This document shows positions 1 through 64,000 of a stretch of DNA of 64,000 bases, piece by piece. Numbering within the stretch: the first letter of the stretch is position 1; each line of letters begins with the position of its first letter. The DNA is from Pseudomonadota bacterium (GTDB lineage Bacteria; Pseudomonadota; Gammaproteobacteria; Burkholderiales; Rhodocyclaceae). A model generated the notes under the pieces. The model saw nothing but the letters and a program-made list of their open reading frames with translations, ran no database searches and had not been told where the DNA came from. The stretch spans positions 121,875 to 185,874 of the forward strand of contig JAGTRW010000001.1 of the NCBI GenBank assembly GCA_018262095.1. Reading direction: 5' to 3'. The position numbers and the translations under genes were made by a program.

Positions 1-789
1 GGCAACTACATCCACTACGGCGTTCGCGAATTCGGCATGGCCGCGATCATGAACGGCCTGGTGCTGCACGGTGGCTTCCGTCCCTACGGCGGCACTTTCC
101 TGATGTTCTCCGAGTACGCGCGCAACGCGATCCGCATGGCCGCGCTGATGAAGATCAACCCGATCTACGTGTTCACGCACGACTCGATCGGCGTCGGTGA
201 AGATGGCCCGACGCACCAGCCGATCGAACAGACGGCGACGCTGCGCATGATGCCCAACCTCGACGTCTGGCGTCCTTGCGATAGCGTCGAAGCCTTCGTC
301 GCCTGGCAGATGGCGATCGAGCACCGTGCCAGCCCGACGGCGCTGATCCTGACGCGCCAGAACCTGCCGCACCAGGCGCGTGACGCCGCTCAGATTGCGG
401 CGATTCGCCAGGGCGGCTACGTGCTCAAGGATTGCGCCGGCAAGCCGCAGGCGGTGATCATCGCCACCGGCTCTGAAGTGAGCCTCGCGATCGCGGCGCA
501 GCAATCGCTCGCCGACAAGGGCATTGCGGTTCGCGTCGTCTCGATGCCGTCGAACTTCATCTTCGATCAGCAGGACGCAGCCTACCGCGATAGCGTGCTG
601 CCGCGCGGCGTTCCGCGCATCGCGGTCGAAGCCGGCGTCACCGATTACTGGCGCAAGTACGTCGGTCTCGAAGGTGCGGTCGTCGGCATCGATCGCTTCG
701 GCGAATGCGGTCCGGCCAACCAGGTCTTCGAATACCTCGGCGTCACCGCGGCCAAGGTCGCGCAGGCGGTCGAAGGCGTCATCGCCTAA
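1..789 (+). CDS. tkt: Transketolase, C-terminal part (5' end outside window)
   Basis: The first base is already inside the reading frame, which runs to TAA at 787-789, so only about 262 C-terminal residues are present. Transketolase moves a two-carbon ketol unit between sugar phosphates using thiamine diphosphate (pentose phosphate and Calvin cycles, cytosol). The fragment has the pyrimidine-binding domain with [11 protein letters not shown] near its start and the substrate-binding stretch [15 protein letters not shown] at about residue 60. The C-terminal domain follows, with the common motif [12 protein letters not shown]. It is the normal single-chain bacterial type and is separate from the two-subunit transketolase at 21.4-23.1 kb. 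A strong terminator follows. Identity is near certain. Confidence 0.97.
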
Positions 790-815
790 GCCGCGTCACG
801 CGGCGCACCTACAAG

Positions 816-840
816 AACCCGGCCAAGTGCCGGGTTTTTT
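816..840 (+). terminator. Intrinsic terminator after transketolase
   Basis: An 8-bp stem (AACCCGGC / GCCGGGTT) with a 5-nt loop runs into a T-tract. It lies 27 bases after the transketolase stop and just upstream of the kinase gene. It should end the transketolase transcript, leaving the kinase to a promoter in or after this short gap or to read-through. Confidence 0.9.
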
Positions 841-864
841 CATTGCACCACAGGAAAAATATTC

Positions 865-1851
865 ATGCCCGTCATTTCCATTTGCCTAAGTCCCGGACTG
901 CAACGCTCGGTGATCATCGACACGCTGATTCCCGGCGAAGTCAATCGACTGAAAAGCGTGGTGATCGATGTCGCCGGCAAGGGCGTCAATGTCTGCCGCG
1001 TACTGCAGCGCCTGGGAATCGAAGCGCTCTGCCTGGCGCAGGGCGGCAGCAACGCCGACGAGGTGATGGCGCTGGCACGCAGCGAAGGTCTCGAGCTGCG
1101 GCTGATCGCGTCTTCCGGCACCTTGCGCACCTGTACGTCGATCATCGAGACGTCGATGGCCACCGGGCGCCGCGTCACCGAACTGGTCGAGCCTTCGGCG
1201 TGTGTCGATGAGGCCTGCGTCGCGGCGCTCGCCGAAGCGCTGCTGACGCTCTTGCCGACGGCCAGCGCGCTGGTCATCGCCGGATCAATGGCACCCGGCT
1301 ATCCGCCGGGCTATCAGGCGCACCTGGCTGATCTGGCGCGGCAAACCGGCGTTCCTGTCGCGATCGACCAGCAGGGCGCGGCGCTGGTCGACGTTCTTTC
1401 GATGCGACCGGCGCTGGTCAAGATCAACCTCGCCGAATTCGTCGCGACTTTCCTCGCCGACCGCTTCCGGGGCGGCGAGCACAGCGGCATGCTGGCGCAG
1501 CCCGCGCTGGCCGCCGAACTGACGGCGGCAATCGCCGACGTATCGCGCGGCTACGCGACGAGCTTCGTGCTGACGCGCGGCGCCAACAGCATCGTGCTGG
1601 CGCGCGACGGGCAGCTGCGCGTCGTCGCGGTGCAGCCGCTGGCGGCCAGCGAGGTGGTCAGCCCGATCGGTTCGGGTGACTCGTTCCTCGCCGGAATGCT
1701 CGCGCAGCTGCTGCAGACCGGCGCAACCGACTGGGAGCGGCTCTCGCTCGACGATCTCGCAGACGCAACTACTCTCGCCACCGCGTGTGCGCAGTCGAAC
1801 GCACGCACCGCGCGCCCGGGCTTCCTCGATGAATCGTTCGCCCGACACTGA
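865..1851 (+). CDS. PfkB-family sugar kinase (1-phosphofructokinase/tagatose-6-phosphate kinase type)
   Basis: 328 residues, the usual length for the LacC/FruK branch of the ribokinase-like superfamily, which phosphorylates a sugar phosphate or ketose with ATP in the cytosol. The N-terminal PfkB signature is AGKGVNVCRVLQRLG (about residues 37-51). The C-terminal signature GSGDSFLAG (about 269) carries the catalytic Asp and the anion hole. SPGLQRSV near the start is typical of the 1-phosphofructokinase branch. It sits between transketolase and an Fe-ADH-like gene, about 100 bases from the latter. Exact substrate (fructose-1-P, tagatose-6-P or another) cannot be told from sequence alone. Confidence 0.85.
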   Translation: MPVISICLSPGLQRSVIIDTLIPGEVNRLKSVVIDVAGKGVNVCRVLQRLGIEALCLAQGGSNADEVMALARSEGLELRLIASSGTLRTCTSIIETSMATGRRVTELVEPSACVDEACVAALAEALLTLLPTASALVIAGSMAPGYPPGYQAHLADLARQTGVPVAIDQQGAALVDVLSMRPALVKINLAEFVATFLADRFRGGEHSGMLAQPALAAELTAAIADVSRGYATSFVLTRGANSIVLARDGQLRVVAVQPLAASEVVSPIGSGDSFLAGMLAQLLQTGATDWERLSLDDLADATTLATACAQSNARTARPGFLDESFARH

Positions 1852-1951
1852 CCAACGCCTGGCAGTCGCTGGACAATCGCCAGCCGAATGCTTACCTTGG
1901 CAGACGCCAGGCGTCGACCGGCGCCACCGATTACCGCTCAGGAAAACAGCA

Positions 1952-4067
<2,116 letters not shown>

Positions 4068-4116
4068 CCGCTTTTTGGCGGGTAGTGAGGATTCGGCGTA
4101 ATCGACGGAGGGTAGC

Positions 4117-4824
4117 GTGAAATCTTTCCATCTCAAGACCTTTGGGCTACGGACATTCGCTCTGCCCATGCTGCAAATGCTGGTGTGCTGTTTCGCGGCG
4201 ATCGACGCCTGGGCGCTGCCCGCTGGTTTTGTCTATCTCGACGAGGCCGTCCCCGAAGTGATCGCCAACGCGCGTTATGCGGGCAGCGACAATTTCGTCG
4301 GCGCACCGGTCGATGGCTACCTGGTCCCGCGCGTCGTGCTCACCACGCCAGCGGCCGCGGCTTTACGCCAGGTCGCCAAGACGCTCGCACCATTCGGACT
4401 CGGCCTCAAGGTGTTCGACGGCTACCGGCCGCAAACGGCGGTCAATCACTTCATGCGCTGGGCGGCCGACCTGCAGGACACGCGCACCAAGACCAATTAC
4501 TACCCGCGGGTGGCCAAGGAAAATCTGTTCCGTGACGGTTACATCGCCGAGAAATCGGGTCACTCGCGCGGCAGCACCGTTGACCTCACGCTCGTCAACT
4601 TGGCTGACGGCAACGAATTGGCGATGGGTACGCCGTTCGATTTCTTCGGCCCCGAGTCCTGGCCCGACTATCGGCAACTCGACGCACAGACTCGCGCCAA
4701 CCGCGCGCTGCTGCAACAGCTGATGCTGCGCGGCGGTTTCCGCGCGCTGGCGCAGGAGTGGTGGCACTTCACGCTCGACCAGGAGCCCTGGCCTGAGCGC
4801 TACTTCGATTTTCCGATCGAATAA
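4117..4824 (+). CDS. Exported D-alanyl-D-alanine dipeptidase (VanX/DdpX family)
   Basis: 235 residues starting at GTG 4117, with ACGGAGGG 5 bases before it. The N-terminus has a basic, hydrophobic stretch (residues 10-33, ending near AWALPAG) that looks like a signal peptide, so the enzyme is probably periplasmic. The zinc peptidase motifs of family M15D are intact: SGHSRGSTVDLTL (SxHxxGxxxD) near residue 147 and EWWHF near 213. DGYRPQ also matches the family. VanX-type enzymes cleave D-Ala-D-Ala. In Gram-negatives without van genes they more likely recycle peptidoglycan dipeptide. There are no vanH/vanA partners here, so I do not infer glycopeptide resistance. Confidence 0.88.
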   Translation: MKSFHLKTFGLRTFALPMLQMLVCCFAAIDAWALPAGFVYLDEAVPEVIANARYAGSDNFVGAPVDGYLVPRVVLTTPAAAALRQVAKTLAPFGLGLKVFDGYRPQTAVNHFMRWAADLQDTRTKTNYYPRVAKENLFRDGYIAEKSGHSRGSTVDLTLVNLADGNELAMGTPFDFFGPESWPDYRQLDAQTRANRALLQQLMLRGGFRALAQEWWHFTLDQEPWPERYFDFPIE

Positions 4825-4852
4825 CGGTCATTTGGCAGCGAGTTCGCACAAC

Positions 4853-4884
4853 AAAAAAGGTGGGGACTCGGGGTCGCCACCTTT
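4853..4884 (-). terminator. Terminator at end of the first TRAP operon
   Basis: AAAGGTGG pairs with CCACCTTT around a 13-nt loop that can itself pair weakly. On the minus strand the stem is followed by a run of U, so it best serves the dctM transcript. It lies between convergent vanX-like and dctM genes and may work both ways. Confidence 0.75.
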
Positions 4885-4939
4885 CGAGCTGTTTAGGGCG
4901 CTTCTTGGTTATCCTGATTCAAGCCCCCAGTCGACAACA

Positions 4940-6250
4940 TCATCCACCACCAAGTACCAGGTTGGGGAACCACAGCACGATGCCGGGAAAAAGCGCCAGC
5001 ATGAGGGTAAAGGCCATCATCATGAGCAGGAAAGGCATTGTCACCTTGCACAGATAACCCATTGGATATCCTGTAATGCCCTGAATGATCGACAGATTGA
5101 ACGCTACGGGCGGAGTGATCTGCGCCATCTCGACCACCAGCACCATGAAGATGCCGTACCACACCTTGTCGAAGCCGGCTGCGGTGATCAGCGGCAAAAC
5201 CACCGGCAGCGTCGTGGCGATCATCGAAAAGCCTTCCATGAACATGCCAAGAATGACGTACATCAGCATCAGCATGATGATCAGGCCAAACGGCGGCAGA
5301 TTGATGTCGGTCACGAACTGGGTGACCGCCCCAGGAACACCGAGCACCGCGGTCGCGCTGCCCAGAATCGTTGCGCCGACAATGATCATCCCCATCATGC
5401 TGCACGATTGAACGGTGCCGAGAGAAACTGCGCGGATGGTTTCCCAGGTGACCGAGCCCTGCTTCTTCGCCACGCCAAAGGCGCCGAGCACCCCGAGCGC
5501 AGCCGCTTCGGTCGGCGTCGCGACCCCGGCATACATCGAGCCGATCACGCAGATGATCAGGAACATCGCCGGCGCCAGCTCTTTGAGAGCTGCCATGCGC
5601 GCTGAAAAAGGCAGATGACGCAGGTTGCGCTCCGCGTCCGGTATCAGCTCCGGCCGGCGCCACGTAATGAACATGATCATTCCCATGAAACACGCCGCCA
5701 GCAAAATCCCCGGAATCCAGCCGGCGGTGAACAAGCGCAACACGGACTCTTCAGCCAATACACCGTAGATGATCATCACCGTACTGGGCGGAATCAAAAA
5801 GCCGAGCGTACCAGCCCCCGCCAGACTGCCGATAATGACGTCCTCGCCATAGCCGCGGCGTTTGAGTTCGGACAAGGTCATCTTGCCGACCACCTGCGTG
5901 GTCGCCGCCGAAGACCCCGAGATCGAAGCAAAGATCGAGCAGGCCAACACATTCACATGCAGCAAGCGCCCAGGCAACAGGCCCGCCCACGGCGCCAGGC
6001 CGTTGAACAAGGTGCGCGACAGATTGGTGCGAAACAGGAACTCGCCCATCATGATAAACAAAGGAAGGGCAACCAGGTCTGCATTCGACAGGATGTTGAA
6101 TGAATGCTGAGCAACCAATTTACCCGTTGGAATGTCGGTAAAAATCCCGAGCAGGACCATGGCCGTCGCCGCCAACGAAATGCCGATACCCACGCCGCAA
6201 CCAAGAAAGCCGAACAAGGCGACAAACATGGTGATGAAAATTGCACTCAT
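4940..6250 (-). CDS. dctM: TRAP transporter large permease (DctM)
   Basis: 436 residues, strongly hydrophobic throughout, with about 12 predicted membrane segments. This is the ion-translocating subunit of a tripartite ATP-independent periplasmic transporter, using the sodium or proton gradient to drive uptake of an organic acid. Family segments include NADLVALPLFIMMGEFL, SGSSAATTQVVG and LGFLIPPSTVMIIYG near one third, and VEMAQITPPVAFNL near the C-terminus. It is the last gene of the dctP-dctQ-dctM operon, 11 bases after dctQ. The substrate is not evident. The RraA-like and SDR genes upstream suggest a hydroxy- or keto-acid. Confidence 0.95.
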   Translation of the reverse strand: MSAIFITMFVALFGFLGCGVGIGISLAATAMVLLGIFTDIPTGKLVAQHSFNILSNADLVALPLFIMMGEFLFRTNLSRTLFNGLAPWAGLLPGRLLHVNVLACSIFASISGSSAATTQVVGKMTLSELKRRGYGEDVIIGSLAGAGTLGFLIPPSTVMIIYGVLAEESVLRLFTAGWIPGILLAACFMGMIMFITWRRPELIPDAERNLRHLPFSARMAALKELAPAMFLIICVIGSMYAGVATPTEAAALGVLGAFGVAKKQGSVTWETIRAVSLGTVQSCSMMGMIIVGATILGSATAVLGVPGAVTQFVTDINLPPFGLIIMLMLMYVILGMFMEGFSMIATTLPVVLPLITAAGFDKVWYGIFMVLVVEMAQITPPVAFNLSIIQGITGYPMGYLCKVTMPFLLMMMAFTLMLALFPGIVLWFPNLVLGGG

Positions 6251-6261
6251 TGGTAGTTCCC

Positions 6262-6843
6262 TTACTCGGAGGCCGAAGCCACTTTAAACGACTCGTTGAC
6301 CAGCGGCTTGTTCAGTACGGCGGCGATCACCCGCATGATGCTTTGCAAGGCGTAAACCGTCGTTCCGAGGGCCAGCGTGAACTGTGGAACCCACAACGGC
6401 GTCAGGCTTCCGCCAGAGACCTGGCCGGAACTGAACGAATCGGCGGCAAACAGTGCCAAGCTCACGGCCAGGAAGGACACAAATGCGGCGCCAATCGTTG
6501 ACGCCAGGATTTCCAGCGGCCGCTCGAAGCGGCCGCCGAAAGAGCGCATGACGATTTCAACCCGAATCTGCATCCCGGCACGCATCGTCAAAGCGCCGCC
6601 CAGCATGAAGGCGGTGCCCATCAAGTAGGCACTGTATTCCCAGCCCACCGCAATATCGCTCGGAAAAACGTGACTGACTTTGGAGAGCAACCCGAGGGCG
6701 ACTTGACCGAGAGTCAATAAGGTCAACCCGCCCAGACAGCCGGCGGCGATGTAAGCCGATACCAGCGATATCCGGTCGATGACTCTTTGCAAGATATCAA
6801 CCGGGCCGTTGCGCTCTGGCTGCGCGCCGAGTTCCTGGCTCAT
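6262..6843 (-). CDS. dctQ: TRAP transporter small permease (DctQ)
   Basis: 193 residues with four hydrophobic segments, the normal architecture of the small membrane subunit that bridges the binding protein and DctM. The segment around GWEYSAYLMGTAFMLGGALTMRAGMQIRVEI fits the DctQ core pattern (acidic residue, then a helix, then a basic stretch). The start ATG at 6843 has GGAAGGAAG upstream and lies 2 bases after the dctP stop, so the three genes are translationally close. An acidic/polar N-terminus of about 15 residues precedes the first helix. Confidence 0.92.
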   Translation of the reverse strand: MSQELGAQPERNGPVDILQRVIDRISLVSAYIAAGCLGGLTLLTLGQVALGLLSKVSHVFPSDIAVGWEYSAYLMGTAFMLGGALTMRAGMQIRVEIVMRSFGGRFERPLEILASTIGAAFVSFLAVSLALFAADSFSSGQVSGGSLTPLWVPQFTLALGTTVYALQSIMRVIAAVLNKPLVNESFKVASASE

Positions 6844-6845
6844 GC

Positions 6846-7853
6846 TTACTTCCTTCCGGTGGCGTCAAGGTAGCTCTTGATCAGCGGTGCCGCGGCCGGC
6901 GCACGCTTGAGGTATTCGTCGAGCAGCGGAGCGGCTTGTTTGCGCATATCGGCCATCATCGCCTGACTGACAGGAACCACTTCCATGCCATTGGCGGAGA
7001 GCTTCTTCAGGCTTTCGACGTCAGCGTTGGCGGACACCGCCCAGAATTCAGGTTCCAGTCTGAGCGCAATCGCTTCGATGGTTTTTTGGTGATTGGCGGG
7101 AATCTTCTTCCAGGTGTTCAGGTTGATGTTAACCATATTGGTCGACCAGGTATGGTTGGTCGGATAAACGTATTTCATGAATTCCCAGAACTTGGCATCG
7201 ACCCCGGTCGTCGCCGAGGTCGCCACGCCGTCCACTCGGCCGGAAGCCAGTGCCGGAATCAACTCGCCGAACGGAATCATCACGCCGGCCATGCCAATTG
7301 CGCTCACCGTATCGACCGTCATCTTGTCGGCACCGCGGATCTTGATGTTTTTGAGCCCCTCAAGCTTGTCGGTCTTCACTTTCAGGAACAGATACTGGCC
7401 GGGCGACGGCACCATGTAGAGAATTTTCTGGTTGTACTTGGTCGCCGCAATTTTCTCCAGTTCGGGGCGTGCAAACTTGTGCAGCGCCTTGAGGTCGGTC
7501 TGCGAACTGACCAGGAAAGGCACGCCTTCAATACCAAAAAAAGGTTCATCGCCGATCTGCTGGCTCAACAGGATGTCGGCCATCGGCACCATCCCGTCGC
7601 GCACGGCGCGCATCTGTTCCGGCCCCTTGAAACCCAGCGAGCCACCGGCGCGAATATTGATGACGACTTCGCCCTTGGTTTCCTTGGCCACTTCATCGGC
7701 AAAGCGCTTGGCGTTCTGGACCATGAAGTTGCCATCAGGCAACACATCGGCCAGATTGATCTGGATCGGGTCAGCCCAGGCCGGCGAGCACATCATGATG
7801 GCCGCGGCGCCTGCACAGACGGTGGAAATGAAAGTACGTCGAGTTGCCTTCAT
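6846..7853 (-). CDS. dctP: TRAP transporter substrate-binding protein (DctP)
   Basis: 335 residues from ATG 7853, which has AAGGAGA 6 bases upstream; the track start at 7940 adds a non-conserved tail and is rejected. The N-terminus KATRRTFISTV followed by a hydrophobic run and SPAWADP is a signal peptide, so this is the periplasmic receptor. KIRGADKMTVDTVSAIGM and MIPFGELIPALASGRVDGV match the DctP region that carries the conserved Arg binding the ligand carboxylate. Ligand unknown. First gene of dctPQM, with a 370-base leader carrying several inverted repeats. Confidence 0.94.
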   Translation of the reverse strand: MKATRRTFISTVCAGAAAIMMCSPAWADPIQINLADVLPDGNFMVQNAKRFADEVAKETKGEVVINIRAGGSLGFKGPEQMRAVRDGMVPMADILLSQQIGDEPFFGIEGVPFLVSSQTDLKALHKFARPELEKIAATKYNQKILYMVPSPGQYLFLKVKTDKLEGLKNIKIRGADKMTVDTVSAIGMAGVMIPFGELIPALASGRVDGVATSATTGVDAKFWEFMKYVYPTNHTWSTNMVNINLNTWKKIPANHQKTIEAIALRLEPEFWAVSANADVESLKKLSANGMEVVPVSQAMMADMRKQAAPLLDEYLKRAPAAAPLIKSYLDATGRK

Positions 7854-8226
7854 GGTCTTTCTCCTTGATGATCGATTATGAATTCGGAAAAGCAGTACCG
7901 GATGACGAGATAGTTTTGCCTCCCCTAAGGCCCGGAACAAATCGTATGCGCCTTATTTCTTCATGGAAAAGACGCTTTTCATCTGGATGTATAAGCTTAT
8001 GCAATGCTTGTTCGTGCCGATATAAAACGCCCTTGCATGGTGCAAGCGATCATGAGCCTTACCAGCTACAACATACTGACCAACACCATAAATAACAATG
8101 GGTTATTCCTTCCTACGGCGATTCAAGCAGTCGACCATGGTGCATGTGCCGCACCTTTTTTGCCCCAAGCCAGGAACTGAGAATAACCGTCGGAAATATC
8201 GTTTTCTGCGCACCAGAGCAAAAAAA
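7854..8226 (-). promoter_or_regulatory. Leader/promoter region of dctPQM with three inverted repeats
   Basis: This 370-base stretch has no gene. It separates the terminator of the SDR-rraA unit from dctP, so it should hold the dctP promoter. Three dyads stand out: ATAAGCTTAT (7991-8000), CTTGCA-N3-TGCAAG (8032-8046) and AATAAC-N5-GTTATT (8091-8107). The middle one is the most convincing operator shape. I did not find a -24/-12 element on the minus strand here. No regulator gene is adjacent. Confidence 0.45.
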
Positions 8227-8246
8227 ACCCTGTCCGAAAACAGGGT
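8221..8246 (-). terminator. Terminator after rraA-like gene
   Basis: ACCCTG / CAGGGT stem with an 8-nt loop and a seven-base A run on the plus strand, i.e. a U-tract for minus-strand transcripts. It lies 24 bases after the stop of the rraA-like gene and separates the SDR-rraA unit from the dctPQM unit. Confidence 0.85.
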
Positions 8247-8269
8247 CAAGCCCATCTACTACAGGAAAG

Positions 8270-8935
8270 TCAGTTATTGCATCGCGCTTCGAGCGCATCG
8301 ACGAACGACAGGTCCCAACGTTTTTCCAGGATCGCCTGAATCGTCGCCTCTTCCTTGGCCAGTTGCGCTTGCGCCTTGGCGATCAGCCCCTCAGCCTCTT
8401 CCGGAGCGAAAGCCAGAAGGCCATCTTCGTCGCCGATGATGATGTCGCCCGGCATCACGGTCATGCCGCCGATAGAGACCGGAACGTTGATCTCGCCGGG
8501 GCCGTCCTTGTACGGACCGCGGTGGATGTGGCCGCGGGCAAAGACCGGAAATTTTCGCTCACGGATCTCTGCGACATCGCGAATCGCGCCGTCGACCACC
8601 AGCCCGGCCAAACCGATCTCGCGCGCGTGCAACGACATGATGCCGCCGAGCAGCGCCTGGCTGGTATCGCCACCGCCGTCGATCACCATCACATCGCCCG
8701 GACGGCAATACTGATAGGCGCGCAGGATCGCCAGGTTGTCGCCACGGCGAACGCGTACGGTAACGGCCGTTCCCGCCATCGTGCCGGTGCTGCAGTCGTA
8801 TTTTTTGAGTTCGCCGGTACCGACGATACGATGGAGTTGATCGCTGATCAGCGCGACCTGGATGGTGCGCAGAACGTCAATAAGGGCCGGTATGGCCTGC
8901 GCTGCGGAGGGGTTCTTGCGTGCGCCAGTCGACAT
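8270..8935 (-). CDS. RraA-like aldolase/decarboxylase family protein
   Basis: 221 residues of the RraA-like fold. This family contains 4-hydroxy-4-methyl-2-oxoglutarate/oxaloacetate aldolases that need a divalent metal, and the RNase E inhibitor RraA. Key motifs are GDVMVIDGGGDTSQALLGG (about 79-97) and GLVVDGAIRDVAEI, the latter carrying the Arg-Asp pair used for substrate and metal binding in the aldolases. The N-terminal extension and metabolic neighbourhood favour an aldolase role over RNase E control. Followed by a terminator; 45 bases after the SDR gene, probably co-transcribed with it. Confidence 0.8.
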   Translation of the reverse strand: MSTGARKNPSAAQAIPALIDVLRTIQVALISDQLHRIVGTGELKKYDCSTGTMAGTAVTVRVRRGDNLAILRAYQYCRPGDVMVIDGGGDTSQALLGGIMSLHAREIGLAGLVVDGAIRDVAEIRERKFPVFARGHIHRGPYKDGPGEINVPVSIGGMTVMPGDIIIGDEDGLLAFAPEEAEGLIAKAQAQLAKEEATIQAILEKRWDLSFVDALEARCNN

Positions 8936-8980
8936 AGATTTTTTCCTTTGGGTTTGGATTTTTTGATAGCAATCGGTCGA

Positions 8981-9733
8981 TCAGACCGGCTCGGGTTTGA
9001 CCGTCGTCAGGCCGGCAGCCACTTGCAGCGTCGGCAAAATTTCCATATTGGAGATATTCACGGCAATCGGCGCGGCAACGGCAAAGGCGATGGCGTCGGC
9101 AATATCCGACGCCTGCGGCAATTCGAAACCATCGATGAACTGCGCGCGCGCGGTCGCGGTGTCGGTGCCGTTGACGTGGGCGAAAATGTCGGTCGCGACG
9201 CGACCGGGGCAGATCTCGGTGACGCGCACGCGTTTGCCGATGGCATCGACGCGAAGCTGACGCGACAACATGTGCATCGCCGCCTTGGTGGTGTGATAAA
9301 GCGTGTTGCTGCCGACGAAGTTGTAGATCGCGGCAATCGACGTGATGTTGATGATATGGCCGCGGTCACGCTTGAGCATGCCCGGCATGATCAGGCGCAC
9401 GAGATGCATGGCTGACTGCAGGTTGACGCCGATTTCGGCGTCGATTTGCTCAGCTTCGGCGCTGACGATTGAGCCTGGAAAATTGATTCCGGCGCAGTTG
9501 ACCAGGATGTCGAACGGCACTTCCTGGGTCAGCAGGGTGATCGCCTTCAGGTCGCGCACATCGAGCGCATGGGGAATGCAGCCGGTACGCTTGGCCAGTT
9601 CCTGCAGCAGGTCGCCGCTGCGCGCCAGCGCATGAACTTTCAAGCCCTCCTTGCAGAATCGCTCAACGATGGCCGCCCCCATCCCGGAAGAAGCCCCGGT
9701 AACCAACGCTGTTTTATAGTCCGAAAATGGCAT
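8981..9733 (-). CDS. Short-chain dehydrogenase/reductase
   Basis: 250 residues from ATG 9733 (GGAG 9 bases upstream); the track extension to 9823 lacks family similarity. Classical SDR with TGASSGMG (NAD(P) loop, about residue 13), NCAG (about 83), active-site Ser in NITSIAA and the YHTTK catalytic Tyr-Lys. It oxidises or reduces an alcohol/keto group on a soluble substrate. It closely resembles the YdfG-like (3-hydroxy acid/serine dehydrogenase) group, which is an inference from motif style only. First gene of the SDR-rraA unit, whose products may process the acid imported by the downstream TRAP system. Confidence 0.85.
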   Translation of the reverse strand: MPFSDYKTALVTGASSGMGAAIVERFCKEGLKVHALARSGDLLQELAKRTGCIPHALDVRDLKAITLLTQEVPFDILVNCAGINFPGSIVSAEAEQIDAEIGVNLQSAMHLVRLIMPGMLKRDRGHIINITSIAAIYNFVGSNTLYHTTKAAMHMLSRQLRVDAIGKRVRVTEICPGRVATDIFAHVNGTDTATARAQFIDGFELPQASDIADAIAFAVAAPIAVNISNMEILPTLQVAAGLTTVKPEPV

Positions 9734-10116
9734 CGAATGACTCCGTAGTTGGGCGCCGACAGCAAAAAACCAGCCCCCGGTGAATGATCGAGACTCCGGT
9801 TTCGTCACCGGAAAGTAATGCATGTTAGGTCTTGCCGGAACGCTTGACCAAGAGGGTTTGAGTTTGAAGGGATAGAACCTGCTTATGACCAGAGCCTCTG
9901 CCGATTTTGTTGCGCTTGGCTCGTCTCAGCCATCAGAACTTTGATTGACCCCATTCGAATTTCGTGTGTCAGCTTGGCGAGGTACGTGTGTTAGTTTTGT
10001 CGCTGGATTGAAGCGACCACCGACGGATGGCCGCGAATACCGATACCTAAAACCCGACGAATCACTCTGCCAGAGCAGGGGCAGGCCACGTTGGCGCGAG
10101 AGAAAAGACACACACG
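9734..10116. promoter_or_regulatory. Divergent intergenic region, SDR unit versus pxp cluster
   Basis: About 380 bases with no convincing gene between the minus-strand SDR gene and the plus-strand accB remnant. It must contain promoters in both directions. I found no strong dyad or sigma-54 element. The short ORFs listed here by the track are out of codon-use register with neighbours. Confidence 0.4.
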
Positions 10117-10275
10117 ATGGATCTTCAAGAAATCAGGGCGTTGATCGATTTGGCCGCCGCATCCGGTTTGTCGGAACAGGATCTCGAGGAAAACGGATGC
10201 CGCCTGCGCCTATCGCGAGGCGATGCGCCAGCGCTCATCAAGACCGACGCCCCGCCCCCGGCAACGATCGATCGG
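10117..10275 (+). pseudogene. accB remnant (biotin carboxyl carrier protein, N-terminus only)
   Basis: From ATG 10117 the first 34 residues (MDLQEIRALIDLAAASGLSE, then a short tail ending RLSR) are a typical BCCP N-terminal helix and linker start. The frame then enters a proline-rich stretch and loses all similarity. The biotinyl domain with EAMKM is absent. Similarity switches, in another frame, to the end of a biotin carboxylase within about 60 bases. I read this as a deletion that joined the start of accB to the end of accC, leaving no functional product. Confidence 0.75.
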
Positions 10276-10459
10276 GCATGCGCCGACCCGCGCCGAGGCG
10301 CTGGTACGCATGCGGCTCGCCTTGCGGGAGATAGAGGTCGAAGGCGTCAGCACCAACATCCCTTTGCATCGCCAAATCTTGCGGGACCAAGCCTTCTGCG
10401 CTGGCGAGTTCGATATTCATCACCTTGAACTGCACTTGAGGCAACGGCAAGCCACATGA
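10276..10459 (+). pseudogene. accC remnant (biotin carboxylase, C-terminus only)
   Basis: In frame 2 the sequence reads RAEALVRMRLALREIEVEG, then STNIPLHRQILRDQAFCAGE and FDIHHLE, stopping at TGA 10457. This is the extreme C-terminus of acetyl-CoA-carboxylase-type biotin carboxylase (usual form: KTNIPLHR...GDYDIHYLE). The preceding roughly 400 residues, including the ATP-grasp domain, are missing. It is out of frame with the accB remnant to its left. It directly precedes pxpB, matching the common accB-accC-pxpB-pxpC order. Confidence 0.78.
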
Positions 10460-10522
10460 CCGCGTCCATTCACTTCATGCGAGCCAAGCCGGCTCGTGCC
10501 ACCTTGATGGAAAAAGCACCGC

Positions 10523-11197
10523 ATGACTAATACCAATCAACCAGAGCAAACTCCCCGGATCAGCCTGCTCGGCACGACAGCTTTGTTGTTCGAACCGCCG
10601 GGCAAAATGGACATCCATACGCAACGCCGCATCTGGTGGCTGGCGCGCGAGGTCGAAACCTGGCCCTGCATCAAGGAGGCGGTTCCAGGCATGAGCAATC
10701 TTATGTTGGTGTTCTCGACCCCGCCGCGCCACGTCGATTCGCTTGAGGTTGATCTCATCGCCGCCTGGGGCCGTGCCGAGGAACTGCATCTCGAAGGCCG
10801 GATCGTCGAGCTTCCCGTGATTTATGGCGGTGAGTACGGCCCCCATATCGCTGATGTCGCCGCGCATACCGGCCTGACGATCGAAGAAATCGTCAAGATT
10901 CACAGCGAACCGCTTTACACCGTTTTTGCGCTGGGCAGTCATCCTGGTTATTGCTATCTCGGCGGAATGGATCCGCGCATCGCGACGCCACGCCGTAAAG
11001 TGCCGATACGCGGCTTGCCGGGCGGCGCCGTGTCGATCGGCGGTGCGCAGACCGGCGTCTCGGCTTCGCCCGGCCCCAGCGGATGGAACACGATTGGACA
11101 TACCGCCCTGTCTTTTTTTGACCCGCTACGCGCGCCCCCAAGCTTGCTGGCTCCTGGCGACATGATTCGATTCAAGGTTGAAAGGACAATTAAATGA
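10523..11197 (+). CDS. pxpB: PxpB/KipI-like subunit (5-oxoprolinase-type, divergent)
   Basis: 224 residues. PxpB with PxpC and PxpA forms ATP-dependent 5-oxoprolinase; the family is also called carboxyltransferase domain subdomain C/D. GHPGYCYLGG-like text appears here as SHPGYCYLGGMDPRIATPRR where standard PxpB has GFAPGFPYLGG. The rest of the C-terminal domain (GGAVSIGGAQTGVSA, GWNTIGHTALSFFD, LLAPGDMIRF) is conserved. The divergent loop suggests a paralogous subgroup, possibly with another substrate. It overlaps pxpC by four bases (ATGA) and follows the accBC wreck. Confidence 0.85.
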   Translation: MTNTNQPEQTPRISLLGTTALLFEPPGKMDIHTQRRIWWLAREVETWPCIKEAVPGMSNLMLVFSTPPRHVDSLEVDLIAAWGRAEELHLEGRIVELPVIYGGEYGPHIADVAAHTGLTIEEIVKIHSEPLYTVFALGSHPGYCYLGGMDPRIATPRRKVPIRGLPGGAVSIGGAQTGVSASPGPSGWNTIGHTALSFFDPLRAPPSLLAPGDMIRFKVERTIK

Positions 11198-12201
11198 TCG
11201 AGATTTTGTCGGCAATTCCATTGTCCTCGGTTCAGGATCTGGGGCGCGATGGCTATCTGCGTTATGGCGTCGGCACCTCAGGCGCAATGGATCGCCTGGC
11301 GCTGGCCGCAGGCAATATTCTTCTGGGCAACCCGGACAATTCGGCGGCGATTGAAATCCCCTTCTTCCCGTTCGAGGTGCGTTTCCTCGAAGACATCGCC
11401 TTTGCCTTGACCGGCGCGGACGCCGCCGCGGAGCTCGACGGCCATGCCATGCCGCCGTGGTGGACGCTGCAAGCCAGGAAAGGCCAGGTGCTCAGACTGA
11501 ATCCGACCAGACGCGGCGCCCGTTGCTATCTGGCGCTCGCTGGCGGCGTCAATGTTCCCGTCGTGCTTGGTTCGCGCAGTACCCAGTTGCGCGGCGAATT
11601 CGGCGGCTATTGCGGTCGAAACCTGAAACAGGGCGATGTGATCCGCGCCATCCAGTGCGGGGAACGTAGAGAGATTTCCGACCGTTTTCCCGCAGCAGGT
11701 TTTGGTGTCGAGCCGCCCGAGTTTGTGTTACCGCAGGGAGATCTGGAATCGATCGCGCAGGGGACACGGACCTTCGTTCGTGTATTGCCGGCCGCCGAAT
11801 ATGACTGCTACGAGGAGGCTTCGCTCGAATCGTTCTGGAACAAGGACTGGAAGATCAGCGCGCAAAGCGACCGCTACGGTTACCGCCTGGAAGGCCTGGC
11901 GCTGGTCCCCAAACGAACGCTTGAACAACGCTCGCACGGCATTGTTCCGGGCGTGATCCAGGTTCCGCCCAGCGGCCAACCGATTATCCAGCTGCGCGAT
12001 GCCCAGCCATCCGGCGGCTATCCGAAGATCGGAACGGTCATCGAAGCTGATCTCTGGCGGCTGGCTCAGGCCGATCTGTGCACGCAACTGCGCTTTGTCA
12101 AAACGACTTACGACGAAGCGGTGGCGGCGCTCGATACCGTCGATGACTACCTTAACCGGGTGCGCCGACTGGCCGAGCTTTACAAGCTCTCAATGCGCTG
12201 A
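11194..12201 (+). CDS. pxpC: PxpC/KipA-like subunit (biotin-dependent carboxyltransferase-type)
   Basis: 335 residues, normal length for PxpC. N-terminal LSSVQDLGRDGYLRYGVGTSGAMDRLAL is the family hallmark (usual: VQDLGR.G....GV...GAMD). GARCYLALAGGVNVPVVLGSRST, QSDRYGYRLEGLAL and GIVPGVIQVPPSGQPIIQLRDAQPSGGYPKIGTV are also conserved. It should pair with PxpB to make the ATP-using half of the enzyme. The gene is translationally coupled to pxpB and followed by a degenerate accB-like stretch before pxpA. Confidence 0.9.
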   Translation: MIEILSAIPLSSVQDLGRDGYLRYGVGTSGAMDRLALAAGNILLGNPDNSAAIEIPFFPFEVRFLEDIAFALTGADAAAELDGHAMPPWWTLQARKGQVLRLNPTRRGARCYLALAGGVNVPVVLGSRSTQLRGEFGGYCGRNLKQGDVIRAIQCGERREISDRFPAAGFGVEPPEFVLPQGDLESIAQGTRTFVRVLPAAEYDCYEEASLESFWNKDWKISAQSDRYGYRLEGLALVPKRTLEQRSHGIVPGVIQVPPSGQPIIQLRDAQPSGGYPKIGTVIEADLWRLAQADLCTQLRFVKTTYDEAVAALDTVDDYLNRVRRLAELYKLSMR

Positions 12202-12219
12202 CCACAAAGGATAATCGCG

Positions 12220-12439
12220 GTGGAATTGAACGAAATTCAACGACTCATTGCGTGGCTTGAAGCCTCTGGGATGCGCAATCCGGAATTGAATCGGCCGGGA
12301 AAATGCTAAAGGCTCAAGGTTTCGGGCAGCGATCAGGTCCGCCTCGCCACGCGAGACGGCGCCGATCGCGGGCGTGCTAGCAAAGATCATCGCGACAAAT
12401 GGAGAGATGATTGGTTTCGGTTCGCCGGTTCTCGAACAG
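12220..12439 (+). pseudogene. Second biotin carboxyl carrier protein remnant, frameshifted
   Basis: GTG 12220 (AAAGGA upstream) begins VELNEIQRLIAWLEASGM, a clear BCCP-type N-terminus, and hits an in-frame TAA at 12307 after 29 residues. From 12356, in the next frame, the translation APIAGVLAKIIATNGEMIGF then GSPVLEQ resembles the distal half of a biotinyl domain (usual pattern: DGVV..IL..NG..V.YG.PLF). The biotin-site EAMKM is missing. Stop, frameshift and internal deletion all indicate a dead gene between pxpC and pxpA. Confidence 0.68.
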
Positions 12440-12488
12440 GCCCCCATTTGCGCCGGACAGTTTTTGAAACGTAACAGCGAGGAAGACG

Positions 12489-13262
12489 ATGGATATTGAT
12501 TTGAATTCGGATATGGGCGAGGGCTTCGGCGCTTACCGCATCGGCGAAGACGAAGCGCTGATGGCGATCGTTTCGTCGGCCAATGTGGCCTGTGGTTATC
12601 ATGCTGGCGACCCGGTGATCATGGACAAGACCGTTCGCCTGGCGTTGGCCAACGGCGTCGATCTCGGGGCGCACGTAGGCTTCCCGGACTTGATGGGTTT
12701 CGGCCGGCGCCAAATGCAATGCGACCCGGCGGAGCTTGCCCAGTACGTGCTGTATCAACTCGGCGCGCTGTCCGGTATCGCTTCGGTGGCCGGAGCCCGT
12801 GTCACGCACATGAGTTTTCACGGCGCATTGGGCAACATGGCTGCCGCTGATTACGATCTGGCCGAGCCGCTGGTACGTGCCGTGGCCGCTTTTGATCGCA
12901 AGCTCATCGTCACCGTTTCGACCAACACGCAGATCGAACGCGCCGCCGACAAATGCGGTCTCAGAATAGCCACCACCTTCCTCGCCGACCGCGCATATAC
13001 GGATGAAGGCGATCTCGTTTCGCGCAAACTGCCCGGCGCCGTGATCAACGATCACGACGCCGTGTTGCAGCGCGTGAGACGCCTGCTCGATGACGGCGTA
13101 ATCACCAGCATTACCGGCAAGAAATTGCCGATCAAGGTGCAATCGATTCTGCTGCACGGCGATACGCCTGGGGCGGTCGAAAATGCGCGTGCGATTCGCC
13201 AGGAAATCGAATCCGGCAAAGGACGCATCGTTCCCATTTCCCGGCTGGTCGGTGGCGGCTGA
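12489..13262 (+). CDS. pxpA: PxpA/LamB-YcsF family protein (5-oxoprolinase-type, variant motif)
   Basis: 257 residues, usual length. MDIDLNSDMGEGFGAYRIGED, SSANVACGYHAGDPVIM, GAHVGFPDLMGFGRR and SILLHGDTPGAVENA are family signatures of the metal-binding barrel subunit. The normally invariant KPHGALYN block is here SFHGALGN: Lys, Pro and Tyr are replaced while His-Gly is kept. With the unusual PxpB loop this argues for a divergent subgroup that may not use pyroglutamate. It follows the second BCCP wreck by about 50 bases, with AGCGAGGAAG just before the ATG. It is convergent with nac. Confidence 0.86.
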   Translation: MDIDLNSDMGEGFGAYRIGEDEALMAIVSSANVACGYHAGDPVIMDKTVRLALANGVDLGAHVGFPDLMGFGRRQMQCDPAELAQYVLYQLGALSGIASVAGARVTHMSFHGALGNMAAADYDLAEPLVRAVAAFDRKLIVTVSTNTQIERAADKCGLRIATTFLADRAYTDEGDLVSRKLPGAVINDHDAVLQRVRRLLDDGVITSITGKKLPIKVQSILLHGDTPGAVENARAIRQEIESGKGRIVPISRLVGGG

Positions 13263-13315
13263 AATTACAGCGATCAGCTTCAGGCGCGCCCAGACGAGGA
13301 GACTCCTGGAAAATC

Positions 13316-14248
13316 TCAGTGCTCTGCGGTCTGCGCGTCCACTTCAAAGCTGAACGTCTGCTGCTCGACCAGTTCAAGGATGATGTCCTTGACGACTTGC
13401 GCTGGTTCCGACAATGGCAAGTGGTCGGATTCGCACAAAGCGAGCGGCACTTCAATGCTGGGCGATACGATCCGGCACAAGTGGGCTTGTATCGATGTGG
13501 CCATGGCACGCGCTGCCGATTCCGGCAAAATGGTCGCCCCCAGGCCCGCGGCAACCGCGGCGCTCAGGGTCGCCGCCGACTCAATTTCAGCGACCACATG
13601 CGCGCTTGACTGCAGGCTGGCAAAAGCCTCGTCGACATATTTGCGCAAGTAGTTGTAGGGGCGCGGAAGCAAAAGGTCCATGTCGTTCAATTTGCCCAGC
13701 TCGATCTGGTCCGGCGGTGCAGGCATTCCCGGCGAAACCACCAAGAACAGCGGCTCCTTGAGCAAGAGCCGGTAGGAAAGGCCATGAACCCCTGTCTTTC
13801 CTGAATAGAGGACGGCCATGTCCATGCGGCCATTCATCACCAACTCGCTCAGCGTGGTGCCAAAATTCTCGTTCAAGTAAAGCAGAATCGACGGATGACG
13901 CGCCCTGACCGATTTGAGCAAGGGCAAGGCCAGCGCGGACGCCGCCGTTCCCGGCGCAAGCCCTACCGACACCTGGCCCGACAGACTCTGTCCGGAGTGG
14001 CTCACATCGCTTTGCGCCTGCTCGAATTGACGCAGGATGATCTGCGCGTGCCGGTAAAGAACCTGCCCGGCTTCAGTGGGAGTAACGCCCCGCTTGGTTC
14101 GCACCAGCAATTGTTGGCGAAATTCGCCCTCCAAGGTGGCGATCTGCTGACTCAACGCCGGCTGGGCGATATGCAGCACATCGGCGGCCTGCGTCAGGCT
14201 GCCGATGTCGACAATCTTCACGAAATACTTCAAACGCCTCAGATTCAT
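13316..14248 (-). CDS. nac: Nac-type LysR transcriptional regulator
   Basis: 310 residues. The N-terminus MNLRRLKYFVKIVDIGSLTQ and AADVLHIAQPALSQQIATLE is nearly the same as enteric Nac (nitrogen assimilation control), as is RTKRGVTPTEAG. The effector domain LSGQVSVGLAPGTAASALALPLL and the region IESAATLSAAVAAGLGATILPESAAR also follow Nac. Nac has no need of a small coinducer and is itself under NtrC control in enterics; whether that holds here is inference. It is convergent with pxpA and divergent from the aminotransferase, so either nitrogen-related unit could be a target. Confidence 0.85.
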   Translation of the reverse strand: MNLRRLKYFVKIVDIGSLTQAADVLHIAQPALSQQIATLEGEFRQQLLVRTKRGVTPTEAGQVLYRHAQIILRQFEQAQSDVSHSGQSLSGQVSVGLAPGTAASALALPLLKSVRARHPSILLYLNENFGTTLSELVMNGRMDMAVLYSGKTGVHGLSYRLLLKEPLFLVVSPGMPAPPDQIELGKLNDMDLLLPRPYNYLRKYVDEAFASLQSSAHVVAEIESAATLSAAVAAGLGATILPESAARAMATSIQAHLCRIVSPSIEVPLALCESDHLPLSEPAQVVKDIILELVEQQTFSFEVDAQTAEH

Positions 14249-14410
14249 GCGATTGTTCCCACGGGTAATTTAGCGCTGACCCGTACGGCGAGGGCGGCCC
14301 CTGATCAACACATAAGGCGGCACTATACACCCAGACGAAAGTCATCTTTGCGCCAAACGCGGCAGGTGCTTAGTCTTGCAATTCATGCCTTACAGAGCCA
14401 GGAGAACTTC

Positions 14411-15619
14411 ATGAGCACGTCCCGAATTGCCTCACGCTTAAGCCGCGTCAAACCGTCACCGAGCAGCGCCGCACAGGATCGAGCAGCCGCATTACGCCGT
14501 GCCGGCAAAGACATCGTCAACATGGTCGTCGGCGAACCCGATTTCGATACCCCGGACTATATTCGTCGTGCGGCGTGCGCAGCGATCGAGCACGGAGAGA
14601 CGCGTTATACGCCGGCGGCCGGCACGCTGGCGCTGCGTGAAGCGATCGCCGATAAATTCAAACGCGAGAACGGTCTTTCCTATACACCAAAAGACATCAT
14701 CGTCACCATCGGCGCCAAACACGCCATCTACAACGCGTTGTCGGTGACCCTGGAACCCGGCGACGAGGTGATCATTCCCGCCCCGTACTGGGTCTCGTAT
14801 CCGGACATGACGCTTGCCTGCCAGGGCGAGCCGGTCATCGTAACCTGTCAGGAAGCCGACGATTTCAAGCTGACGCCGGCAGCGCTGGAAGCCGCCATCA
14901 CCCCCAGGACGCGCTGGCTGATCCTCAATTCGCCGAACAACCCGACCGGTTCCTGTTACAGCGCCGCCGACTACCGCGCGTTGGCCGACGTCTTGCTGCG
15001 CCATCCGCAAGTCATGTTGATGACCGATGACATCTATGAACATATCCGCTTCGAGTCGAAGGACAACCCACACCCGGTGGCCATCGAACCACAGCTCAAA
15101 TCGCGCACGCTGGTCATCAACGGCGTTTCGAAGACCTACGCCATGACTGGCTGGCGAATCGGTTGGGCGGCCGGCCCGGCCGATCTGATCGGCGCGCTGG
15201 ACATGCTGCAATCGCAGTCGGTGACCAACGCCTGTTCGATCAGCCAGGCGGCCGCCTTGGCGGCGTTGCGCGGCGACCAGAGTTTTGTCGCCGGCTGGGT
15301 CGACACCTACCGCCAGCGTCGCGACCGCGCGCTGGAACTGATCAACGCCACGCCTGGACTGAGCTGCCGCACACCCGGCGGCGCGTTTTATCTGTACGTC
15401 AATTGCTCGGGAATGATTGGTCGCAGCACGCCGGAAGGCAAGAAGCTCGAAACCGACATGGATGTGGTGATGTACTTGTTGGAAGGCGTCGGCGTCGCGT
15501 TGATCGCCGGTTCGGTCTACGGTCTTTCTCCTTACTTCCGCATGTCGATCGCGACCAGCGTCGAGATCGTCGAAGAAGGTTGCCGCCGCATCGCGCAAGC
15601 GGTCAAAGACTTACGCTGA
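14411..15619 (+). CDS. Pyridoxal-phosphate aminotransferase, class I (aspartate aminotransferase type)
   Basis: 402 residues from ATG 14411, with CCAGGAGAA upstream; the track start at 13895 lies in the nac gene and is wrong. Fold type I with GEPDFDTPDYI, the glycine-rich AKHAIYNALSVTLEPGDEVI, PNNPTGS (cofactor-ring Asn), DDIYEHI (Asp pairing with the pyridine N) and the Schiff-base Lys in NGVSKTYAMTGWRIGW. FRMSIATS holds the Arg for the substrate carboxylate. It belongs to the Ib aspartate/prephenate group by motif style; amino donor uncertain. Divergent from nac. Confidence 0.9.
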   Translation: MSTSRIASRLSRVKPSPSSAAQDRAAALRRAGKDIVNMVVGEPDFDTPDYIRRAACAAIEHGETRYTPAAGTLALREAIADKFKRENGLSYTPKDIIVTIGAKHAIYNALSVTLEPGDEVIIPAPYWVSYPDMTLACQGEPVIVTCQEADDFKLTPAALEAAITPRTRWLILNSPNNPTGSCYSAADYRALADVLLRHPQVMLMTDDIYEHIRFESKDNPHPVAIEPQLKSRTLVINGVSKTYAMTGWRIGWAAGPADLIGALDMLQSQSVTNACSISQAAALAALRGDQSFVAGWVDTYRQRRDRALELINATPGLSCRTPGGAFYLYVNCSGMIGRSTPEGKKLETDMDVVMYLLEGVGVALIAGSVYGLSPYFRMSIATSVEIVEEGCRRIAQAVKDLR

Positions 15620-15665
15620 CACGCCACGTCGCTCGATTTGCCTGCTGGCCGAGCACTGCCGACGT

Positions 15666-15694
15666 CAAAGAAGAGGCCATCCGCCTCTTCTTTG
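15666..15694 (+). terminator. Terminator after aminotransferase
   Basis: A perfect 11-bp stem CAAAGAAGAGG / CCTCTTCTTTG with a 7-nt loop, 46 bases after the aminotransferase stop. The T-rich 3' arm serves as tail. It lies between convergent genes and could act on both strands. Confidence 0.8.
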
Positions 15695-15770
15695 AGTGAC
15701 CAGCGAACAACTATAGATGCTTCGTCAAGCTCAGGCGCACGACGCTAGGCACTCTGCCACGCCTGGATCG

Positions 15771-16745
15771 CTAGCCTCGAAAATCGACCAGTGACGGCAG
15801 CAGCTCTTGCAACTCGGCATCCAGTCTCGTCAGTTGCCGCAGCAGATTGTGCTCCAGCCAACGCCCCGCTCTCGTCGCGCCGGCGTCAACCACCGAGGAA
15901 TCCTGAGCCAGGTCAAAGCGCGCCAAGGTCTGTAGAAAAACGGCCTGAATCCTGGCAGACAACTCATCGCTCGCAGGCCAACACTCGGGGTGCCCGTCAT
16001 TGCCCTCGTCGGCCATCACTTCAAGCAACGCCAGAACCGATCGCTGGCCATGCAACACGCTTTCAAGCAGCAGGCCATCGACATTCGTTTCGCGACACGC
16101 AGACGACGCCAGCGTACGCAATTTCTGTCCGCGTAGCAGAATGGCCTCCTGCGTCTGCCGGTTCAGCCCCTGCCCCTGCGCGACGCCGCGATAGAGCAAA
16201 GACAGATCGCGCAGATTGTCGCCCAGCAGGAAAAACCAGTGTTCGCTGGCCCGAGACGGAATCAGGGTGGCAAACACCTGCGCCACCCCGACGCCCAGAC
16301 AGACGTTGAGCATTCGCCACAGTGCGATGTACAGATCACCGCTATTCGCCACCATCACCATGGTGATCCCGCTCACCAGCGCTGCATAGCCAAACCGGCC
16401 GATCGACAGATACGCGGCCGTCACCGCAATTACGAGTTCGAGTGCGGCGCATCCCCAAGGTGAGATATAACGGTCGACCAACACCGCCAGCACGCCGCCC
16501 AGTCCGCCCACCAGCGTGCCCAGCGCCCGTTGCCGGACCTTCTCGCCAATGCTCCCCGTGAACTGTATCGAACCCATGACCGCAAGGACACTGATCAGCA
16601 TCCAGATCGAGTGAGGATTGGGGAAAATCGCAGCAATCAGCAGGCAAACAAGAAACGCCCCGCCCACCCGCAGCACATGAACCAGGACCGCCTGCTCGAA
16701 GCGGAAACGCGGATGACGCCAGGTCTTCAAGATTTCGCTCGGCAC
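15771..16745 (-). CDS. FUSC-family inner-membrane protein
   Basis: 324 residues starting at GTG 16745. The N-terminal half has about six hydrophobic segments. FPNPHSIWMLISVLAVMGSIQFTGSIGEKVRQRALGTLVGGLGGVL is the FUSC/ArAE pattern (aromatic-acid exporter, YccS/AaeB relatives). The C-terminal 150 residues are soluble and helical. Such proteins are thought to export aromatic or other toxic acids, often with a membrane-fusion partner; none is next to it. It is divergent from nothing and convergent with the aminotransferase. Function of this member unknown. Confidence 0.8.
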   Translation of the reverse strand: MPSEILKTWRHPRFRFEQAVLVHVLRVGGAFLVCLLIAAIFPNPHSIWMLISVLAVMGSIQFTGSIGEKVRQRALGTLVGGLGGVLAVLVDRYISPWGCAALELVIAVTAAYLSIGRFGYAALVSGITMVMVANSGDLYIALWRMLNVCLGVGVAQVFATLIPSRASEHWFFLLGDNLRDLSLLYRGVAQGQGLNRQTQEAILLRGQKLRTLASSACRETNVDGLLLESVLHGQRSVLALLEVMADEGNDGHPECWPASDELSARIQAVFLQTLARFDLAQDSSVVDAGATRAGRWLEHNLLRQLTRLDAELQELLPSLVDFRG

Positions 16746-16826
16746 GGTGTCTCGCTCAACGGATTGCTATGCTTGTTGCACACATTGTAGCCGTCTGGCG
16801 GCGCCGCCAACAGACAGCGGCTTGGC

Positions 16827-17777
16827 TCACAAAATCCTGCCGGAATGGATCAGGTTGAGAAATTCCTGCGCAATGGGGCTTACCGATCGATCGCGATGAA
16901 CCAGGCTGCCCCATGAGGTCAGGCTGTGCGTGAAGGCATAGGGCAATATGCTCAACGCGCCGTACTGCTCGTAGTTTAGGGCGATCGACTGAGGAATGAC
17001 GGCGATCATATTTTCGAACGCCAGCAGGTCGGTCGCGATGAGAATCGACGTCGTCTCGATCAGTCCCAACGGCAAAGACGCTTGGTGACTGAGAAACTCC
17101 TGTTCGATCACTTCGCGCGACGGACTGCCGCGCGGTTGAAGTATCCAGGGGTAGGCCAGCAACGCCTCGAAGCGCAGTCGTTTTTTCCTGGCCTGACCTA
17201 ACAACGGGTGGTCACGGCACACCACCACCGAGATGGTCTCGGCAGCAACGGGCTGGAATATCAAGTCCTGTTCGGCAGCGCCCGTCGTCGCCGGAATCCG
17301 GCCGATGACAACGTCAAGCCCCCCACCGCGCAGCAGTTCGAGCAGATGGTCGCTGGTGTCCACGGTGATCTCCATCGACAAGCGTGGATAGCGCCTCTTG
17401 AGCGCGACCAGGGCGCTGTTCAGATGCGTCGGCACGGCCACCATGATGCAGCCGATCGACAGTTTTCCCGCGCTGCCCAGACGCAACTCGTTCAATTCAT
17501 GGGCCAACGCCGTCATGTTGTTCTGCAGCGTGCGAAAGCTGTTCATCACCGCCTGCCCAGCGGAGTTCAATTGCAAACCTCGCCCGACCCGGTCAAAGAG
17601 CCTTTCTCCTAAGGCATCTTCCAGCTCGTGCAGCATCTGACTCGCCGCCGACTGCGTCATGCCGAGGCAATTGGCCGCGCCGCGCAGCGTCCGGTACTGA
17701 TGGATGGCGAGCATCAAGGCGACTTGACGCATGCGCAGACGATTGAGCAGTTGTGGCGTATGACTGGTCGATTGCAT
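16827..17777 (-). CDS. LysR-family regulator (GbpR-like)
   Basis: 316 residues from ATG 17777, preceded by GGAAAG; the track start (17807) is possible but lacks a ribosome site. The N-terminal winged helix is LRMRQVALMLAIHQYRTLRG then AANCLGMTQSAASQMLHELE. The effector domain has GSAGKLSIGCIMVAVPTHLNSALVALKRRYP and GRIPATTGAAEQDLIFQPV. This is the GbpR group, named for control of galactose-binding protein, often next to sugar or sugar-acid genes. It is divergent from denD and so is the likely regulator of the denD pair. Its own leader has AT-rich dyads. Confidence 0.83.
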   Translation of the reverse strand: MQSTSHTPQLLNRLRMRQVALMLAIHQYRTLRGAANCLGMTQSAASQMLHELEDALGERLFDRVGRGLQLNSAGQAVMNSFRTLQNNMTALAHELNELRLGSAGKLSIGCIMVAVPTHLNSALVALKRRYPRLSMEITVDTSDHLLELLRGGGLDVVIGRIPATTGAAEQDLIFQPVAAETISVVVCRDHPLLGQARKKRLRFEALLAYPWILQPRGSPSREVIEQEFLSHQASLPLGLIETTSILIATDLLAFENMIAVIPQSIALNYEQYGALSILPYAFTHSLTSWGSLVHRDRSVSPIAQEFLNLIHSGRIL

Positions 17778-17814
17778 CACGGCTTTCCGATAAGTACAGC
17801 TAATCAATATATCA

Positions 17815-17842
17815 AATACTTTAAATTTACGTAAATAGTATT
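17815..17842. promoter_or_regulatory. AT-rich dyads between the GbpR-like regulator and denD
   Basis: A perfect 12-bp palindrome ATTTACGTAAAT (17825-17836) sits inside a wider pair of arms, AATACT (17815-17820) and AGTATT (17837-17842). The two symmetries are offset by two bases. This is about 40 bases upstream of the regulator start and 170 upstream of denD. The site is a plausible autoregulatory LysR target; binding is inferred from position only. Confidence 0.45.
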
Positions 17843-18006
17843 GCGCGTTAGGATTCTTTCCTTTTGCGGCGATCGCGCTTGTCGGATCGAAGTCCTTCCC
17901 GAGATTTCATGTGGCAAGCCCATCGAATTGCAGCGCGCACCGACCAGAGAGGAGACACTTGTCGTTTCGCTGGTCGATCACGAATCGATAACCAAGGAGA
18001 GGCTGC

Positions 18007-18981
18007 ATGAACGTACTCATCACCGGCGCCGGAGGATTTATCGGCAGCCGCTTGGCACAGGCCTTGCTCAAACGCGGAACACTCGCCGACAGCACGGGCC
18101 AGCAGAAGGAGATTTCGAAAATCACCCTGTTGGACATCACCTTTCCAGCAGAAAAGGATCGACGCCTCGACTATGTCCTGGGCGACTTGAGCGATACTGC
18201 CTTGCTCGCCGCAACGATGGGAACTGACACGACGTCGGTATTCCACTTGGCGTCGATCGTCAGCGGTGGTGCCGAGGCTGATTTCGAGCTGGGGATGAAG
18301 GTCAACCTCGACGGCACTCGCGCGCTGATGGATGCCTGCCGCCAACAGTCGAAGCCTCCTCGATTCGTTTTTTCCAGCTCGGTGGCGGCCTTCGGTTCCG
18401 GCTTCCCGCCGGTGGTCGACGACGACACCAAGGCCAGTCCGCTGACCTCGTACGGCGCGCAAAAAGTCTGCTGCGAATACCTGACCAACGACTATTCCCG
18501 CCGCGGCTTCCTCGATGGGCGAGTGGTTCGACTGCCGACCATTTCAGTACGCCCGGGCAAACCCAATTTGGCCAAATCGTCGTACGCCAGCGGAATCATC
18601 CGCGAACCGTTAAACGGGGTGGTTTCGCGTTGCCCGGTCAGCGCGAGTACCGGAATCTGGATTCTGTCGCCGAGCAGAGTGGTCGATGCACTGATTCATG
18701 CACATGACTTGCCCGCTTCGGCCTGGGGCGTCAACCGCGTTCTCAACCTGCCGGGGACGACGGCAACGGCGGGAGAAATGGTCGATGCCTTGCGCAAGAT
18801 TGCCGGAGACAAAGTCGCCGACCTCGTGCAATGGGCGCCGGATGCCGACATCCAGGCTTTCATCGACAGCCTTCCCGTACGTTTCAAGACGACTCGCGCG
18901 CTCGAAATGGGATTCGTTGCCGACCTGAATGTTGAAACGATGATCCGCGATCACATCGAAGAGCAGGGAATCACGATCTAA
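18007..18981 (+). CDS. denD: D-erythronate dehydrogenase-like NAD-dependent epimerase/dehydratase family protein
   Basis: 324 residues with the extended-SDR layout: NVLITGAGGFIGSRLAQ (NAD loop, residue 2 on), VFHLASIVSGGAEADFELGMKVNLDGT, VFSSSVAAFG and the catalytic YGAQK. RLPTISVRPGKPNLAKSSYASGIIREPLNG and SPSRVVDALIHAHDL match DenD, which oxidises D-erythronate to 2-oxotetronate. AAGGAGAGGCTGC precedes the ATG. A hydroxypyruvate/2-oxotetronate isomerase-like gene (hyi, minus strand, 28.3 kb) could accept the product. The usual kinase and class II aldolase of the tetronate pathway are not in the window. Confidence 0.78.
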   Translation: MNVLITGAGGFIGSRLAQALLKRGTLADSTGQQKEISKITLLDITFPAEKDRRLDYVLGDLSDTALLAATMGTDTTSVFHLASIVSGGAEADFELGMKVNLDGTRALMDACRQQSKPPRFVFSSSVAAFGSGFPPVVDDDTKASPLTSYGAQKVCCEYLTNDYSRRGFLDGRVVRLPTISVRPGKPNLAKSSYASGIIREPLNGVVSRCPVSASTGIWILSPSRVVDALIHAHDLPASAWGVNRVLNLPGTTATAGEMVDALRKIAGDKVADLVQWAPDADIQAFIDSLPVRFKTTRALEMGFVADLNVETMIRDHIEEQGITI

Positions 18982-19008
18982 CCCGACGCAATACCTGGAG
19001 AGAAAATC

Positions 19009-19953
19009 ATGACAGAAGGAAACAAAGCCATGCCGCTGAACCGAAACAACTGGCCGATCGCCGCGGCGATGATCAACTTCCCCGGCGTTCTGCCCGATGG
19101 CAGCCTGGTCCAGGAACAGTCGGTCGACCAATGGGCGGCGACGCTGCAACAGGTCGTCGACGCGGGCTTTACCGAACTCGACCCGACCGACAGCTGGCTG
19201 CGCGTCGCCGACCTCTCGCCGGCTCGCCTGCGCGAGTTCCAGTATCTGGTCAAGACGCTTGGCCTGACGGTTCCCGCGATCTCGACGACACGGCGTTCCA
19301 GCGTGATTGATCCGGTCCATGGCGATGAGTATCTGGCCTACAACCACCGGGTCATCGATACCGCCGCCGAAATCGGCGCCAAGGCGGTGAGCTTCGGCTT
19401 GTTCGGGCAACTCACCGAACAACAGGCAAAGCAACTCTGGTTCTGGACCGCTCAAGGGGTGAAGAACCCGGACGACCCGGCAACCTACCAGAAAGCCGTA
19501 AGCCGCATCCGCGAACTGGGCAAGCACGCTGCTGAATATGGCATCGAGGTTTCGCTCGAAATGTACGAAGACACCTACATCGGCACCGCCGACGGCGCGG
19601 TCCGCTTCGTCGCCGACGTCGACGTTCCGTCGGTCGGGATCAACGCCGACCTCGGCAACCTCCAGCGACTGCACCGTCCGGTCGAGCACTGGCTGGCGAT
19701 GGTCGAGAAGGTCGTTCCCTACGCCAAGTACTGGCACGTCAAGAACTACATGCGCGTCGAGGACCCGACCAAGGATCTGATCTGTTCGTACCCGACTTCG
19801 CTGGCGCTGGGAATCATCAACTACCGTGTCGCCGTTCAGAAGGCGATCGCCGCTGGCTTCAAGAGCGCTTTCCTGTGCGAGCACTACGGCGGCGACGGCC
19901 TCTCGGTGTGCGCGATGAACCGCGACTACCTGCGAACGATCCTGCCGCGCTGA
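19009..19953 (+). CDS. Sugar isomerase/epimerase, xylose-isomerase-like TIM barrel
   Basis: 314 residues; a second ATG eight codons in (19030) is an alternative start. The pattern VSLEMYEDTYIGTADGAVRF, VGINADLGNLQRLHRP, YWHVKNYM and FLCEHYGGDGL supplies the spaced Glu, Asp, His and Glu metal ligands of AP-endonuclease-family-2 barrels. These interconvert or isomerise sugars and sugar acids with a divalent metal. It follows denD by 27 bases and is surely co-transcribed, so it probably acts on the oxidised sugar acid. I do not recognise a characterised orthologue. Confidence 0.75.
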   Translation: MTEGNKAMPLNRNNWPIAAAMINFPGVLPDGSLVQEQSVDQWAATLQQVVDAGFTELDPTDSWLRVADLSPARLREFQYLVKTLGLTVPAISTTRRSSVIDPVHGDEYLAYNHRVIDTAAEIGAKAVSFGLFGQLTEQQAKQLWFWTAQGVKNPDDPATYQKAVSRIRELGKHAAEYGIEVSLEMYEDTYIGTADGAVRFVADVDVPSVGINADLGNLQRLHRPVEHWLAMVEKVVPYAKYWHVKNYMRVEDPTKDLICSYPTSLALGIINYRVAVQKAIAAGFKSAFLCEHYGGDGLSVCAMNRDYLRTILPR

Positions 19954-20108
19954 TTGTTGTTCCACATCCGAGACGGCGACTGCTAGTCACGCCACTCCGG
20001 TCGTTCCCAGCGTCCTTCAGGATGTCCGGCCGAACGATCGGATTTGGCTGTGACTCAGGCAACCCGGCGAGGCGGCACTGGCCATCCCGGCGACACGTCT
20101 GCAAACGA

Positions 20109-21278
20109 CTAGGAATGCCTTTGAAGTCCAGCGCGCTCGTCAATCGAGCGAGCCGCCTTGATGATCCGGCACAGGCGCGCCGTTGCCGATTCGATCAGCA
20201 CGCTGGCGCCAGCCATGCATTCCTCGAGCGCCATCGGCTTGTCGCAAATGCTCAGCACGGCATCGATGCCTTGCGCCAAGACCTCGTCAGCGCCTTCGCC
20301 GAGGCTGCCGGACAGACAGAAGACCGGCACCGCGAAGCGTTTGGCGACCTTCGCCACGCCAACCGGCGCCTTGCCGAACGCCGTCTGGAAATCGGTTCGC
20401 CCTTCGCCGGTGACGACGAACGCGGCGTCCTTGACCAAGTCGGAAAAACCGACTGCGGCAAGAACGATTTCGACGCCGGGCTTTAGTTGCGCGTTGGTGA
20501 AGAACAGCAATCCGGCACCGAGGCCACCCGCGGCGCCCGCGCCCGGCCGCTCGGCGACGTCGCGCCCGGTCGCTTGGCGAGCGAGCGCGGCAAAATGCCG
20601 CAGTGCGCTGTCGAGCTCGCCAACCATCGGCATCGTCGCGCCTTTCTGCGGGCCGAACACCGCCGATGCGCCTCGCAGGCCACAGAGCGGGTTGTCGACG
20701 TCACAGGCGATGATGATTTCGGTGTCGCGCAGCCGCGCGTCGATTCCGTCGACGCGAATCTGCTGCAATTCGGCGAGCGCGGCGCCGCCCTCGGGCAATT
20801 CCTGCCCATGAATATCGGTGAAGCGCACGCCGAGCGCGCGCGCCATGCCGGCACCACCGTCGTTGCTCGCGCTGCCGCCGATGCCGATGATGATCTTGCG
20901 CAGCCCGGCGTCGAGCGCAGCCAGAATGAGCTCTCCGGTACCGTAGCTGGTCGTAATCCTGGGGTTCCTCTTTGCCGCCGGCACGAGCGGGAGTCCGGAA
21001 GCGGCGGCCATTTCGATCACCGCCGTCTGGCCGTCACCGAGCACCCCCCATTGAGCCATAATGCGCCTGCCCAAAGGATCGCTCACTTCGCTCTGCTGCA
21101 AACAACCGCGGGTGGCGGCAACCAGCGCCTCGACGGTTCCTTCGCCGCCGTCGGCGATCGGGATGGTGCACACTTCGGCGTCCGGGAAGACCTTGCCGAC
21201 CCCATGCACCATGGCCTGCGCGACGCCAAGTGCCGAGAGACTTCCCTTGTATGAATCCGGCGCGACGACAATCCGCAC
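20109..21278 (-). CDS. garK: Glycerate 2-kinase (GarK/GlxK family)
   Basis: 389 residues from GTG 21278 with an excellent AGGAGGAATT ribosome site. MRIVVAPDSYKGSLSALGVAQAM, IPIADGGEGTVEAL, IGIGGSASNDGGAGMA and VTGEGRTDFQTAFGKAPVGVAK are the family signatures. It phosphorylates D-glycerate with ATP to 2-phosphoglycerate, feeding lower glycolysis. It is the last gene of the minus-strand sugar-acid cluster and receives glycerate from the GarR-type reductase encoded upstream. The C-terminus extends about 15 residues beyond common GarK. Confidence 0.93.
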   Translation of the reverse strand: MRIVVAPDSYKGSLSALGVAQAMVHGVGKVFPDAEVCTIPIADGGEGTVEALVAATRGCLQQSEVSDPLGRRIMAQWGVLGDGQTAVIEMAAASGLPLVPAAKRNPRITTSYGTGELILAALDAGLRKIIIGIGGSASNDGGAGMARALGVRFTDIHGQELPEGGAALAELQQIRVDGIDARLRDTEIIIACDVDNPLCGLRGASAVFGPQKGATMPMVGELDSALRHFAALARQATGRDVAERPGAGAAGGLGAGLLFFTNAQLKPGVEIVLAAVGFSDLVKDAAFVVTGEGRTDFQTAFGKAPVGVAKVAKRFAVPVFCLSGSLGEGADEVLAQGIDAVLSICDKPMALEECMAGASVLIESATARLCRIIKAARSIDERAGLQRHS

Positions 21279-21356
21279 GGCAATTCCTCCTGCTGAATTT
21301 GCAATTTCCGTCGAAAGCGAACGACCGGCGCGAACGCCCGTCGTTTCGCCGCATCC

Positions 21357-22304
21357 TTACTGCTTGCGCGTCAACACTTTTTGCGCACGCGCGACGATAT
21401 TGGCCGCCGACAGCCCGTACTTGGCGAGCAGCTTTTCATAGTCGCCCGACTCGGTAAAGGTGTCTTCGATACCGACGAATTCAATCGGCACCGGACATTC
21501 GCTGACCAGCACCTCGGCCACCGCACTGCCCAGGCCGCCGAAGACATTGTGTTCCTCTGCGGTGACGATGGCGCCGGTCTCGCGCGCGCAGGCGATCAGC
21601 AGCTCGCGGTCGATCGGCTTGATGGTGTGGATATTGACGACGCGCGCGAGGATTCCCTTGGCCGCCAGAATCTGCGCGGCTTCGAGTGCCTTGATCAGCA
21701 TGTAGCCGGTGGCGACGATGGTCAGATCGCTGCCATCGACCAGCGTCACGCCCCTGCCGATCTCGAACTTGTAGCTCGCCTTGTCGAACACCACCGGCAC
21801 TTCGGCGCGGCTTAGCCGCAGATAGACCGGGCCCTTGAATTGCGCCGCAGCACGTGTCGCCAGTTCGGCCTCGACCGGGTCGGAGATCGAGACCACCGTC
21901 ATGTTCGGCAGCGAGCGCATGAACGCAATGTCGGCGATCGCATGGTGGCTGGCGCCGTCGTACGAATCGGAGAGGCCGGCGTACGTTCCGGCGAGCTTGA
22001 CGTTGAGCTTGGTGTAGGCGATCAGGCTGCGCACCGGGTCGGCGCCACGCAGCACCATGAACGCGGCAAAGGTATTGACGAAGGGAATCTTTCCGGTCGT
22101 CGCCAGGCCGGCAGCGATGGCGACCATGTTCGCCTCGGCGACGCCGACGTTGAAATAGCGGTTGGGAAATTCCTTGCCGAAGACGATGCTCTTGCTCGAA
22201 CTGCCGACGTCGGCGTCGAGCGCGACGATGTTCTTGTTCTCGCGGCCCAGTTGCGCCAGCGTGTCGCCATAGACGTCGCGGATGGCCTTTTTCACCGTAG
22301 TCAT
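21357..22304 (-). CDS. Transketolase, C-terminal subunit (two-subunit type)
   Basis: 315 residues covering only the pyrimidine-binding and C-terminal domains. GVAEANMVAIAAGLATTGKIPFVNTFA holds the Glu that activates thiamine diphosphate. DGASHHAIADIAFMRSLPNM and DLTIVATGYMLIKALEAA follow. Translation is coupled to the N-terminal subunit by an ATGA overlap. In other bacteria such split enzymes serve special sugar pathways (apulose-4-phosphate and sulfosugar transketolases are split); here the neighbours suggest a hydroxypyruvate or tetrulose donor, which is inference. A full-length transketolase also exists at the left edge. Confidence 0.92.
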   Translation of the reverse strand: MTTVKKAIRDVYGDTLAQLGRENKNIVALDADVGSSSKSIVFGKEFPNRYFNVGVAEANMVAIAAGLATTGKIPFVNTFAAFMVLRGADPVRSLIAYTKLNVKLAGTYAGLSDSYDGASHHAIADIAFMRSLPNMTVVSISDPVEAELATRAAAQFKGPVYLRLSRAEVPVVFDKASYKFEIGRGVTLVDGSDLTIVATGYMLIKALEAAQILAAKGILARVVNIHTIKPIDRELLIACARETGAIVTAEEHNVFGGLGSAVAEVLVSECPVPIEFVGIEDTFTESGDYEKLLAKYGLSAANIVARAQKVLTRKQ

Positions 22305-23134
22305 ACGTTCACCCCCAGTTCATTCATTGCACTGACATATTCGTTCTGACTGATCGGCTTGCCGTGCCAGGCGCTCTTGCCCTCCATGAACGACACACCC
22401 TTGCCCTTGACCGTCTTGGCGATAATCACGCTCGGCTGGCCCTTGACGGTCTTGGCCAGATCGATGGCGGCGCTGATTTCCTCGACGAGGTGGCCGTCGA
22501 TGCTGATCACATTCCAGCCGAAGGCCCGCCATTTGGCGGCGATATCGCCCATCGGCATGATCTCGTCGACGGTGCCGTCAAGCTGAACACCGTTGTTGTC
22601 GACGATCACCGTGAGGTTGTCGGCCTTGAACTTCGACGCCGACATCGCGGCTTCCCAGACGATCCCTTCCTGCAACTCGCCGTCGCCCATCAGCACATAG
22701 GTGCGATAGTCGCGGCCATCGAGTTTGGCGCCCAGCGCCATCCCCAGCCCGGCCGGCAGCCCGAGCCCGAGCGGACCGGTCGACAATTCGACGCCGCAGG
22801 TCTTGAGCGCGCAGGGATGACCCTGAAGCCTGCTGTCGAGCTGGCGCAGCGAGGTGAGCTCGTCCTGCGGGAAGTAGCCCTTCTCGGCGAGGATCATGTA
22901 GAGCATCGGCGCCGCGTGCCCCTTGCCGAGAACGAAGCGATCGCGGTTCTCGTCCTTGGGATTGTTCGGATCGACGTTCAGCTTTTCGAAATACAGCGTC
23001 GTCATGATTTCGACCGACGACAACGATCCGCCCGGATGCCCGGTCTGGATGCCGTGAAGAAGCTTGATCAGGTCCTGCCGGAACTGCATGCAGAGCCGTT
23101 CAAGATTCTCCTTGCTCTTGGGCTTCAAACTCAT
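22301..23134 (-). CDS. Transketolase, N-terminal subunit (two-subunit type)
   Basis: 277 residues forming the diphosphate-binding domain. QTGHPGGSLSSVEIMTTLYF, GKGHAAPMLYMILAEKG and LSTGPLGLGLPAGLGMALGAKLDG are shared with transketolase. The ThDP motif reads MGDGELQEGIVWEAAMSASKFKADNLTVIVDNN (GDG...NN). AGGAGAG lies 5 bases before the ATG. A terminator-like hairpin separates it from the adh gene upstream, so this pair plus glycerate kinase may have its own transcript level. Confidence 0.92.
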   Translation of the reverse strand: MSLKPKSKENLERLCMQFRQDLIKLLHGIQTGHPGGSLSSVEIMTTLYFEKLNVDPNNPKDENRDRFVLGKGHAAPMLYMILAEKGYFPQDELTSLRQLDSRLQGHPCALKTCGVELSTGPLGLGLPAGLGMALGAKLDGRDYRTYVLMGDGELQEGIVWEAAMSASKFKADNLTVIVDNNGVQLDGTVDEIMPMGDIAAKWRAFGWNVISIDGHLVEEISAAIDLAKTVKGQPSVIIAKTVKGKGVSFMEGKSAWHGKPISQNEYVSAMNELGVNV

Positions 23135-23163
23135 CTAACTCTCCTGTCATCACTTCAAAAAAA

Positions 23164-23200
23164 AGCAAAAAAGGCCCCTTCGTGCCTGTCGCGCAGGCCT
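23164..23200 (-). terminator. Intrinsic terminator or attenuator between adh and the split transketolase
   Basis: On the minus strand AGGCC and GGCCT arms close a roughly 19-nt loop containing a small TGC/GCA stem, followed directly by a run of seven U and then more U. It sits in the 117-base gap after adh. It may end the hyi-to-adh transcript or lower expression of the tkt genes and glycerate kinase. Confidence 0.65.
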
Positions 23201-23251
23201 CTCTCAACCGTCGCGCCACCAGCAACGGTGGCCAGCGCCTTGGCCGAAAAA

Positions 23252-24277
23252 TTATTCCGAGACTTTGATGACTACCTTCATGACCGTGTCGGGGTGGCTG
23301 TCGATGTACGGATAGACCTCATCGACCTTCCTGATGTCAAAGTAGTCGCTGATCAGCGGCGCCGTGTCGATCGCCTTGCTGGCCATCAACTCGACCGCGC
23401 GTTCGAAGTCCTCGCGCACATACATCATGATCCCGAGCAGATCGACTTCGCGCCGCTGGAAAAGCGGCAGCTCGACTTCGACCGGTTCCTTGTAGTTGGC
23501 GACGATGACGATTTTCGACGAGCAACGCGCAGCGGCCACCGCTTCGTCGAAGATGGCCTTGCCGCCGGCGCAATCGATGATGATGTCTGCTTCGTCATCG
23601 CCGAATTGCTCGACGATCACGTCCTTGAGCTTGCGCCCGCGAGTATCGACGCAGGCGTGGATGCCACACTTATTGGCGATGTCGAGGCGGTTCTGGTTGA
23701 TGTCGGTGATCAACACCTTCCTGGCCCCGCTAGCGACGGCGACCTGCGCCACCAGATTGCCGATCGCTCCGGCACCGAGCACAACGACGTTGAGTCCCTC
23801 GATGTCGCCGCAGCGCCGGATCGCGCCGGTGGCGACGGCCGCCGGCTCGACCAGCGCGCCCTCGTCAAAGCTGATCGCTGCGGGCAGCAGCAGCACCTTC
23901 GACGCCGGCACCGGGAAGTACTCGGCGAACATCCCGCCGGTATGCACGCCGTACACCTTAAGGTTCTTGCACACGTTGTAATGTCCACCGCGGCACGGCG
24001 CGCATTCACCGCATACCACCTGCGGCTGGATCGTCACGCGGTCGCCGATTTTGAGCCCGGCGACCTTGGCGCCGACCTTGGCGATCACACCGGCGCCCTC
24101 GTGCCCTTGGACCACAGGGAACGTCATGTACTTGTGCTTGCCGTGGTAGATCTGGATATCGGAGCCGCAGACCCCGACGCGCTTCATCTGCACCAGCACC
24201 TCGTCGTCGCCAATTGCCGGAACGGGCAGTTCAAGGTAATCAACTTTGAACGCTTCCGGCATTCTTACTTGCAGCAT
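23252..24277 (-). CDS. Zinc-dependent medium-chain alcohol/polyol dehydrogenase
   Basis: 341 residues. Two adjacent ATGs (24280, 24277) follow TAGGGAG; the second has better spacing. The catalytic zinc set is VGVCGSDIQIYHG (Cys), GHEGAG (His-Glu) and the later region. The structural zinc site CGECAPCRGGHYNVC is complete. NAD binding is at VLGAGAIGNLVAQ, with VLITDINQNRLDIA giving an Asp that prefers NAD. It resembles threonine/sorbitol dehydrogenase relatives that oxidise secondary hydroxyls of polyols or sugar acids. It sits between dctM and the split transketolase, so it likely makes the keto substrate for that enzyme. Confidence 0.88.
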   Translation of the reverse strand: MLQVRMPEAFKVDYLELPVPAIGDDEVLVQMKRVGVCGSDIQIYHGKHKYMTFPVVQGHEGAGVIAKVGAKVAGLKIGDRVTIQPQVVCGECAPCRGGHYNVCKNLKVYGVHTGGMFAEYFPVPASKVLLLPAAISFDEGALVEPAAVATGAIRRCGDIEGLNVVVLGAGAIGNLVAQVAVASGARKVLITDINQNRLDIANKCGIHACVDTRGRKLKDVIVEQFGDDEADIIIDCAGGKAIFDEAVAAARCSSKIVIVANYKEPVEVELPLFQRREVDLLGIMMYVREDFERAVELMASKAIDTAPLISDYFDIRKVDEVYPYIDSHPDTVMKVVIKVSE

Positions 24278-24397
24278 CATGTTCTCCCTAGATTGAAAAA
24301 GCGGGACTGCCGGTGGACGTGGAGTCATCCGCGCCACAGGACTTTTCCGAATTACGCCATGCGCTTGCGCTTGCCGCAGGGCGCGATGGAAACCGCG

Positions 24398-25666
24398 TCA
24401 TTTGAAAACTCCGGGCAGCCACAGCGACATCCACGGAACGTAGGTAAGCACCGTCAACGCGAGGATCAGAACGATCAAATAGGGGATCACTTCGCGGACC
24501 ACGTCACCGAGGCCGACCTTGCCGATCGAACTCGCGACGAAGAGCAGCACGCCAACCGGCGGCGTCAGTTGGCCGATGGTCAGGTTGACCAACAGCACGA
24601 TGCCGAAGTGAACCAGATCGATATGGAACAGATTCAAGACCGGGATCAGGATCGGCACCAGGATGATCATGATCGCGATCGTCTCCATGAAGCAGCCGAG
24701 GATCATCAGCGCGACGTTAAGCATCAGCAGGATGACCCACGGCTTGTCTGTGGCTCGCACCAGTATCTCCGAAAGCAGTTGCGGCGCCTGCTCGATACCG
24801 AGAATCCAGCTGAACGGAGACGCCGCGGCGACGATCAGCAGGATCACCGCCGTCTCCTTGGCCGTCTGCAGCAGGATCTTCGGCACGTGGGACCAGTTCA
24901 GCGTACGGAAGATGACGACACCGACAATCAGCGAGTACATCGCCGCGACGCCGGCGATCTCGGTCGCGGTAAAGATTCCCAGGCGGAAACCGCCGAGGAT
25001 AAGCACCGGCATAAACAAGGCCCACGCCGCTTTGCGCGTCTCGCTGGCCAGCCTGCTCCAGGCAAAGGCCTGCTCCTTGGGAAACTGGCGCTTGTGCGCG
25101 ATATAGGCGGTCAGCAGCAGCATGGCCAGCCCCATCAGCAGACCGGGAAGGACCCCGGCCCAGAACAGGTCACCAAGCGAGATATTGGCCTGCCAGGCAT
25201 AGACCACCATCAGGATCGACGGCGGAATGATCGGGCCGAGCGTCGCGCAAGCAGCGCAGACCGCCGCGCCAAAACTCGCGCCGTAGCCCGACTTGGCGAG
25301 TTGCGGAATGAACACCCGTGAGGTGGCCGCGCAATCGGCGACCGACGAACCAGAAATTCCGGCCATGAAGATATTGCCGACGATCGCGGTGTGCGCCATT
25401 CCGCCGCGAATATGGCCGACAAAAGCCCGCGTAAACCCGAACAGACGTTCGCTGATTCCCGATTCGTTCATCAGCGACCCCGCCAGTGTGAACAAGGGAA
25501 TGGCAAGCAAAGGAAAGGACTGCACGCCGGTCACCACGCGCTGCGCGACGACCGACATCGGAATACCTTCCCAGCCGACGAACAGCAGCGAAGCGCCCAT
25601 CATCGCCAGCGCAATCGGCAAGCCAATCGCCAGCAGCACGGCAAAGGAAACGAGCAGAAGAGTCAT
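24398..25666 (-). CDS. dctM: TRAP transporter large permease (DctM), second system
   Basis: 422 residues from ATG 25666, which overlaps the dctQ stop as ATGA. The track start in dctQ is rejected. About 12 membrane segments, with SFPLLAIPLFTLAGSLMNESGI, SGSSVADCAATSRVFIP, LGPIIPPSILMVVYAW and LTIGQLTPPVGVLLFVA as DctM landmarks. It is closer to the SiaQM/YiaN-type sugar-acid TRAP group than the first dctM, judging by DctP and context. Probable substrate: a sugar acid or polyol-derived acid processed by the neighbouring dehydrogenase, transketolase, isomerase and reductase. Confidence 0.95.
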   Translation of the reverse strand: MTLLLVSFAVLLAIGLPIALAMMGASLLFVGWEGIPMSVVAQRVVTGVQSFPLLAIPLFTLAGSLMNESGISERLFGFTRAFVGHIRGGMAHTAIVGNIFMAGISGSSVADCAATSRVFIPQLAKSGYGASFGAAVCAACATLGPIIPPSILMVVYAWQANISLGDLFWAGVLPGLLMGLAMLLLTAYIAHKRQFPKEQAFAWSRLASETRKAAWALFMPVLILGGFRLGIFTATEIAGVAAMYSLIVGVVIFRTLNWSHVPKILLQTAKETAVILLIVAAASPFSWILGIEQAPQLLSEILVRATDKPWVILLMLNVALMILGCFMETIAIMIILVPILIPVLNLFHIDLVHFGIVLLVNLTIGQLTPPVGVLLFVASSIGKVGLGDVVREVIPYLIVLILALTVLTYVPWMSLWLPGVFK

Positions 25667-26199
25667 TGCACGCCCCCCTCTTTCATCACCAGAGCTTCGG
25701 TTTCGCCGCGAAACACTGGCGCTGCGCCCTGATCCATCCAGATCCTGAGCGCATGAACGAGCATCAGTAGCAGGCCGACCGGCATCGCGGCGACGAACCA
25801 CGCCTTCGAAACACGCAGCATCGGCGATTCGACGACCAGCTCCTGGAGCACCTGTTCATAGCACCCCCAGATCATCGTGACCATGATCGCGATGCCGATC
25901 ACCAGCGTCACCGTGTTGAGCCAGCAGAATTTCGGCATGCGGAAAACCGGCGCCATGACGTCGATGCGGATATGCATCTGCGACCTGACCGCCGCCGCCG
26001 CCCCCAAAAATACCATCCAGGTCAACAGACCGACGATCAGTTCCTCACCCCAGGTCAGCGGATTGTTGAAAACGTAACGCAACACCACGGCGAGAATCAC
26101 CAACGCGGCGATCAGTCCGTGGATCACGATAACGGTAATGTCTTCGAACTTGCCGATAACGTCATCTAGGCGGCCGAATATCTTGCGAAAATCACCCAT
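25663..26199 (-). CDS. dctQ: TRAP transporter small permease (DctQ), second system
   Basis: 178 residues with four hydrophobic helices. LTWGEELIVGLLTWMVFLGAAAAVRSQMHIRIDV is the characteristic DctQ core. Coupled to dctM by overlapping stop and start. It lies 122 bases after dctP, and that gap is filled by two stem-loops, so membrane subunits are probably made at lower level than the binding protein. Confidence 0.93.
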   Translation of the reverse strand: MGDFRKIFGRLDDVIGKFEDITVIVIHGLIAALVILAVVLRYVFNNPLTWGEELIVGLLTWMVFLGAAAAVRSQMHIRIDVMAPVFRMPKFCWLNTVTLVIGIAIMVTMIWGCYEQVLQELVVESPMLRVSKAWFVAAMPVGLLLMLVHALRIWMDQGAAPVFRGETEALVMKEGGVQ

Positions 26200-26243
26200 A
26201 GGTGTCCCCCGAAAAGGTCTGAGTAAGGCGGAGTATTTTTGCG

Positions 26244-26317
26244 AGCCGGGTCATTCCCGGCCACGCCCGGAATGACGGCTCTATTGAGCGCAGCCCCTTG
26301 GTCCGGGGTCTGCGCTC
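26244..26317 (-). promoter_or_regulatory. Two stem-loops between dctP and dctQ
   Basis: First hairpin: GTCATTCC (26250-26257) with GGAATGAC (26269-26276), extended by AGCC/GGCT. Second: GAGCGCAG (26286-26293) with CTGCGCTC (26310-26317), extended inward by CCCC/GGGG with one bulge. Neither has a U-tract. Such intercistronic hairpins typically protect the 3' end of an abundant binding-protein message. The first resembles REP-like intergenic repeats. Confidence 0.6.
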
Positions 26318-26321
26318 CCCA

Positions 26322-27341
26322 CTACTTCGTTGCCGCGACCGCGGCGCGGATGCGCTGCAGGTTGTCAACGCCCCAGCGCGACTCCAGACTCTTGTAGGCT
26401 GGGGCCATTTTGGCGGCGAACGCGGCGCGGTCGGGGTTATCGACGATCGCCGTCTTGCCGGTCTTGCGGATCTCTTCGAGCATGCTCGCTTCGCGCTCCT
26501 GCTGCACCTTTGAATTCTTGTCGGAGAGGGTCGCAATCTCCTCGAACAAGACTTTCTGCAATTCGGGCGACAATTTTCCGAGCGATCGCTTGTTGATGAT
26601 CACCGTGTTGTTCTGCAGCATGTGGCGGGTCATCGACAGGTGCGCCTGAACTTCATAGAACTTGCGCGTATAGATCGTCGGGATCGGATTCTCCTGGCCG
26701 TCGACGACCTTCATCTGCAGCGCCATATAGACTTCGCCAAAGGGGATCGGCGTCGGCGAAGCGCCCATGGCCTTGATCATTTCGACCCAGACGGGCGATT
26801 CGGGAACGCGGATCTTCATCCCGGCCATGTCTTCGGGCGTGTTGACGGCCTTGTTGCCGGTGGTCAGATTGCGCCAGCCCCAATACCAGATTTTCGACAG
26901 CATCAGCACGTTGTGCTTGGCCGCCAGTTCGTCGAAGATCGGCTGAAATGCCGGGCCGCTGATGACCTTCTGTGCCTGCGCCCAGTCTGCCCACAGGAAG
27001 GGCGCGCTGGCGATTTCGAGCGCCGGCGCGAGATTAGACAGCGCGGCCATCGACGGTGACGAAATGTCGAGCGCACCGGACTTGACCTGCTGAATGAGGT
27101 CGACTTCCTTGCCCAGTTGTTCGGCCGGAAAAACCTTGATGATGACCTCGCCCTTGCTGCGCTGCCCGACCTTGTCGGCGAACTCCTGGTAGAGTTCGGT
27201 GGCCAGTTCGCCGGTGTTATTGACGTGACCGAAGCGCAACGTCGTCGCCGCCGTAGCGACGCTCGATGCCAGCGTGAAAGCAGCGATCACCGACGCCGCC
27301 AGAGTCGACGCAAGGATTTTTTTTGTGGTGAGACGAAGCAT
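26322..27341 (-). CDS. dctP: TRAP transporter substrate-binding protein (DctP), second system
   Basis: 339 residues. The N-terminus (LRLTTKKILASTLAASVIAA, then SVATAATT) is a signal peptide, so the protein is periplasmic. Core: LRFGHVNNTGELATELYQEFAD, FPAEQLGKEVDLIQQVKSGALDI, MKIRVPESPVWVEMIKAMGASPTPIPFGEVYMALQMKVVDGQENP. The Arg in KIRVPES binds a carboxylate, and the PIPFGEVYMALQ motif is typical of sugar-acid-binding members. GGGGGTTAAAA precedes the ATG. Third gene of the hyi operon. Ligand not known. Confidence 0.94.
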   Translation of the reverse strand: MLRLTTKKILASTLAASVIAAFTLASSVATAATTLRFGHVNNTGELATELYQEFADKVGQRSKGEVIIKVFPAEQLGKEVDLIQQVKSGALDISSPSMAALSNLAPALEIASAPFLWADWAQAQKVISGPAFQPIFDELAAKHNVLMLSKIWYWGWRNLTTGNKAVNTPEDMAGMKIRVPESPVWVEMIKAMGASPTPIPFGEVYMALQMKVVDGQENPIPTIYTRKFYEVQAHLSMTRHMLQNNTVIINKRSLGKLSPELQKVLFEEIATLSDKNSKVQQEREASMLEEIRKTGKTAIVDNPDRAAFAAKMAPAYKSLESRWGVDNLQRIRAAVAATK

Positions 27342-27417
27342 TTTTAACCCCCTGTTATATGAAGCATTAAGTTACGTTCTCAGACTTGCCCTATGGTGGC
27401 GAGCTACCCACCCCCGC

Positions 27418-28314
27418 TTACTTTTTGCGCGTCACCTCGACCTTGGCGAGTTTTTCGTAGTACTTGACGATGGCACCGTGATCGTCGCTGCCGGCACCGG
27501 CGATCTTGAGCGACTGCAGGATTTCCATCACGCCGGCGGTCAGCGGCAGCGGCACCCCGACGTTGTGCGCCGTCTCCAGCGCGTTGTTCAGATCCTTGAT
27601 GTGCAGATCGATGCGAAAGCCCGGTGCGAATTTGCGCTCGAGCATCAGCGGCGTTTTGGCGTTCATCACCGTGCTGCCGGCGAGTCCGCCCTTGATCGCG
27701 TTGAACACCAGTTCCGGATCAACGCCGGCCTTGGTCGCCAGCGTCATCGCTTCCGACAGCGCAGCGATGTTGAGCGCGACGATGACCTGATTGGCGAGCT
27801 TGGTGACGTTGCCGGCGCCGACGTCGCCGACGCGAACGGCCGATGCGCCCAGGCACTTGAGCAGCGGCAGGCACTCGTCGAAGACCGTCTGGTCGCCGCC
27901 GACCATGATCGACAGCGTCGCGTCGATGGCCTTCGGTTCGCCGCCTGAAACCGGCGCATCGATCATCTTGATCTCTTGCGCGGCCAGAGCCTTGGCGACT
28001 TCCTGCGCCGCCTGCGGCGCAATCGAGCTCATATCGACGACGATGGAGCCTGCGCGCGCCCCTTCGATGATGCCGTCTTTGCCGAGCGCAACAGCCTTGA
28101 CCTGGGGCGAATTGGGCAACATGGTGACGATGATTTCGGTCTGCGCGGCGACTGCACTGGGCGTCGCTGCCGACTTTGCGCCGAGCGCGACGACTTCGGC
28201 GACTGCCGCGCCATTGATGTCGCAGACAGTCAGGTCGTAGCCAGCCTGCAGCAGGTTCTTGGCCATCGGTTTGCCCATGACGCCAAGGCCGATGAAGCCT
28301 ATTTTTTTGCTCAT
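27418..28314 (-). CDS. garR: 2-hydroxy-3-oxopropionate (tartronate semialdehyde) reductase
   Basis: 298 residues of the beta-hydroxyacid dehydrogenase family. IGFIGLGVMGKPMAKNLLQAGY is the NAD(P) loop. DAPVSGGEPKAIDATLSIMVGG is the substrate loop. The catalytic Lys is in GNVTKLANQVIVALNIAALSEAM. KDLNNALETAHNVGVPLPLTA is the GarR/GlxR-type C-terminal signature. It reduces tartronate semialdehyde to D-glycerate, linking the upstream isomerase to glycerate kinase. It lies 33 bases after hyi. Confidence 0.9.
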   Translation of the reverse strand: MSKKIGFIGLGVMGKPMAKNLLQAGYDLTVCDINGAAVAEVVALGAKSAATPSAVAAQTEIIVTMLPNSPQVKAVALGKDGIIEGARAGSIVVDMSSIAPQAAQEVAKALAAQEIKMIDAPVSGGEPKAIDATLSIMVGGDQTVFDECLPLLKCLGASAVRVGDVGAGNVTKLANQVIVALNIAALSEAMTLATKAGVDPELVFNAIKGGLAGSTVMNAKTPLMLERKFAPGFRIDLHIKDLNNALETAHNVGVPLPLTAGVMEILQSLKIAGAGSDDHGAIVKYYEKLAKVEVTRKK

Positions 28315-28346
28315 GTTCTCTTCCCTTTCAGATGAATGTCGTTCGC

Positions 28347-29144
28347 TTACAGTGAATAACCGTACTCGGTAACCCAGCCCAGCGAGCCGGCGCTATCCGG
28401 TGTCGGCACATACTCGAGGCCGATGTGGCCGCGATAGCCGGCCGTGGAAAATTCGTCGAGCAACCAGCGGTAATTGATTTCGCCCGTTCCGGGCTGATGC
28501 CGGCCGGGGTTGTCGGCGATCTGGATGTGGCTGATGCGCGGCAGATTGGCGCGAAGAATATTGGCCAGCTCGCCTTCCATGCGCTGCGCATGATAGACGT
28601 CGTATTGCAGGTAGGCATTGGCGTGACCGACCTCGTCGAGCGCCGCCAGAACCTTGGCCGTCGTATCGAGCGCGAAGCCGACGGTGTCCTTCGAGTTGAG
28701 ATGCTCGACCAGCAAGCGAATTCGCGCCTTGGCGAAAATCTCGGCCGCATAGCGCAGATTATCGATCAAGGCCGTGCGTTGCTGCGCCGCCGGCACCTCG
28801 GCGAGCGTTTTTCCGACCAGACAATTGACCTGCGGCACGCCAAGCGCCTGCGCATATTCGACGGCCTTGACGACGCCGTCGCGGAACTCGGCGCGGCGCG
28901 CCGGATCGACGGCGATGCCACGCTCACCGGCGGCGAAATTGCCGGCCGGGGCATTGATCAGCACCAGTTCGAGGCCGTTGTCAGCGAGTTCCTTTTTGAG
29001 GTCGGCGACCGGGTAGTCGTAAGGAAACATGAACTCAACGGCCTTGAATCCGGCCTTGGCCGCCGCCGCGAAGCGCGCCATGAACGGCACCTCCTGGAAC
29101 ATCATCGAAAGATTGGCCGAGAATTTCGGCGGGTTCGCAATCAT
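28347..29144 (-). CDS. hyi: Hydroxypyruvate isomerase / 2-oxotetronate isomerase (Hyi/OtnI family)
   Basis: 265 residues from ATG 29144 (GGAGAAAAG upstream); the track start at 29249 would overlap the sigma-54 promoter. The TIM barrel begins FSANLSMMFQEVPFMARFAAAAKAGFKAVEFMFPYDY, the family signature, and has LLVEHLNSKDTVGFAL and QYDVYHAQRMEGEL for metal ligands, then HIQIADNPGRHQPGTGEINY and GLEYVP. It interconverts hydroxypyruvate and tartronate semialdehyde, or 2-oxo- and 3-oxotetronate in the OtnI branch; sequence alone does not separate these. First gene of the operon. Confidence 0.88.
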   Translation of the reverse strand: MIANPPKFSANLSMMFQEVPFMARFAAAAKAGFKAVEFMFPYDYPVADLKKELADNGLELVLINAPAGNFAAGERGIAVDPARRAEFRDGVVKAVEYAQALGVPQVNCLVGKTLAEVPAAQQRTALIDNLRYAAEIFAKARIRLLVEHLNSKDTVGFALDTTAKVLAALDEVGHANAYLQYDVYHAQRMEGELANILRANLPRISHIQIADNPGRHQPGTGEINYRWLLDEFSTAGYRGHIGLEYVPTPDSAGSLGWVTEYGYSL

Positions 29145-29237
29145 TTCTATCTTTTCTCCACGCTTGGTTTGACAGGAGAGCGTTGCCGCAGCTTGGCTGC
29201 CCTCGGCGACTGCCCGAATTTTGTTTCCGTAGATGAC

Positions 29238-29253
29238 AGCAATATCCAAGCCA
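29238..29253 (-). promoter_or_regulatory. Sigma-54 (-24/-12) promoter of the hyi operon
   Basis: Read on the minus strand: TGGCTTGGATATTGCT. This has the invariant GG and GC with exactly 10 bases between, and matches TGGC....TTGC plus the G at position 7 of the consensus TGGCACGNNNNTTGCW. Transcription would start near 29227, about 83 bases before the hyi ATG. A sigma-54 activator gene lies immediately upstream, which supports the call. Confidence 0.8.
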
Positions 29254-29330
29254 GCTTGCGGAAAAACACCTAACCCGATGTTTATTAGATATTTTCATAT
29301 CGCATTAAAAACACGGACGCAGGAACGAGC

Positions 29331-29365
29331 GTTTCACATCGAAACACGTGGTTCTATTTTGGAAC
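29331..29365. promoter_or_regulatory. Paired inverted repeats upstream of the sigma-54 promoter (candidate activator sites)
   Basis: GTTTC-N5-GAAAC (29331-29345) and GTTC-N7-GAAC (29351-29365) have centres 20 bases apart, i.e. about two helical turns on the same face. They lie about 80-110 bases upstream of the -24 element, a normal distance for enhancer-type sites of AAA+ activators. The adjacent PrpR-like protein is the natural candidate binder. The rest of 29145-29460 holds no gene. Confidence 0.55.
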
Positions 29366-29460
29366 AGCAATTGGTTTGCCGCAGCAGAGGGCGGCACAAG
29401 GGCGCGAGCGGAGCTGGCAGCTCACGCCTGGGCGGAGGAGACCAGTGGTCGACGCCCCGA

Positions 29461-31383
29461 TCAGCGGCGGCGCAGCTTCTCCGCCTGACTCGAGCGGTTT
29501 TCCTTGATCCGGCGCCAGAGCGTCGTTCGGCCAATGCCCAGGATGGCGCTCGTCTCCTTGAGCGAGCCATTGGTCTTGGCGTAGACATGGTCGATGTATT
29601 CGTCTTCCATATCCTTGAGCGTCAGCGCATCGGAAAAGACAGGCGGCGAGTCGTCGGACGCGCTCTCGGCGCAAGGCATCGCGGTCAGATCGTCGATACC
29701 GATGATTCTGCCTTCGCAAATCACCACCGCGCGTTCGATCATCCCCTGCAGCTCGCGCACGTTGCCCTTGTAGACGCAGCGCCGCAGATAGTCGATGGCA
29801 TCGGCCGCCAGCGTCATGGTCCCCTTGCGATAGCGCTTGCCGAATTCATTGACGAAGTGCGCGGCGAGCAGTTCGACGTCGTCGCTACGCGCATTGAGCG
29901 GCGGAATGTAAAGGCTCAGGATGGCGATTCTAAAATAGAGGTCGGCGCGGAACTGATTGCGACTGACCAGACCGGTCAAATCGCGGTTGGTCGCGCAGAC
30001 GACGCGAACATCGACCGGAATCAGCTTGTTGTCGCCGATGCGCATCACCTGTTTTTCCTGAAGCACGCGCAGCAATCGCCCCTGTAGCAACAAAGGCAGC
30101 TCGCTGATTTCGTCGAGAAAAATCGTCCCACCGTGCGCCATTTCGAAGAGACCGGCCTTACCCTTGCGGCCGGCACCGGTAAAAGACCCCTCGACGTAGC
30201 CGAAGAGTTCGCTTTCAATGAGCGTCTCCGGAAGCGCCGCGCAGTTGATCGCGACGAACGGCGAGTTCTTGCGCTGGCTAGCGTTGTGAATTCCTTGCGC
30301 AAAGAGCTCCTTGCCGACTCCCGACGGGCCGAAAATCAACACCGAAGTATCGTACCGGGCGAACTTCTTGGCGGTCCTGATGCATTCGGCAACCACCGTG
30401 CTCTGGTGAATGATGTCCGAGAAGTCGTATTGAGCGACAAAACCCTTTTCCGAGAGCTTGATCCGAATCCTCTCTTCAAGCCTCTGAACGTCGGTGATGT
30501 CCTGATAGGTCGCCACGGCGCCGCGAACTTCGCCGTCGACGACGACCGGAGTGCGGCTGGTCGCGACGACCGTCTGGTTGTCAAGCTGCTGGATATCGCC
30601 GATCTCCGAGCGCTCCGTCTCAAGGATGTTGAGCAATCGGGTCTCGGGAATGATCTCGGTGATCCGTTTGCCCAGCGCCTCGTTCTTGCCAAAGCCGGTG
30701 ATTTTCTCCGACGCGCTGTTGAAGACCGTAATGCAGCCGTGATTGTCGATGGCAATAATGCCGTCATGGACGAAGTCGATGATGGTGGCAAACTGCTGCG
30801 CCTTTTCCTTCTGCAGCCTTTGCGCATAAAGAATGTCATTGGCTTGCTGGATGGCGATGTGCATCGCCTGACTGCCCGACTGCACCAGAAAGGCCTGGCA
30901 GGGGGGCTTGGCGATCGCCGTATTGACGTTGTTGTCACCGACAAAAACGCGGATTCCCTGCTCGATCAACCGTTCGACATCGGCGACGATGTCGCTCTGC
31001 TTGGTCATTTCGAAGCAGACCGTAGCGAGCCCCATGACCTCGGCGATTGTCTGCGCGCCATAGATCACATTGCGGTAACCGACCACCCCGATCAGCTCGT
31101 TGCCGACGGTCTGTTTGACCTTCTTGAAGGTATCGATGAGATCAAACGCCGTAACCTTGACCTCGACCGTCGGAATATCGAACTCGGTCTTGATGAGCTC
31201 GTAGAATCCGCCGCGCGAAATGATCGCCTTGGCGCCGCCGTCAATCGCCTGGCGCGTTCGTTCGAGGATGTTGCCGGGTTCCGCTTCGAGCAGATCGACG
31301 TTGGCGTAGCCGTACTCAGCGATGACTCGCCGGGTGACCTCGGACATCGAACTGAACGGCGTGACAACGACGATTTCCTTCAT
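29461..31383 (-). CDS. PrpR-like sigma-54-dependent transcriptional activator
   Basis: 640 residues from ATG 31383; the track start is a TTG four codons earlier. Domain order: PrpR-N sensor (about 1-175, EIVVVTPFSSMSEVTRRV...), PAS (about 190-300), AAA+ (about 325-560), Fis-type helix-turn-helix (C-terminal 45, NGSLKETSAILGIGRTTLWRRI). Walker A is GPSGVGKE. The sigma-54 contact loop is GSFTGA rather than the usual GAFTGA, and Walker B is GGTIFLDEI. PrpR-N domains sense small acids or their CoA/acyl products. It should drive the operon from the -24/-12 promoter found just downstream. Confidence 0.92.
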   Translation of the reverse strand: MKEIVVVTPFSSMSEVTRRVIAEYGYANVDLLEAEPGNILERTRQAIDGGAKAIISRGGFYELIKTEFDIPTVEVKVTAFDLIDTFKKVKQTVGNELIGVVGYRNVIYGAQTIAEVMGLATVCFEMTKQSDIVADVERLIEQGIRVFVGDNNVNTAIAKPPCQAFLVQSGSQAMHIAIQQANDILYAQRLQKEKAQQFATIIDFVHDGIIAIDNHGCITVFNSASEKITGFGKNEALGKRITEIIPETRLLNILETERSEIGDIQQLDNQTVVATSRTPVVVDGEVRGAVATYQDITDVQRLEERIRIKLSEKGFVAQYDFSDIIHQSTVVAECIRTAKKFARYDTSVLIFGPSGVGKELFAQGIHNASQRKNSPFVAINCAALPETLIESELFGYVEGSFTGAGRKGKAGLFEMAHGGTIFLDEISELPLLLQGRLLRVLQEKQVMRIGDNKLIPVDVRVVCATNRDLTGLVSRNQFRADLYFRIAILSLYIPPLNARSDDVELLAAHFVNEFGKRYRKGTMTLAADAIDYLRRCVYKGNVRELQGMIERAVVICEGRIIGIDDLTAMPCAESASDDSPPVFSDALTLKDMEDEYIDHVYAKTNGSLKETSAILGIGRTTLWRRIKENRSSQAEKLRRR

Positions 31384-31530
31384 GCCCCATCCCAACTCTG
31401 CGGTCTACCCCATTCCACCAAAGCAAGGCTTCAGGGCTAACGCGCGAAAAGCCGTAATAATATCCCCGTGCCACGGATGCCGTCGCGTCGATCGGTGTTT
31501 CGCTGAGCGTTTCAGTTCGCGCAACCGGTC

Positions 31531-32610
31531 TCAGTCGAGCAGCGCCACCGCCTTGATCTGCGCGCGTAGCGCGAGGCCTGGGTGGACGCCGAGCTTGTCG
31601 GCCGAGCGTTTGGTGATGCGCGCCAGCAGCGGGTCGCCGCCGACATCGAGGCGCACCAGCATCTGGCCCGGCGTCTGCGTCGGCGCCAGATCGATCACCG
31701 TCGCCGCAACGCAGTTGAGGATGCTCGACTGGACCTGCGGCAGCAGCGTCAAGCTGACGTCGCGCGCGTGGATTCGGCAGCGCAACCGGGTACCGACCGC
31801 CTCACTGCGGCGCGAAACGTAGATCTTCCCGCCAGCGAATTCGAGCCGCGTCAGTTCGTCGGCTTCGTGCTCGGCGACGTGCGCCTCGATCACCACGCCG
31901 GCATCGTCGGCAAACGACGACGGCAGGTCGATTCGGCTCAACACCTGGTTGAGCGCGCCGCTCGCCACCACCTGGCCCTGATCGAGCAACACCAGATGAT
32001 CGGCGAGCCGCGCCACCTCGTCGGGCGAATGGCTGACGTAAATGACCGGGATCGACAGTTCGCTGTGCAAACGTTCAAGGTAAGGCAGTATCTCGAGCTT
32101 GCGCTTCCAATCGAGCGCCGCCAGCGGTTCGTCCATCAGCAGGATCTCGGGCGCCGCGAGCAGCGCGCGCGCAATCGCCACGCGCTGGCGTTCGCCGCCC
32201 GACAACTGGCCGGGCGAGCGCTCGAGCAGGTGGGCGATGCCGAGCAGCTCGGCGACCTCGGGTAACGCCCTTTGGCCGGCGCGCTGCGCGGCGCGCTTTT
32301 GCCCATACGCCATATTGCGGCGTACCGACAGGTGCGCGAACAGGCTCGCTTCCTGAAACACCATTCCCAGCGCGCGCTGGTGCGGCGGCACGAACAAGCC
32401 TTTGGCCTCGTCCTGCCAGACCTCGCTGCCGATCGCAAAATAACCGCGTGGCGCACGCTCGAGCCCGGCCATCGCGCGCAGGCAGGTGGTCTTGCCCGAA
32501 CCCGAGTGACCGAACAGCGCGCTGACGCCGCGCCCGGGCAGCGCGAGGTCGACGTCGAGCGTAAATTCACCGCGTGTGACGCGAAATCTGGCGCGAATAT
32601 CATCGCTCAT
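31531..32610 (-). CDS. modC: Molybdate ABC transporter ATP-binding protein ModC
   Basis: 359 residues from ATG 32610, overlapping the modB stop as ATGA; the longer track ORF is antisense-frame noise in modB. Walker [10 protein letters not shown], signature LSGGERQR, Walker B ILLMDEP and H-loop YVSHS are intact. The C-terminal 70 residues ([21 protein letters not shown]) form the Mop/TOBE regulatory domain that binds oxyanion. It powers molybdate import with ModB and ModA. Last gene of the mod operon. Confidence 0.95.
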
Positions 32611-33281
32611 AGGGTCTGCCTGCGTGAAGGATTCCAGGTGTAGAGCGCGAGCAGCACGGCAAAGCAAAACAGTACCATCCCACCGGCGAGCCAATGCGCC
32701 GACCCGTACTCGAGCGCCTCGACGTGATCGTAGATTTGCACCGAAACGACGCGGGTTTTGTCCGGAATATTGCCGCCGATCATCAGAACGATGCCGAACT
32801 CGCCGACCGTATGCGCGAAGCCCAAGATCGCGCCGCTCAGAAAACCGGGTCGCGCCAGCGGCACGGCGACCGACCAGAAGGCATCCCACGGACTCGCGCG
32901 CAGCGTCGCAGCGACTTCGAGCGGGCGCTCGCCGATCGCTTCGAAAGCGTTCTGGATCGGTTGCACGACGAAAGGCAGCGAATAGAACACCGAGGCGATC
33001 ACCAGTCCGGGAAAAGTGAAGGGCAGCAGGCCGAGGCCCAGCGACTGCGTCAGATGCCCGACCGGACCGTTGGGCCCCATTGCGACGAGCAGGTAGAAGC
33101 CGATCACGGTCGGCGGCAGCACCAGCGGCAGCGCGACCAGCGCGCCGATCACTCCCTTGAGGCGCGAGCGCGTTCGCGCCAGCCACCAGGCGATCGGCGT
33201 GCCGATGATCATCAGCAGCGCGGTCACGACGATCGCCAGCTTGAGCGTCAGCCAGACGGCGGCAAGGTCAGCGTGGTCCAT
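32607..33281 (-). CDS. modB: Molybdate ABC transporter permease ModB
   Basis: 224 residues with five to six membrane helices. [44 protein letters not shown] and the EAA-loop region [58 protein letters not shown] are diagnostic of ModB. Forms the channel with ModC. The 84-base gap to the trmO-like gene upstream has no clear promoter. Confidence 0.95.
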
Positions 33282-33365
33282 GCTTGGGCACGCGATGGCT
33301 GAACGCGCCGCGTCGGCGACAGGTCGAACAGTGGCGCGCGCTGACCTGGCCGACTCCGGCGGACA

Positions 33366-33824
33366 TCATTCGCGACCTTCCGGTTTTTGGCGCCACGGCT
33401 TGTCGGCAGTCCACCCTTCGCTTGCCGAAGGCACAGTGTCGAATCGCGGAATATACGGCTTGATGTCGAGCAAGGGCGTCTCGTCGAGCATGTCGACGCC
33501 TTCGACGACAAGAACACTGCCTTCCCGACGGATGAGTCTGACGATCGACATGCCGATTCCATTGGGCCGGCACGGATGCCTCGACGCAAAGACGCCATGC
33601 GGGGTGTCATCGAGGAAAGTGGGGCGGACCAGGCTGATCGCCTCAGCCCGGTCAAAGAGGTAAAGCAGATGAAGGTGCGAAAAGCCCTCGATGTCTTTCA
33701 ATCCCTCGGCGTAGCGTTCCAACACTTCCACGCGGCCACCAAAGCTGGTGGCGTAAAGCGGCTGAATCGGGCAGTCCTGCTTGGTCTTGTGCGGCGTACG
33801 GATGGTGCCGATGGCTTCCATCAT
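33366..33824 (-). CDS. TsaA/TrmO-family SAM-dependent methyltransferase-like protein
   Basis: 152 residues from one of two adjacent ATGs (33824/33821), with GAGG upstream. IGTIRTPHKTKQDCPIQPL, LYLFDRAE, VFASRHPCRPNGIGMSIVRLI and DMLDETPLLDIKPYIPRFD are TrmO (YaeB) motifs. Enteric TrmO methylates the t6A37 base of certain tRNAs. This is a short single-domain version lacking the C-terminal extension of E. coli TrmO. Such genes recur beside molybdate transporters in other genomes, as I recall, so a role in metal or cofactor metabolism is possible. Assignment to tRNA is uncertain. Confidence 0.75.
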   Translation of the reverse strand: MMEAIGTIRTPHKTKQDCPIQPLYATSFGGRVEVLERYAEGLKDIEGFSHLHLLYLFDRAEAISLVRPTFLDDTPHGVFASRHPCRPNGIGMSIVRLIRREGSVLVVEGVDMLDETPLLDIKPYIPRFDTVPSASEGWTADKPWRQKPEGRE

Positions 33825-33892
33825 GCTTAATATCCTCGGGCATAAATTGGGTGATTTTTTGGAGTTGCAGGCGTTCATCCGACACCGCCTCT

Positions 33893-34285
33893 TCAGCGCG
33901 GGCACTGTTCGGCAAAGGAATAGAAACCGCGGCCGGGCGCGCCCTCGCCGCAATGGTGCACGACACGGTGGATCAGCCAGCGATCGTCGCGCAGCCGCCA
34001 GGCATGAACCGTCTCGCTATAGACGACGACCTGGTAGAACTCTTCGTCGTCGTCCGAACGGGGTTCGTTGAGCGCATAGCCGTGGGCGTAGTAACAGGCT
34101 TGTCCGTCGACGTCATAGCCATGGCAGCGGCTGGCTGCCACCTCGTACTCGTGGTGCACGGCGAAGTCGAGCGGCGCAATCACCATCTCGCGCCACTCGC
34201 TCGGCAGATAGGCTAGCCAGTCCGTACGGTCGCGCGCCGTGCGTCGTAGCCTCACGGCAAGGGGGTCGATCGTCGCGAGCATCAT
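33893..34285 (-). CDS. Uncharacterised small protein in the mod operon
   Basis: 130 residues, two adjacent ATG starts, 3 bases after the modA stop, so surely translated with modA. I do not recognise a family. The sequence is acidic and aromatic-rich (WLAYLPSEWREMVI, HHEYEVAASRCHGYDVDG, YYAHGYALNEPRSDDDEEFYQVVVYSETVHAWRL, HRVVHHCGEG) with no signal peptide or membrane segment. Two Cys and many His could bind metal. The strict position between modA and the trmO-like gene suggests a link to molybdate handling, which is inference. Confidence 0.65.
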   Translation of the reverse strand: MMLATIDPLAVRLRRTARDRTDWLAYLPSEWREMVIAPLDFAVHHEYEVAASRCHGYDVDGQACYYAHGYALNEPRSDDDEEFYQVVVYSETVHAWRLRDDRWLIHRVVHHCGEGAPGRGFYSFAEQCPR

Positions 34286-34288
34286 TTT

Positions 34289-35044
<756 letters not shown>

Positions 35045-35869
35045 CTAGTGGTAAAGACAAAGAATGACGGCCGAGGCCTTGAAGATCGCGCAAGCCTGCC
35101 CGCCAACGGCCAGGCCCAGACTCGCCACGCTGTCGTGCGTGACGACGGCGCAGACGCTGCGCCCGCCAGGCAACGCCAGCACGACTTCCGAATTGACCGG
35201 CCCGTCGTGGATGCGCGTAATTTCGCCCCACAACTGGTTGCGCGCCGAGGTGCGCACGCTGCGATCGGTGAGCAGCAGCACCGAAGAGGACTTGACCAGC
35301 GCGGACAGTTCCATGCCGATAGCCAGTTCCATGGCCTGCGCCGAGTCGCCGGTGATCACCGCGACGATTTCGCAGTCGCTTTGCTCGTCGAGCTTGAGGC
35401 GCACCTCGAAATCGACGTGACCTTCGCGCAGCGCGACGACTTTTCCGGCGAACTGGTTGCGCGCGCTGGTCTTCATCGAAAGACGCCTGAGCAACTGGCG
35501 AAACTCGCCGTAGTCGCCCGCCTGGCCGTCGCTCATTCCGGCCGAGAGGCGGTCGAGCGCAGCTTGGTGCTCGGCTTCGAGCGCGCGGTAGAGCGCGATC
35601 GTCTTGCGCCCGTGGGCGGTGAGCAGCGTTCCGCCGCCGTTCTTGCCACCGGTCGAACGCAGCACCAGCGGCTGGTCGGCAAGGTTGTTCATGGCGTCGA
35701 TCGCGTCCCAGGCGGCTTTGTACGACAGCGGAACGGCCTTGGCCGCCTGCGAGATCGAGCCGTGCGTGGCAATCGCCTCGAGCAGCCGGATTCGCGTGTC
35801 GCCAAGGAAGCTGCCGAACTCGGTCGCCACTTCCAGCTTGCCGCGCAACTTGTGTGCGATTTGTTCCAT
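35045..35869 (-). CDS. modE: Molybdate-responsive regulator ModE
   Basis: 274 residues from ATG 35869; the track start upstream passes through the operator. N-terminal winged helix LEAIATHGSISQAAKAVPLSYKAAWDAIDAMNNL is the ModE DNA-binding signature, with STGGKNGGG just after. Two tandem Mop domains follow, each opening with TSARNQ (about 137 and 212). With molybdate bound, ModE represses mod transport genes and activates molybdoenzyme genes. Here it leads the operon it presumably represses. Confidence 0.95.
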   Translation of the reverse strand: MEQIAHKLRGKLEVATEFGSFLGDTRIRLLEAIATHGSISQAAKAVPLSYKAAWDAIDAMNNLADQPLVLRSTGGKNGGGTLLTAHGRKTIALYRALEAEHQAALDRLSAGMSDGQAGDYGEFRQLLRRLSMKTSARNQFAGKVVALREGHVDFEVRLKLDEQSDCEIVAVITGDSAQAMELAIGMELSALVKSSSVLLLTDRSVRTSARNQLWGEITRIHDGPVNSEVVLALPGGRSVCAVVTHDSVASLGLAVGGQACAIFKASAVILCLYH

Positions 35870-35885
35870 TTTGTCGGTCTTCCTA

Positions 35886-35909
35886 CGTGATATTGTCGTG
35901 TATATAACG
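35886..35909. promoter_or_regulatory. ModE box upstream of modE-modA operon
   Basis: CGTGATAT-N9-TATAACG, 24 bases, closely follows the enteric ModE operator (CGTTATAT-N9-CATAACG). It begins 17 bases upstream of the modE start codon, overlapping where the operon promoter or leader must be. Molybdate-ModE binding here would shut the operon. Confidence 0.82.
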
Positions 35910-36017
35910 GAAACCTGAATACTACCTTCCCTGGAGGCATCCAGCCATAGTCCTTGAGCGCTATGGTTGAAGCTGCACAACGTTTCCGGCTAGAGTGCTG
36001 GCGTTCCCGGGGAGATT

Positions 36018-36041
36018 CGTTATGTCAATCCGTACATAGCG
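36018..36041. promoter_or_regulatory. Second ModE box, upstream of mop
   Basis: CGTTATGT-N9-CATAGCG, 24 bases, same layout as the first box, 30 bases before the mop ATG. Centre-to-centre distance to the first box is 132 bases. It probably places mop under ModE control in the opposite direction. Confidence 0.8.
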
Positions 36042-36070
36042 AGAACCGGGCCAGCTCAATGGAGATCAAA

Positions 36071-36499
36071 ATGAAAGTCAGCGCGCGCAATGTCTTCGAA
36101 GGCACCATCACCGCCCTAGTCAATGGCCAGGTCAATGCCGAAGTCGAGCTCACCACCGCGGGCGGCGACCGTATCGTCGCCGTCGTCACCGAGGCCAGCG
36201 TCAAGTCGCTCGGGCTGGCGCCCGGCAAGCCGGTCATCGCCCTGGTCAAGGCACCGTGGGTAATCGTCATGACCGGCAATAGCGACATCAAGTTCAGTGC
36301 GCGCAATCAGCTCGCCGGGACCGTGCAGCACATCCAGAAAGGCGCGATCAACAGCGAAGTCACCATCAAGCTGGGCGGCGGTACGCTGGTCAATGCGGTA
36401 GTCACCAACGAAGCGGTCGTCGAGCTGGGCCTGGCGCCGGGCGTTGCGGCCAGCGCGCTGATCAAGGCCAGCCACGTCGTGCTCGGCGTTCCGGCCTGA
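36071..36499 (+). CDS. mop: Molbindin (tandem Mop-domain molybdate storage protein)
   Basis: 142 residues from ATG 36071 (GGAG 7 bases upstream). Two Mop domains of about 68 residues, each beginning SARN (residues 3 and 76), as in the di-Mop molbindins that form oligomers and store molybdate or tungstate in the cytosol. No DNA-binding or ATPase part, so not ModE or ModC. Divergent from modE with a dedicated ModE box. Confidence 0.92.
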   Translation: MKVSARNVFEGTITALVNGQVNAEVELTTAGGDRIVAVVTEASVKSLGLAPGKPVIALVKAPWVIVMTGNSDIKFSARNQLAGTVQHIQKGAINSEVTIKLGGGTLVNAVVTNEAVVELGLAPGVAASALIKASHVVLGVPA

Positions 36500-36537
36500 T
36501 CTCGCAGACCGAGTGAGGAACTAGCGACGACGAGAAA

Positions 36538-37974
36538 TCAGGCCCACAGCACCTTCATCGTGCGCACAAAGTCCTCGGCCAGCGCCGGCCACAAGCCGAA
36601 CTCCGACTCGTTCCCGCTAGCCCGACCGCCAGCCACGCGCCGCTGACCGGCAACAAAGACTTCGGCGATTGTGGCATCGGGACTCGAAAAAACCAGCGCA
36701 TCGAGCAGTTGCTCGGCGGGCACGCCAAGCAGCGCCGGGCAGTGTCGGTCGAGCACCAGAAAATCGGCGCGGCAGCCGACTTCAATCGCCCCCAGCGCGC
36801 GGCCCGTCGCCGGCGCACCGCCGGCCAGCGCGGCCTCGAACAACGCCGCACCGCAACTCGCCGAGCGACCGAACTGAGCGGCGACGTTGCGCCTTTGTTG
36901 CGTCAGACGCTGACCATACTCAAGCAGGCGTAGCTCTTCGCTCCAGCGCCGGGTGACATGACTGTCCGAGCCGATCGACCAACGGCCAGCGCTGCCGACA
37001 TAGCACGAAAGATCGAAGACGCCGTCGCCGAGATTGGCTTCGGTGCTCGGGCAGATGACAATTGACGCGCCGCACGCGGCAACCGCCTGCAGTTCGGCTG
37101 GCGTGGCGTGCGTGGCATGCACCAGGTTCCAGCGCGCATCGACCGGCAGATGGTCGACCAGCCAGGCGATCGGGCGCTGCCCGGTGTGCGCGACGCAGTC
37201 GCGTACCTCCTGAGCCTGTTCGGCAACGTGGATATGGATCGGCAAGCCGCCGTCGGCGGCAAATGCCGCAACCTCGGCAAGTGCACCGGCGTCGGCGGCG
37301 CGCAGCGAGTGCAGCGCGACGCCAGCGTTGACGCCGGACAAGGTAGCGGCCAGCGCCCGCACACCCTCGACCAGACGCAGTACGCTGTCAGGCGTGGACG
37401 CGAAGCGGCGCTGGTCGTCGCGCAGGCCGGCGGCGCCGAAGCCTGAGCGCATATAGAGCGCGGGCAACAACGTCAGGCCGATGCCGACGCGCTGTGCGGC
37501 GCGCACCAGCGCCAGCGACAGTTCCAAGGGGTCGGCGTAGGGCCGGCCATCGACCGCGTTGTGCAGGTAGTGAAACTCACATACCTGCGTGTAGCCCCCG
37601 GCCAGCAGTTCGGCGTAGAGCAGCGCCGCGATGCGCTCCAGTTGCTCGGGCGTAATGCGCCGGGCAACCGAGTACATGCGGTCACGCCAGCTCCAGAAGT
37701 CGTCGCCGACGGCCGTCCGCGCGTCACCCCGGAATTCAGTGAGTCCGGCGATGGCGCGTTGGAAAGCATGGCTGTGCGCATTGACCAGGCCGGGCAACAG
37801 CGGACCGTCGAGGACGGTGACCGTCGGATCGGCAGGCGGAGGCGAATCAGGCTCGACACCATGCCAGTTGCCATGCTCATCGACGCTGAGCAGGACCTGG
37901 CGCGCCCACGCCCCGCGCACCCAGGCGCAGGGCGCAAAAAAACGCTGGCTCACGCGTCTCGTCTCATTTTGCAT
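36538..37974 (-). CDS. hutF: Formimidoylglutamate deiminase HutF
   Basis: 478 residues from ATG 37974, overlapping the end of hutG by 11 bases. Amidohydrolase fold: NAHSHAFQRAIAG carries the HxH metal pair, VHATHATPAEL a further His, and GSDSHVTRRWSEELRLLEYGQRL the catalytic Asp region of HutF. It deaminates N-formimino-L-glutamate to N-formylglutamate and ammonia, the step used in the five-step histidine route. Last gene of the transporter-hutDGF operon. Confidence 0.93.
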   Translation of the reverse strand: MQNETRRVSQRFFAPCAWVRGAWARQVLLSVDEHGNWHGVEPDSPPPADPTVTVLDGPLLPGLVNAHSHAFQRAIAGLTEFRGDARTAVGDDFWSWRDRMYSVARRITPEQLERIAALLYAELLAGGYTQVCEFHYLHNAVDGRPYADPLELSLALVRAAQRVGIGLTLLPALYMRSGFGAAGLRDDQRRFASTPDSVLRLVEGVRALAATLSGVNAGVALHSLRAADAGALAEVAAFAADGGLPIHIHVAEQAQEVRDCVAHTGQRPIAWLVDHLPVDARWNLVHATHATPAELQAVAACGASIVICPSTEANLGDGVFDLSCYVGSAGRWSIGSDSHVTRRWSEELRLLEYGQRLTQQRRNVAAQFGRSASCGAALFEAALAGGAPATGRALGAIEVGCRADFLVLDRHCPALLGVPAEQLLDALVFSSPDATIAEVFVAGQRRVAGGRASGNESEFGLWPALAEDFVRTMKVLWA

Positions 37975-38770
37975 AGAGATCCCGGCAGGCGGTGAGCGCC
38001 TGGCTGAGCATGGCCTTGAGCACCGGCTTGATCGCCGCAGCCTTGGCCTCGTCGTAATCGAACGGCATCGACTCGCGCATGTAGAGCGACTGGCACATCT
38101 CAAGCTGCACGGCGTGGATGCGATCATCGGGCGCTCCGTAATGGCGGGTGATGTAGCCCCCCTTGAAGCGGCCGTTGAGCGCATGGCTGACACCGTCTGC
38201 GCAGGCGCAGGCTGCGGCCACTGCCGAAGCTACTGAAGGGCCCGCGCTGGCCCCGGCGGCGGTGCCGATATTGAGGCCGGGCAAAGTCCCTTCGAATAGC
38301 CAGGGAATCTGCGAGCGAATGCTGTGCGCGTCCCACAGCAGGACGAAGCCATGAATCGCCTTGATCCGTTGCAGCTCGGCGGCGAGCGCCGCATGATACG
38401 GCTGCCAGCAGGCGGCGCGCCGCCGATCGCGTTCGTCCGGCCCCGGCGCACAGCCCGTACGGAAGAGCTCGTCGCCGGTAAAGAAGCGCGTCGGGCAGAG
38501 CTCGGTATTGGACGAGCCTGGGTACATCGGCGCATCGTCAGGCGGGCGGTTGAGGTCGATCACATAGCGCGAGTAACGCGGCCTGAGCACGCTGGCGCCA
38601 AGCTCGGGCAAAAAGTCATAAAGCCGGTCGAGATGCCAATCGGTATCTTCAAGCGCGCGTGCACGCGGCACGTAGTCGCTTAGCAGCTCAGGCGGAATCT
38701 CGGTGCCCTGATGCGGCATGCTCACCAACAGCGCGGACGTTCCGCGATCCAATGTAAAAGTCATCGTCAT
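37964..38770 (-). CDS. hutG: N-formylglutamate deformylase HutG
   Basis: 268 residues; a second ATG two codons in is possible. VSMPHQGTEIPPEL, LGASVLRPRYSRYVIDLNRPPDDAPMYPG, TELCPTRFFTGDELFR and LLWDAHSIRSQIPWLFEGTLPGLNIGT are typical of the metal-dependent N-formylglutamate amidohydrolase. It releases formate and glutamate from the HutF product. Follows hutD by 56 bases. Confidence 0.93.
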   Translation of the reverse strand: MTMTFTLDRGTSALLVSMPHQGTEIPPELLSDYVPRARALEDTDWHLDRLYDFLPELGASVLRPRYSRYVIDLNRPPDDAPMYPGSSNTELCPTRFFTGDELFRTGCAPGPDERDRRRAACWQPYHAALAAELQRIKAIHGFVLLWDAHSIRSQIPWLFEGTLPGLNIGTAAGASAGPSVASAVAAACACADGVSHALNGRFKGGYITRHYGAPDDRIHAVQLEMCQSLYMRESMPFDYDEAKAAAIKPVLKAMLSQALTACRDLYAK

Positions 38771-38826
38771 TCACCGTAAGAGATTCGGAGGGATAGTTGC
38801 CGCCAACGCGCCGACGTTCGCCGATT

Positions 38827-39396
38827 TCAGACGCATGGCTCGATCTCGATCCACAAGGCAGAGGGCCCGCAGACCTGCAGCGAAGTCCCCGCGGGCAAGG
38901 CTTTCCAGGCCAGGTTGCCTGGCGCCAGGCGCAGCGCGCGGTGGCCCAGATCGATGCGCACTGCGGCATCGATGGCATAGACGGCAATCGTTTTTGGCGC
39001 CGCGAGGACGACGTCGAGATTTCCCGAGAGCCGCCGCATCACCGCCCTCGCCTGACTGCGACGCAGCATCAGGTTGAAATCCTGAGTGGCACCACCGAGC
39101 AAACGGCAGTCGGTGGCAACGCCACCGTCGAAGCGCAGCGGCGCGCTGCGGCACGTCAGTTGCTGCGCCTGCTCGTCGATCACCAACTGCACGCCGTCGC
39201 CGCTGAGCACGGCAAACCAGCGCTCGATTCCCGGAAAGCGCGAAAAAGGTCCGTCGTGCTCGACTTCGGCGACGGCCATGCGCCACGTCCAGCTGTCGCC
39301 ATCGGGCGGCCACACCGCCAGCTCGCGCGTCACCCCGCCGCCGTTGCGCCAGGGACTCGCCGAAACGTCGCCCAGCGCGACCAGTTGCCAGTTCAC
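38827..39396 (-). CDS. hutD: HutD family protein (cupin-like)
   Basis: 189 residues of the HutD/Ves beta-barrel family. SPWRNGGGVTRELAVWP and WRMAVAEVEHDGPFSRFPGIERWFAVLSGDGVQL are family hallmarks. HutD is needed for high-level histidine use in Pseudomonas, where it is thought to limit hut induction by binding urocanate or formylglutamate; that function is knowledge of the family, not seen here. It lies 10 bases after the transporter ATPase. Confidence 0.88.
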   Translation of the reverse strand: MNWQLVALGDVSASPWRNGGGVTRELAVWPPDGDSWTWRMAVAEVEHDGPFSRFPGIERWFAVLSGDGVQLVIDEQAQQLTCRSAPLRFDGGVATDCRLLGGATQDFNLMLRRSQARAVMRRLSGNLDVVLAAPKTIAVYAIDAAVRIDLGHRALRLAPGNLAWKALPAGTSLQVCGPSALWIEIEPCV

Positions 39397-39406
39397 GGCA
39401 AACCGA

Positions 39407-40171
39407 TCAGGCGCGCGTCAGGATCGCGCGCAGAAAGTCTCGCGTACGTCCCTGCGTCGGGTTGGTGAAAATAACCTCAGGCGGACCGGATTCGATCAGC
39501 ACGCCGCCGTCCATCACCACGACGATATCGGCGACCTCACGCGCGAAGTCCATTTCGTGAGTCACGACCATCATCGTCATGCCTTCGCTGGCGAGCACTT
39601 TCATGACCTGCAGCACCTCGCCAACGAGTTCGGGGTCGAGCGCCGACGTCGGCTCGTCGAAAAGCATGACCTGCGGCTGCATGGCCAAGGCGCGGGCGAT
39701 CGCCACCCGCTGCTTCTGGCCGCCCGACAGGCTGGCCGGCATGGCATGGGCTTTCTGCTCGAGCCCGACTTTTTCGAGCAGGACCAGCGCTTCGGCCTCG
39801 GCCTGCTGCTTCGATACGCCGCGTACCTTGCGCGGCCCGACGGTGATGTTGTCGATCACCGACAGGTGCGCAAACAGATTGAACGACTGGAAGACCATGC
39901 CGACCTGCTCGCGCAGATGGTTGAGTGCCTGATCGCCGAGCATCTGCCCGCCTTCGCACAAGCTGTGGCCGCAGATCTCGACGTCGCCGCGGTCAGGTTT
40001 TTCGAGCCCGTTGCAACAACGCAAAAAAGTGCTTTTCCCGGACCCGCTTGGTCCGATGACGACCACCACCTGCGACGGCGCGACGTCAAAATCGATGCCA
40101 TGCAACACCACGTGGTCACCGAACGACTTGCGCAGGCCGCGGATGTGTACGATCGGCTTTTGCGTTTTCAT
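39407..40171 (-). CDS. Polar amino acid ABC transporter ATP-binding protein
   Basis: 254 residues from ATG 40171, overlapping the permease stop as ATGA. Walker [11 protein letters not shown]-loop [12 protein letters not shown], signature LSGGQKQR, Walker [21 protein letters not shown] and H-loop [13 protein letters not shown] define the HisP/GlnQ branch. Partner of the permease and binding protein encoded just upstream. The hut genes downstream make histidine, urocanate or formiminoglutamate possible substrates. Confidence 0.94.
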
Positions 40172-40836
40172 TGCACCATCCCCCCCGCGCGAAGGTGTTG
40201 CTCGATGCGGCGCAGCGCCAGCGTTGTCGCGCCGGTCAAAATGAAATAGACAAGCGCGATGGCCAGATAGACCTCGAGCGAGCGGTAGCTCACGCTGATG
40301 ATTTTCTGCCCCTCGTGCATCACGTCGTGAATGGTCAACAGCGAGACCAGCGCCGAATTCTTGATCAGCGCGATGAACTCGTTGCCGAGCGGCGGAATCA
40401 TGCGCACCAGCGCCTGCGGCAGGATGATGGTGCGCATCGCCGTGCCGTAGGGCATGCCCAGCGAGCGCGCCGCTTCCATCTGACCGCGGTCGATCGACTG
40501 GATGGCGCCGCGGACGATCTCCGAAACGTAGGCGCCAGAATAGATTCCAAGCCCGATGACGCCGCAAAAAAAAGCCGGCAACATGATGTTGAACTGCGGC
40601 AGGCCGAAAAACAGCAGAAACAGTTGTACCAGCAGCGGCGTGCCACGAATCACCGCGACATAGCCCGAGCACAGCGCATAGACGACTCGCCGCTCGGGCT
40701 TGAGGCGCCCGACGCCGACCGCCAGGCCCATCAGGCAGCCGAGCACCAGCGCCAGCGCGGTAATTTCGACAGTCACCGAAGCGCCCTGCAGCAGCTTGTA
40801 GCAGCCGGAAAAGACCGGAGAAAAATCGAGTGCCAT
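40168..40836 (-). CDS. Polar amino acid ABC transporter permease
   Basis: 222 residues with about five membrane helices. [21 protein letters not shown] is the HisM/GlnP start. The EAA loop ([52 protein letters not shown]) contacts the ATPase. Only one permease gene is present, so it probably works as a homodimer. 17 bases after the binding protein. Confidence 0.94.
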
Positions 40837-40853
40837 CGCCGTGTCCCTGCGCC

Positions 40854-41597
40854 TTACTTGCTCGTTCCGCTAAACCACTTCTTGACGATTTTGGCGTAGC
40901 TGCCGTCGGCCTTGAGCTTGGCCAGCGCGGCGTTGACCGCGCGCGTCAGTTCAGGCGTGTCCTTGCGCAGCGCCATGCCGTATTCTTCGGTGCTAAGTTG
41001 CTGCTCAAGCACATGCAGGCCGCCGCGGGTGCGCACGTACTGGTACGCAGCGGGCTTGCCGGTCACCGCGGCGTCGGCGCGACCGATGTCGACCAGATTG
41101 AACATCTCCTGGTTTTTCTCGACCTCGACCAGTTGCACCTGCGGGTAGTTCGTTCCCAGATAGGCAACCGACTTGGTTCCCACCTGCACCGCGACTTTCT
41201 TGCCGTTGAGGTTTTCCAGCGTCTTGATCCCGGCATTGCCGTCCTTGACCATGGCGACCAGTCCGCCGGCATAGTACGGTTCAGAAAAATCGACCGCCTT
41301 CTTGCGCTCGTCGGTAATGTAGATCGCCGATACCGCCATGTCGAAACGCTTGGCGGTGAGGCCGGGAATCAGTCCCTTGAAATCGATGTCGACCCACTCG
41401 ATGCGCTTGTTCATGACCTTGCCGATCGCCTCGACGAGCTCGATATCGAAACCGGTACGCTTGTCATTCTCGACATACTCCATCGGCGGAAAAGTCGCGT
41501 CGGTGCCGACACGCAGAACCTCCTGCGCGTTTGCCGTGGCGGCGCCAAGCGCTGCGGCGGCGAAGCAGGAAAGAACAAATCGACGGTAAAAATTCAT
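40854..41597 (-). CDS. Amino acid ABC transporter periplasmic binding protein
   Basis: 247 residues with a signal peptide ([23 protein letters not shown]). The SBP family 3 signature is [69 protein letters not shown] and the Asp/Arg pair for alpha-amino and carboxyl groups fit amino acid ligands. It starts 30 bases after the IclR-type gene, in the same operon. Ligand could be histidine or a derivative given the hut genes. Confidence 0.93.
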
Positions 41598-41626
41598 GAT
41601 GTAGTCCTCGTGGTGAAATGAATCGG

Positions 41627-42337
41627 CTAATGCTTGCTTAGACTGCGGGAAATTCGGGCGGCAGCCACCACCGTCATCTGGATCATCGGCAACTGCCGGT
41701 CACCGACGCGAACACTCGGGGCCATCAAGGTCAGCGCACCGACGGCGTGTTTGCCGATGGAGAACAGCGGCGCGCTGACCCCCCAGACCCCCGGATCGAC
41801 CTCGCTGTCGCTGACCGCGAAACCGGCCTGGCGGATCGCCCCCAAATCCTCTGCCGGAAGCGCGGTCGCCGGACTCAAAACCTCGGCCGGCAGATGCGCG
41901 CGCAGGCATTTGGCCGACGCCCCCTGGCGTAGCGGCACGCTGCGCCCTTTCTCGAACGAGCAGCGCAGAGCCTGCCGGCTCTCGACCATGTCGATGCAGA
42001 CGGCCTGACCATTGGCCGCCACCAGCAAACCGACGCTCTCCTGCGACTGCTTGGCCAACGCCAGCATCGCGGTGCGCGCGTGCTGCACCAGGTGCGAGGC
42101 CAGATCGAAGCCCAGCGCCAGCTGCAAACCCAGGGGGCCCGGCGCGTAAGCGCCCTCGGTTTCGAGAACGAAGCCCCAGCGCTTGAGCGACGCCAATTGG
42201 CGGTACAAGGTGCTTTGACTGAGTGCCGTTTTCTGCTTGAGTTCGGCCGCGGTCATCGGTCGCCCGCGCTGCGCCAGTGTGGCCAGCACCACCAGCGCGC
42301 GATCGACAGCTGAGACAGGAGGAGAGGTAAGTAGCAT
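41627..42337 (-). CDS. IclR-family regulator
   Basis: 236 residues. Winged helix RALVVLATLAQRGRPMTAAELKQKTALSQSTLYRQLASLKRWGFV, then the effector domain with SQESVGLLVAANGQAVCIDMVES and GASAKCLRAHLPAEVL and the C-terminal AVSDSEVDPGVWGVSAPLFSIGKHAVGALTLMAP. AGGAGGAGAGG lies upstream of the ATG. As first gene of the transporter-hutDGF operon it is probably its own and the operon's regulator, possibly sensing a histidine-pathway acid. This is unusual, since HutC (GntR type) is the common hut regulator. Confidence 0.88.
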   Translation of the reverse strand: MLLTSPPVSAVDRALVVLATLAQRGRPMTAAELKQKTALSQSTLYRQLASLKRWGFVLETEGAYAPGPLGLQLALGFDLASHLVQHARTAMLALAKQSQESVGLLVAANGQAVCIDMVESRQALRCSFEKGRSVPLRQGASAKCLRAHLPAEVLSPATALPAEDLGAIRQAGFAVSDSEVDPGVWGVSAPLFSIGKHAVGALTLMAPSVRVGDRQLPMIQMTVVAAARISRSLSKH

Positions 42338-43137
42338 GGGTTCAGTATCGAGCGACTGCTTTTGGCCGTAAATCCGAAATTCTCACTGAGTGGGAATGCA
42401 TCTGACTCTTTCTGCACCTGCCAGGATCTCACCCCCGCAGATCGTTGCTGCTCGGCTCGATTTTCATGGAACCACTCGGCAGCGGGCAGGTTCTTCGATG
42501 GAACTGTTTGATCCCGATATTGGGAATCTGAATGTGACAGGTGATCTGCTGCGGCGTCATGCCCGGGATGCCAATGCCCCTGGTCTGCGCCCAGCCGGCT
42601 GATTCGACTGTTCCTATCACGCGTCGCTTTGCCTAAGGGATCGCCCCGCACACCTCCGCCGGTCCCTCTTCGCAGGGCACGGCAGACCACCCCAAAAGGT
42701 TTCCATGGCACGGATTGCAGCCGACATGGCAATGCTCCTGAATACGCGTTGATGGTGGAGAAGCGCTAATGGATTTTCTCTAGCAGCTTCCGTGCCGCTT
42801 GCCGCGGCGCGGCCGGAATATTCATCGACATCGGCTATCCATCAGCGTTGCACGGCAATTGCCGAGCCGTTTTGTCGGCTTGGCGATATTCGCGCGCGCT
42901 CGAGTCCTCCCGGTTTTGGTGCGTCAGCCGCCCAACGGTGCAGCAAAGGGGTCGCGCCGAACGTTCCGATCGCGGCACGGCTCATGCGGTCGTGAATCCT
43001 GAACACGAAAGCCGATCAGGCCCGTGATTTTTCTGCCGTCCGCGGCGCGCTCCGCATCCCCCGATCGCTGCCCGGACGAGCTCAATGACGACGATCGCTT
43101 CAAGAGCGATGCCGGCTCAGGCAGTACGCTCGCCTAC
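42338..43137. other. 800-base stretch without a convincing gene
   Basis: No ORF here shows a family motif or the codon pattern of the neighbours. Overlapping short frames on both strands (for example minus 42429-42620 and plus 42390-42602, 42792-42995) look random or decayed. The part next to 42337 must carry the promoter of the iclR-hut operon. It has the look of an eroded gene, but I cannot name one. No repeats or IS ends were seen. Confidence 0.5.
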
Positions 43138-44520
43138 CTACGCTAGGGAATCATTGCCGCGCCGAAAGGCGCTCAACAGCAAGGGAACGAAGCCGAGCGC
43201 TATTCCGCCGATGCCAAGCAAGTTGGTCACCGGATCGAAGGTCGGGATGCTGTAGAGCGCGATGAACACCATGAACAGCGCCGCGAGCAAGGGCCAGAGA
43301 ACATACGAGATGGCATCGCAGGCGCCGCCTTTCAACTTGACGCGGTAATGCCAGGCGCAGGCGAATCCGGCCAGACTCATGTAAAAACAGATCTGAAAGC
43401 CGATGGCGAGGATCGAGCTTTCGAGGATTTTTTTCACCGAAGGCATATACGACGAGCTGAACAGCAACAACACGCCGAGCAACCAGATGACCGACGTCGC
43501 CACCCAGGGCGTTTGCCATTGCGGGTGGATTTTGGCGTAACGCGGATGCAGCATTTCGTCGCGCGCCATGGCGAACATGCTGCGACTAAATTGCAGAATC
43601 TGGGTTTCGATCGTTCCGATGGTCGACAGGATCGTCGACAGCACCGCCAGATAATTCCAGGGCGCCGGGAACAATTTGTTGGCGATCGCGTAGAGCACAT
43701 TGGTATTGGCCTTGGCGATCTCCTCGTCGCTCAGCACGATCAGCACGACGATCATCATGATGATGAAGAAGAGGATCAGATTGACCATCGCCCAGAATGC
43801 GCCCTGGCTCGCCGGATGCGCCTTGCCGAGTTCGCCAAGCTTGGTCTCTTCGCTGAGGTTCATGGTGACGTCCCAGCCCCAGTAGAAAAATATCGCGGTC
43901 AGCGCGCCGGTGGCGAACAATTGCGGCGAAAACGAAAACGGTGAAAACCAGATGAGCGAAGGTATATGCGCGGGACGACCGCCATATTCGACGAAGGCGC
44001 TCAGAATCAGCGCAAAAATCACGAGCGTTTCGACGCCGGTCAGGATCAGCTGCGTGTAGCTCGCGTGCTTGATCCCCTTGGTCACCACCAGCGTCACCAG
44101 CGTCAGCCAGATCGCTGCGGTCAACGCCACCCAGGAAGTGCTTTCGACCAGTTCCGGGGCGATCAGCACCAGCGTCGACGTGGCGGCGGGAATCGTCGCC
44201 GAAACCATGAAGAAGATCGAGGCGACCAACAGCCCCCAGCCGGTGAAAAAACCCCACGTCCGGCCGAACACATGGCCAACCCACGCATAAGCGGCGCCTG
44301 CGTGCGGACTGATTTTGCTGAGATGAAAAAAAGCCAGCATGATGCCGAACATGATCAGGCCGCAGTAGAGGATGCTGCCGACCGACAGCACGCCGACCGA
44401 AGCGACGATCGTCGCGGTGGTGACGGCGACGCTGAACGCCGGGGCGGTTCCGGCAATCCCCATGACTGCGGACTCGAAAGCGCCGAGCGATTCTTTGGCC
44501 AAGCCGACCTTGTCTGACAC
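43138..44520 (-). CDS. APC-superfamily amino acid permease
   Basis: 460 residues from GTG 44520 with AAGGAAAGC upstream. About 12 membrane segments. ESAVMGIAGTAPAFSVAVTTATIVASVG in helix 1 is the APC unwound-helix region, and KISPHAGAAYAWVGHVFGRTWGFFTGWGLLVAS follows. Members exchange or import amino acids or amines with protons. It is a lone gene, 800 bases upstream of the hut operon and 137 bases downstream of a lipoprotein gene. Substrate unknown. Confidence 0.9.
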   Translation of the reverse strand: MSDKVGLAKESLGAFESAVMGIAGTAPAFSVAVTTATIVASVGVLSVGSILYCGLIMFGIMLAFFHLSKISPHAGAAYAWVGHVFGRTWGFFTGWGLLVASIFFMVSATIPAATSTLVLIAPELVESTSWVALTAAIWLTLVTLVVTKGIKHASYTQLILTGVETLVIFALILSAFVEYGGRPAHIPSLIWFSPFSFSPQLFATGALTAIFFYWGWDVTMNLSEETKLGELGKAHPASQGAFWAMVNLILFFIIMMIVVLIVLSDEEIAKANTNVLYAIANKLFPAPWNYLAVLSTILSTIGTIETQILQFSRSMFAMARDEMLHPRYAKIHPQWQTPWVATSVIWLLGVLLLFSSSYMPSVKKILESSILAIGFQICFYMSLAGFACAWHYRVKLKGGACDAISYVLWPLLAALFMVFIALYSIPTFDPVTNLLGIGGIALGFVPLLLSAFRRGNDSLA

Positions 44521-44657
44521 GAGCTTTCCTTAATCCTTTGGTGTTGAGTCGAACGGGCAGATCGCCGCGACGCGACTTTATTTTAATTGCGGCGCACAGG
44601 CAAATGCCCCGTTCAAACGGCGCTCCCCAACGGCAAAGGCCTTTGCTCGGCGGCAGC

Positions 44658-45389
44658 TTACGGCGTACGGCAATAGTCGTCGGTCGAAACGACCGCAACC
44701 GCCTCGACGGTGCTGGTCGGCGTCACGATGAATTCTGACGCGCCGTAATGGTCGGCCCGCGCCGTCGGCGCCCAGTCGTACGTATAGCCCAAGCGGGTAA
44801 AGGGATAACCCGGCGCTCCCAGGCGATCGACGACGTAGGACTCGGCCATCTGCCGCCCGACCAAGGCACGTAACGTCGCCGGCGTCGTCGGCTGCGCGTC
44901 GAGCGTACAAACCGGCCGCGCGGGGTCGCTCGCATCGACGCCAAGGCACGGCCGTGCAAGGTTTTGGCGAGCGACGCGAAATTCGACGAAGACCGCCTCG
45001 CGGTACTGAGACGGCGGGTCGACGGGCATTCCCAACAACTGATCGAGCCGGCGCTGCAATTGCTCGCCGCGCAACTTCCAGCGCCGACAAAGGACCTGCA
45101 CCTCGCCGCTTAGCGTCACCCACAGCGGACGATCGCCGAGCGTCACGACGCACGGCAGCGCGTCCTTGCTGCACGACGGCAGCTTGTTGGCGCTCATCAA
45201 GGAAACGACTGACAGCGTCTCGGCCGGGGGCTGCGCAAGCAGCGCAACGATCTTGCGCGGACTGGCGACCGCAGCGTCGCTGATCGCCGCGCGGTAGGCG
45301 GAATTCGGCTCGGCCGGATCGTTGGGCAGCGTTGTACAGGCAGCGAGCGCGAGCAGCAGGACGGCGTAAGCGGGCTTGAGGATCGGCAT
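44658..45389 (-). CDS. Uncharacterised lipoprotein
   Basis: 243 residues from ATG 45389. The N-terminus KPAYAVLLLALAACTTLPND is a lipoprotein signal with lipobox LAAC, so the mature protein is lipid-anchored at Cys16-17 with no Asp at +2, pointing to the outer membrane. The rest contains several Cys (PSCSKDALPCVVTL, LCRRWK, RPCLGVDAS, PVCTLD) that could form disulfides. I recognise no domain. It is the only gene between the APC permease and the ula-like cluster, with a terminator upstream. Confidence 0.75.
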   Translation of the reverse strand: MPILKPAYAVLLLALAACTTLPNDPAEPNSAYRAAISDAAVASPRKIVALLAQPPAETLSVVSLMSANKLPSCSKDALPCVVTLGDRPLWVTLSGEVQVLCRRWKLRGEQLQRRLDQLLGMPVDPPSQYREAVFVEFRVARQNLARPCLGVDASDPARPVCTLDAQPTTPATLRALVGRQMAESYVVDRLGAPGYPFTRLGYTYDWAPTARADHYGASEFIVTPTSTVEAVAVVSTDDYCRTP

Positions 45390-45479
45390 GGTTTTTCCCG
45401 GATCGGAGAGAACGCAGCCTATCATTTTCAACGTCGCCATGGCGCTGCTTTGGCAGCCGACTGACGCCGGGTGAACATG

Positions 45480-45513
45480 CAAAAAGCCCCCGCCGGCATT
45501 GCCGAAGGGGGCT
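45480..45513 (-). terminator. Terminator after ulaG-like gene
   Basis: AGCCCCC (45485-45491) pairs with GGGGGCT (45507-45513). An inner CGGC/GCCG part extends the stem, and an A run on the plus strand gives the U-tract for minus-strand transcripts. It ends the ulaG-propeller unit 41 bases after the stop. Confidence 0.85.
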
Positions 45514-45553
45514 CTCGGGACTTCAGTGCGCGACCGCGTGGCGGTCAGCTCGG

Positions 45554-46618
45554 TCAGAGGAAAGACGGGAACGGCATGTCCGTGTCTTTGGTGAAGACGT
45601 CGTCGAAGCCGCGATAGAAGTGGAACTCCATGTCGTCCTTGTTATCGGGAAAGACGAACTTGCCGCCGACCTGCCAGATGTAAGGCTTGAACTTGTACTT
45701 GAGGCGATCCTTCTTCATGTTCCAGAGCATCGTGATTTCCATCGGATCGGCCATGAAGTTGGCCCAGATGTCGTGGTGGAAGGGGATGATCACCTTGGTA
45801 TTGAGCGCCTCGGCCATGCGCAGGATGTCCGACGAGGTCATCTTGTCGGTGATGCCGCGCGGGTTCTCGCCGTACGAGCCGAGCGCAACGTCGATCACGT
45901 GCTCGTTGCCGTGCTTGGCGTAACCGTTGGCGTAGTGCGAATCGCCGCTGTGGTAGAGGTTGCCGCCCGGCGTCTTGACCAGGTAGTTGACCGCGACGTC
46001 GTCCATGTCGATCGGCATCTTGTCCTTGGCGGTCTGTTCCTTGGGCAGCGTGATCATCATCGTGCGGTCGAACGATTCGAGCACCGTGAGTTCGATGTCG
46101 CCGATCTTGACCACGTCGCCGGGTTTGACGACGACGATGCGCTCGGCCGGGACGCCCCACTTGGTCCACATCTCGGCGCACGACTTCGGCCCGATGAACG
46201 GCACGCTGCTCGGGCAGTTCTTGAGCACCGCTGCGGCGACGTTGATGTCGATGTGATCGTTGTGCGTGTGCGTCGAGACGACGGCGTCGATCTGTTTGAT
46301 GGCGAAGGGATCGATGACGAACGGCGAGACGCGCAGATTGGGCTGCAGCGCGACGCAGCCGCTCATTCGCGCCATCTGGTGGTGCGGGTCCATCAGCGGG
46401 TTCTTCATCGAGCGCTTGCCGGTGCCGCACCACAGGTCGATGCAGATATTGGTATTGCCCTCGGTCTTGACCCAGATGCCGGTACACGCCAGCCACCACA
46501 TGGCGAAGGTGCCGGGCTTGACGACTTCGCGCTCGATCTCCTCGTTGAGCCAGGTGCCCCACTGCGGGAACGTGCTCAGCACCCACGATTCCTTGGTGAT
46601 TTCATCGACTTTTGCCAT
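45554..46618 (-). CDS. ulaG: L-ascorbate-6-phosphate lactonase UlaG
   Basis: 354 residues, exactly the E. coli UlaG length, and similar along its whole length ([86 protein letters not shown]). Metallo-beta-lactamase metal motif is [10 protein letters not shown] (HxHxDH). UlaG opens L-ascorbate-6-phosphate to 3-keto-L-gulonate-6-phosphate in the cytosol. There is no ascorbate PTS here; an FGGY kinase encoded divergently could supply the phosphate. Two-gene unit with the propeller-like protein, which is transcribed first. Confidence 0.93.
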
Positions 46619-46665
46619 GCTCTTCTCCTATCTAAAGTTCAAATTGATTCAACGCGGGTGACCGA

Positions 46666-47697
46666 CTAACTGACGAAATAGAGCGCGGCCTCGCCCTTCT
46701 CACGGTTGGCGGCAACGATGATGTCGCGGCGCTGTTCATGCAGCACGTAGACGTTGCTCGGACCGACGCCTTCTTCAATGACCACCGCTTCGAGTTGCGC
46801 CGGATCGGAGGGCGTCGCCTGCACGTAGAAAAGCTGTTGCTTGCCGCGTCGGCAGCCGCCGATGAAGACCGGCCGCCCGGCCAGCGTGGCACCGACGACG
46901 ACATGGTAGAACTCGGTGACTTCGGGATGCTCGTAGATCTTCTTGAACGCGCCGTCGATCTTCTTGTAGACGCGGAAGTACTCACCGTGAAACGGTTCGA
47001 TGGTCGCGAATTCGAGTTCGCCGTCGCCGTCGATGTCGATCGCCGAAATATCGCTGATCGGCCAATCCATCAACTGCGTTACGGTCCATTCGCCGCCGGG
47101 AAGCTGCGGTGGCGCAACCTCGAAGGCGCCCTGTTCGCAGGTGACCAGGCCGCACATCGCGCCATCTCGCACCAGCCGGCTATAGCCGTGGTTCTTGGTC
47201 AAGCCGTCCTTGAGCACGGAGACCTGCAGCGGGCCCGCGCCAGTGAATTCGCCGACCCAGATCTTGCCGGGATTCGACCAGTCTTCCTTGGACTCCTTGG
47301 TGGTCGCCAGCGTGCAACCTATGAAATAATGCCGGCCGCCGACCGTGAGCAGATCGAAACGGTGAATGTAGGGAAGCTGCAACACATCGCTGACCGCGTA
47401 GCCGCCGGTACTCAGCGGGCGCACATGGACGATTTTTGCTTCTTCCCATTGGAACATCTTGAAGAATTTCTGCACCGCCAGGAACTCGCCGTTGGTTCCC
47501 GGAATGGGAACGATCGACATCGTGCCGCCGGGGCCTTCCCAGACCGTATGCGACGACGCGTAGTCGGCGCCGGTCCACGCCAGACACGGCCCTTCGCCCT
47601 CGGTGGCGAGCAGGATTCTGGACTGACCGTCGACCACGATGCTGTTGGCCGAATAACAGCGGTTGAGCTCGGTCAGAAAGTGCTTTTCGATTTTCAT
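46666..47697 (-). CDS. Cytosolic FG-GAP/VCBS-like propeller protein linked to ulaG
   Basis: 343 residues from ATG 47697 (TGAGGA upstream; the track uses a TTG five codons earlier). No signal peptide or membrane segment. Repeating short blades with Trp/Gly turns and one clear FG-GAP calcium loop, ISAIDIDGDGELEFATIEP, suggest a beta-propeller. Other blocks: YIHRFDLLTVGGRHYFIGCTLATTKES and YHVVVGATLAGRPVFIGGCRRG. I do not know a characterised homologue. It is 47 bases upstream of ulaG in the same transcript and shares the kinase operator region, so a role in handling or sensing the same sugar is likely. Confidence 0.7.
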   Translation of the reverse strand: MKIEKHFLTELNRCYSANSIVVDGQSRILLATEGEGPCLAWTGADYASSHTVWEGPGGTMSIVPIPGTNGEFLAVQKFFKMFQWEEAKIVHVRPLSTGGYAVSDVLQLPYIHRFDLLTVGGRHYFIGCTLATTKESKEDWSNPGKIWVGEFTGAGPLQVSVLKDGLTKNHGYSRLVRDGAMCGLVTCEQGAFEVAPPQLPGGEWTVTQLMDWPISDISAIDIDGDGELEFATIEPFHGEYFRVYKKIDGAFKKIYEHPEVTEFYHVVVGATLAGRPVFIGGCRRGKQQLFYVQATPSDPAQLEAVVIEEGVGPSNVYVLHEQRRDIIVAANREKGEAALYFVS

Positions 47698-47867
47698 CGC
47701 ATTCGTCCTCAAGGATCAAAACAACTGCCGCAAACGATAATTTCAGCGAATTTTATATCATTTTGTTAAACAAATAAAGCGAGTAACGATCAAAAAGATC
47801 GTATTGAACAGTGCATTTTGCGAAATTTCGCTTTAGAATTCGCTGGGCGTTGGTAACTGGAGGTGGC
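47698..47867. promoter_or_regulatory. Divergent promoter region, propeller-ulaG versus kinase-deoR
   Basis: 170 bases, AT-rich compared with the neighbours. It contains the operator ACGATC-N5-GATCGT (47786-47802) and a 12-bp palindrome GCGAAATTTCGC (47820-47831). CTGGAGGTGGC before 47868 is the kinase ribosome site. I could not fix -35/-10 boxes with confidence. Confidence 0.6.
47786..47802. promoter_or_regulatory. Operator copy 1, ACGATC-N5-GATCGT
   Basis: A 17-bp dyad with an all-A spacer in the divergent region upstream of both the FGGY kinase and the propeller-ulaG unit. The same arms with the same spacer length recur upstream of the ABC transporter (52018-52040). The DeoR-family repressor encoded between them is the natural binder. 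Confidence 0.75.
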
Positions 47868-49376
47868 ATGAAGGGGATCATTACCGTCGATATCGGAACA
47901 ACCAGCATGAGGGCCATCCTCTTCGACAGGCAGGGCCTTGCCTTGCATATCGATCAGCGCGAAAACGTTCCGCAGTTTTTCAACGACGGTCGCGTCGAGC
48001 AGGACCCGGCGGCGTGGCAAACGATTGTCTGCGAGGTCCTGGGCAATTGCGCCAAGGTCGCCGCGACGAAAGGGGTCGAGCCGCTCTGCGTGTCGGTCAC
48101 CGCGCAACGTTCATCGGTGATTCCGGTCGATCGCGACGGCAAGCCGTTGCATCCCGCGATCATGTGGCAGGACAAGCGCTGCGCCGCGCTGGCGTTGGCC
48201 ATGGCGGAATACAACCCGCTGGTGTACGGCAAGACCGGGCTCAAGATCTCACCGGTTTTCTCGGCGCTCAAGATGACCTGGCTGCGCCGCAACCATCCCG
48301 ACATCTGGCAGAAGACGTACAAGATGATCGGCATCCAGGACTGGGTTCTCTACCTGCTGACCGGCCGCTTCGTCACCGACCAGACCTTTGGCAGCCGAAC
48401 CAATCTGCTCGACCTGAAAACGCGCGCCTGGGACCCCGATCTGCTGTCGCTGTTCGAGGTCGAACCCGGAATGCTTTGCGATCTCGTCGAGCCCGGATCG
48501 GTAATCGGCGCACTGACCCCGGCGATGGCCCTGGCGACCGGTCTGCCAGCCGGCTTGCCGGTCGTTTCAGCGGGCGGCGACCAGCAATGCGCGGCGCTCG
48601 GCCTTGGCCTGTTTTCGGGCGAACACGCCGTATCGAACACCGGAACCGGCTCCTACCTCATCGGCCACACCGAGCGGCCGGCATTCGACGAAAAGATGCG
48701 CTTGTCGTGCAATGTCTCGGCGGTTCCCGGCGCGTATATCGTCGAGGCCGCGGTACTGACTTCGGGAACGATCTACCGCTGGTTCGCTGAATCGATCTTC
48801 GGCGGCAACGCGCCCTCAAGAGACACTTTCGCCGCGGTCAACGCGGCGGCGCAGAGCGCGCCGCCCGGTTGCAACGGCCTGCTGCTCTTGCCCCATTTCA
48901 AAGGCTGCGGATCGCCGCACTGGGACCCCGACGCCAAGGGCGTATTTTTCAACCTGACACTCTCGACTTCGCGCGGCGACATGGCGCGCGCCATCCTTGA
49001 GGGCATTGCGGTCGAGATGAAGGGAAGCCTCGAGCTCGTCGAAAAGCTCTGCGGTACCGTCGCTTCGGTGACCGTCTCGGGCGGACTGACGCGATCGACG
49101 CTGTTTAACCAGATTCAGAGCGACATCTTCGAGCGCGCTGTCGTCCGCCTCAAAAATGATGAAGCCACCTCGCTCGGCGCCTGGATCGCCGGCGCCGTCG
49201 CGCTGGGCGTCGAAGACAATCATGCAGCCGCTTTCGCTCGCGTCAGCGACCCCGCTTCGGCGCAAAGCTACCAGCCCGACCCCGCCCTGCAGCAAACGTA
49301 CCAACGCCAGTCCCGCCAGTCGCAAGCGCTCTACCAGGCCTTGGCGTCCCCCGCCTTCCGCGAGCAGTTAAAGTGA
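47868..49376 (+). CDS. FGGY-family carbohydrate kinase
   Basis: 502 residues from ATG 47868. N-terminal ITVDIGTTSMRAILFD is the phosphate loop of the actin-like ATPase fold. SVTAQRSSVIPVDRDGKPLHPAIMWQDKR follows, and GGDQQCAALGLGLFSGEHAVSNTGTGSYL carries the catalytic Asp. GCGSPHWDPDAKGVFFNLTL and VSGGLTRSTLFNQIQSD are C-terminal landmarks. It phosphorylates a sugar or sugar acid. In this context L-xylulose, L-ribulose or L-ascorbate itself are candidates; the last would replace the usual PTS phosphorylation. First gene of the kinase-deoR unit. Confidence 0.88.
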   Translation: MKGIITVDIGTTSMRAILFDRQGLALHIDQRENVPQFFNDGRVEQDPAAWQTIVCEVLGNCAKVAATKGVEPLCVSVTAQRSSVIPVDRDGKPLHPAIMWQDKRCAALALAMAEYNPLVYGKTGLKISPVFSALKMTWLRRNHPDIWQKTYKMIGIQDWVLYLLTGRFVTDQTFGSRTNLLDLKTRAWDPDLLSLFEVEPGMLCDLVEPGSVIGALTPAMALATGLPAGLPVVSAGGDQQCAALGLGLFSGEHAVSNTGTGSYLIGHTERPAFDEKMRLSCNVSAVPGAYIVEAAVLTSGTIYRWFAESIFGGNAPSRDTFAAVNAAAQSAPPGCNGLLLLPHFKGCGSPHWDPDAKGVFFNLTLSTSRGDMARAILEGIAVEMKGSLELVEKLCGTVASVTVSGGLTRSTLFNQIQSDIFERAVVRLKNDEATSLGAWIAGAVALGVEDNHAAAFARVSDPASAQSYQPDPALQQTYQRQSRQSQALYQALASPAFREQLK

Positions 49377-49386
49377 GGAAAACACA

Positions 49387-50187
49387 GTGAAAGTGAGCAA
49401 CCAGCGACCGCCGACGACCGTCTCCAATTACCGCCACAAGAAAATCCTGGAGATGCTGTACCAGCGAAAATCCGTCTCTGCCGACGAACTGGCCGCGGAA
49501 TTCGGCGTCTCCAAGATCACCATCCGACGCGACCTCGACGCCTTGGCCGGCGACAAGTTTCTCGAGCGTACGCGCGGCGGCGCCGTTTCAGTGTCCGGCC
49601 TGAGTTTCGAGGAGTTTTTCGAGGAAAAGGACCATTCCGCCAAGAAGGAAAAGAGCCTGATCGGCCGCTATGTCGCCGCGCTGGTCGCCGAAAACGAAAC
49701 CGTCTTCGTCAATGCCGGATCGACGACGCTCGAGGTCATCCGCCATCTGCAGGGCAAGAATGCACGCATCGTCACCAACAACGCCGCCTGCCTCTCGCTC
49801 GATCTCGATCCGCATCAGGAGTTGATCCTGCTCGGCGGCGACTACCGCATGCAGTCAAAGTCGCTGGTCGGCGACCTGACCATCAACAGCCTGCGCCCGA
49901 TCTTTTCGAGCATCACCGTGCTCGGCATCAATGGCGTGAGCATCAAGAAGGGATGCACCAGCGCGGTACACCAGGAAACCAGCGTCAACAAGGCGATGAT
50001 CGAAAATTCAAGCGGCAAGGTGATCGTCGTCGCCGACCATACCAAGATGAACAGCGTCTCAAGTTTCCTGACCTGCCCGCTCAACCGCATCGACATGATC
50101 GTCACCGACTGGCTGGCACCGCTTCAGTTCTGCGAAGAACTCGAAGCGTCCGGGCTATGCGTCGTCAGAGTGGCGGAAGAAGCTTAG
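49387..50187 (+). CDS. DeoR-family transcriptional repressor
   Basis: 266 residues from GTG 49387 with GAGG overlapping the kinase end. The helix-turn-helix is KILEMLYQRKSVSADELAAEFGVSKITIRRDLDALAGDKFLERTRGGA, typical DeoR. The effector domain has VFVNAGSTTLEVIRHLQGKNARIVTNN and VLGINGVSIKKGCTS, the phosphosugar-binding isomerase-like fold. It likely senses a pathway phosphosugar and binds the ACGATC-N5-GATCGT operators. UlaR, the enteric ascorbate repressor, belongs to the same family. Confidence 0.9.
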   Translation: MKVSNQRPPTTVSNYRHKKILEMLYQRKSVSADELAAEFGVSKITIRRDLDALAGDKFLERTRGGAVSVSGLSFEEFFEEKDHSAKKEKSLIGRYVAALVAENETVFVNAGSTTLEVIRHLQGKNARIVTNNAACLSLDLDPHQELILLGGDYRMQSKSLVGDLTINSLRPIFSSITVLGINGVSIKKGCTSAVHQETSVNKAMIENSSGKVIVVADHTKMNSVSSFLTCPLNRIDMIVTDWLAPLQFCEELEASGLCVVRVAEEA

Positions 50188-50189
50188 CC

Positions 50190-50215
50190 CGGTCGCCAGA
50201 ACATCCCGGCGACCG
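50190..50215. terminator. Bidirectional hairpin between deoR and ulaF
   Basis: CGGTCGCC / GGCGACCG, an 8-bp GC-rich stem with a 10-nt loop, between the convergent deoR and ulaF stops. No U-tract on either side, so it could be a weak terminator or an mRNA end protector. Confidence 0.55.
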
Positions 50216-50222
50216 TAGCGGC

Positions 50223-50918
50223 TCAGTTCTGCCCGTAGTACGCGCCGGGGCCGTGCTTGCGGAAGAAGTGCTTCTCAAGCAGATGCTGCGGCATCGGTGG
50301 CAGGTTCTTTTCCAGTTGCAAACTGAGCAAGGCCATGCGTGCGGTCAGTTCGAGCACGGCCGCATTATGCACGGCGTCGTTGGCATCGCTGCCCCAGGCG
50401 AAGGGGCCGTGGTTGGCCACCAGAACGACCGGCATATGACGCGGGTCGATATTGCCTTCGCGGAAGCGCTCGACGATCGCCAGCCCCGTTTCGGATTCGT
50501 ACTCACCGGCCGTCTGCTGCTGCTTGAGCTGCCGCGTGCAGGGAATCTCACCGAAAAAATAGTCGGCATGCGTCGTCCCCAGCGCGGGAATTCCCCGGCA
50601 GGCCTGAGCCCAGACCGTCGCCCAGGTCGAATGGGTATGCACGATGCCGCCGATCTGCGGAAAGTGGCGGTACAGTTCGACGTGCGTCGGCAGGTCCGAC
50701 GAAGGACGCAGCTTGCCTTCGAGAACACGGCCATCGGCATCGACGACGACCATGTCGGCCACTTTCATGGTTGCGTACGGAACACCGCTGGGCTTGATGA
50801 CGAAAGCGCCGCTCTCGGGGTCCTTGCCGCTGACATTGCCCCAGGTAAAGTCGACGAGACCTTGGCGCGGCAGTTCGAGATTGGCTTCGAGAACCTGCTC
50901 TTTGAGTGCTTCAAGCAT
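50223..50918 (-). CDS. ulaF: L-ribulose-5-phosphate 4-epimerase (UlaF/AraD/SgbE type)
   Basis: 231 residues from ATG 50918, joined to ulaE by a TAATG overlap. [68 protein letters not shown] and [22 protein letters not shown] give the zinc His set and phosphate-binding residues of the class II aldolase/epimerase family. It turns L-ribulose-5-phosphate into D-xylulose-5-phosphate, the exit into the pentose phosphate pathway. Length matches UlaF. Confidence 0.93.
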
Positions 50919-51772
50919 TATGCGTACCCTCCTTGGTGCAGACGTTCGCCGACCCACTGACGGGCCAGCGCAATTTCCTTGATCGGATCGGCGGCTTTCT
51001 CGGTCCACATTTCGACCAGAAACGGTCCCGCATAAGCCAGATCGTGCAGCGTTCTGAAGCAATGGACGAAGTCGACGCTGCCTTCGCCAAAAGCGATATC
51101 GCGGAAAGCTCCCGGAAAGTTCGGAGCGACCGGCAGCGTTTCCTTGACATGGACGCCGACGATTTGATCGATTCCAGCCTTCAATTCGGCGGCCACGTCG
51201 TTGCCCCAGGCGGTGAGGTTGCCGAGGTCCGGATAGACCATGAACCACGGCGACGGCAACCGCTCCTTGAGCACCAGGTATTTGCTGATCGAGTTGAGAA
51301 AGGTGGTGTCCATGATTTCGAGCGCCAGCGTCACCTGATGCTGCGCAGCGACCTGCAGCGCGCGCTCCATCCCCGCGTAGTAGCGCTCGCGGGATTCGCG
51401 CGTGGTCGGCTCGTAATAGACGTCGTAACCGGCAAGCTGGATGACGCGGATGCCGGTATCGCTGGCGAAACGAATCGCTTTCGTCATGAACTGCGCAGCT
51501 TGCGCCCGGATGCCCGGATCGGCGCTACCGAACGGTATCTTGCGGTGACCCGACAGGCACATCGAGGGAACCGGCACCTCGTTTTCGCGCGAAGCGCGGA
51601 AAAACGCCAAGCGCTCGGCCAGCGACCAGTCGAGGCGAGCCATGCGCTCAGGCGTTTCATCGACCGACAATTCAAGAAAATCATAGCCGGCACCGCGTGC
51701 GGCCTTGAATCGTTCGCCCCAGGTCATATCCTTGGGCAGGGCCTTTTCGTAAATACCAATCGGATTTTCCAT
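50918..51772 (-). CDS. ulaE: L-xylulose/L-ribulose-5-phosphate 3-epimerase (UlaE/SgbU type)
   Basis: 284 residues from ATG 51772 (GAGAGGG upstream), the same length as E. coli UlaE; the track extension to 51895 is rejected. [100 protein letters not shown] and VHVKETLP are UlaE hallmarks with the metal Glu/Asp/His set. It converts L-xylulose-5-phosphate into L-ribulose-5-phosphate for UlaF. First of a two-gene minus-strand unit divergent from the ABC transporter. Confidence 0.93.
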
Positions 51773-52081
51773 CAAACCCTCTCGCTTTGGGGCCTGCAGT
51801 GTAATTTCGGCGGCCGAAAATGTAAAGAAAGAAAAGCACAAAGTGATCGATAACAGAACACAAAGCGCCGAACCAGCCTCATTTTCAGGCAACACGGCAC
51901 GCCGAACGATGCCGCTCGCCGACTCTGTTTATCGCCGTATTGCGTTGATTCTAGGGGCCTATTATTTTATCCGAAATTTATTGCCAAGAACGACAATTTG
52001 ATTATAGAATGGTTCCATAAACGATCATATTGATCGTTTAGTGCATCCATGTTCATGGCGTTTTTTTCGAGGGGAAAAGAG
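51773..52081. promoter_or_regulatory. Divergent promoter region, ulaEF versus ABC transporter
   Basis: 309 bases without a gene, AT-rich near 51960-52040. It holds operator copy 2 (52018-52040). AGGGGAAAAGAG precedes the transporter ATG. An AAGTGATCGATAACA stretch near 51840, close to ulaE, is only half-similar to the operator and I do not count it. Promoters for both directions must lie here. Confidence 0.6.
52018..52040. promoter_or_regulatory. Operator copy 2, TAAACGATC-N5-GATCGTTTA
   Basis: A perfect 9-bp-arm dyad, 23 bases long, 41 bases upstream of the binding-protein ATG. The inner arms and spacer length are the same as the site at 47786. Two independent copies upstream of functionally related units make this a credible regulon operator. 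Confidence 0.8.
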
Positions 52082-53026
52082 ATGGCAAAGACAAAATTGA
52101 TGGCGATGCTGACCGCCTTGCTGGTCACCGCAAGCGGGGTCGCGACGGCGCAGACCAGCTACAAGATTGGTTATTTACCGAGCACCGTCGGACAGGCGCT
52201 GACCCAGGCGTGGCGCGTCGGCATCGAAAACGCGCTCAAGGACAAGAAAAACGTCACGATGCAGTCGCTCGACGCGCAAATGAAAGCGGAAATCCAGGTC
52301 ACCATGATGGACGACTTCATCAACCAGGGTTACAACGCGATCATCCTGCAGCCGATCGACGCCGCGGCGCTCACCGCCAGCGTCAAGAAAGCCGAAAGCA
52401 AGGGTATCCCGGTGATCACGCTCAACACCGACACCATGCTGCCGCACGCTGCCTGCGTGACGATGGACGATACCGGTGCCGGTTACATGGTCGCCGAAAA
52501 CGTCGGCAAATCGCTCGGCGGCAAGGGCAACGTCGCGATCCTGCAGTCGCCTCCTGGCGCCCAGGCCGGCGTCGAACGCGAAAAGGGATTCCGCGCGGCA
52601 CTCGCCAAACAGTATCCGAACATCAAGATCGTCGGCGCCCAGAATGCCCAGTGGAACAAGGACAAGGGCATTGAGATCATGAACAGCTTCCTGCAGGTCA
52701 ACAAGGAGCTCGACGCTGTCTTCGCAGTCAATGACAATATGGCCGAAGGCGCAATGATCGCCGCCGAATCGGCAGGCCGTCTCGGCCAGATCAAGATCTG
52801 GGGCTTCAACGGGCAAAAGAGCACGCTGGCGCTGATCGAACAGGGCAAGATCACCGGCACCGCGTATACCAATGCCTACAACCAGGGTGGAATGGCGGCG
52901 AAATATGCGATGGACCTGCTGACCGGCGCCAAGAAGAAGGGCGCGGCGACCGAGATCATCAAGGTTCCGCCGTTTGCCGCAACCAAGGATACGGTGGCAC
53001 AAATCAAGGCTGAAGATCGCTGGTAA
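52082..53026 (+). CDS. Sugar ABC transporter periplasmic binding protein (ribose/rhizopine type)
   Basis: 314 residues from ATG 52082 (track start upstream lies past the operator). Signal peptide MAKTKLMAMLTALLVTASGVATAQT. Periplasmic binding protein type 1 fold: IGYLPSTVGQALTQAWRVGIENALKD, FINQGYNAIILQPIDAAALTASVKKAESKGIPVITLNTD, ILQSPPGAQAGVEREKGFRAAL, AVFAVNDNMAEGAMIAAESAG. Receptor of the transporter that probably imports the sugar or sugar acid used by the ula-like enzymes. A stem-loop follows its stop. Confidence 0.92.
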   Translation: MAKTKLMAMLTALLVTASGVATAQTSYKIGYLPSTVGQALTQAWRVGIENALKDKKNVTMQSLDAQMKAEIQVTMMDDFINQGYNAIILQPIDAAALTASVKKAESKGIPVITLNTDTMLPHAACVTMDDTGAGYMVAENVGKSLGGKGNVAILQSPPGAQAGVEREKGFRAALAKQYPNIKIVGAQNAQWNKDKGIEIMNSFLQVNKELDAVFAVNDNMAEGAMIAAESAGRLGQIKIWGFNGQKSTLALIEQGKITGTAYTNAYNQGGMAAKYAMDLLTGAKKKGAATEIIKVPPFAATKDTVAQIKAEDRW

Positions 53027-53042
53027 GCAGAGATTCAATTCA

Positions 53043-53066
53043 CAACGGGGCCACGAGGTCCCGTTG
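53043..53066 (+). promoter_or_regulatory. Stem-loop between binding protein and permease genes
   Basis: CAACGGGGCC pairs with GGTCCCGTTG (one G-T) around a 4-nt ACGA loop. No U-tract follows. Such hairpins after binding-protein genes usually stabilise the upstream message and keep permease expression lower. Confidence 0.7.
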
Positions 53067-53101
53067 CTTGTCCTACAGAGAATGATCCGGAGGTACCTAT
53101 C

Positions 53102-54102
53102 GTGTCGGTCAGCGCTATTCGACGACTCATCCTGGTTGGGCTGCTGATATCCATCGGTGCCGCCCTGTCCATTGCCAGCCCAAGCTTCCTCACCCTCGAC
53201 AACCTGATGACGCTGCTGCAGGAAGCATCGCTGACGGGCATTGTCGCCATCGGCTTTACGCTGGTGCTGATCACCGCCGGAATCGACATGTCGATCGGCG
53301 CAGTGATCGCCATCACCTCGATGGTCTGCGTCAATTTCATTTCCTATACCCACTTGCCGGCCTATGTTTTCATCCCAATCGCGCTTGCCGGCGGCTGCCT
53401 GATCGGCTGGGTCAACGGCTTCTTCATCACTTATTTCAAGCTGCCCGAATTCATCGTCACGCTCGCCACGCGAGGGATTCTGGCCGGCCTGGCGCTGATC
53501 GCGGCGGTCAAGGACGACCAGGGCTTCGTCAAGAACGTCTTCATCCAGGACGAGGTCTTCCTCTCCTTCGGCGAAACGGTCGGCCCCGTCTATATCGTGA
53601 CCATCGTCTTCTTCGTGCTGGCGTTCGCCACCCAGCTCTTCCTCAAGCGCACGCGCGCCGGAACCAACGTCTACGCGACCGGCGCCAACCCGACCGCGTC
53701 GCGCCTGTCCGGAATCAATACCGACCGCACGCTGATCGGCGTCTATATGTTCTCGGGCTTCTGCGCGGCGCTGGCGTCGATCTTCCTGTCGGCACGAATG
53801 ATGACCGCGATGCCCGATTTCGGCATCGGCTCCGAAATGGACGTGATCGCTTCGGTGGTGATCGGCGGCACGCCATTTACCGGCGGCGTCGGCGACATCT
53901 GGGGAACGGTAATCGGCACGCTGTTCCTGGCGCTGATCAAGAACGGCATCCTCAAACTGGGGCTATCGCCGTACATCCAACCGATCGTGATCGGCGGAAT
54001 CATCGTCGTGACGGTAATCGCCGACGTCTGGTACAAGGGCTTCGCCGAAAAGCGGGCGACCCGCATCGCACGTCAGAAACAGGCTTTGGCCAAGGAGGGC
54101 GT

Positions 54103-54106
<4 letters not shown>
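53102..54106 (+). CDS. Sugar ABC transporter permease (RbsC family), first
   Basis: 334 residues from GTG 53102 with CCGGAGGTACC upstream. About 9-10 membrane segments. LTGIVAIGFTLVLITAGIDMSIGAVIAITSMVC is the RbsC hallmark, with GTNVYATGANPTASRLSGINTDRTLIGVYMFSGFCAALASIF and IGGTPFTGGVGDIWGTVIGTLFLALIKNGILKLGLSPYIQPIVIGGIIV. Overlaps the ATPase gene by four bases. Pairs with a second, different permease gene after the ATPase. Confidence 0.93.
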
Positions 54107-55625
<1,519 letters not shown>

Positions 55626-55629
<4 letters not shown>

Positions 55630-56621
55630 AAGCTACCAACTGGCGGCGACTGATCGTCGATTTTCGCTTGTTCGGGATATTGTTGCTGATGATGGTCGTA
55701 CTCTCCTTCGTCTCGGACCGCTTCCTGACCGTCGACAACCTGACCAACGTGTTGTGGTCGGTCTGCCTGATCGGCATCATGTCGGTCGGCGCGATCTATG
55801 CGCCGATCACCGGCGGCATCGACCTGTCGGTCGGATCGATTGCGGCGCTCTCGGGAATCGTCGCCAACGTACTGATGAACGTCTACGGACTCAACTGGAT
55901 GCTCGCGATCTTCATCACGCTAGGCATCGGCGTGCTGATCGGCTGGGTCAATGGCATGGTCACGACCAAGTTCCTGGTTCCGGCGTTCATCGTCACGATG
56001 GCCGCCAAGACCTATCTGTTCGGCGTCGCCATGCTGGTGTCCAACGGCGACCAGATCACCATCATGCAGCCGAAGGAGTTTCTGATCATTGGCGTCGGCA
56101 AGTTCCTGGGAATTCCGATTCCGATCTACATCATGATCATCCTCGCCGTCGGCAGCCACATCCTGCTCAAGCACACGGTCTTCGGCCGGCAGGCGATCGC
56201 GGTGGGCGCCAACGAAGTGTCGGCAAAACTGTCGGGCGTCAATCCCGACCGGACGCGAATCATCGTTTATATCATCTCGGCGGTGACCGCGACGATTGCC
56301 GGAATCGTCATGGCGTCGCTGACCCAGCAGGCCTTTGCGATGAACGCCACCGGTTACGAGTTCGACGTGATTACCGCCATCGTCATCGGCGGAACCAGCC
56401 TGATGGGCGGCAACGGGTCGGTGACCGGAGCGCTGATCGGCGCGGTGATGGTCGGCTTCATCAACAACGGACTCAACCTGCTTGACATGCCTTCGTCATT
56501 TCACCCGATCGCCACCGGCCTGGTGATTCTGATCGCGCTGATCATGAACCAGGGCTTCAGCCTGCCCGGCGCCGTCAAGAAAGTCCTGGCGCGATTCAGG
56601 ACCGCCGAATCGCTCAAATAG
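55626..56621 (+). CDS. Sugar ABC transporter permease (RbsC family), second
   Basis: 331 residues, 9-10 membrane segments. IGIMSVGAIYAPITGGIDLSVGSIAALSGIVAN is the RbsC signature. GRQAIAVGANEVSAKLSGVNPDRTRIIVYIISAVTATIAGIVMASL and IGGTSLMGGNGSVTGALIGAVMVGFINNGLNLL follow. It differs enough from the first permease to suggest a heterodimeric channel. Last gene of the transporter operon, followed by a strong stem-loop. Confidence 0.93.
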
Positions 56622-56629
56622 CCGTTCGC

Positions 56630-56659
56630 CAGGATCGGCGCCAAATGGCGTCGATCCTG
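56630..56659 (+). terminator. Terminator-like stem-loop after the ABC operon
   Basis: A 13-bp stem (CAGGATCGGCGCC with GGCGTCGATCCTG, one G-T) around an AAAT loop, 8 bases after the permease stop. No U-tract, so termination may be Rho-assisted or the hairpin may protect the message. Confidence 0.65.
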
Positions 56660-56941
56660 ACCTGCCCAGGGCATCGGCGACTCGGCGGCGACCGGCGTCC
56701 CGAATGCGCTCGGCGACTCGCTCGCTTGCCGCTACGCCGGCGCACTGCGCTGCCTTGATATGGATCATGAAGCGGGCCGAAAAGCCTCATTTCCCTTGCC
56801 TTGACGCGGTGGATTCAGTAGCATCACGGGTTCGCGGCAACTTTGCAGCTGCTGCTCGGCGCAAGGCTTACAACCGGTTACGCATTGCGTAATTGCGGTT
56901 AAAAAATGCCCCCCAATTTCTTACAATCCGAAAGGTTTATC
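56660..56941 (+). promoter_or_regulatory. Upstream region of methylmalonyl-CoA mutase with a 15-bp dyad
   Basis: About 280 bases with no gene I can support. TTACGCA-T-TGCGTAA at 56878-56892 is a perfect dyad 50 bases before the mutase start, a plausible operator. The regulator is not in the window. GAAAGG precedes the ATG at 56942. Promoter boxes were not clear. Confidence 0.45.
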
Positions 56942-59107
56942 ATGTCAAACGAGAGCACTCCTCCGCTACCTGACTCATCCAATCTCGACGCCTGGAAAAA
57001 GGCCGCGACCAAATCGGCGCCCGGCGGCGATGTCGAGAAACTCAACTGGATTACGTCGGAAGGCATCACCGTCAAGCCGCTCTACACCAAGGCCGACGTG
57101 CAGGATCTGCCCTACGCCGACACGCTGCCCGGCCTGCCGCCTTACCTGCGCGGCCCGCAAGCGACGATGTACGCGGTTCGTCCCTGGACGATCCGTCAAT
57201 ACGCGGGTTTCTCGACCGCTGAAGAATCCAATGCCTTCTACCGCAAGGCGCTGGCCGCCGGCGGCCAGGGCGTCTCCGTCGCTTTCGACCTGGCCACGCA
57301 CCGTGGTTACGACTCAGACCATCCGCGTGTTACCGGCGACGTCGGCAAGGCCGGTGTAGCGATCGACTCGGTCGAAGACATGAAGATCCTGTTCGACAGC
57401 ATCCCGCTCGACAAGGTCTCGGTTTCGATGACCATGAACGGCGCCGTGCTGCCGGTCCTCGCCGGCTACATCGTCGCCGCCGAAGAACAAGGCGTGCCGC
57501 AGGCGCAGTTGTCGGGAACCATCCAGAACGACATCCTCAAGGAGTTCATGGTTCGCAACACCTACATCTACCCGCCGACGCCGTCGATGAAGATCATCGC
57601 CGACATCTTCGGGTACACCGCCAAGAACATGCCGAAGTTCAACTCGATCTCGATCTCCGGCTATCACATCTCGGAAGCCGGCGCCAACCAGGCGATCGAA
57701 CTGGCCTTCACGCTGGCCGACGGCCAGGAGTATGTGCGTACCGGTATCGCCTCAGGCATGGACGTCGACACCTTCGCCGGTCGCCTGTCGTTCTTCTGGG
57801 CAGTCGGCATGAACTTCTACCTCGAAATCGCCAAGATGCGCGCCGCCCGTATGCTGTGGCACCGCATCATGACCAAGTTCGACGCCAAGAGCCCGAAATC
57901 GATGATGCTGCGCACGCACAGCCAGACTTCCGGCTGGTCGCTCACCGAGCAGGATCCGTACAACAACGTCGTGCGTACGACGATCGAAGCGATGGCCGCG
58001 GTCTTCGGCGGCACCCAGTCGCTGCACACCAACGCGCTCGACGAAGCGATCGCGCTGCCGACCGCGTTCTCGTCGCGCCTGGCGCGCAATACGCAGCTGG
58101 TGATTCAGGAAGAAACGCACATCTGCAACGTCGTCGATCCGTGGGCCGGTTCGTACATGATGGAAAAGCTGACCCAGGACATGGCCGACAAGGCCTGGGC
58201 GATCATCGAAGAAATCGAAGCGATGGGCGGCATGACCAAGGCCGTCGAATCGGGCTGGGCCAAGATGCAGGTCGAAACCTGCGCCGCTGAAACGCAGGCG
58301 CTGATCGATTCGGGCAAGCGCGTCATCGTCGGCGTCAACAAGTACAAGCTCGACAAGCAGGACGCGATCGAAATCCGCGACATCGACAACGCCGCTGTTC
58401 GCGAGTCGCAAATTGCTCGCCTCAAGACGATCCGCGCCAAGCGCGATTCGGCTGCGGTGCAGGCTGCGCTCGACGCACTGACCGAATGCGCCAAGACCGG
58501 CGAAGGCAATCTGCTCGACCTCACGGTCAAGGCCATGCGTCTGCGCGCCACGGTTGGCGAAGTGTCGGACGCGCTCGAAAAGATCTTCGGCCGCTTCCGC
58601 GCCAACAACCAGACCATTTCGGGAGTTTATGGAGGCGTCGTGGAAGGAATCGAAACCTGGGAAACGATCAAAGCTGACATCGAGAAATTTGCCGCCGCGC
58701 AAGGCCGTCGCCCGCGCATCATGATCGCCAAGCTTGGCCAGGACGGCCATGACCGCGGCGCCAAGGTCGTCGCTACGGCGTTTGCCGACCTGGGCTTCGA
58801 CATCGACGTCGGCCCGCTCTTCCAGACCCCGGAAGAAGCGGCGCGCCAAGCGATCGAGAACGACGTGCACGCCATCGGCTGTTCGTCGCTCGCTGCCGGT
58901 CACAAGACGCTGGTTCCCCAACTGATCAAGGCTTTGAAGGACCAGGGTTCCGACGACATCATCGTTTTTGCCGGCGGCGTCATCCCGGCGCAGGACTACG
59001 ATGAGCTCTACGCCGCCGGCGCCAAGGCGATTTTCGGACCGGGAACGCGCATCGAAGACTCCGCGCGCAAGGTACTCGAAGAAATCAACAAGGCAGTCAA
59101 GGCTTAA
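56942..59107 (+). CDS. mcmA: Methylmalonyl-CoA mutase (single-chain)
   Basis: 721 residues from ATG 56942; the track adds 12 poorly supported residues. The N-terminal catalytic barrel has [68 protein letters not shown] and [27 protein letters not shown]. The C-terminal 130 residues form the B12 domain with [11 protein letters not shown] (DxHxxG, lower-axial His). It interconverts succinyl-CoA and (R)-methylmalonyl-CoA by a radical mechanism using adenosylcobalamin. Full-length fused form, 18 bases before meaB. Confidence 0.97.
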
Positions 59108-59125
59108 ATCAGGAGTTGGCAATAG

Positions 59126-60127
59126 ATGGACGCGAGCAACCCCGAAGGCGCGCTTGACGCTGCCGATCAGCAACTGGTCGACGGCGTCCTGGCAAAACAG
59201 CGGCGGTCGCTCGCTAAAACCATCACCCTGATCGAATCGACGCGCGCCGATCATCTGCTGCGCGCACAGAAAGTTGTCGCTGCATTACTGCCGCACACCG
59301 GACGTGCCATCAGAATTGGCATCTCCGGTGTTCCCGGTGCCGGAAAATCGACCTTCATCGAAGCGCTCGGTCTCTGGCTGATCGAACAGGGACATCAACT
59401 GGCCGTACTCGCGGTTGATCCGTCCTCATCAGTTTCTGGCGGCTCCATCCTCGGCGACAAGACGCGAATGGAGTTGCTCTGCCACCACAAGGAAGCTTTC
59501 ATTCGTCCCAGCCCGTCAGCCGGATCGCTCGGCGGTGTCGCCGAAAAAACGCGCGAAGCCATGCTCGCCTGCGAAGCCGCAGGCTACGACGTCATCCTCG
59601 TCGAAACGGTCGGCGTCGGCCAAAGCGAGACGACGGTGGCCGGCATGGTCGACATGTTTGTGCTGCTGCAATTGCCGAACGCCGGCGACGATCTGCAGGC
59701 GATCAAGAAAGGCATCGTCGAGATCGCCGATCTGGTCGCCATCAACAAGAGCGACATCGACCCCCAGGCCTCGGCGATCGCGCGCTCCCAGTGGAAGCAG
59801 GCGCTGCACATGCTGCGCCCGGCGTCGCCCAACTGGCGCCCGCCGGTGATCGGCGTGAGTGCGCTCAAAAAGGAAGGCATGGTCGAGTTCTGGGGCGAAA
59901 TCGAACGCTTCCGCGCCGCCATGATCGCCAGCGGCGAACTCGAGGCAAAGCGCAAGAAGCAGGCGCTCAACTGGATGTGGAGCCTGATCGACTCAGGCTT
60001 GCGTCACTATTTTCACGCGCATCCGGCCGTGCACGCCGCACTTCCCGGCCTGCTGCACGACGTCGCCGAAGGCCGAACGACGCCCGGCGTTGCCGCCAAT
60101 CGGCTGCTGCACAGCCTGGAAATCTGA
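59126..60127 (+). CDS. meaB: Methylmalonyl-CoA mutase-associated GTPase MeaB
   Basis: 333 residues, with CAGGAGTTGG before the ATG. G1/Walker A is GISGVPGAGKSTFIEALG (about 64-81). LAVDPSSSVSGGSILGDKTRM, RPSPSAGSLGGVAEKTREAML, VETVGVGQSE (G3) and INKSD (G4, NKxD-type) are in order. MeaB is the G3E GTPase chaperone that gates cobalamin loading and protects the mutase. Position directly after the mutase confirms it. C-terminal dimerisation helices are present. Confidence 0.96.
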   Translation: MDASNPEGALDAADQQLVDGVLAKQRRSLAKTITLIESTRADHLLRAQKVVAALLPHTGRAIRIGISGVPGAGKSTFIEALGLWLIEQGHQLAVLAVDPSSSVSGGSILGDKTRMELLCHHKEAFIRPSPSAGSLGGVAEKTREAMLACEAAGYDVILVETVGVGQSETTVAGMVDMFVLLQLPNAGDDLQAIKKGIVEIADLVAINKSDIDPQASAIARSQWKQALHMLRPASPNWRPPVIGVSALKKEGMVEFWGEIERFRAAMIASGELEAKRKKQALNWMWSLIDSGLRHYFHAHPAVHAALPGLLHDVAEGRTTPGVAANRLLHSLEI

Positions 60128-60190
60128 AATCGTTTTGAACCGTCGGCATTTGGCGTAGTCTTATCCCCGCCAACAACAGGGGGATTTTTA

Positions 60191-61723
60191 ATGCACGACA
60201 TCATCCAGCAGCTTGCCGACAAGCGCGGAGCAGCTTGTCTCGGCGGTGGCCAAAAACGTATCGACAGTCAGCACGCCAAAGGCAAACTCTCGGCGCGCGA
60301 ACGCATCGAGTTGCTGCTCGATGCCGGCTCCTTCGAAGAGTGGGACATGTTCAAGGAGCATCGCTGCGCCGATTTCGGCATGGCCGAACAGCAGGTTCCG
60401 GGCGACGGCGTCGTCACCGGCTACGGCACCATCAACGGCCGTCTGATCTTCGTCTTTTCGCAGGACTTCACGGTCTTTGGCGGATCGCTCTCCGAAGCGC
60501 ACGCCGAAAAGATCTGCAAGCTGATGGATCACGCGATGAAGGTCGGCGCGCCGCTGATCGGCCTCAACGATTCGGGCGGCGCGCGCATTCAGGAGGGCGT
60601 CGCTTCGCTCGGCGGCTACGCCGACATCTTCCAGCGCAACATGCTGGCCTCGGGCGTGATTCCCCAGATTTCGCTGATCATGGGCCCGTGCGCCGGCGGC
60701 GCGGTCTATTCGCCCGCCATGACCGACTTCATCTTCATGGTCAAGGATTCTTCGTACATGTTCGTCACCGGACCCGAAGTGGTCAAGACGGTGACCCACG
60801 AGGAAGTGAGTGCCGAAGAGCTTGGCGGCGCGACGAGCCATACCAGCCGCTCGGGAGTCGCCGACTTGGCCTTCGAGAACGACGTCGAGGCGCTGATGAT
60901 GATGCGCCGCTTCGTCGGCTTCCTGCCGTCGAACAATCGCGTCAAACCGCCGCAATGGCCGGCGCAGGACCCCGCCGACCGACTCGACCACTCGCTCGAC
61001 ACGCTGGTTCCTGACCACCCCAACAAACCCTACGACATCAAGGAATTGATCCTCAAGATCGTCGACGACGGCGACTTCTTCGAGTTGCAGCCCGACTACG
61101 CCAAGAACATCGTGATCGGTTTCGGCCGCATGGACGGCTCGCCGATCGGCATCGTCGCCAACCAACCGCTGGTGATGGCCGGCTGCCTCGACATCAAGAG
61201 CTCGACCAAGGCGGCGCGCTTCGTTCGCTTCTGTGACGCTTTCAACATCCCGGTCGTGACCTTCGTCGACGTCCCCGGCTTCATGCCCGGCACCGCTCAG
61301 GAATACGGCGGAATCATCAAGCACGGTGCCAAGCTGCTTTACGCCTACGCCGAATGCACCGTACCCAAGATCACCGTGATCACGCGCAAGGCCTACGGCG
61401 GCGCCTACGACGTGATGAGTTCGAAGCACTTGCGCGGCGACGTCAACTTCGCCTGGCCGTCGGCCGAGATCGCGGTGATGGGTCCCAAAGGCGCGGTCGA
61501 GATCATCTTCCGCGAGGAAAAGGGAAATCCGGAGAAGCTCGCCGAGCGCGAAGCCGAATACAAGGCCAAGTTCGCCAATCCCTTCGTCGCCGGCGCGCGC
61601 GGCTTCATCGACGACGTCATCATGCCCAACGAGACGCGCAAGCGAATCTGCCGCTCGCTGGCGATGTTGCGCGACAAACAGCTCGAGAACCCCTGGCGCA
61701 AGCACGGCAACATCCCGCTCTAA
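60191..61723 (+). CDS. pccB: Propionyl-CoA carboxylase beta / methylmalonyl-CoA carboxyltransferase subunit
   Basis: 510 residues. [107 protein letters not shown] and [28 protein letters not shown] are carboxyltransferase signatures with both oxyanion glycine pairs. It moves CO2 between carboxybiotin and propionyl-CoA/methylmalonyl-CoA. The biotin carboxylase gene follows, supporting PccB. The same protein type is the alpha subunit of sodium-pump methylmalonyl-CoA decarboxylase, and a beta-type subunit lies at the right edge, so a dual role is possible. Confidence 0.93.
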
Positions 61724-61740
61724 CGATTAACCGCATTCGA

Positions 61741-61840
61741 CACAGAGTGCACAGAGACACGGAGAGCACAGAGAGAGCATCGACTTTCTTTCATTGTCTC
61801 TCCGTGTTCTCTGTATCTCCGTGGTCTCCGTGTTAAGAGA
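61741..61840. repeat. Imperfect long inverted repeat (CACGGAG/CTCCGTG family)
   Basis: The gap between pccB and pccA is largely an imperfect hairpin. The left arm repeats CACGGAGAGCACAGAGAG and the right arm CTCTCCGTG, TTCTCTG, ATCTCCGTG, GGTCTCCGTG. Each arm also repeats its own ACAGAG/CGGAG units. It resembles the widespread intergenic CACAGAGACACGGAG-type repeats of betaproteobacteria as I remember them. It can fold in the mRNA between two subunits of one enzyme. Confidence 0.65.
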
Positions 61841-61851
61841 GGTTATAAAAA

Positions 61852-63840
61852 ATGTTCAAGAAAATTCTGATAGCCAACCGCGGTGAAATCGCCTGCCGCG
61901 TGATCAAGACCGCCCGCCGCATGGGCATCGCCACCGTCGCCGTATACTCGGAGGCAGACAAGGACGCACTGCACGTCATCAGCGCCGACGAAGCCGTCTG
62001 CATCGGTCCGGCAGCGGCTAAAGACTCTTACCTTTCGATCGACAAGATCATCGCCGCGTGCAAGCAGACGGGCGCGCAGGCCGTCCATCCGGGCTATGGC
62101 TTTCTCTCCGAGAACCAGGAATTCTCAAAGCGCCTTGAAGACGACGGCATCATCTTCATCGGACCCAAGCACTACTCGGTCGCCGCGATGGGCGACAAGA
62201 TCGAGTCGAAGAAGCTGGCGATCGCCGCCAAGGTGAACACCATTCCCGGCTACAACGATTCGATCGCCGACGCGCTTGAGGCGGTCGAGATCGCCAAGGG
62301 AATCGGCTATCCGGTGATGATCAAGGCGTCGGCCGGCGGTGGCGGCAAGGGACTGCGCGTCGCGCACAACGATGCGGAAGCGTTCGAAGGCTTCCATTCG
62401 TGCCGCAGCGAGGCCAAGGCGAGTTTCGGCGACGATCGCGTATTCATCGAAAAATACGTCGAGGGCCCGCACCACATCGAAATCCAGATCATCGCCGACG
62501 CCCACGGCAACACCGTTTATCTGCTCGAGCGCGAATGCTCGATCCAGCGCCGCCACCAGAAGGTCATCGAGGAAGCGCCGTCTCCGTTCATCGACGACAC
62601 GATCCGCCGCGCGATGGGCGAACAGGCGGTGGCGCTGGCCAAGGCCGTCAGGTACCAGAGCGCCGGGACTGTCGAGTTCGTCGTCGGCTCGGACAAATCG
62701 TTCTACTTCCTCGAAATGAATACGCGCTTGCAGGTCGAGCACCCGGTCACCGAAATGATCACCGGGCTCGACCTCGTCGAGCTGATGATCCGTGTCGCCG
62801 CCGGCGAGCAACTTCCCTTCGTGCAGGGCGACATCAAGCCCAAGGGCTGGGCGATCGAATGCCGAATCAACGCCGAGGATCCGTTCCGCGGCTTCCTGCC
62901 ATCGACCGGGCGGCTGGTTCGCTTCCAGCCGCCGCTCGCCGTCGACGGCGAGGTGCGCGTCGACACCGGCGTCTACGAGGGCGGCGAGATTTCGATGCAC
63001 TACGACTCGATGATTGCCAAGTTGATCTGTCACGGTGACGATCGATCACAGGCAATCGTGCGTATGCGCGATGCGCTCAATGGCTTCCTGATTCGCGGCG
63101 TCGCCTCGAACATCCCCTTCCAGGCGGCACTGGTTCAGCACCCGCGCTTCGTTTCCGGAATCTTCACTACGGCCTTTATCGCCGACGAGTACCCCAAGGG
63201 CTTCGTCGCCGCCGACGTACCTTATGAAGACCCCGGGCTGCTGGCCGCGGTCGCCGCCTTCGCGCGCCGTCGCTACATCGACCGCGCGGTGCAGATCGGC
63301 GGCCAGATGACCGGCCATCCGCGCCGGGTCGGCAGCAACTGGGTCGTCGTCATCGAAGGGAAAAATTACCCGATGACGCTCGAAACGATCGCCGGCGGCT
63401 ATTCGATCGTCTGCGGCGGCAAGCGCTACGACATCGTTTCCGACTGGCTGTTCAGGGAGCTGGTCTTCAACGGCAGCTGCAACGGCAAGCCGATCTGCCT
63501 GCAACTCGAACGCGCCGGGCTCGAGTATCGAATCAGCCACTTCGGCAAGCAGGTCAAAGCCGTCGTGATGACGGCCAAGGCCGACCGCTTGCTCGCACTG
63601 ATGCCGGTCAAGGCACCGCCCGATCTATCGAAATTCCTGCTCTCGCCGATGCCAGGATTGCTGCGCGAAGTCTTGGTCCATGAAGGACAGCAGGTTCGCG
63701 CCGGAGAAAAACTGGCGGTGATCGAGGCGATGAAGATGGAAAACATCCTCAAGGCCGAGAAGGACTGCAAGGTCAAGCACATCGTCAGCGGCCCCGGCGA
63801 AAGCCTGTCGCTCGACCAGGTGATCGTCGAGTTCGAATAG
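61852..63840 (+). CDS. pccA: Propionyl-CoA carboxylase alpha (biotin carboxylase plus biotin carrier)
   Basis: 662 residues. Biotin carboxylase domain about 1-446: KILIANRGEIACRVIKTARRMGI, GYGFLSEN, KASAGGGGKGLRV (ATP glycine loop), ERECSIQRRHQKVIEEAPSP, EMNTRLQVEHPVTE. A linker/BT domain follows, then the biotinyl domain with EAMKMENIL (biotin Lys about 628). It carboxylates its own biotin with ATP and bicarbonate for PccB. Same direction as pccB, with the inverted repeat between them, and a terminator immediately after. Confidence 0.96.
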   Translation: MFKKILIANRGEIACRVIKTARRMGIATVAVYSEADKDALHVISADEAVCIGPAAAKDSYLSIDKIIAACKQTGAQAVHPGYGFLSENQEFSKRLEDDGIIFIGPKHYSVAAMGDKIESKKLAIAAKVNTIPGYNDSIADALEAVEIAKGIGYPVMIKASAGGGGKGLRVAHNDAEAFEGFHSCRSEAKASFGDDRVFIEKYVEGPHHIEIQIIADAHGNTVYLLERECSIQRRHQKVIEEAPSPFIDDTIRRAMGEQAVALAKAVRYQSAGTVEFVVGSDKSFYFLEMNTRLQVEHPVTEMITGLDLVELMIRVAAGEQLPFVQGDIKPKGWAIECRINAEDPFRGFLPSTGRLVRFQPPLAVDGEVRVDTGVYEGGEISMHYDSMIAKLICHGDDRSQAIVRMRDALNGFLIRGVASNIPFQAALVQHPRFVSGIFTTAFIADEYPKGFVAADVPYEDPGLLAAVAAFARRRYIDRAVQIGGQMTGHPRRVGSNWVVVIEGKNYPMTLETIAGGYSIVCGGKRYDIVSDWLFRELVFNGSCNGKPICLQLERAGLEYRISHFGKQVKAVVMTAKADRLLALMPVKAPPDLSKFLLSPMPGLLREVLVHEGQQVRAGEKLAVIEAMKMENILKAEKDCKVKHIVSGPGESLSLDQVIVEFE

Positions 63841-63848
63841 AACGCTCG

Positions 63849-63880
63849 AAAAAAAACCCGCTTGGCAGCGGGTTTTTTTG
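63849..63880. terminator. Bidirectional terminator after pccA
   Basis: CCCGC / GCGGG stem extended by A8 and T7 flanks around a 6-nt loop. A-run on one side and T-run on the other make it a classic two-way terminator between convergent pccA and the decarboxylase gene. Confidence 0.92.
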
Positions 63881-63903
63881 ACGAAAGCTACTTCTTTGGC
63901 AAC

Positions 63904-64000
63904 TTAACCGCCGGCGCCCATCAGCGCCAGCAGCACGCCGCCGGCGACCACGCTGGCGACCTGCCCAGCGGCGTTGGCGCCCATCGCGTGCATCAGCAGG
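63904..64000 (-). CDS. Sodium-translocating decarboxylase beta subunit, C-terminus (5' end outside window)
   Basis: Only the last 31 codons are inside, ending at TAA (63904-63906). The translation ends LLMHAMGANAAGQVASVVAG then GVLLALMGAGG. This matches the C-terminal helix of OadB/MmdB/GcdB subunits (HAMGPNVAG...), the sodium-pumping membrane part of oxaloacetate, methylmalonyl-CoA or glutaconyl-CoA decarboxylases. The neighbouring methylmalonyl-CoA genes favour a methylmalonyl-CoA decarboxylase, but the fragment cannot separate the types. Not listed in the ORF track because of its length. Confidence 0.82.
   Translation of the reverse strand, partial: LLMHAMGANAAGQVASVVAGGVLLALMGAGG

Follow-up and report, generated by a model that had tools for sequence, protein, structure and literature searches.

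What does a propeller-like protein do beside ulaG, in a locus where a single step of the Escherichia coli ascorbate route has no gene? In the window, the whole stretch of 64,000 nucleotides analysed here, the gene P0001 (46666..47697, minus strand) encodes 343 residues which, as the original prediction had it, carry one DxDxDG loop and no export signal. That prediction took the product to be a cytosolic propeller tied to ulaG and the neighbouring kinase, either an enzyme such as a lactonase or epimerase, or a sensor, and our analysis supports it in part. Translation begins at an ATG with GAGGA upstream, within GAGGACGAATGCG-ATG; a TTG at 47712 is an alternative, longer start. As the N-terminus is not hydrophobic and residues 3-10 form a strand fitting the fourth position of blade 7, a cleaved signal peptide is not expected.

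Homologues of P0001 were found at 40 loci with 59-85% identity, and divergent relatives, including those of Spirochaetota, share 27-44%. An open reading frame kept over such distances is not due to chance, which confirms P0001 as a genuine gene. The close records come from Propionivibrio and Accumulibacter-type Betaproteobacteria. The family is rare, being present in one of 399 sampled genomes of the window's phylum (the window's own genome alone) and in 16 of the 393 genomes of a Spirochaetota survey. Neither PHROGs nor a tblastn search of plasmids with the propeller gave a match.

The ascorbate locus and its missing step

ulaG lies 47 bp downstream of P0001 on the same strand (45554..46618, minus) and encodes the L-ascorbate-6-phosphate lactonase UlaG (NCBIfam NF008688, 644 bits against a cut-off of 306; 71% identity to E. 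coli UlaG). Divergently from P0001, with the two start codons 170 bp apart, runs the gene of an FGGY-family sugar kinase (47868..49376, plus), which is kept in nearly all ula-type loci; its identification as LyxK was rejected at just 23% identity. Further genes encode a DeoR-family regulator (49387..50187, plus; 29% identity to UlaR), an UlaF/AraD-type L-ribulose-5-phosphate 4-epimerase (50223..50897, minus; 62% identity to UlaF) and an UlaE/SgbU-type L-ribulose-5-phosphate 3-epimerase (50918..51778, minus; 57% identity to SgbU). The locus has no PTS. It carries instead a sugar ABC transporter, comprising a substrate-binding protein (52049..53026, plus; PF13407) and a permease, ATPase and permease (53102..56621, plus). 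The genes that follow at 56906-63840 encode methylmalonyl-CoA mutase, MeaB and propionyl-CoA carboxylase subunits by Pfam, a set fitting a propionate-making Propionivibrio.

An intergenic search for a shared operator yielded a weak motif. The palindrome GATCAAAAAGATC (47788..47800, plus) sits in the gap between P0001 and the kinase, and the related motif GATCAATATGATC (52023..52035, minus) in the gap between ulaE and the genes for the substrate-binding protein and transporter. The GATC-palindrome GATCANWANGATC is common to these two gaps, is similarly placed 5' of the kinase in several related loci, and is a candidate DeoR operator.

E. coli handles ascorbate by PTS import followed by UlaG, UlaD, UlaE and UlaF (PMC3219644). 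Measured against these steps, UlaD is the only one without a gene in the window locus, and the activity missing from the pathway is decarboxylation. We consider it probable that P0001 fills this gap as a cytosolic, probably metal-dependent β-keto sugar-acid decarboxylase, a seven-bladed propeller resembling the fungal aldos-2-ulose dehydratase/isomerase (AUDH) that would act as a non-homologous replacement of UlaD. The epimerase once suggested for P0001 fits less well, as UlaE and UlaF are both present. To our knowledge, a propeller-fold decarboxylase is not an established kind of enzyme, and a search of the available literature for a propeller acting on 3-keto-L-gulonate found none.

Predicted fold and conserved face

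The AlphaFold2 model of P0001, built from a 32-sequence alignment, is all beta with 28 strands (pLDDT 92.6, pTM 0.91). Assigned to blades by their order, the predicted strands fit seven blades of four strands each, and the last blade appears in the model to be closed by the N-terminal strand (residues 3-10). Structure prediction and Foldseek agree with the propeller of the earlier view, and its cytosolic location and probable role as an enzyme are likewise supported. At the sequence level, Pfam FG-GAP matched one repeat of P0001 (E 0.0087; 16.4 bits, under the cut-off of 22.1), and above-cut-off FG-GAP matches in several blades of P0001 were not found.

Among the Foldseek matches listed, AUDH (PDB 4a7k, 4a7y, 4a7z; Pfam PF22301) has the highest query TM-score (0.81; probability 1.00, rmsd 4.1), while the lowest E-values belong to chains of the LGI1 complex (query TM ~0.70). 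P0001 and AUDH therefore share a fold by Foldseek at about 10% sequence identity. Sequence searches of the PDB with P0001 and a first profile as queries returned nothing useful; a profile of the divergent members ranked AUDH first at an insignificant E of 0.76. The PF22301 profile, which describes the AUDH propeller, reached two divergent members at E 4e-4 (20.5 and 20.7 bits, under the cut-off of 27) and did not match P0001. A distant kinship of P0001 and AUDH is likely, with the sequence evidence short of proof. AUDH acts on keto sugars, and Claesson et al. are said to have described in 2012 a zinc in its propeller that polarises the keto group. Its propeller domain is of the seven-bladed VCBS/FG-GAP type (PMC8023676). 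The two proteins differ in size and in chemistry: AUDH has about 900 residues with further domains and catalyzes a dehydration, whereas P0001 is the propeller alone and its operon contexts predict a decarboxylation.

Other activities are conceivable for such a fold. By query TM-score, no enzyme among the matches listed is closer in fold than AUDH, a dehydratase, and the ascorbate pathway of Ralstonia reportedly includes a WD40-like benzilic-acid-rearrangement enzyme, a propeller-like protein acting on 2,3-diketo-L-gulonate. That P0001 performs a comparable rearrangement or a dehydration is nevertheless very improbable, since UlaE, UlaF and a ketose kinase demand a pentulose and hence the loss of CO2. 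A second lactonase or a mutarotase for ascorbate or aldonolactones also seems improbable to us. β-propeller folds do occur among known lactonase families, ascorbate and tetronates form lactones, and Foldseek lists the putative 6-phosphogluconolactonase 4qrj; however, with a query TM of 0.55 this match is more distant in structure than AUDH, the lactonase originally suggested would be redundant with the UlaG supplied at the same locus, and the pathway would have no decarboxylase.

Conservation points to a catalytic face for the proposed decarboxylase. Twenty-three positions never vary across 26 sequences, the lowest identity being 29%; they include H112, H170, H237, H265, R113, R283, E33, D139, N169, S215 and N331. 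In the predicted model, His112 (codon 47362..47364, minus) starts strand A of blade 3 and is followed by the invariant Arg113, and His265 (46903..46905, minus) starts strand A of blade 6, placing both at the beginning of inner strands. His170 (47188..47190, minus), in an NHG motif, lies at the D-A junction of blade 4 immediately before such a strand, and His237 (46987..46989, minus) lies in the B-C loop of blade 5 within an HG motif that also appears in the weak AUDH alignment. Propeller enzymes usually have their active sites on the face of the D-A and B-C loops; here these loops are 41% invariant compared with 11% for those of the opposite face (calcium loop excluded; p 3e-6). The sole DxDxDG loop of P0001, DIDGDG at residues 221-226 (47020..47037, minus), was considered as a catalytic site and rejected: it is absent from one divergent member (L150) and is therefore probably structural.

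The same residues bear on a further reading, in which the propeller senses sugar acids or serves as a scaffold without being an enzyme. Scaffold roles are frequent among propellers (PMC8023676), and this one occurs in catabolic clusters, often adjoining regulators. However, the clusters usually have a DeoR or GntR regulator of their own, the invariant His, Arg, Glu and Asp residues are grouped on one face, and the decarboxylation step would stay empty. With DeoR at hand and loops that look enzymatic, the sensor role originally offered becomes less likely, and we regard a non-catalytic function as the least probable of the readings considered here.

Distribution of the propeller and of UlaD

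The gene set of the window (UlaG, FGGY kinase, DeoR, UlaF and UlaE) recurs with a varying transporter in most propeller loci, and in Pseudomonadota and Spirochaetota alike the neighbours of the propeller are mostly UlaG and/or UlaE/UlaF/FGGY/DeoR. UlaD was absent from the window and from every locus of the main survey. Searches of the window's genome and of seven other propeller-bearing genomes likewise yielded no UlaD, and it was absent from 27 of 28 further ones; the exception, G801, whose propeller locus has no UlaG, gave a weak UlaD-like match (26%, E 1e-10). UlaD occurs in none of the 24 genomes that contain both UlaG and the propeller. Conversely, among 99 genomes of another order UlaG is present in 14, all of which encode UlaD and none the propeller; the genomes compared are related and represent few independent events, so we give no formal probability for this mutual exclusion.

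The operons of Spirochaetota place the propeller in the same position. In L140 the gene order is UlaG, propeller, UlaA, UlaB, HPr, EI, UlaF and UlaE, a PTS-type arrangement that L141, L143 and L144 resemble. Within the operon region searched, these stretches contained no UlaD/SgbH. They also lack an FGGY kinase, an absence to be expected where the PTS provides the phosphate; the propeller's substrate would then be the 6-phosphate. L139 has the order FGGY kinase (LyxK-like, with 48% identity to its LyxK-like counterpart in L033), UlaF, propeller and UlaE, with no UlaD/SgbH gene, and is thus analogous to lyxK-sgbH-sgbU-sgbE of E. coli with the propeller in place of SgbH. The most divergent propellers, in L150 and L151 (~13.9-14.6 kb), have ABC transporter genes of the rbs type as neighbours, together with a protein distantly resembling UlaG (32-33%).

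Judged by mutual exclusion with UlaD and by operon position, the propeller stands at the decarboxylation step, which follows UlaG and precedes UlaE/UlaF. It holds the place of UlaD/SgbH in ula and yia-type operons alike and would, we infer, catalyze the same reaction. The two are otherwise unlike: no sequence similarity between them was detected, P0001 had no UlaD-type match in Pfam or NCBIfam, and UlaD is a TIM barrel of the OMP decarboxylase suprafamily, whereas the P0001 model is all beta.

Paralogues and the proposed reaction

Linkage to ulaG and the kinase, as originally claimed, is borne out, but an exclusive partnership of P0001 with ulaG had to be rejected. Four propeller genes but a single UlaG are present in the window's genome, and the other three copies reside in different sugar-acid operons. 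Paralogues lie with TRAP transporters, dehydrogenases of the erythronate/threonate type and dihydroxyacetone kinases. Of the three copies in the window's genome, that of L027 stands in the order DctP, propeller, DhaK-DhaL fusion, DenD, DctQ and DctM, with every gene other than the propeller assigned, and L026 reads TRAP, DenD and propeller (DenD 451 bits against an NCBIfam cut-off of 325, and 71% identical to that of L027). L025 contains GarR/LtnD-type dehydrogenases, DhaK, DhaL, the propeller and a glycerate kinase; NCBIfam names its first dehydrogenase 2-hydroxy-3-oxopropionate reductase, which we read as LtnD-like. Elsewhere, L033 combines TRAP, DenD and the propeller with a LyxK-like kinase, L039 and L149 an LtnD-type dehydrogenase with DhaK and DhaL, and L042/L043, L037 and L040 have TRAP transporters and no clear full pathway. 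A TRAP-adjacent copy (L083 8001-8940 and G017:C153:819-1755; L022, L023) matches as two separated pieces with 61% and 77% identity and may be decaying. In a tree of the propellers, ula-type and other copies cluster by context, with three context changes compared with about nine under shuffling, so that context has switched a few times. The same invariant site is found in ula and non-ula contexts and suggests a single kind of reaction.

Because a dihydroxyacetone kinase acts on a C3 ketose, CO2 has to be removed from a C4 keto acid beforehand, and the propeller is the candidate for this loss. Decarboxylation is the step common to the ula and C4-acid contexts. In the known tetronate pathway, the keto acid is isomerised by OtnI, phosphorylated by OtnK and decarboxylated by OtnC (PMC12540250). 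Enzymes of these three types were not seen in loci L025-L027 or L039. We liken the proposed role of the propeller to that of OtnI and OtnC together, which remove CO2 from 3-oxo-tetronate-type intermediates toward dihydroxyacetone phosphate (PMC12540250). The order of steps differs, as the aldolase-II-type OtnC acts after OtnK, whereas DhaK/DhaL in the propeller operons would act after decarboxylation.

The known products of DenD and LtnD are 2-oxo acids, which OtnI must isomerise (PMC12540250), so the C4 contexts would also need an isomerisation. This bears on the reading of the propeller as a keto-aldonate tautomerase or isomerase, which would convert 2-oxo to 3-oxo acids via an enediol and leave decarboxylation to proceed spontaneously or through another protein. 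The lack of an OtnI-type gene in L025-L027 and L039 would suit it, as would the polarisation of a keto group by which AUDH reportedly works. Yet in PTS-type ula operons UlaG already gives the 3-keto acid and the missing piece is UlaD, and we judge a tautomerase acting in place of a decarboxylase unlikely. In the L149 propeller operon, a LacAB/RpiB-type isomerase gene (10188-10664) is flanked by those of the LtnD-type dehydrogenase and DhaL, and its product could supply the 2-oxo/3-oxo isomerisation.

For the decarboxylase we favour, metal, substrate and reaction are inferred from fold and operon context. Ascorbate would enter through the ABC transporter and UlaG would open the lactone, after which the propeller would remove CO2 from 3-keto-L-gulonate, or from its 6-phosphate, leaving L-xylulose or L-xylulose 5-phosphate. 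The FGGY kinase would phosphorylate the ketose or may instead act earlier, its 23% identity to LyxK being compatible with either order of kinase and decarboxylase, and UlaE and UlaF would then yield D-xylulose 5-phosphate. By analogy with AUDH, the invariant histidines, which would sit at the mouth of the central channel, might hold a metal that polarises the keto group, with Arg113 and Arg283 possibly anchoring the carboxylate; CO2 would depart and the metal-stabilised enediolate be protonated. The paralogues may decarboxylate 3-oxo-tetronates or comparable acids, the products of DenD- or LtnD-type dehydrogenases, so that DhaK/DhaL or FGGY kinases receive dihydroxyacetone or a different ketose.

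More broadly, and here our confidence is evenly divided, these proteins may form a new family of bacterial AUDH-like propellers that decarboxylate, perhaps after tautomerising, C2/C3-keto aldonates of varied chain length, replacing UlaD/SgbH in ascorbate operons and both OtnI and OtnC in tetronate operons, along an undescribed route from aldonate through keto-aldonate and ketose to the kinase. If so, two unrelated folds would carry out one and the same step of vitamin C breakdown, and a propeller family without informative annotation would gain a specific, testable reaction. It would also explain ascorbate use by environmental bacteria lacking a PTS and annotate several orphan TRAP/dihydroxyacetone-kinase operons together.
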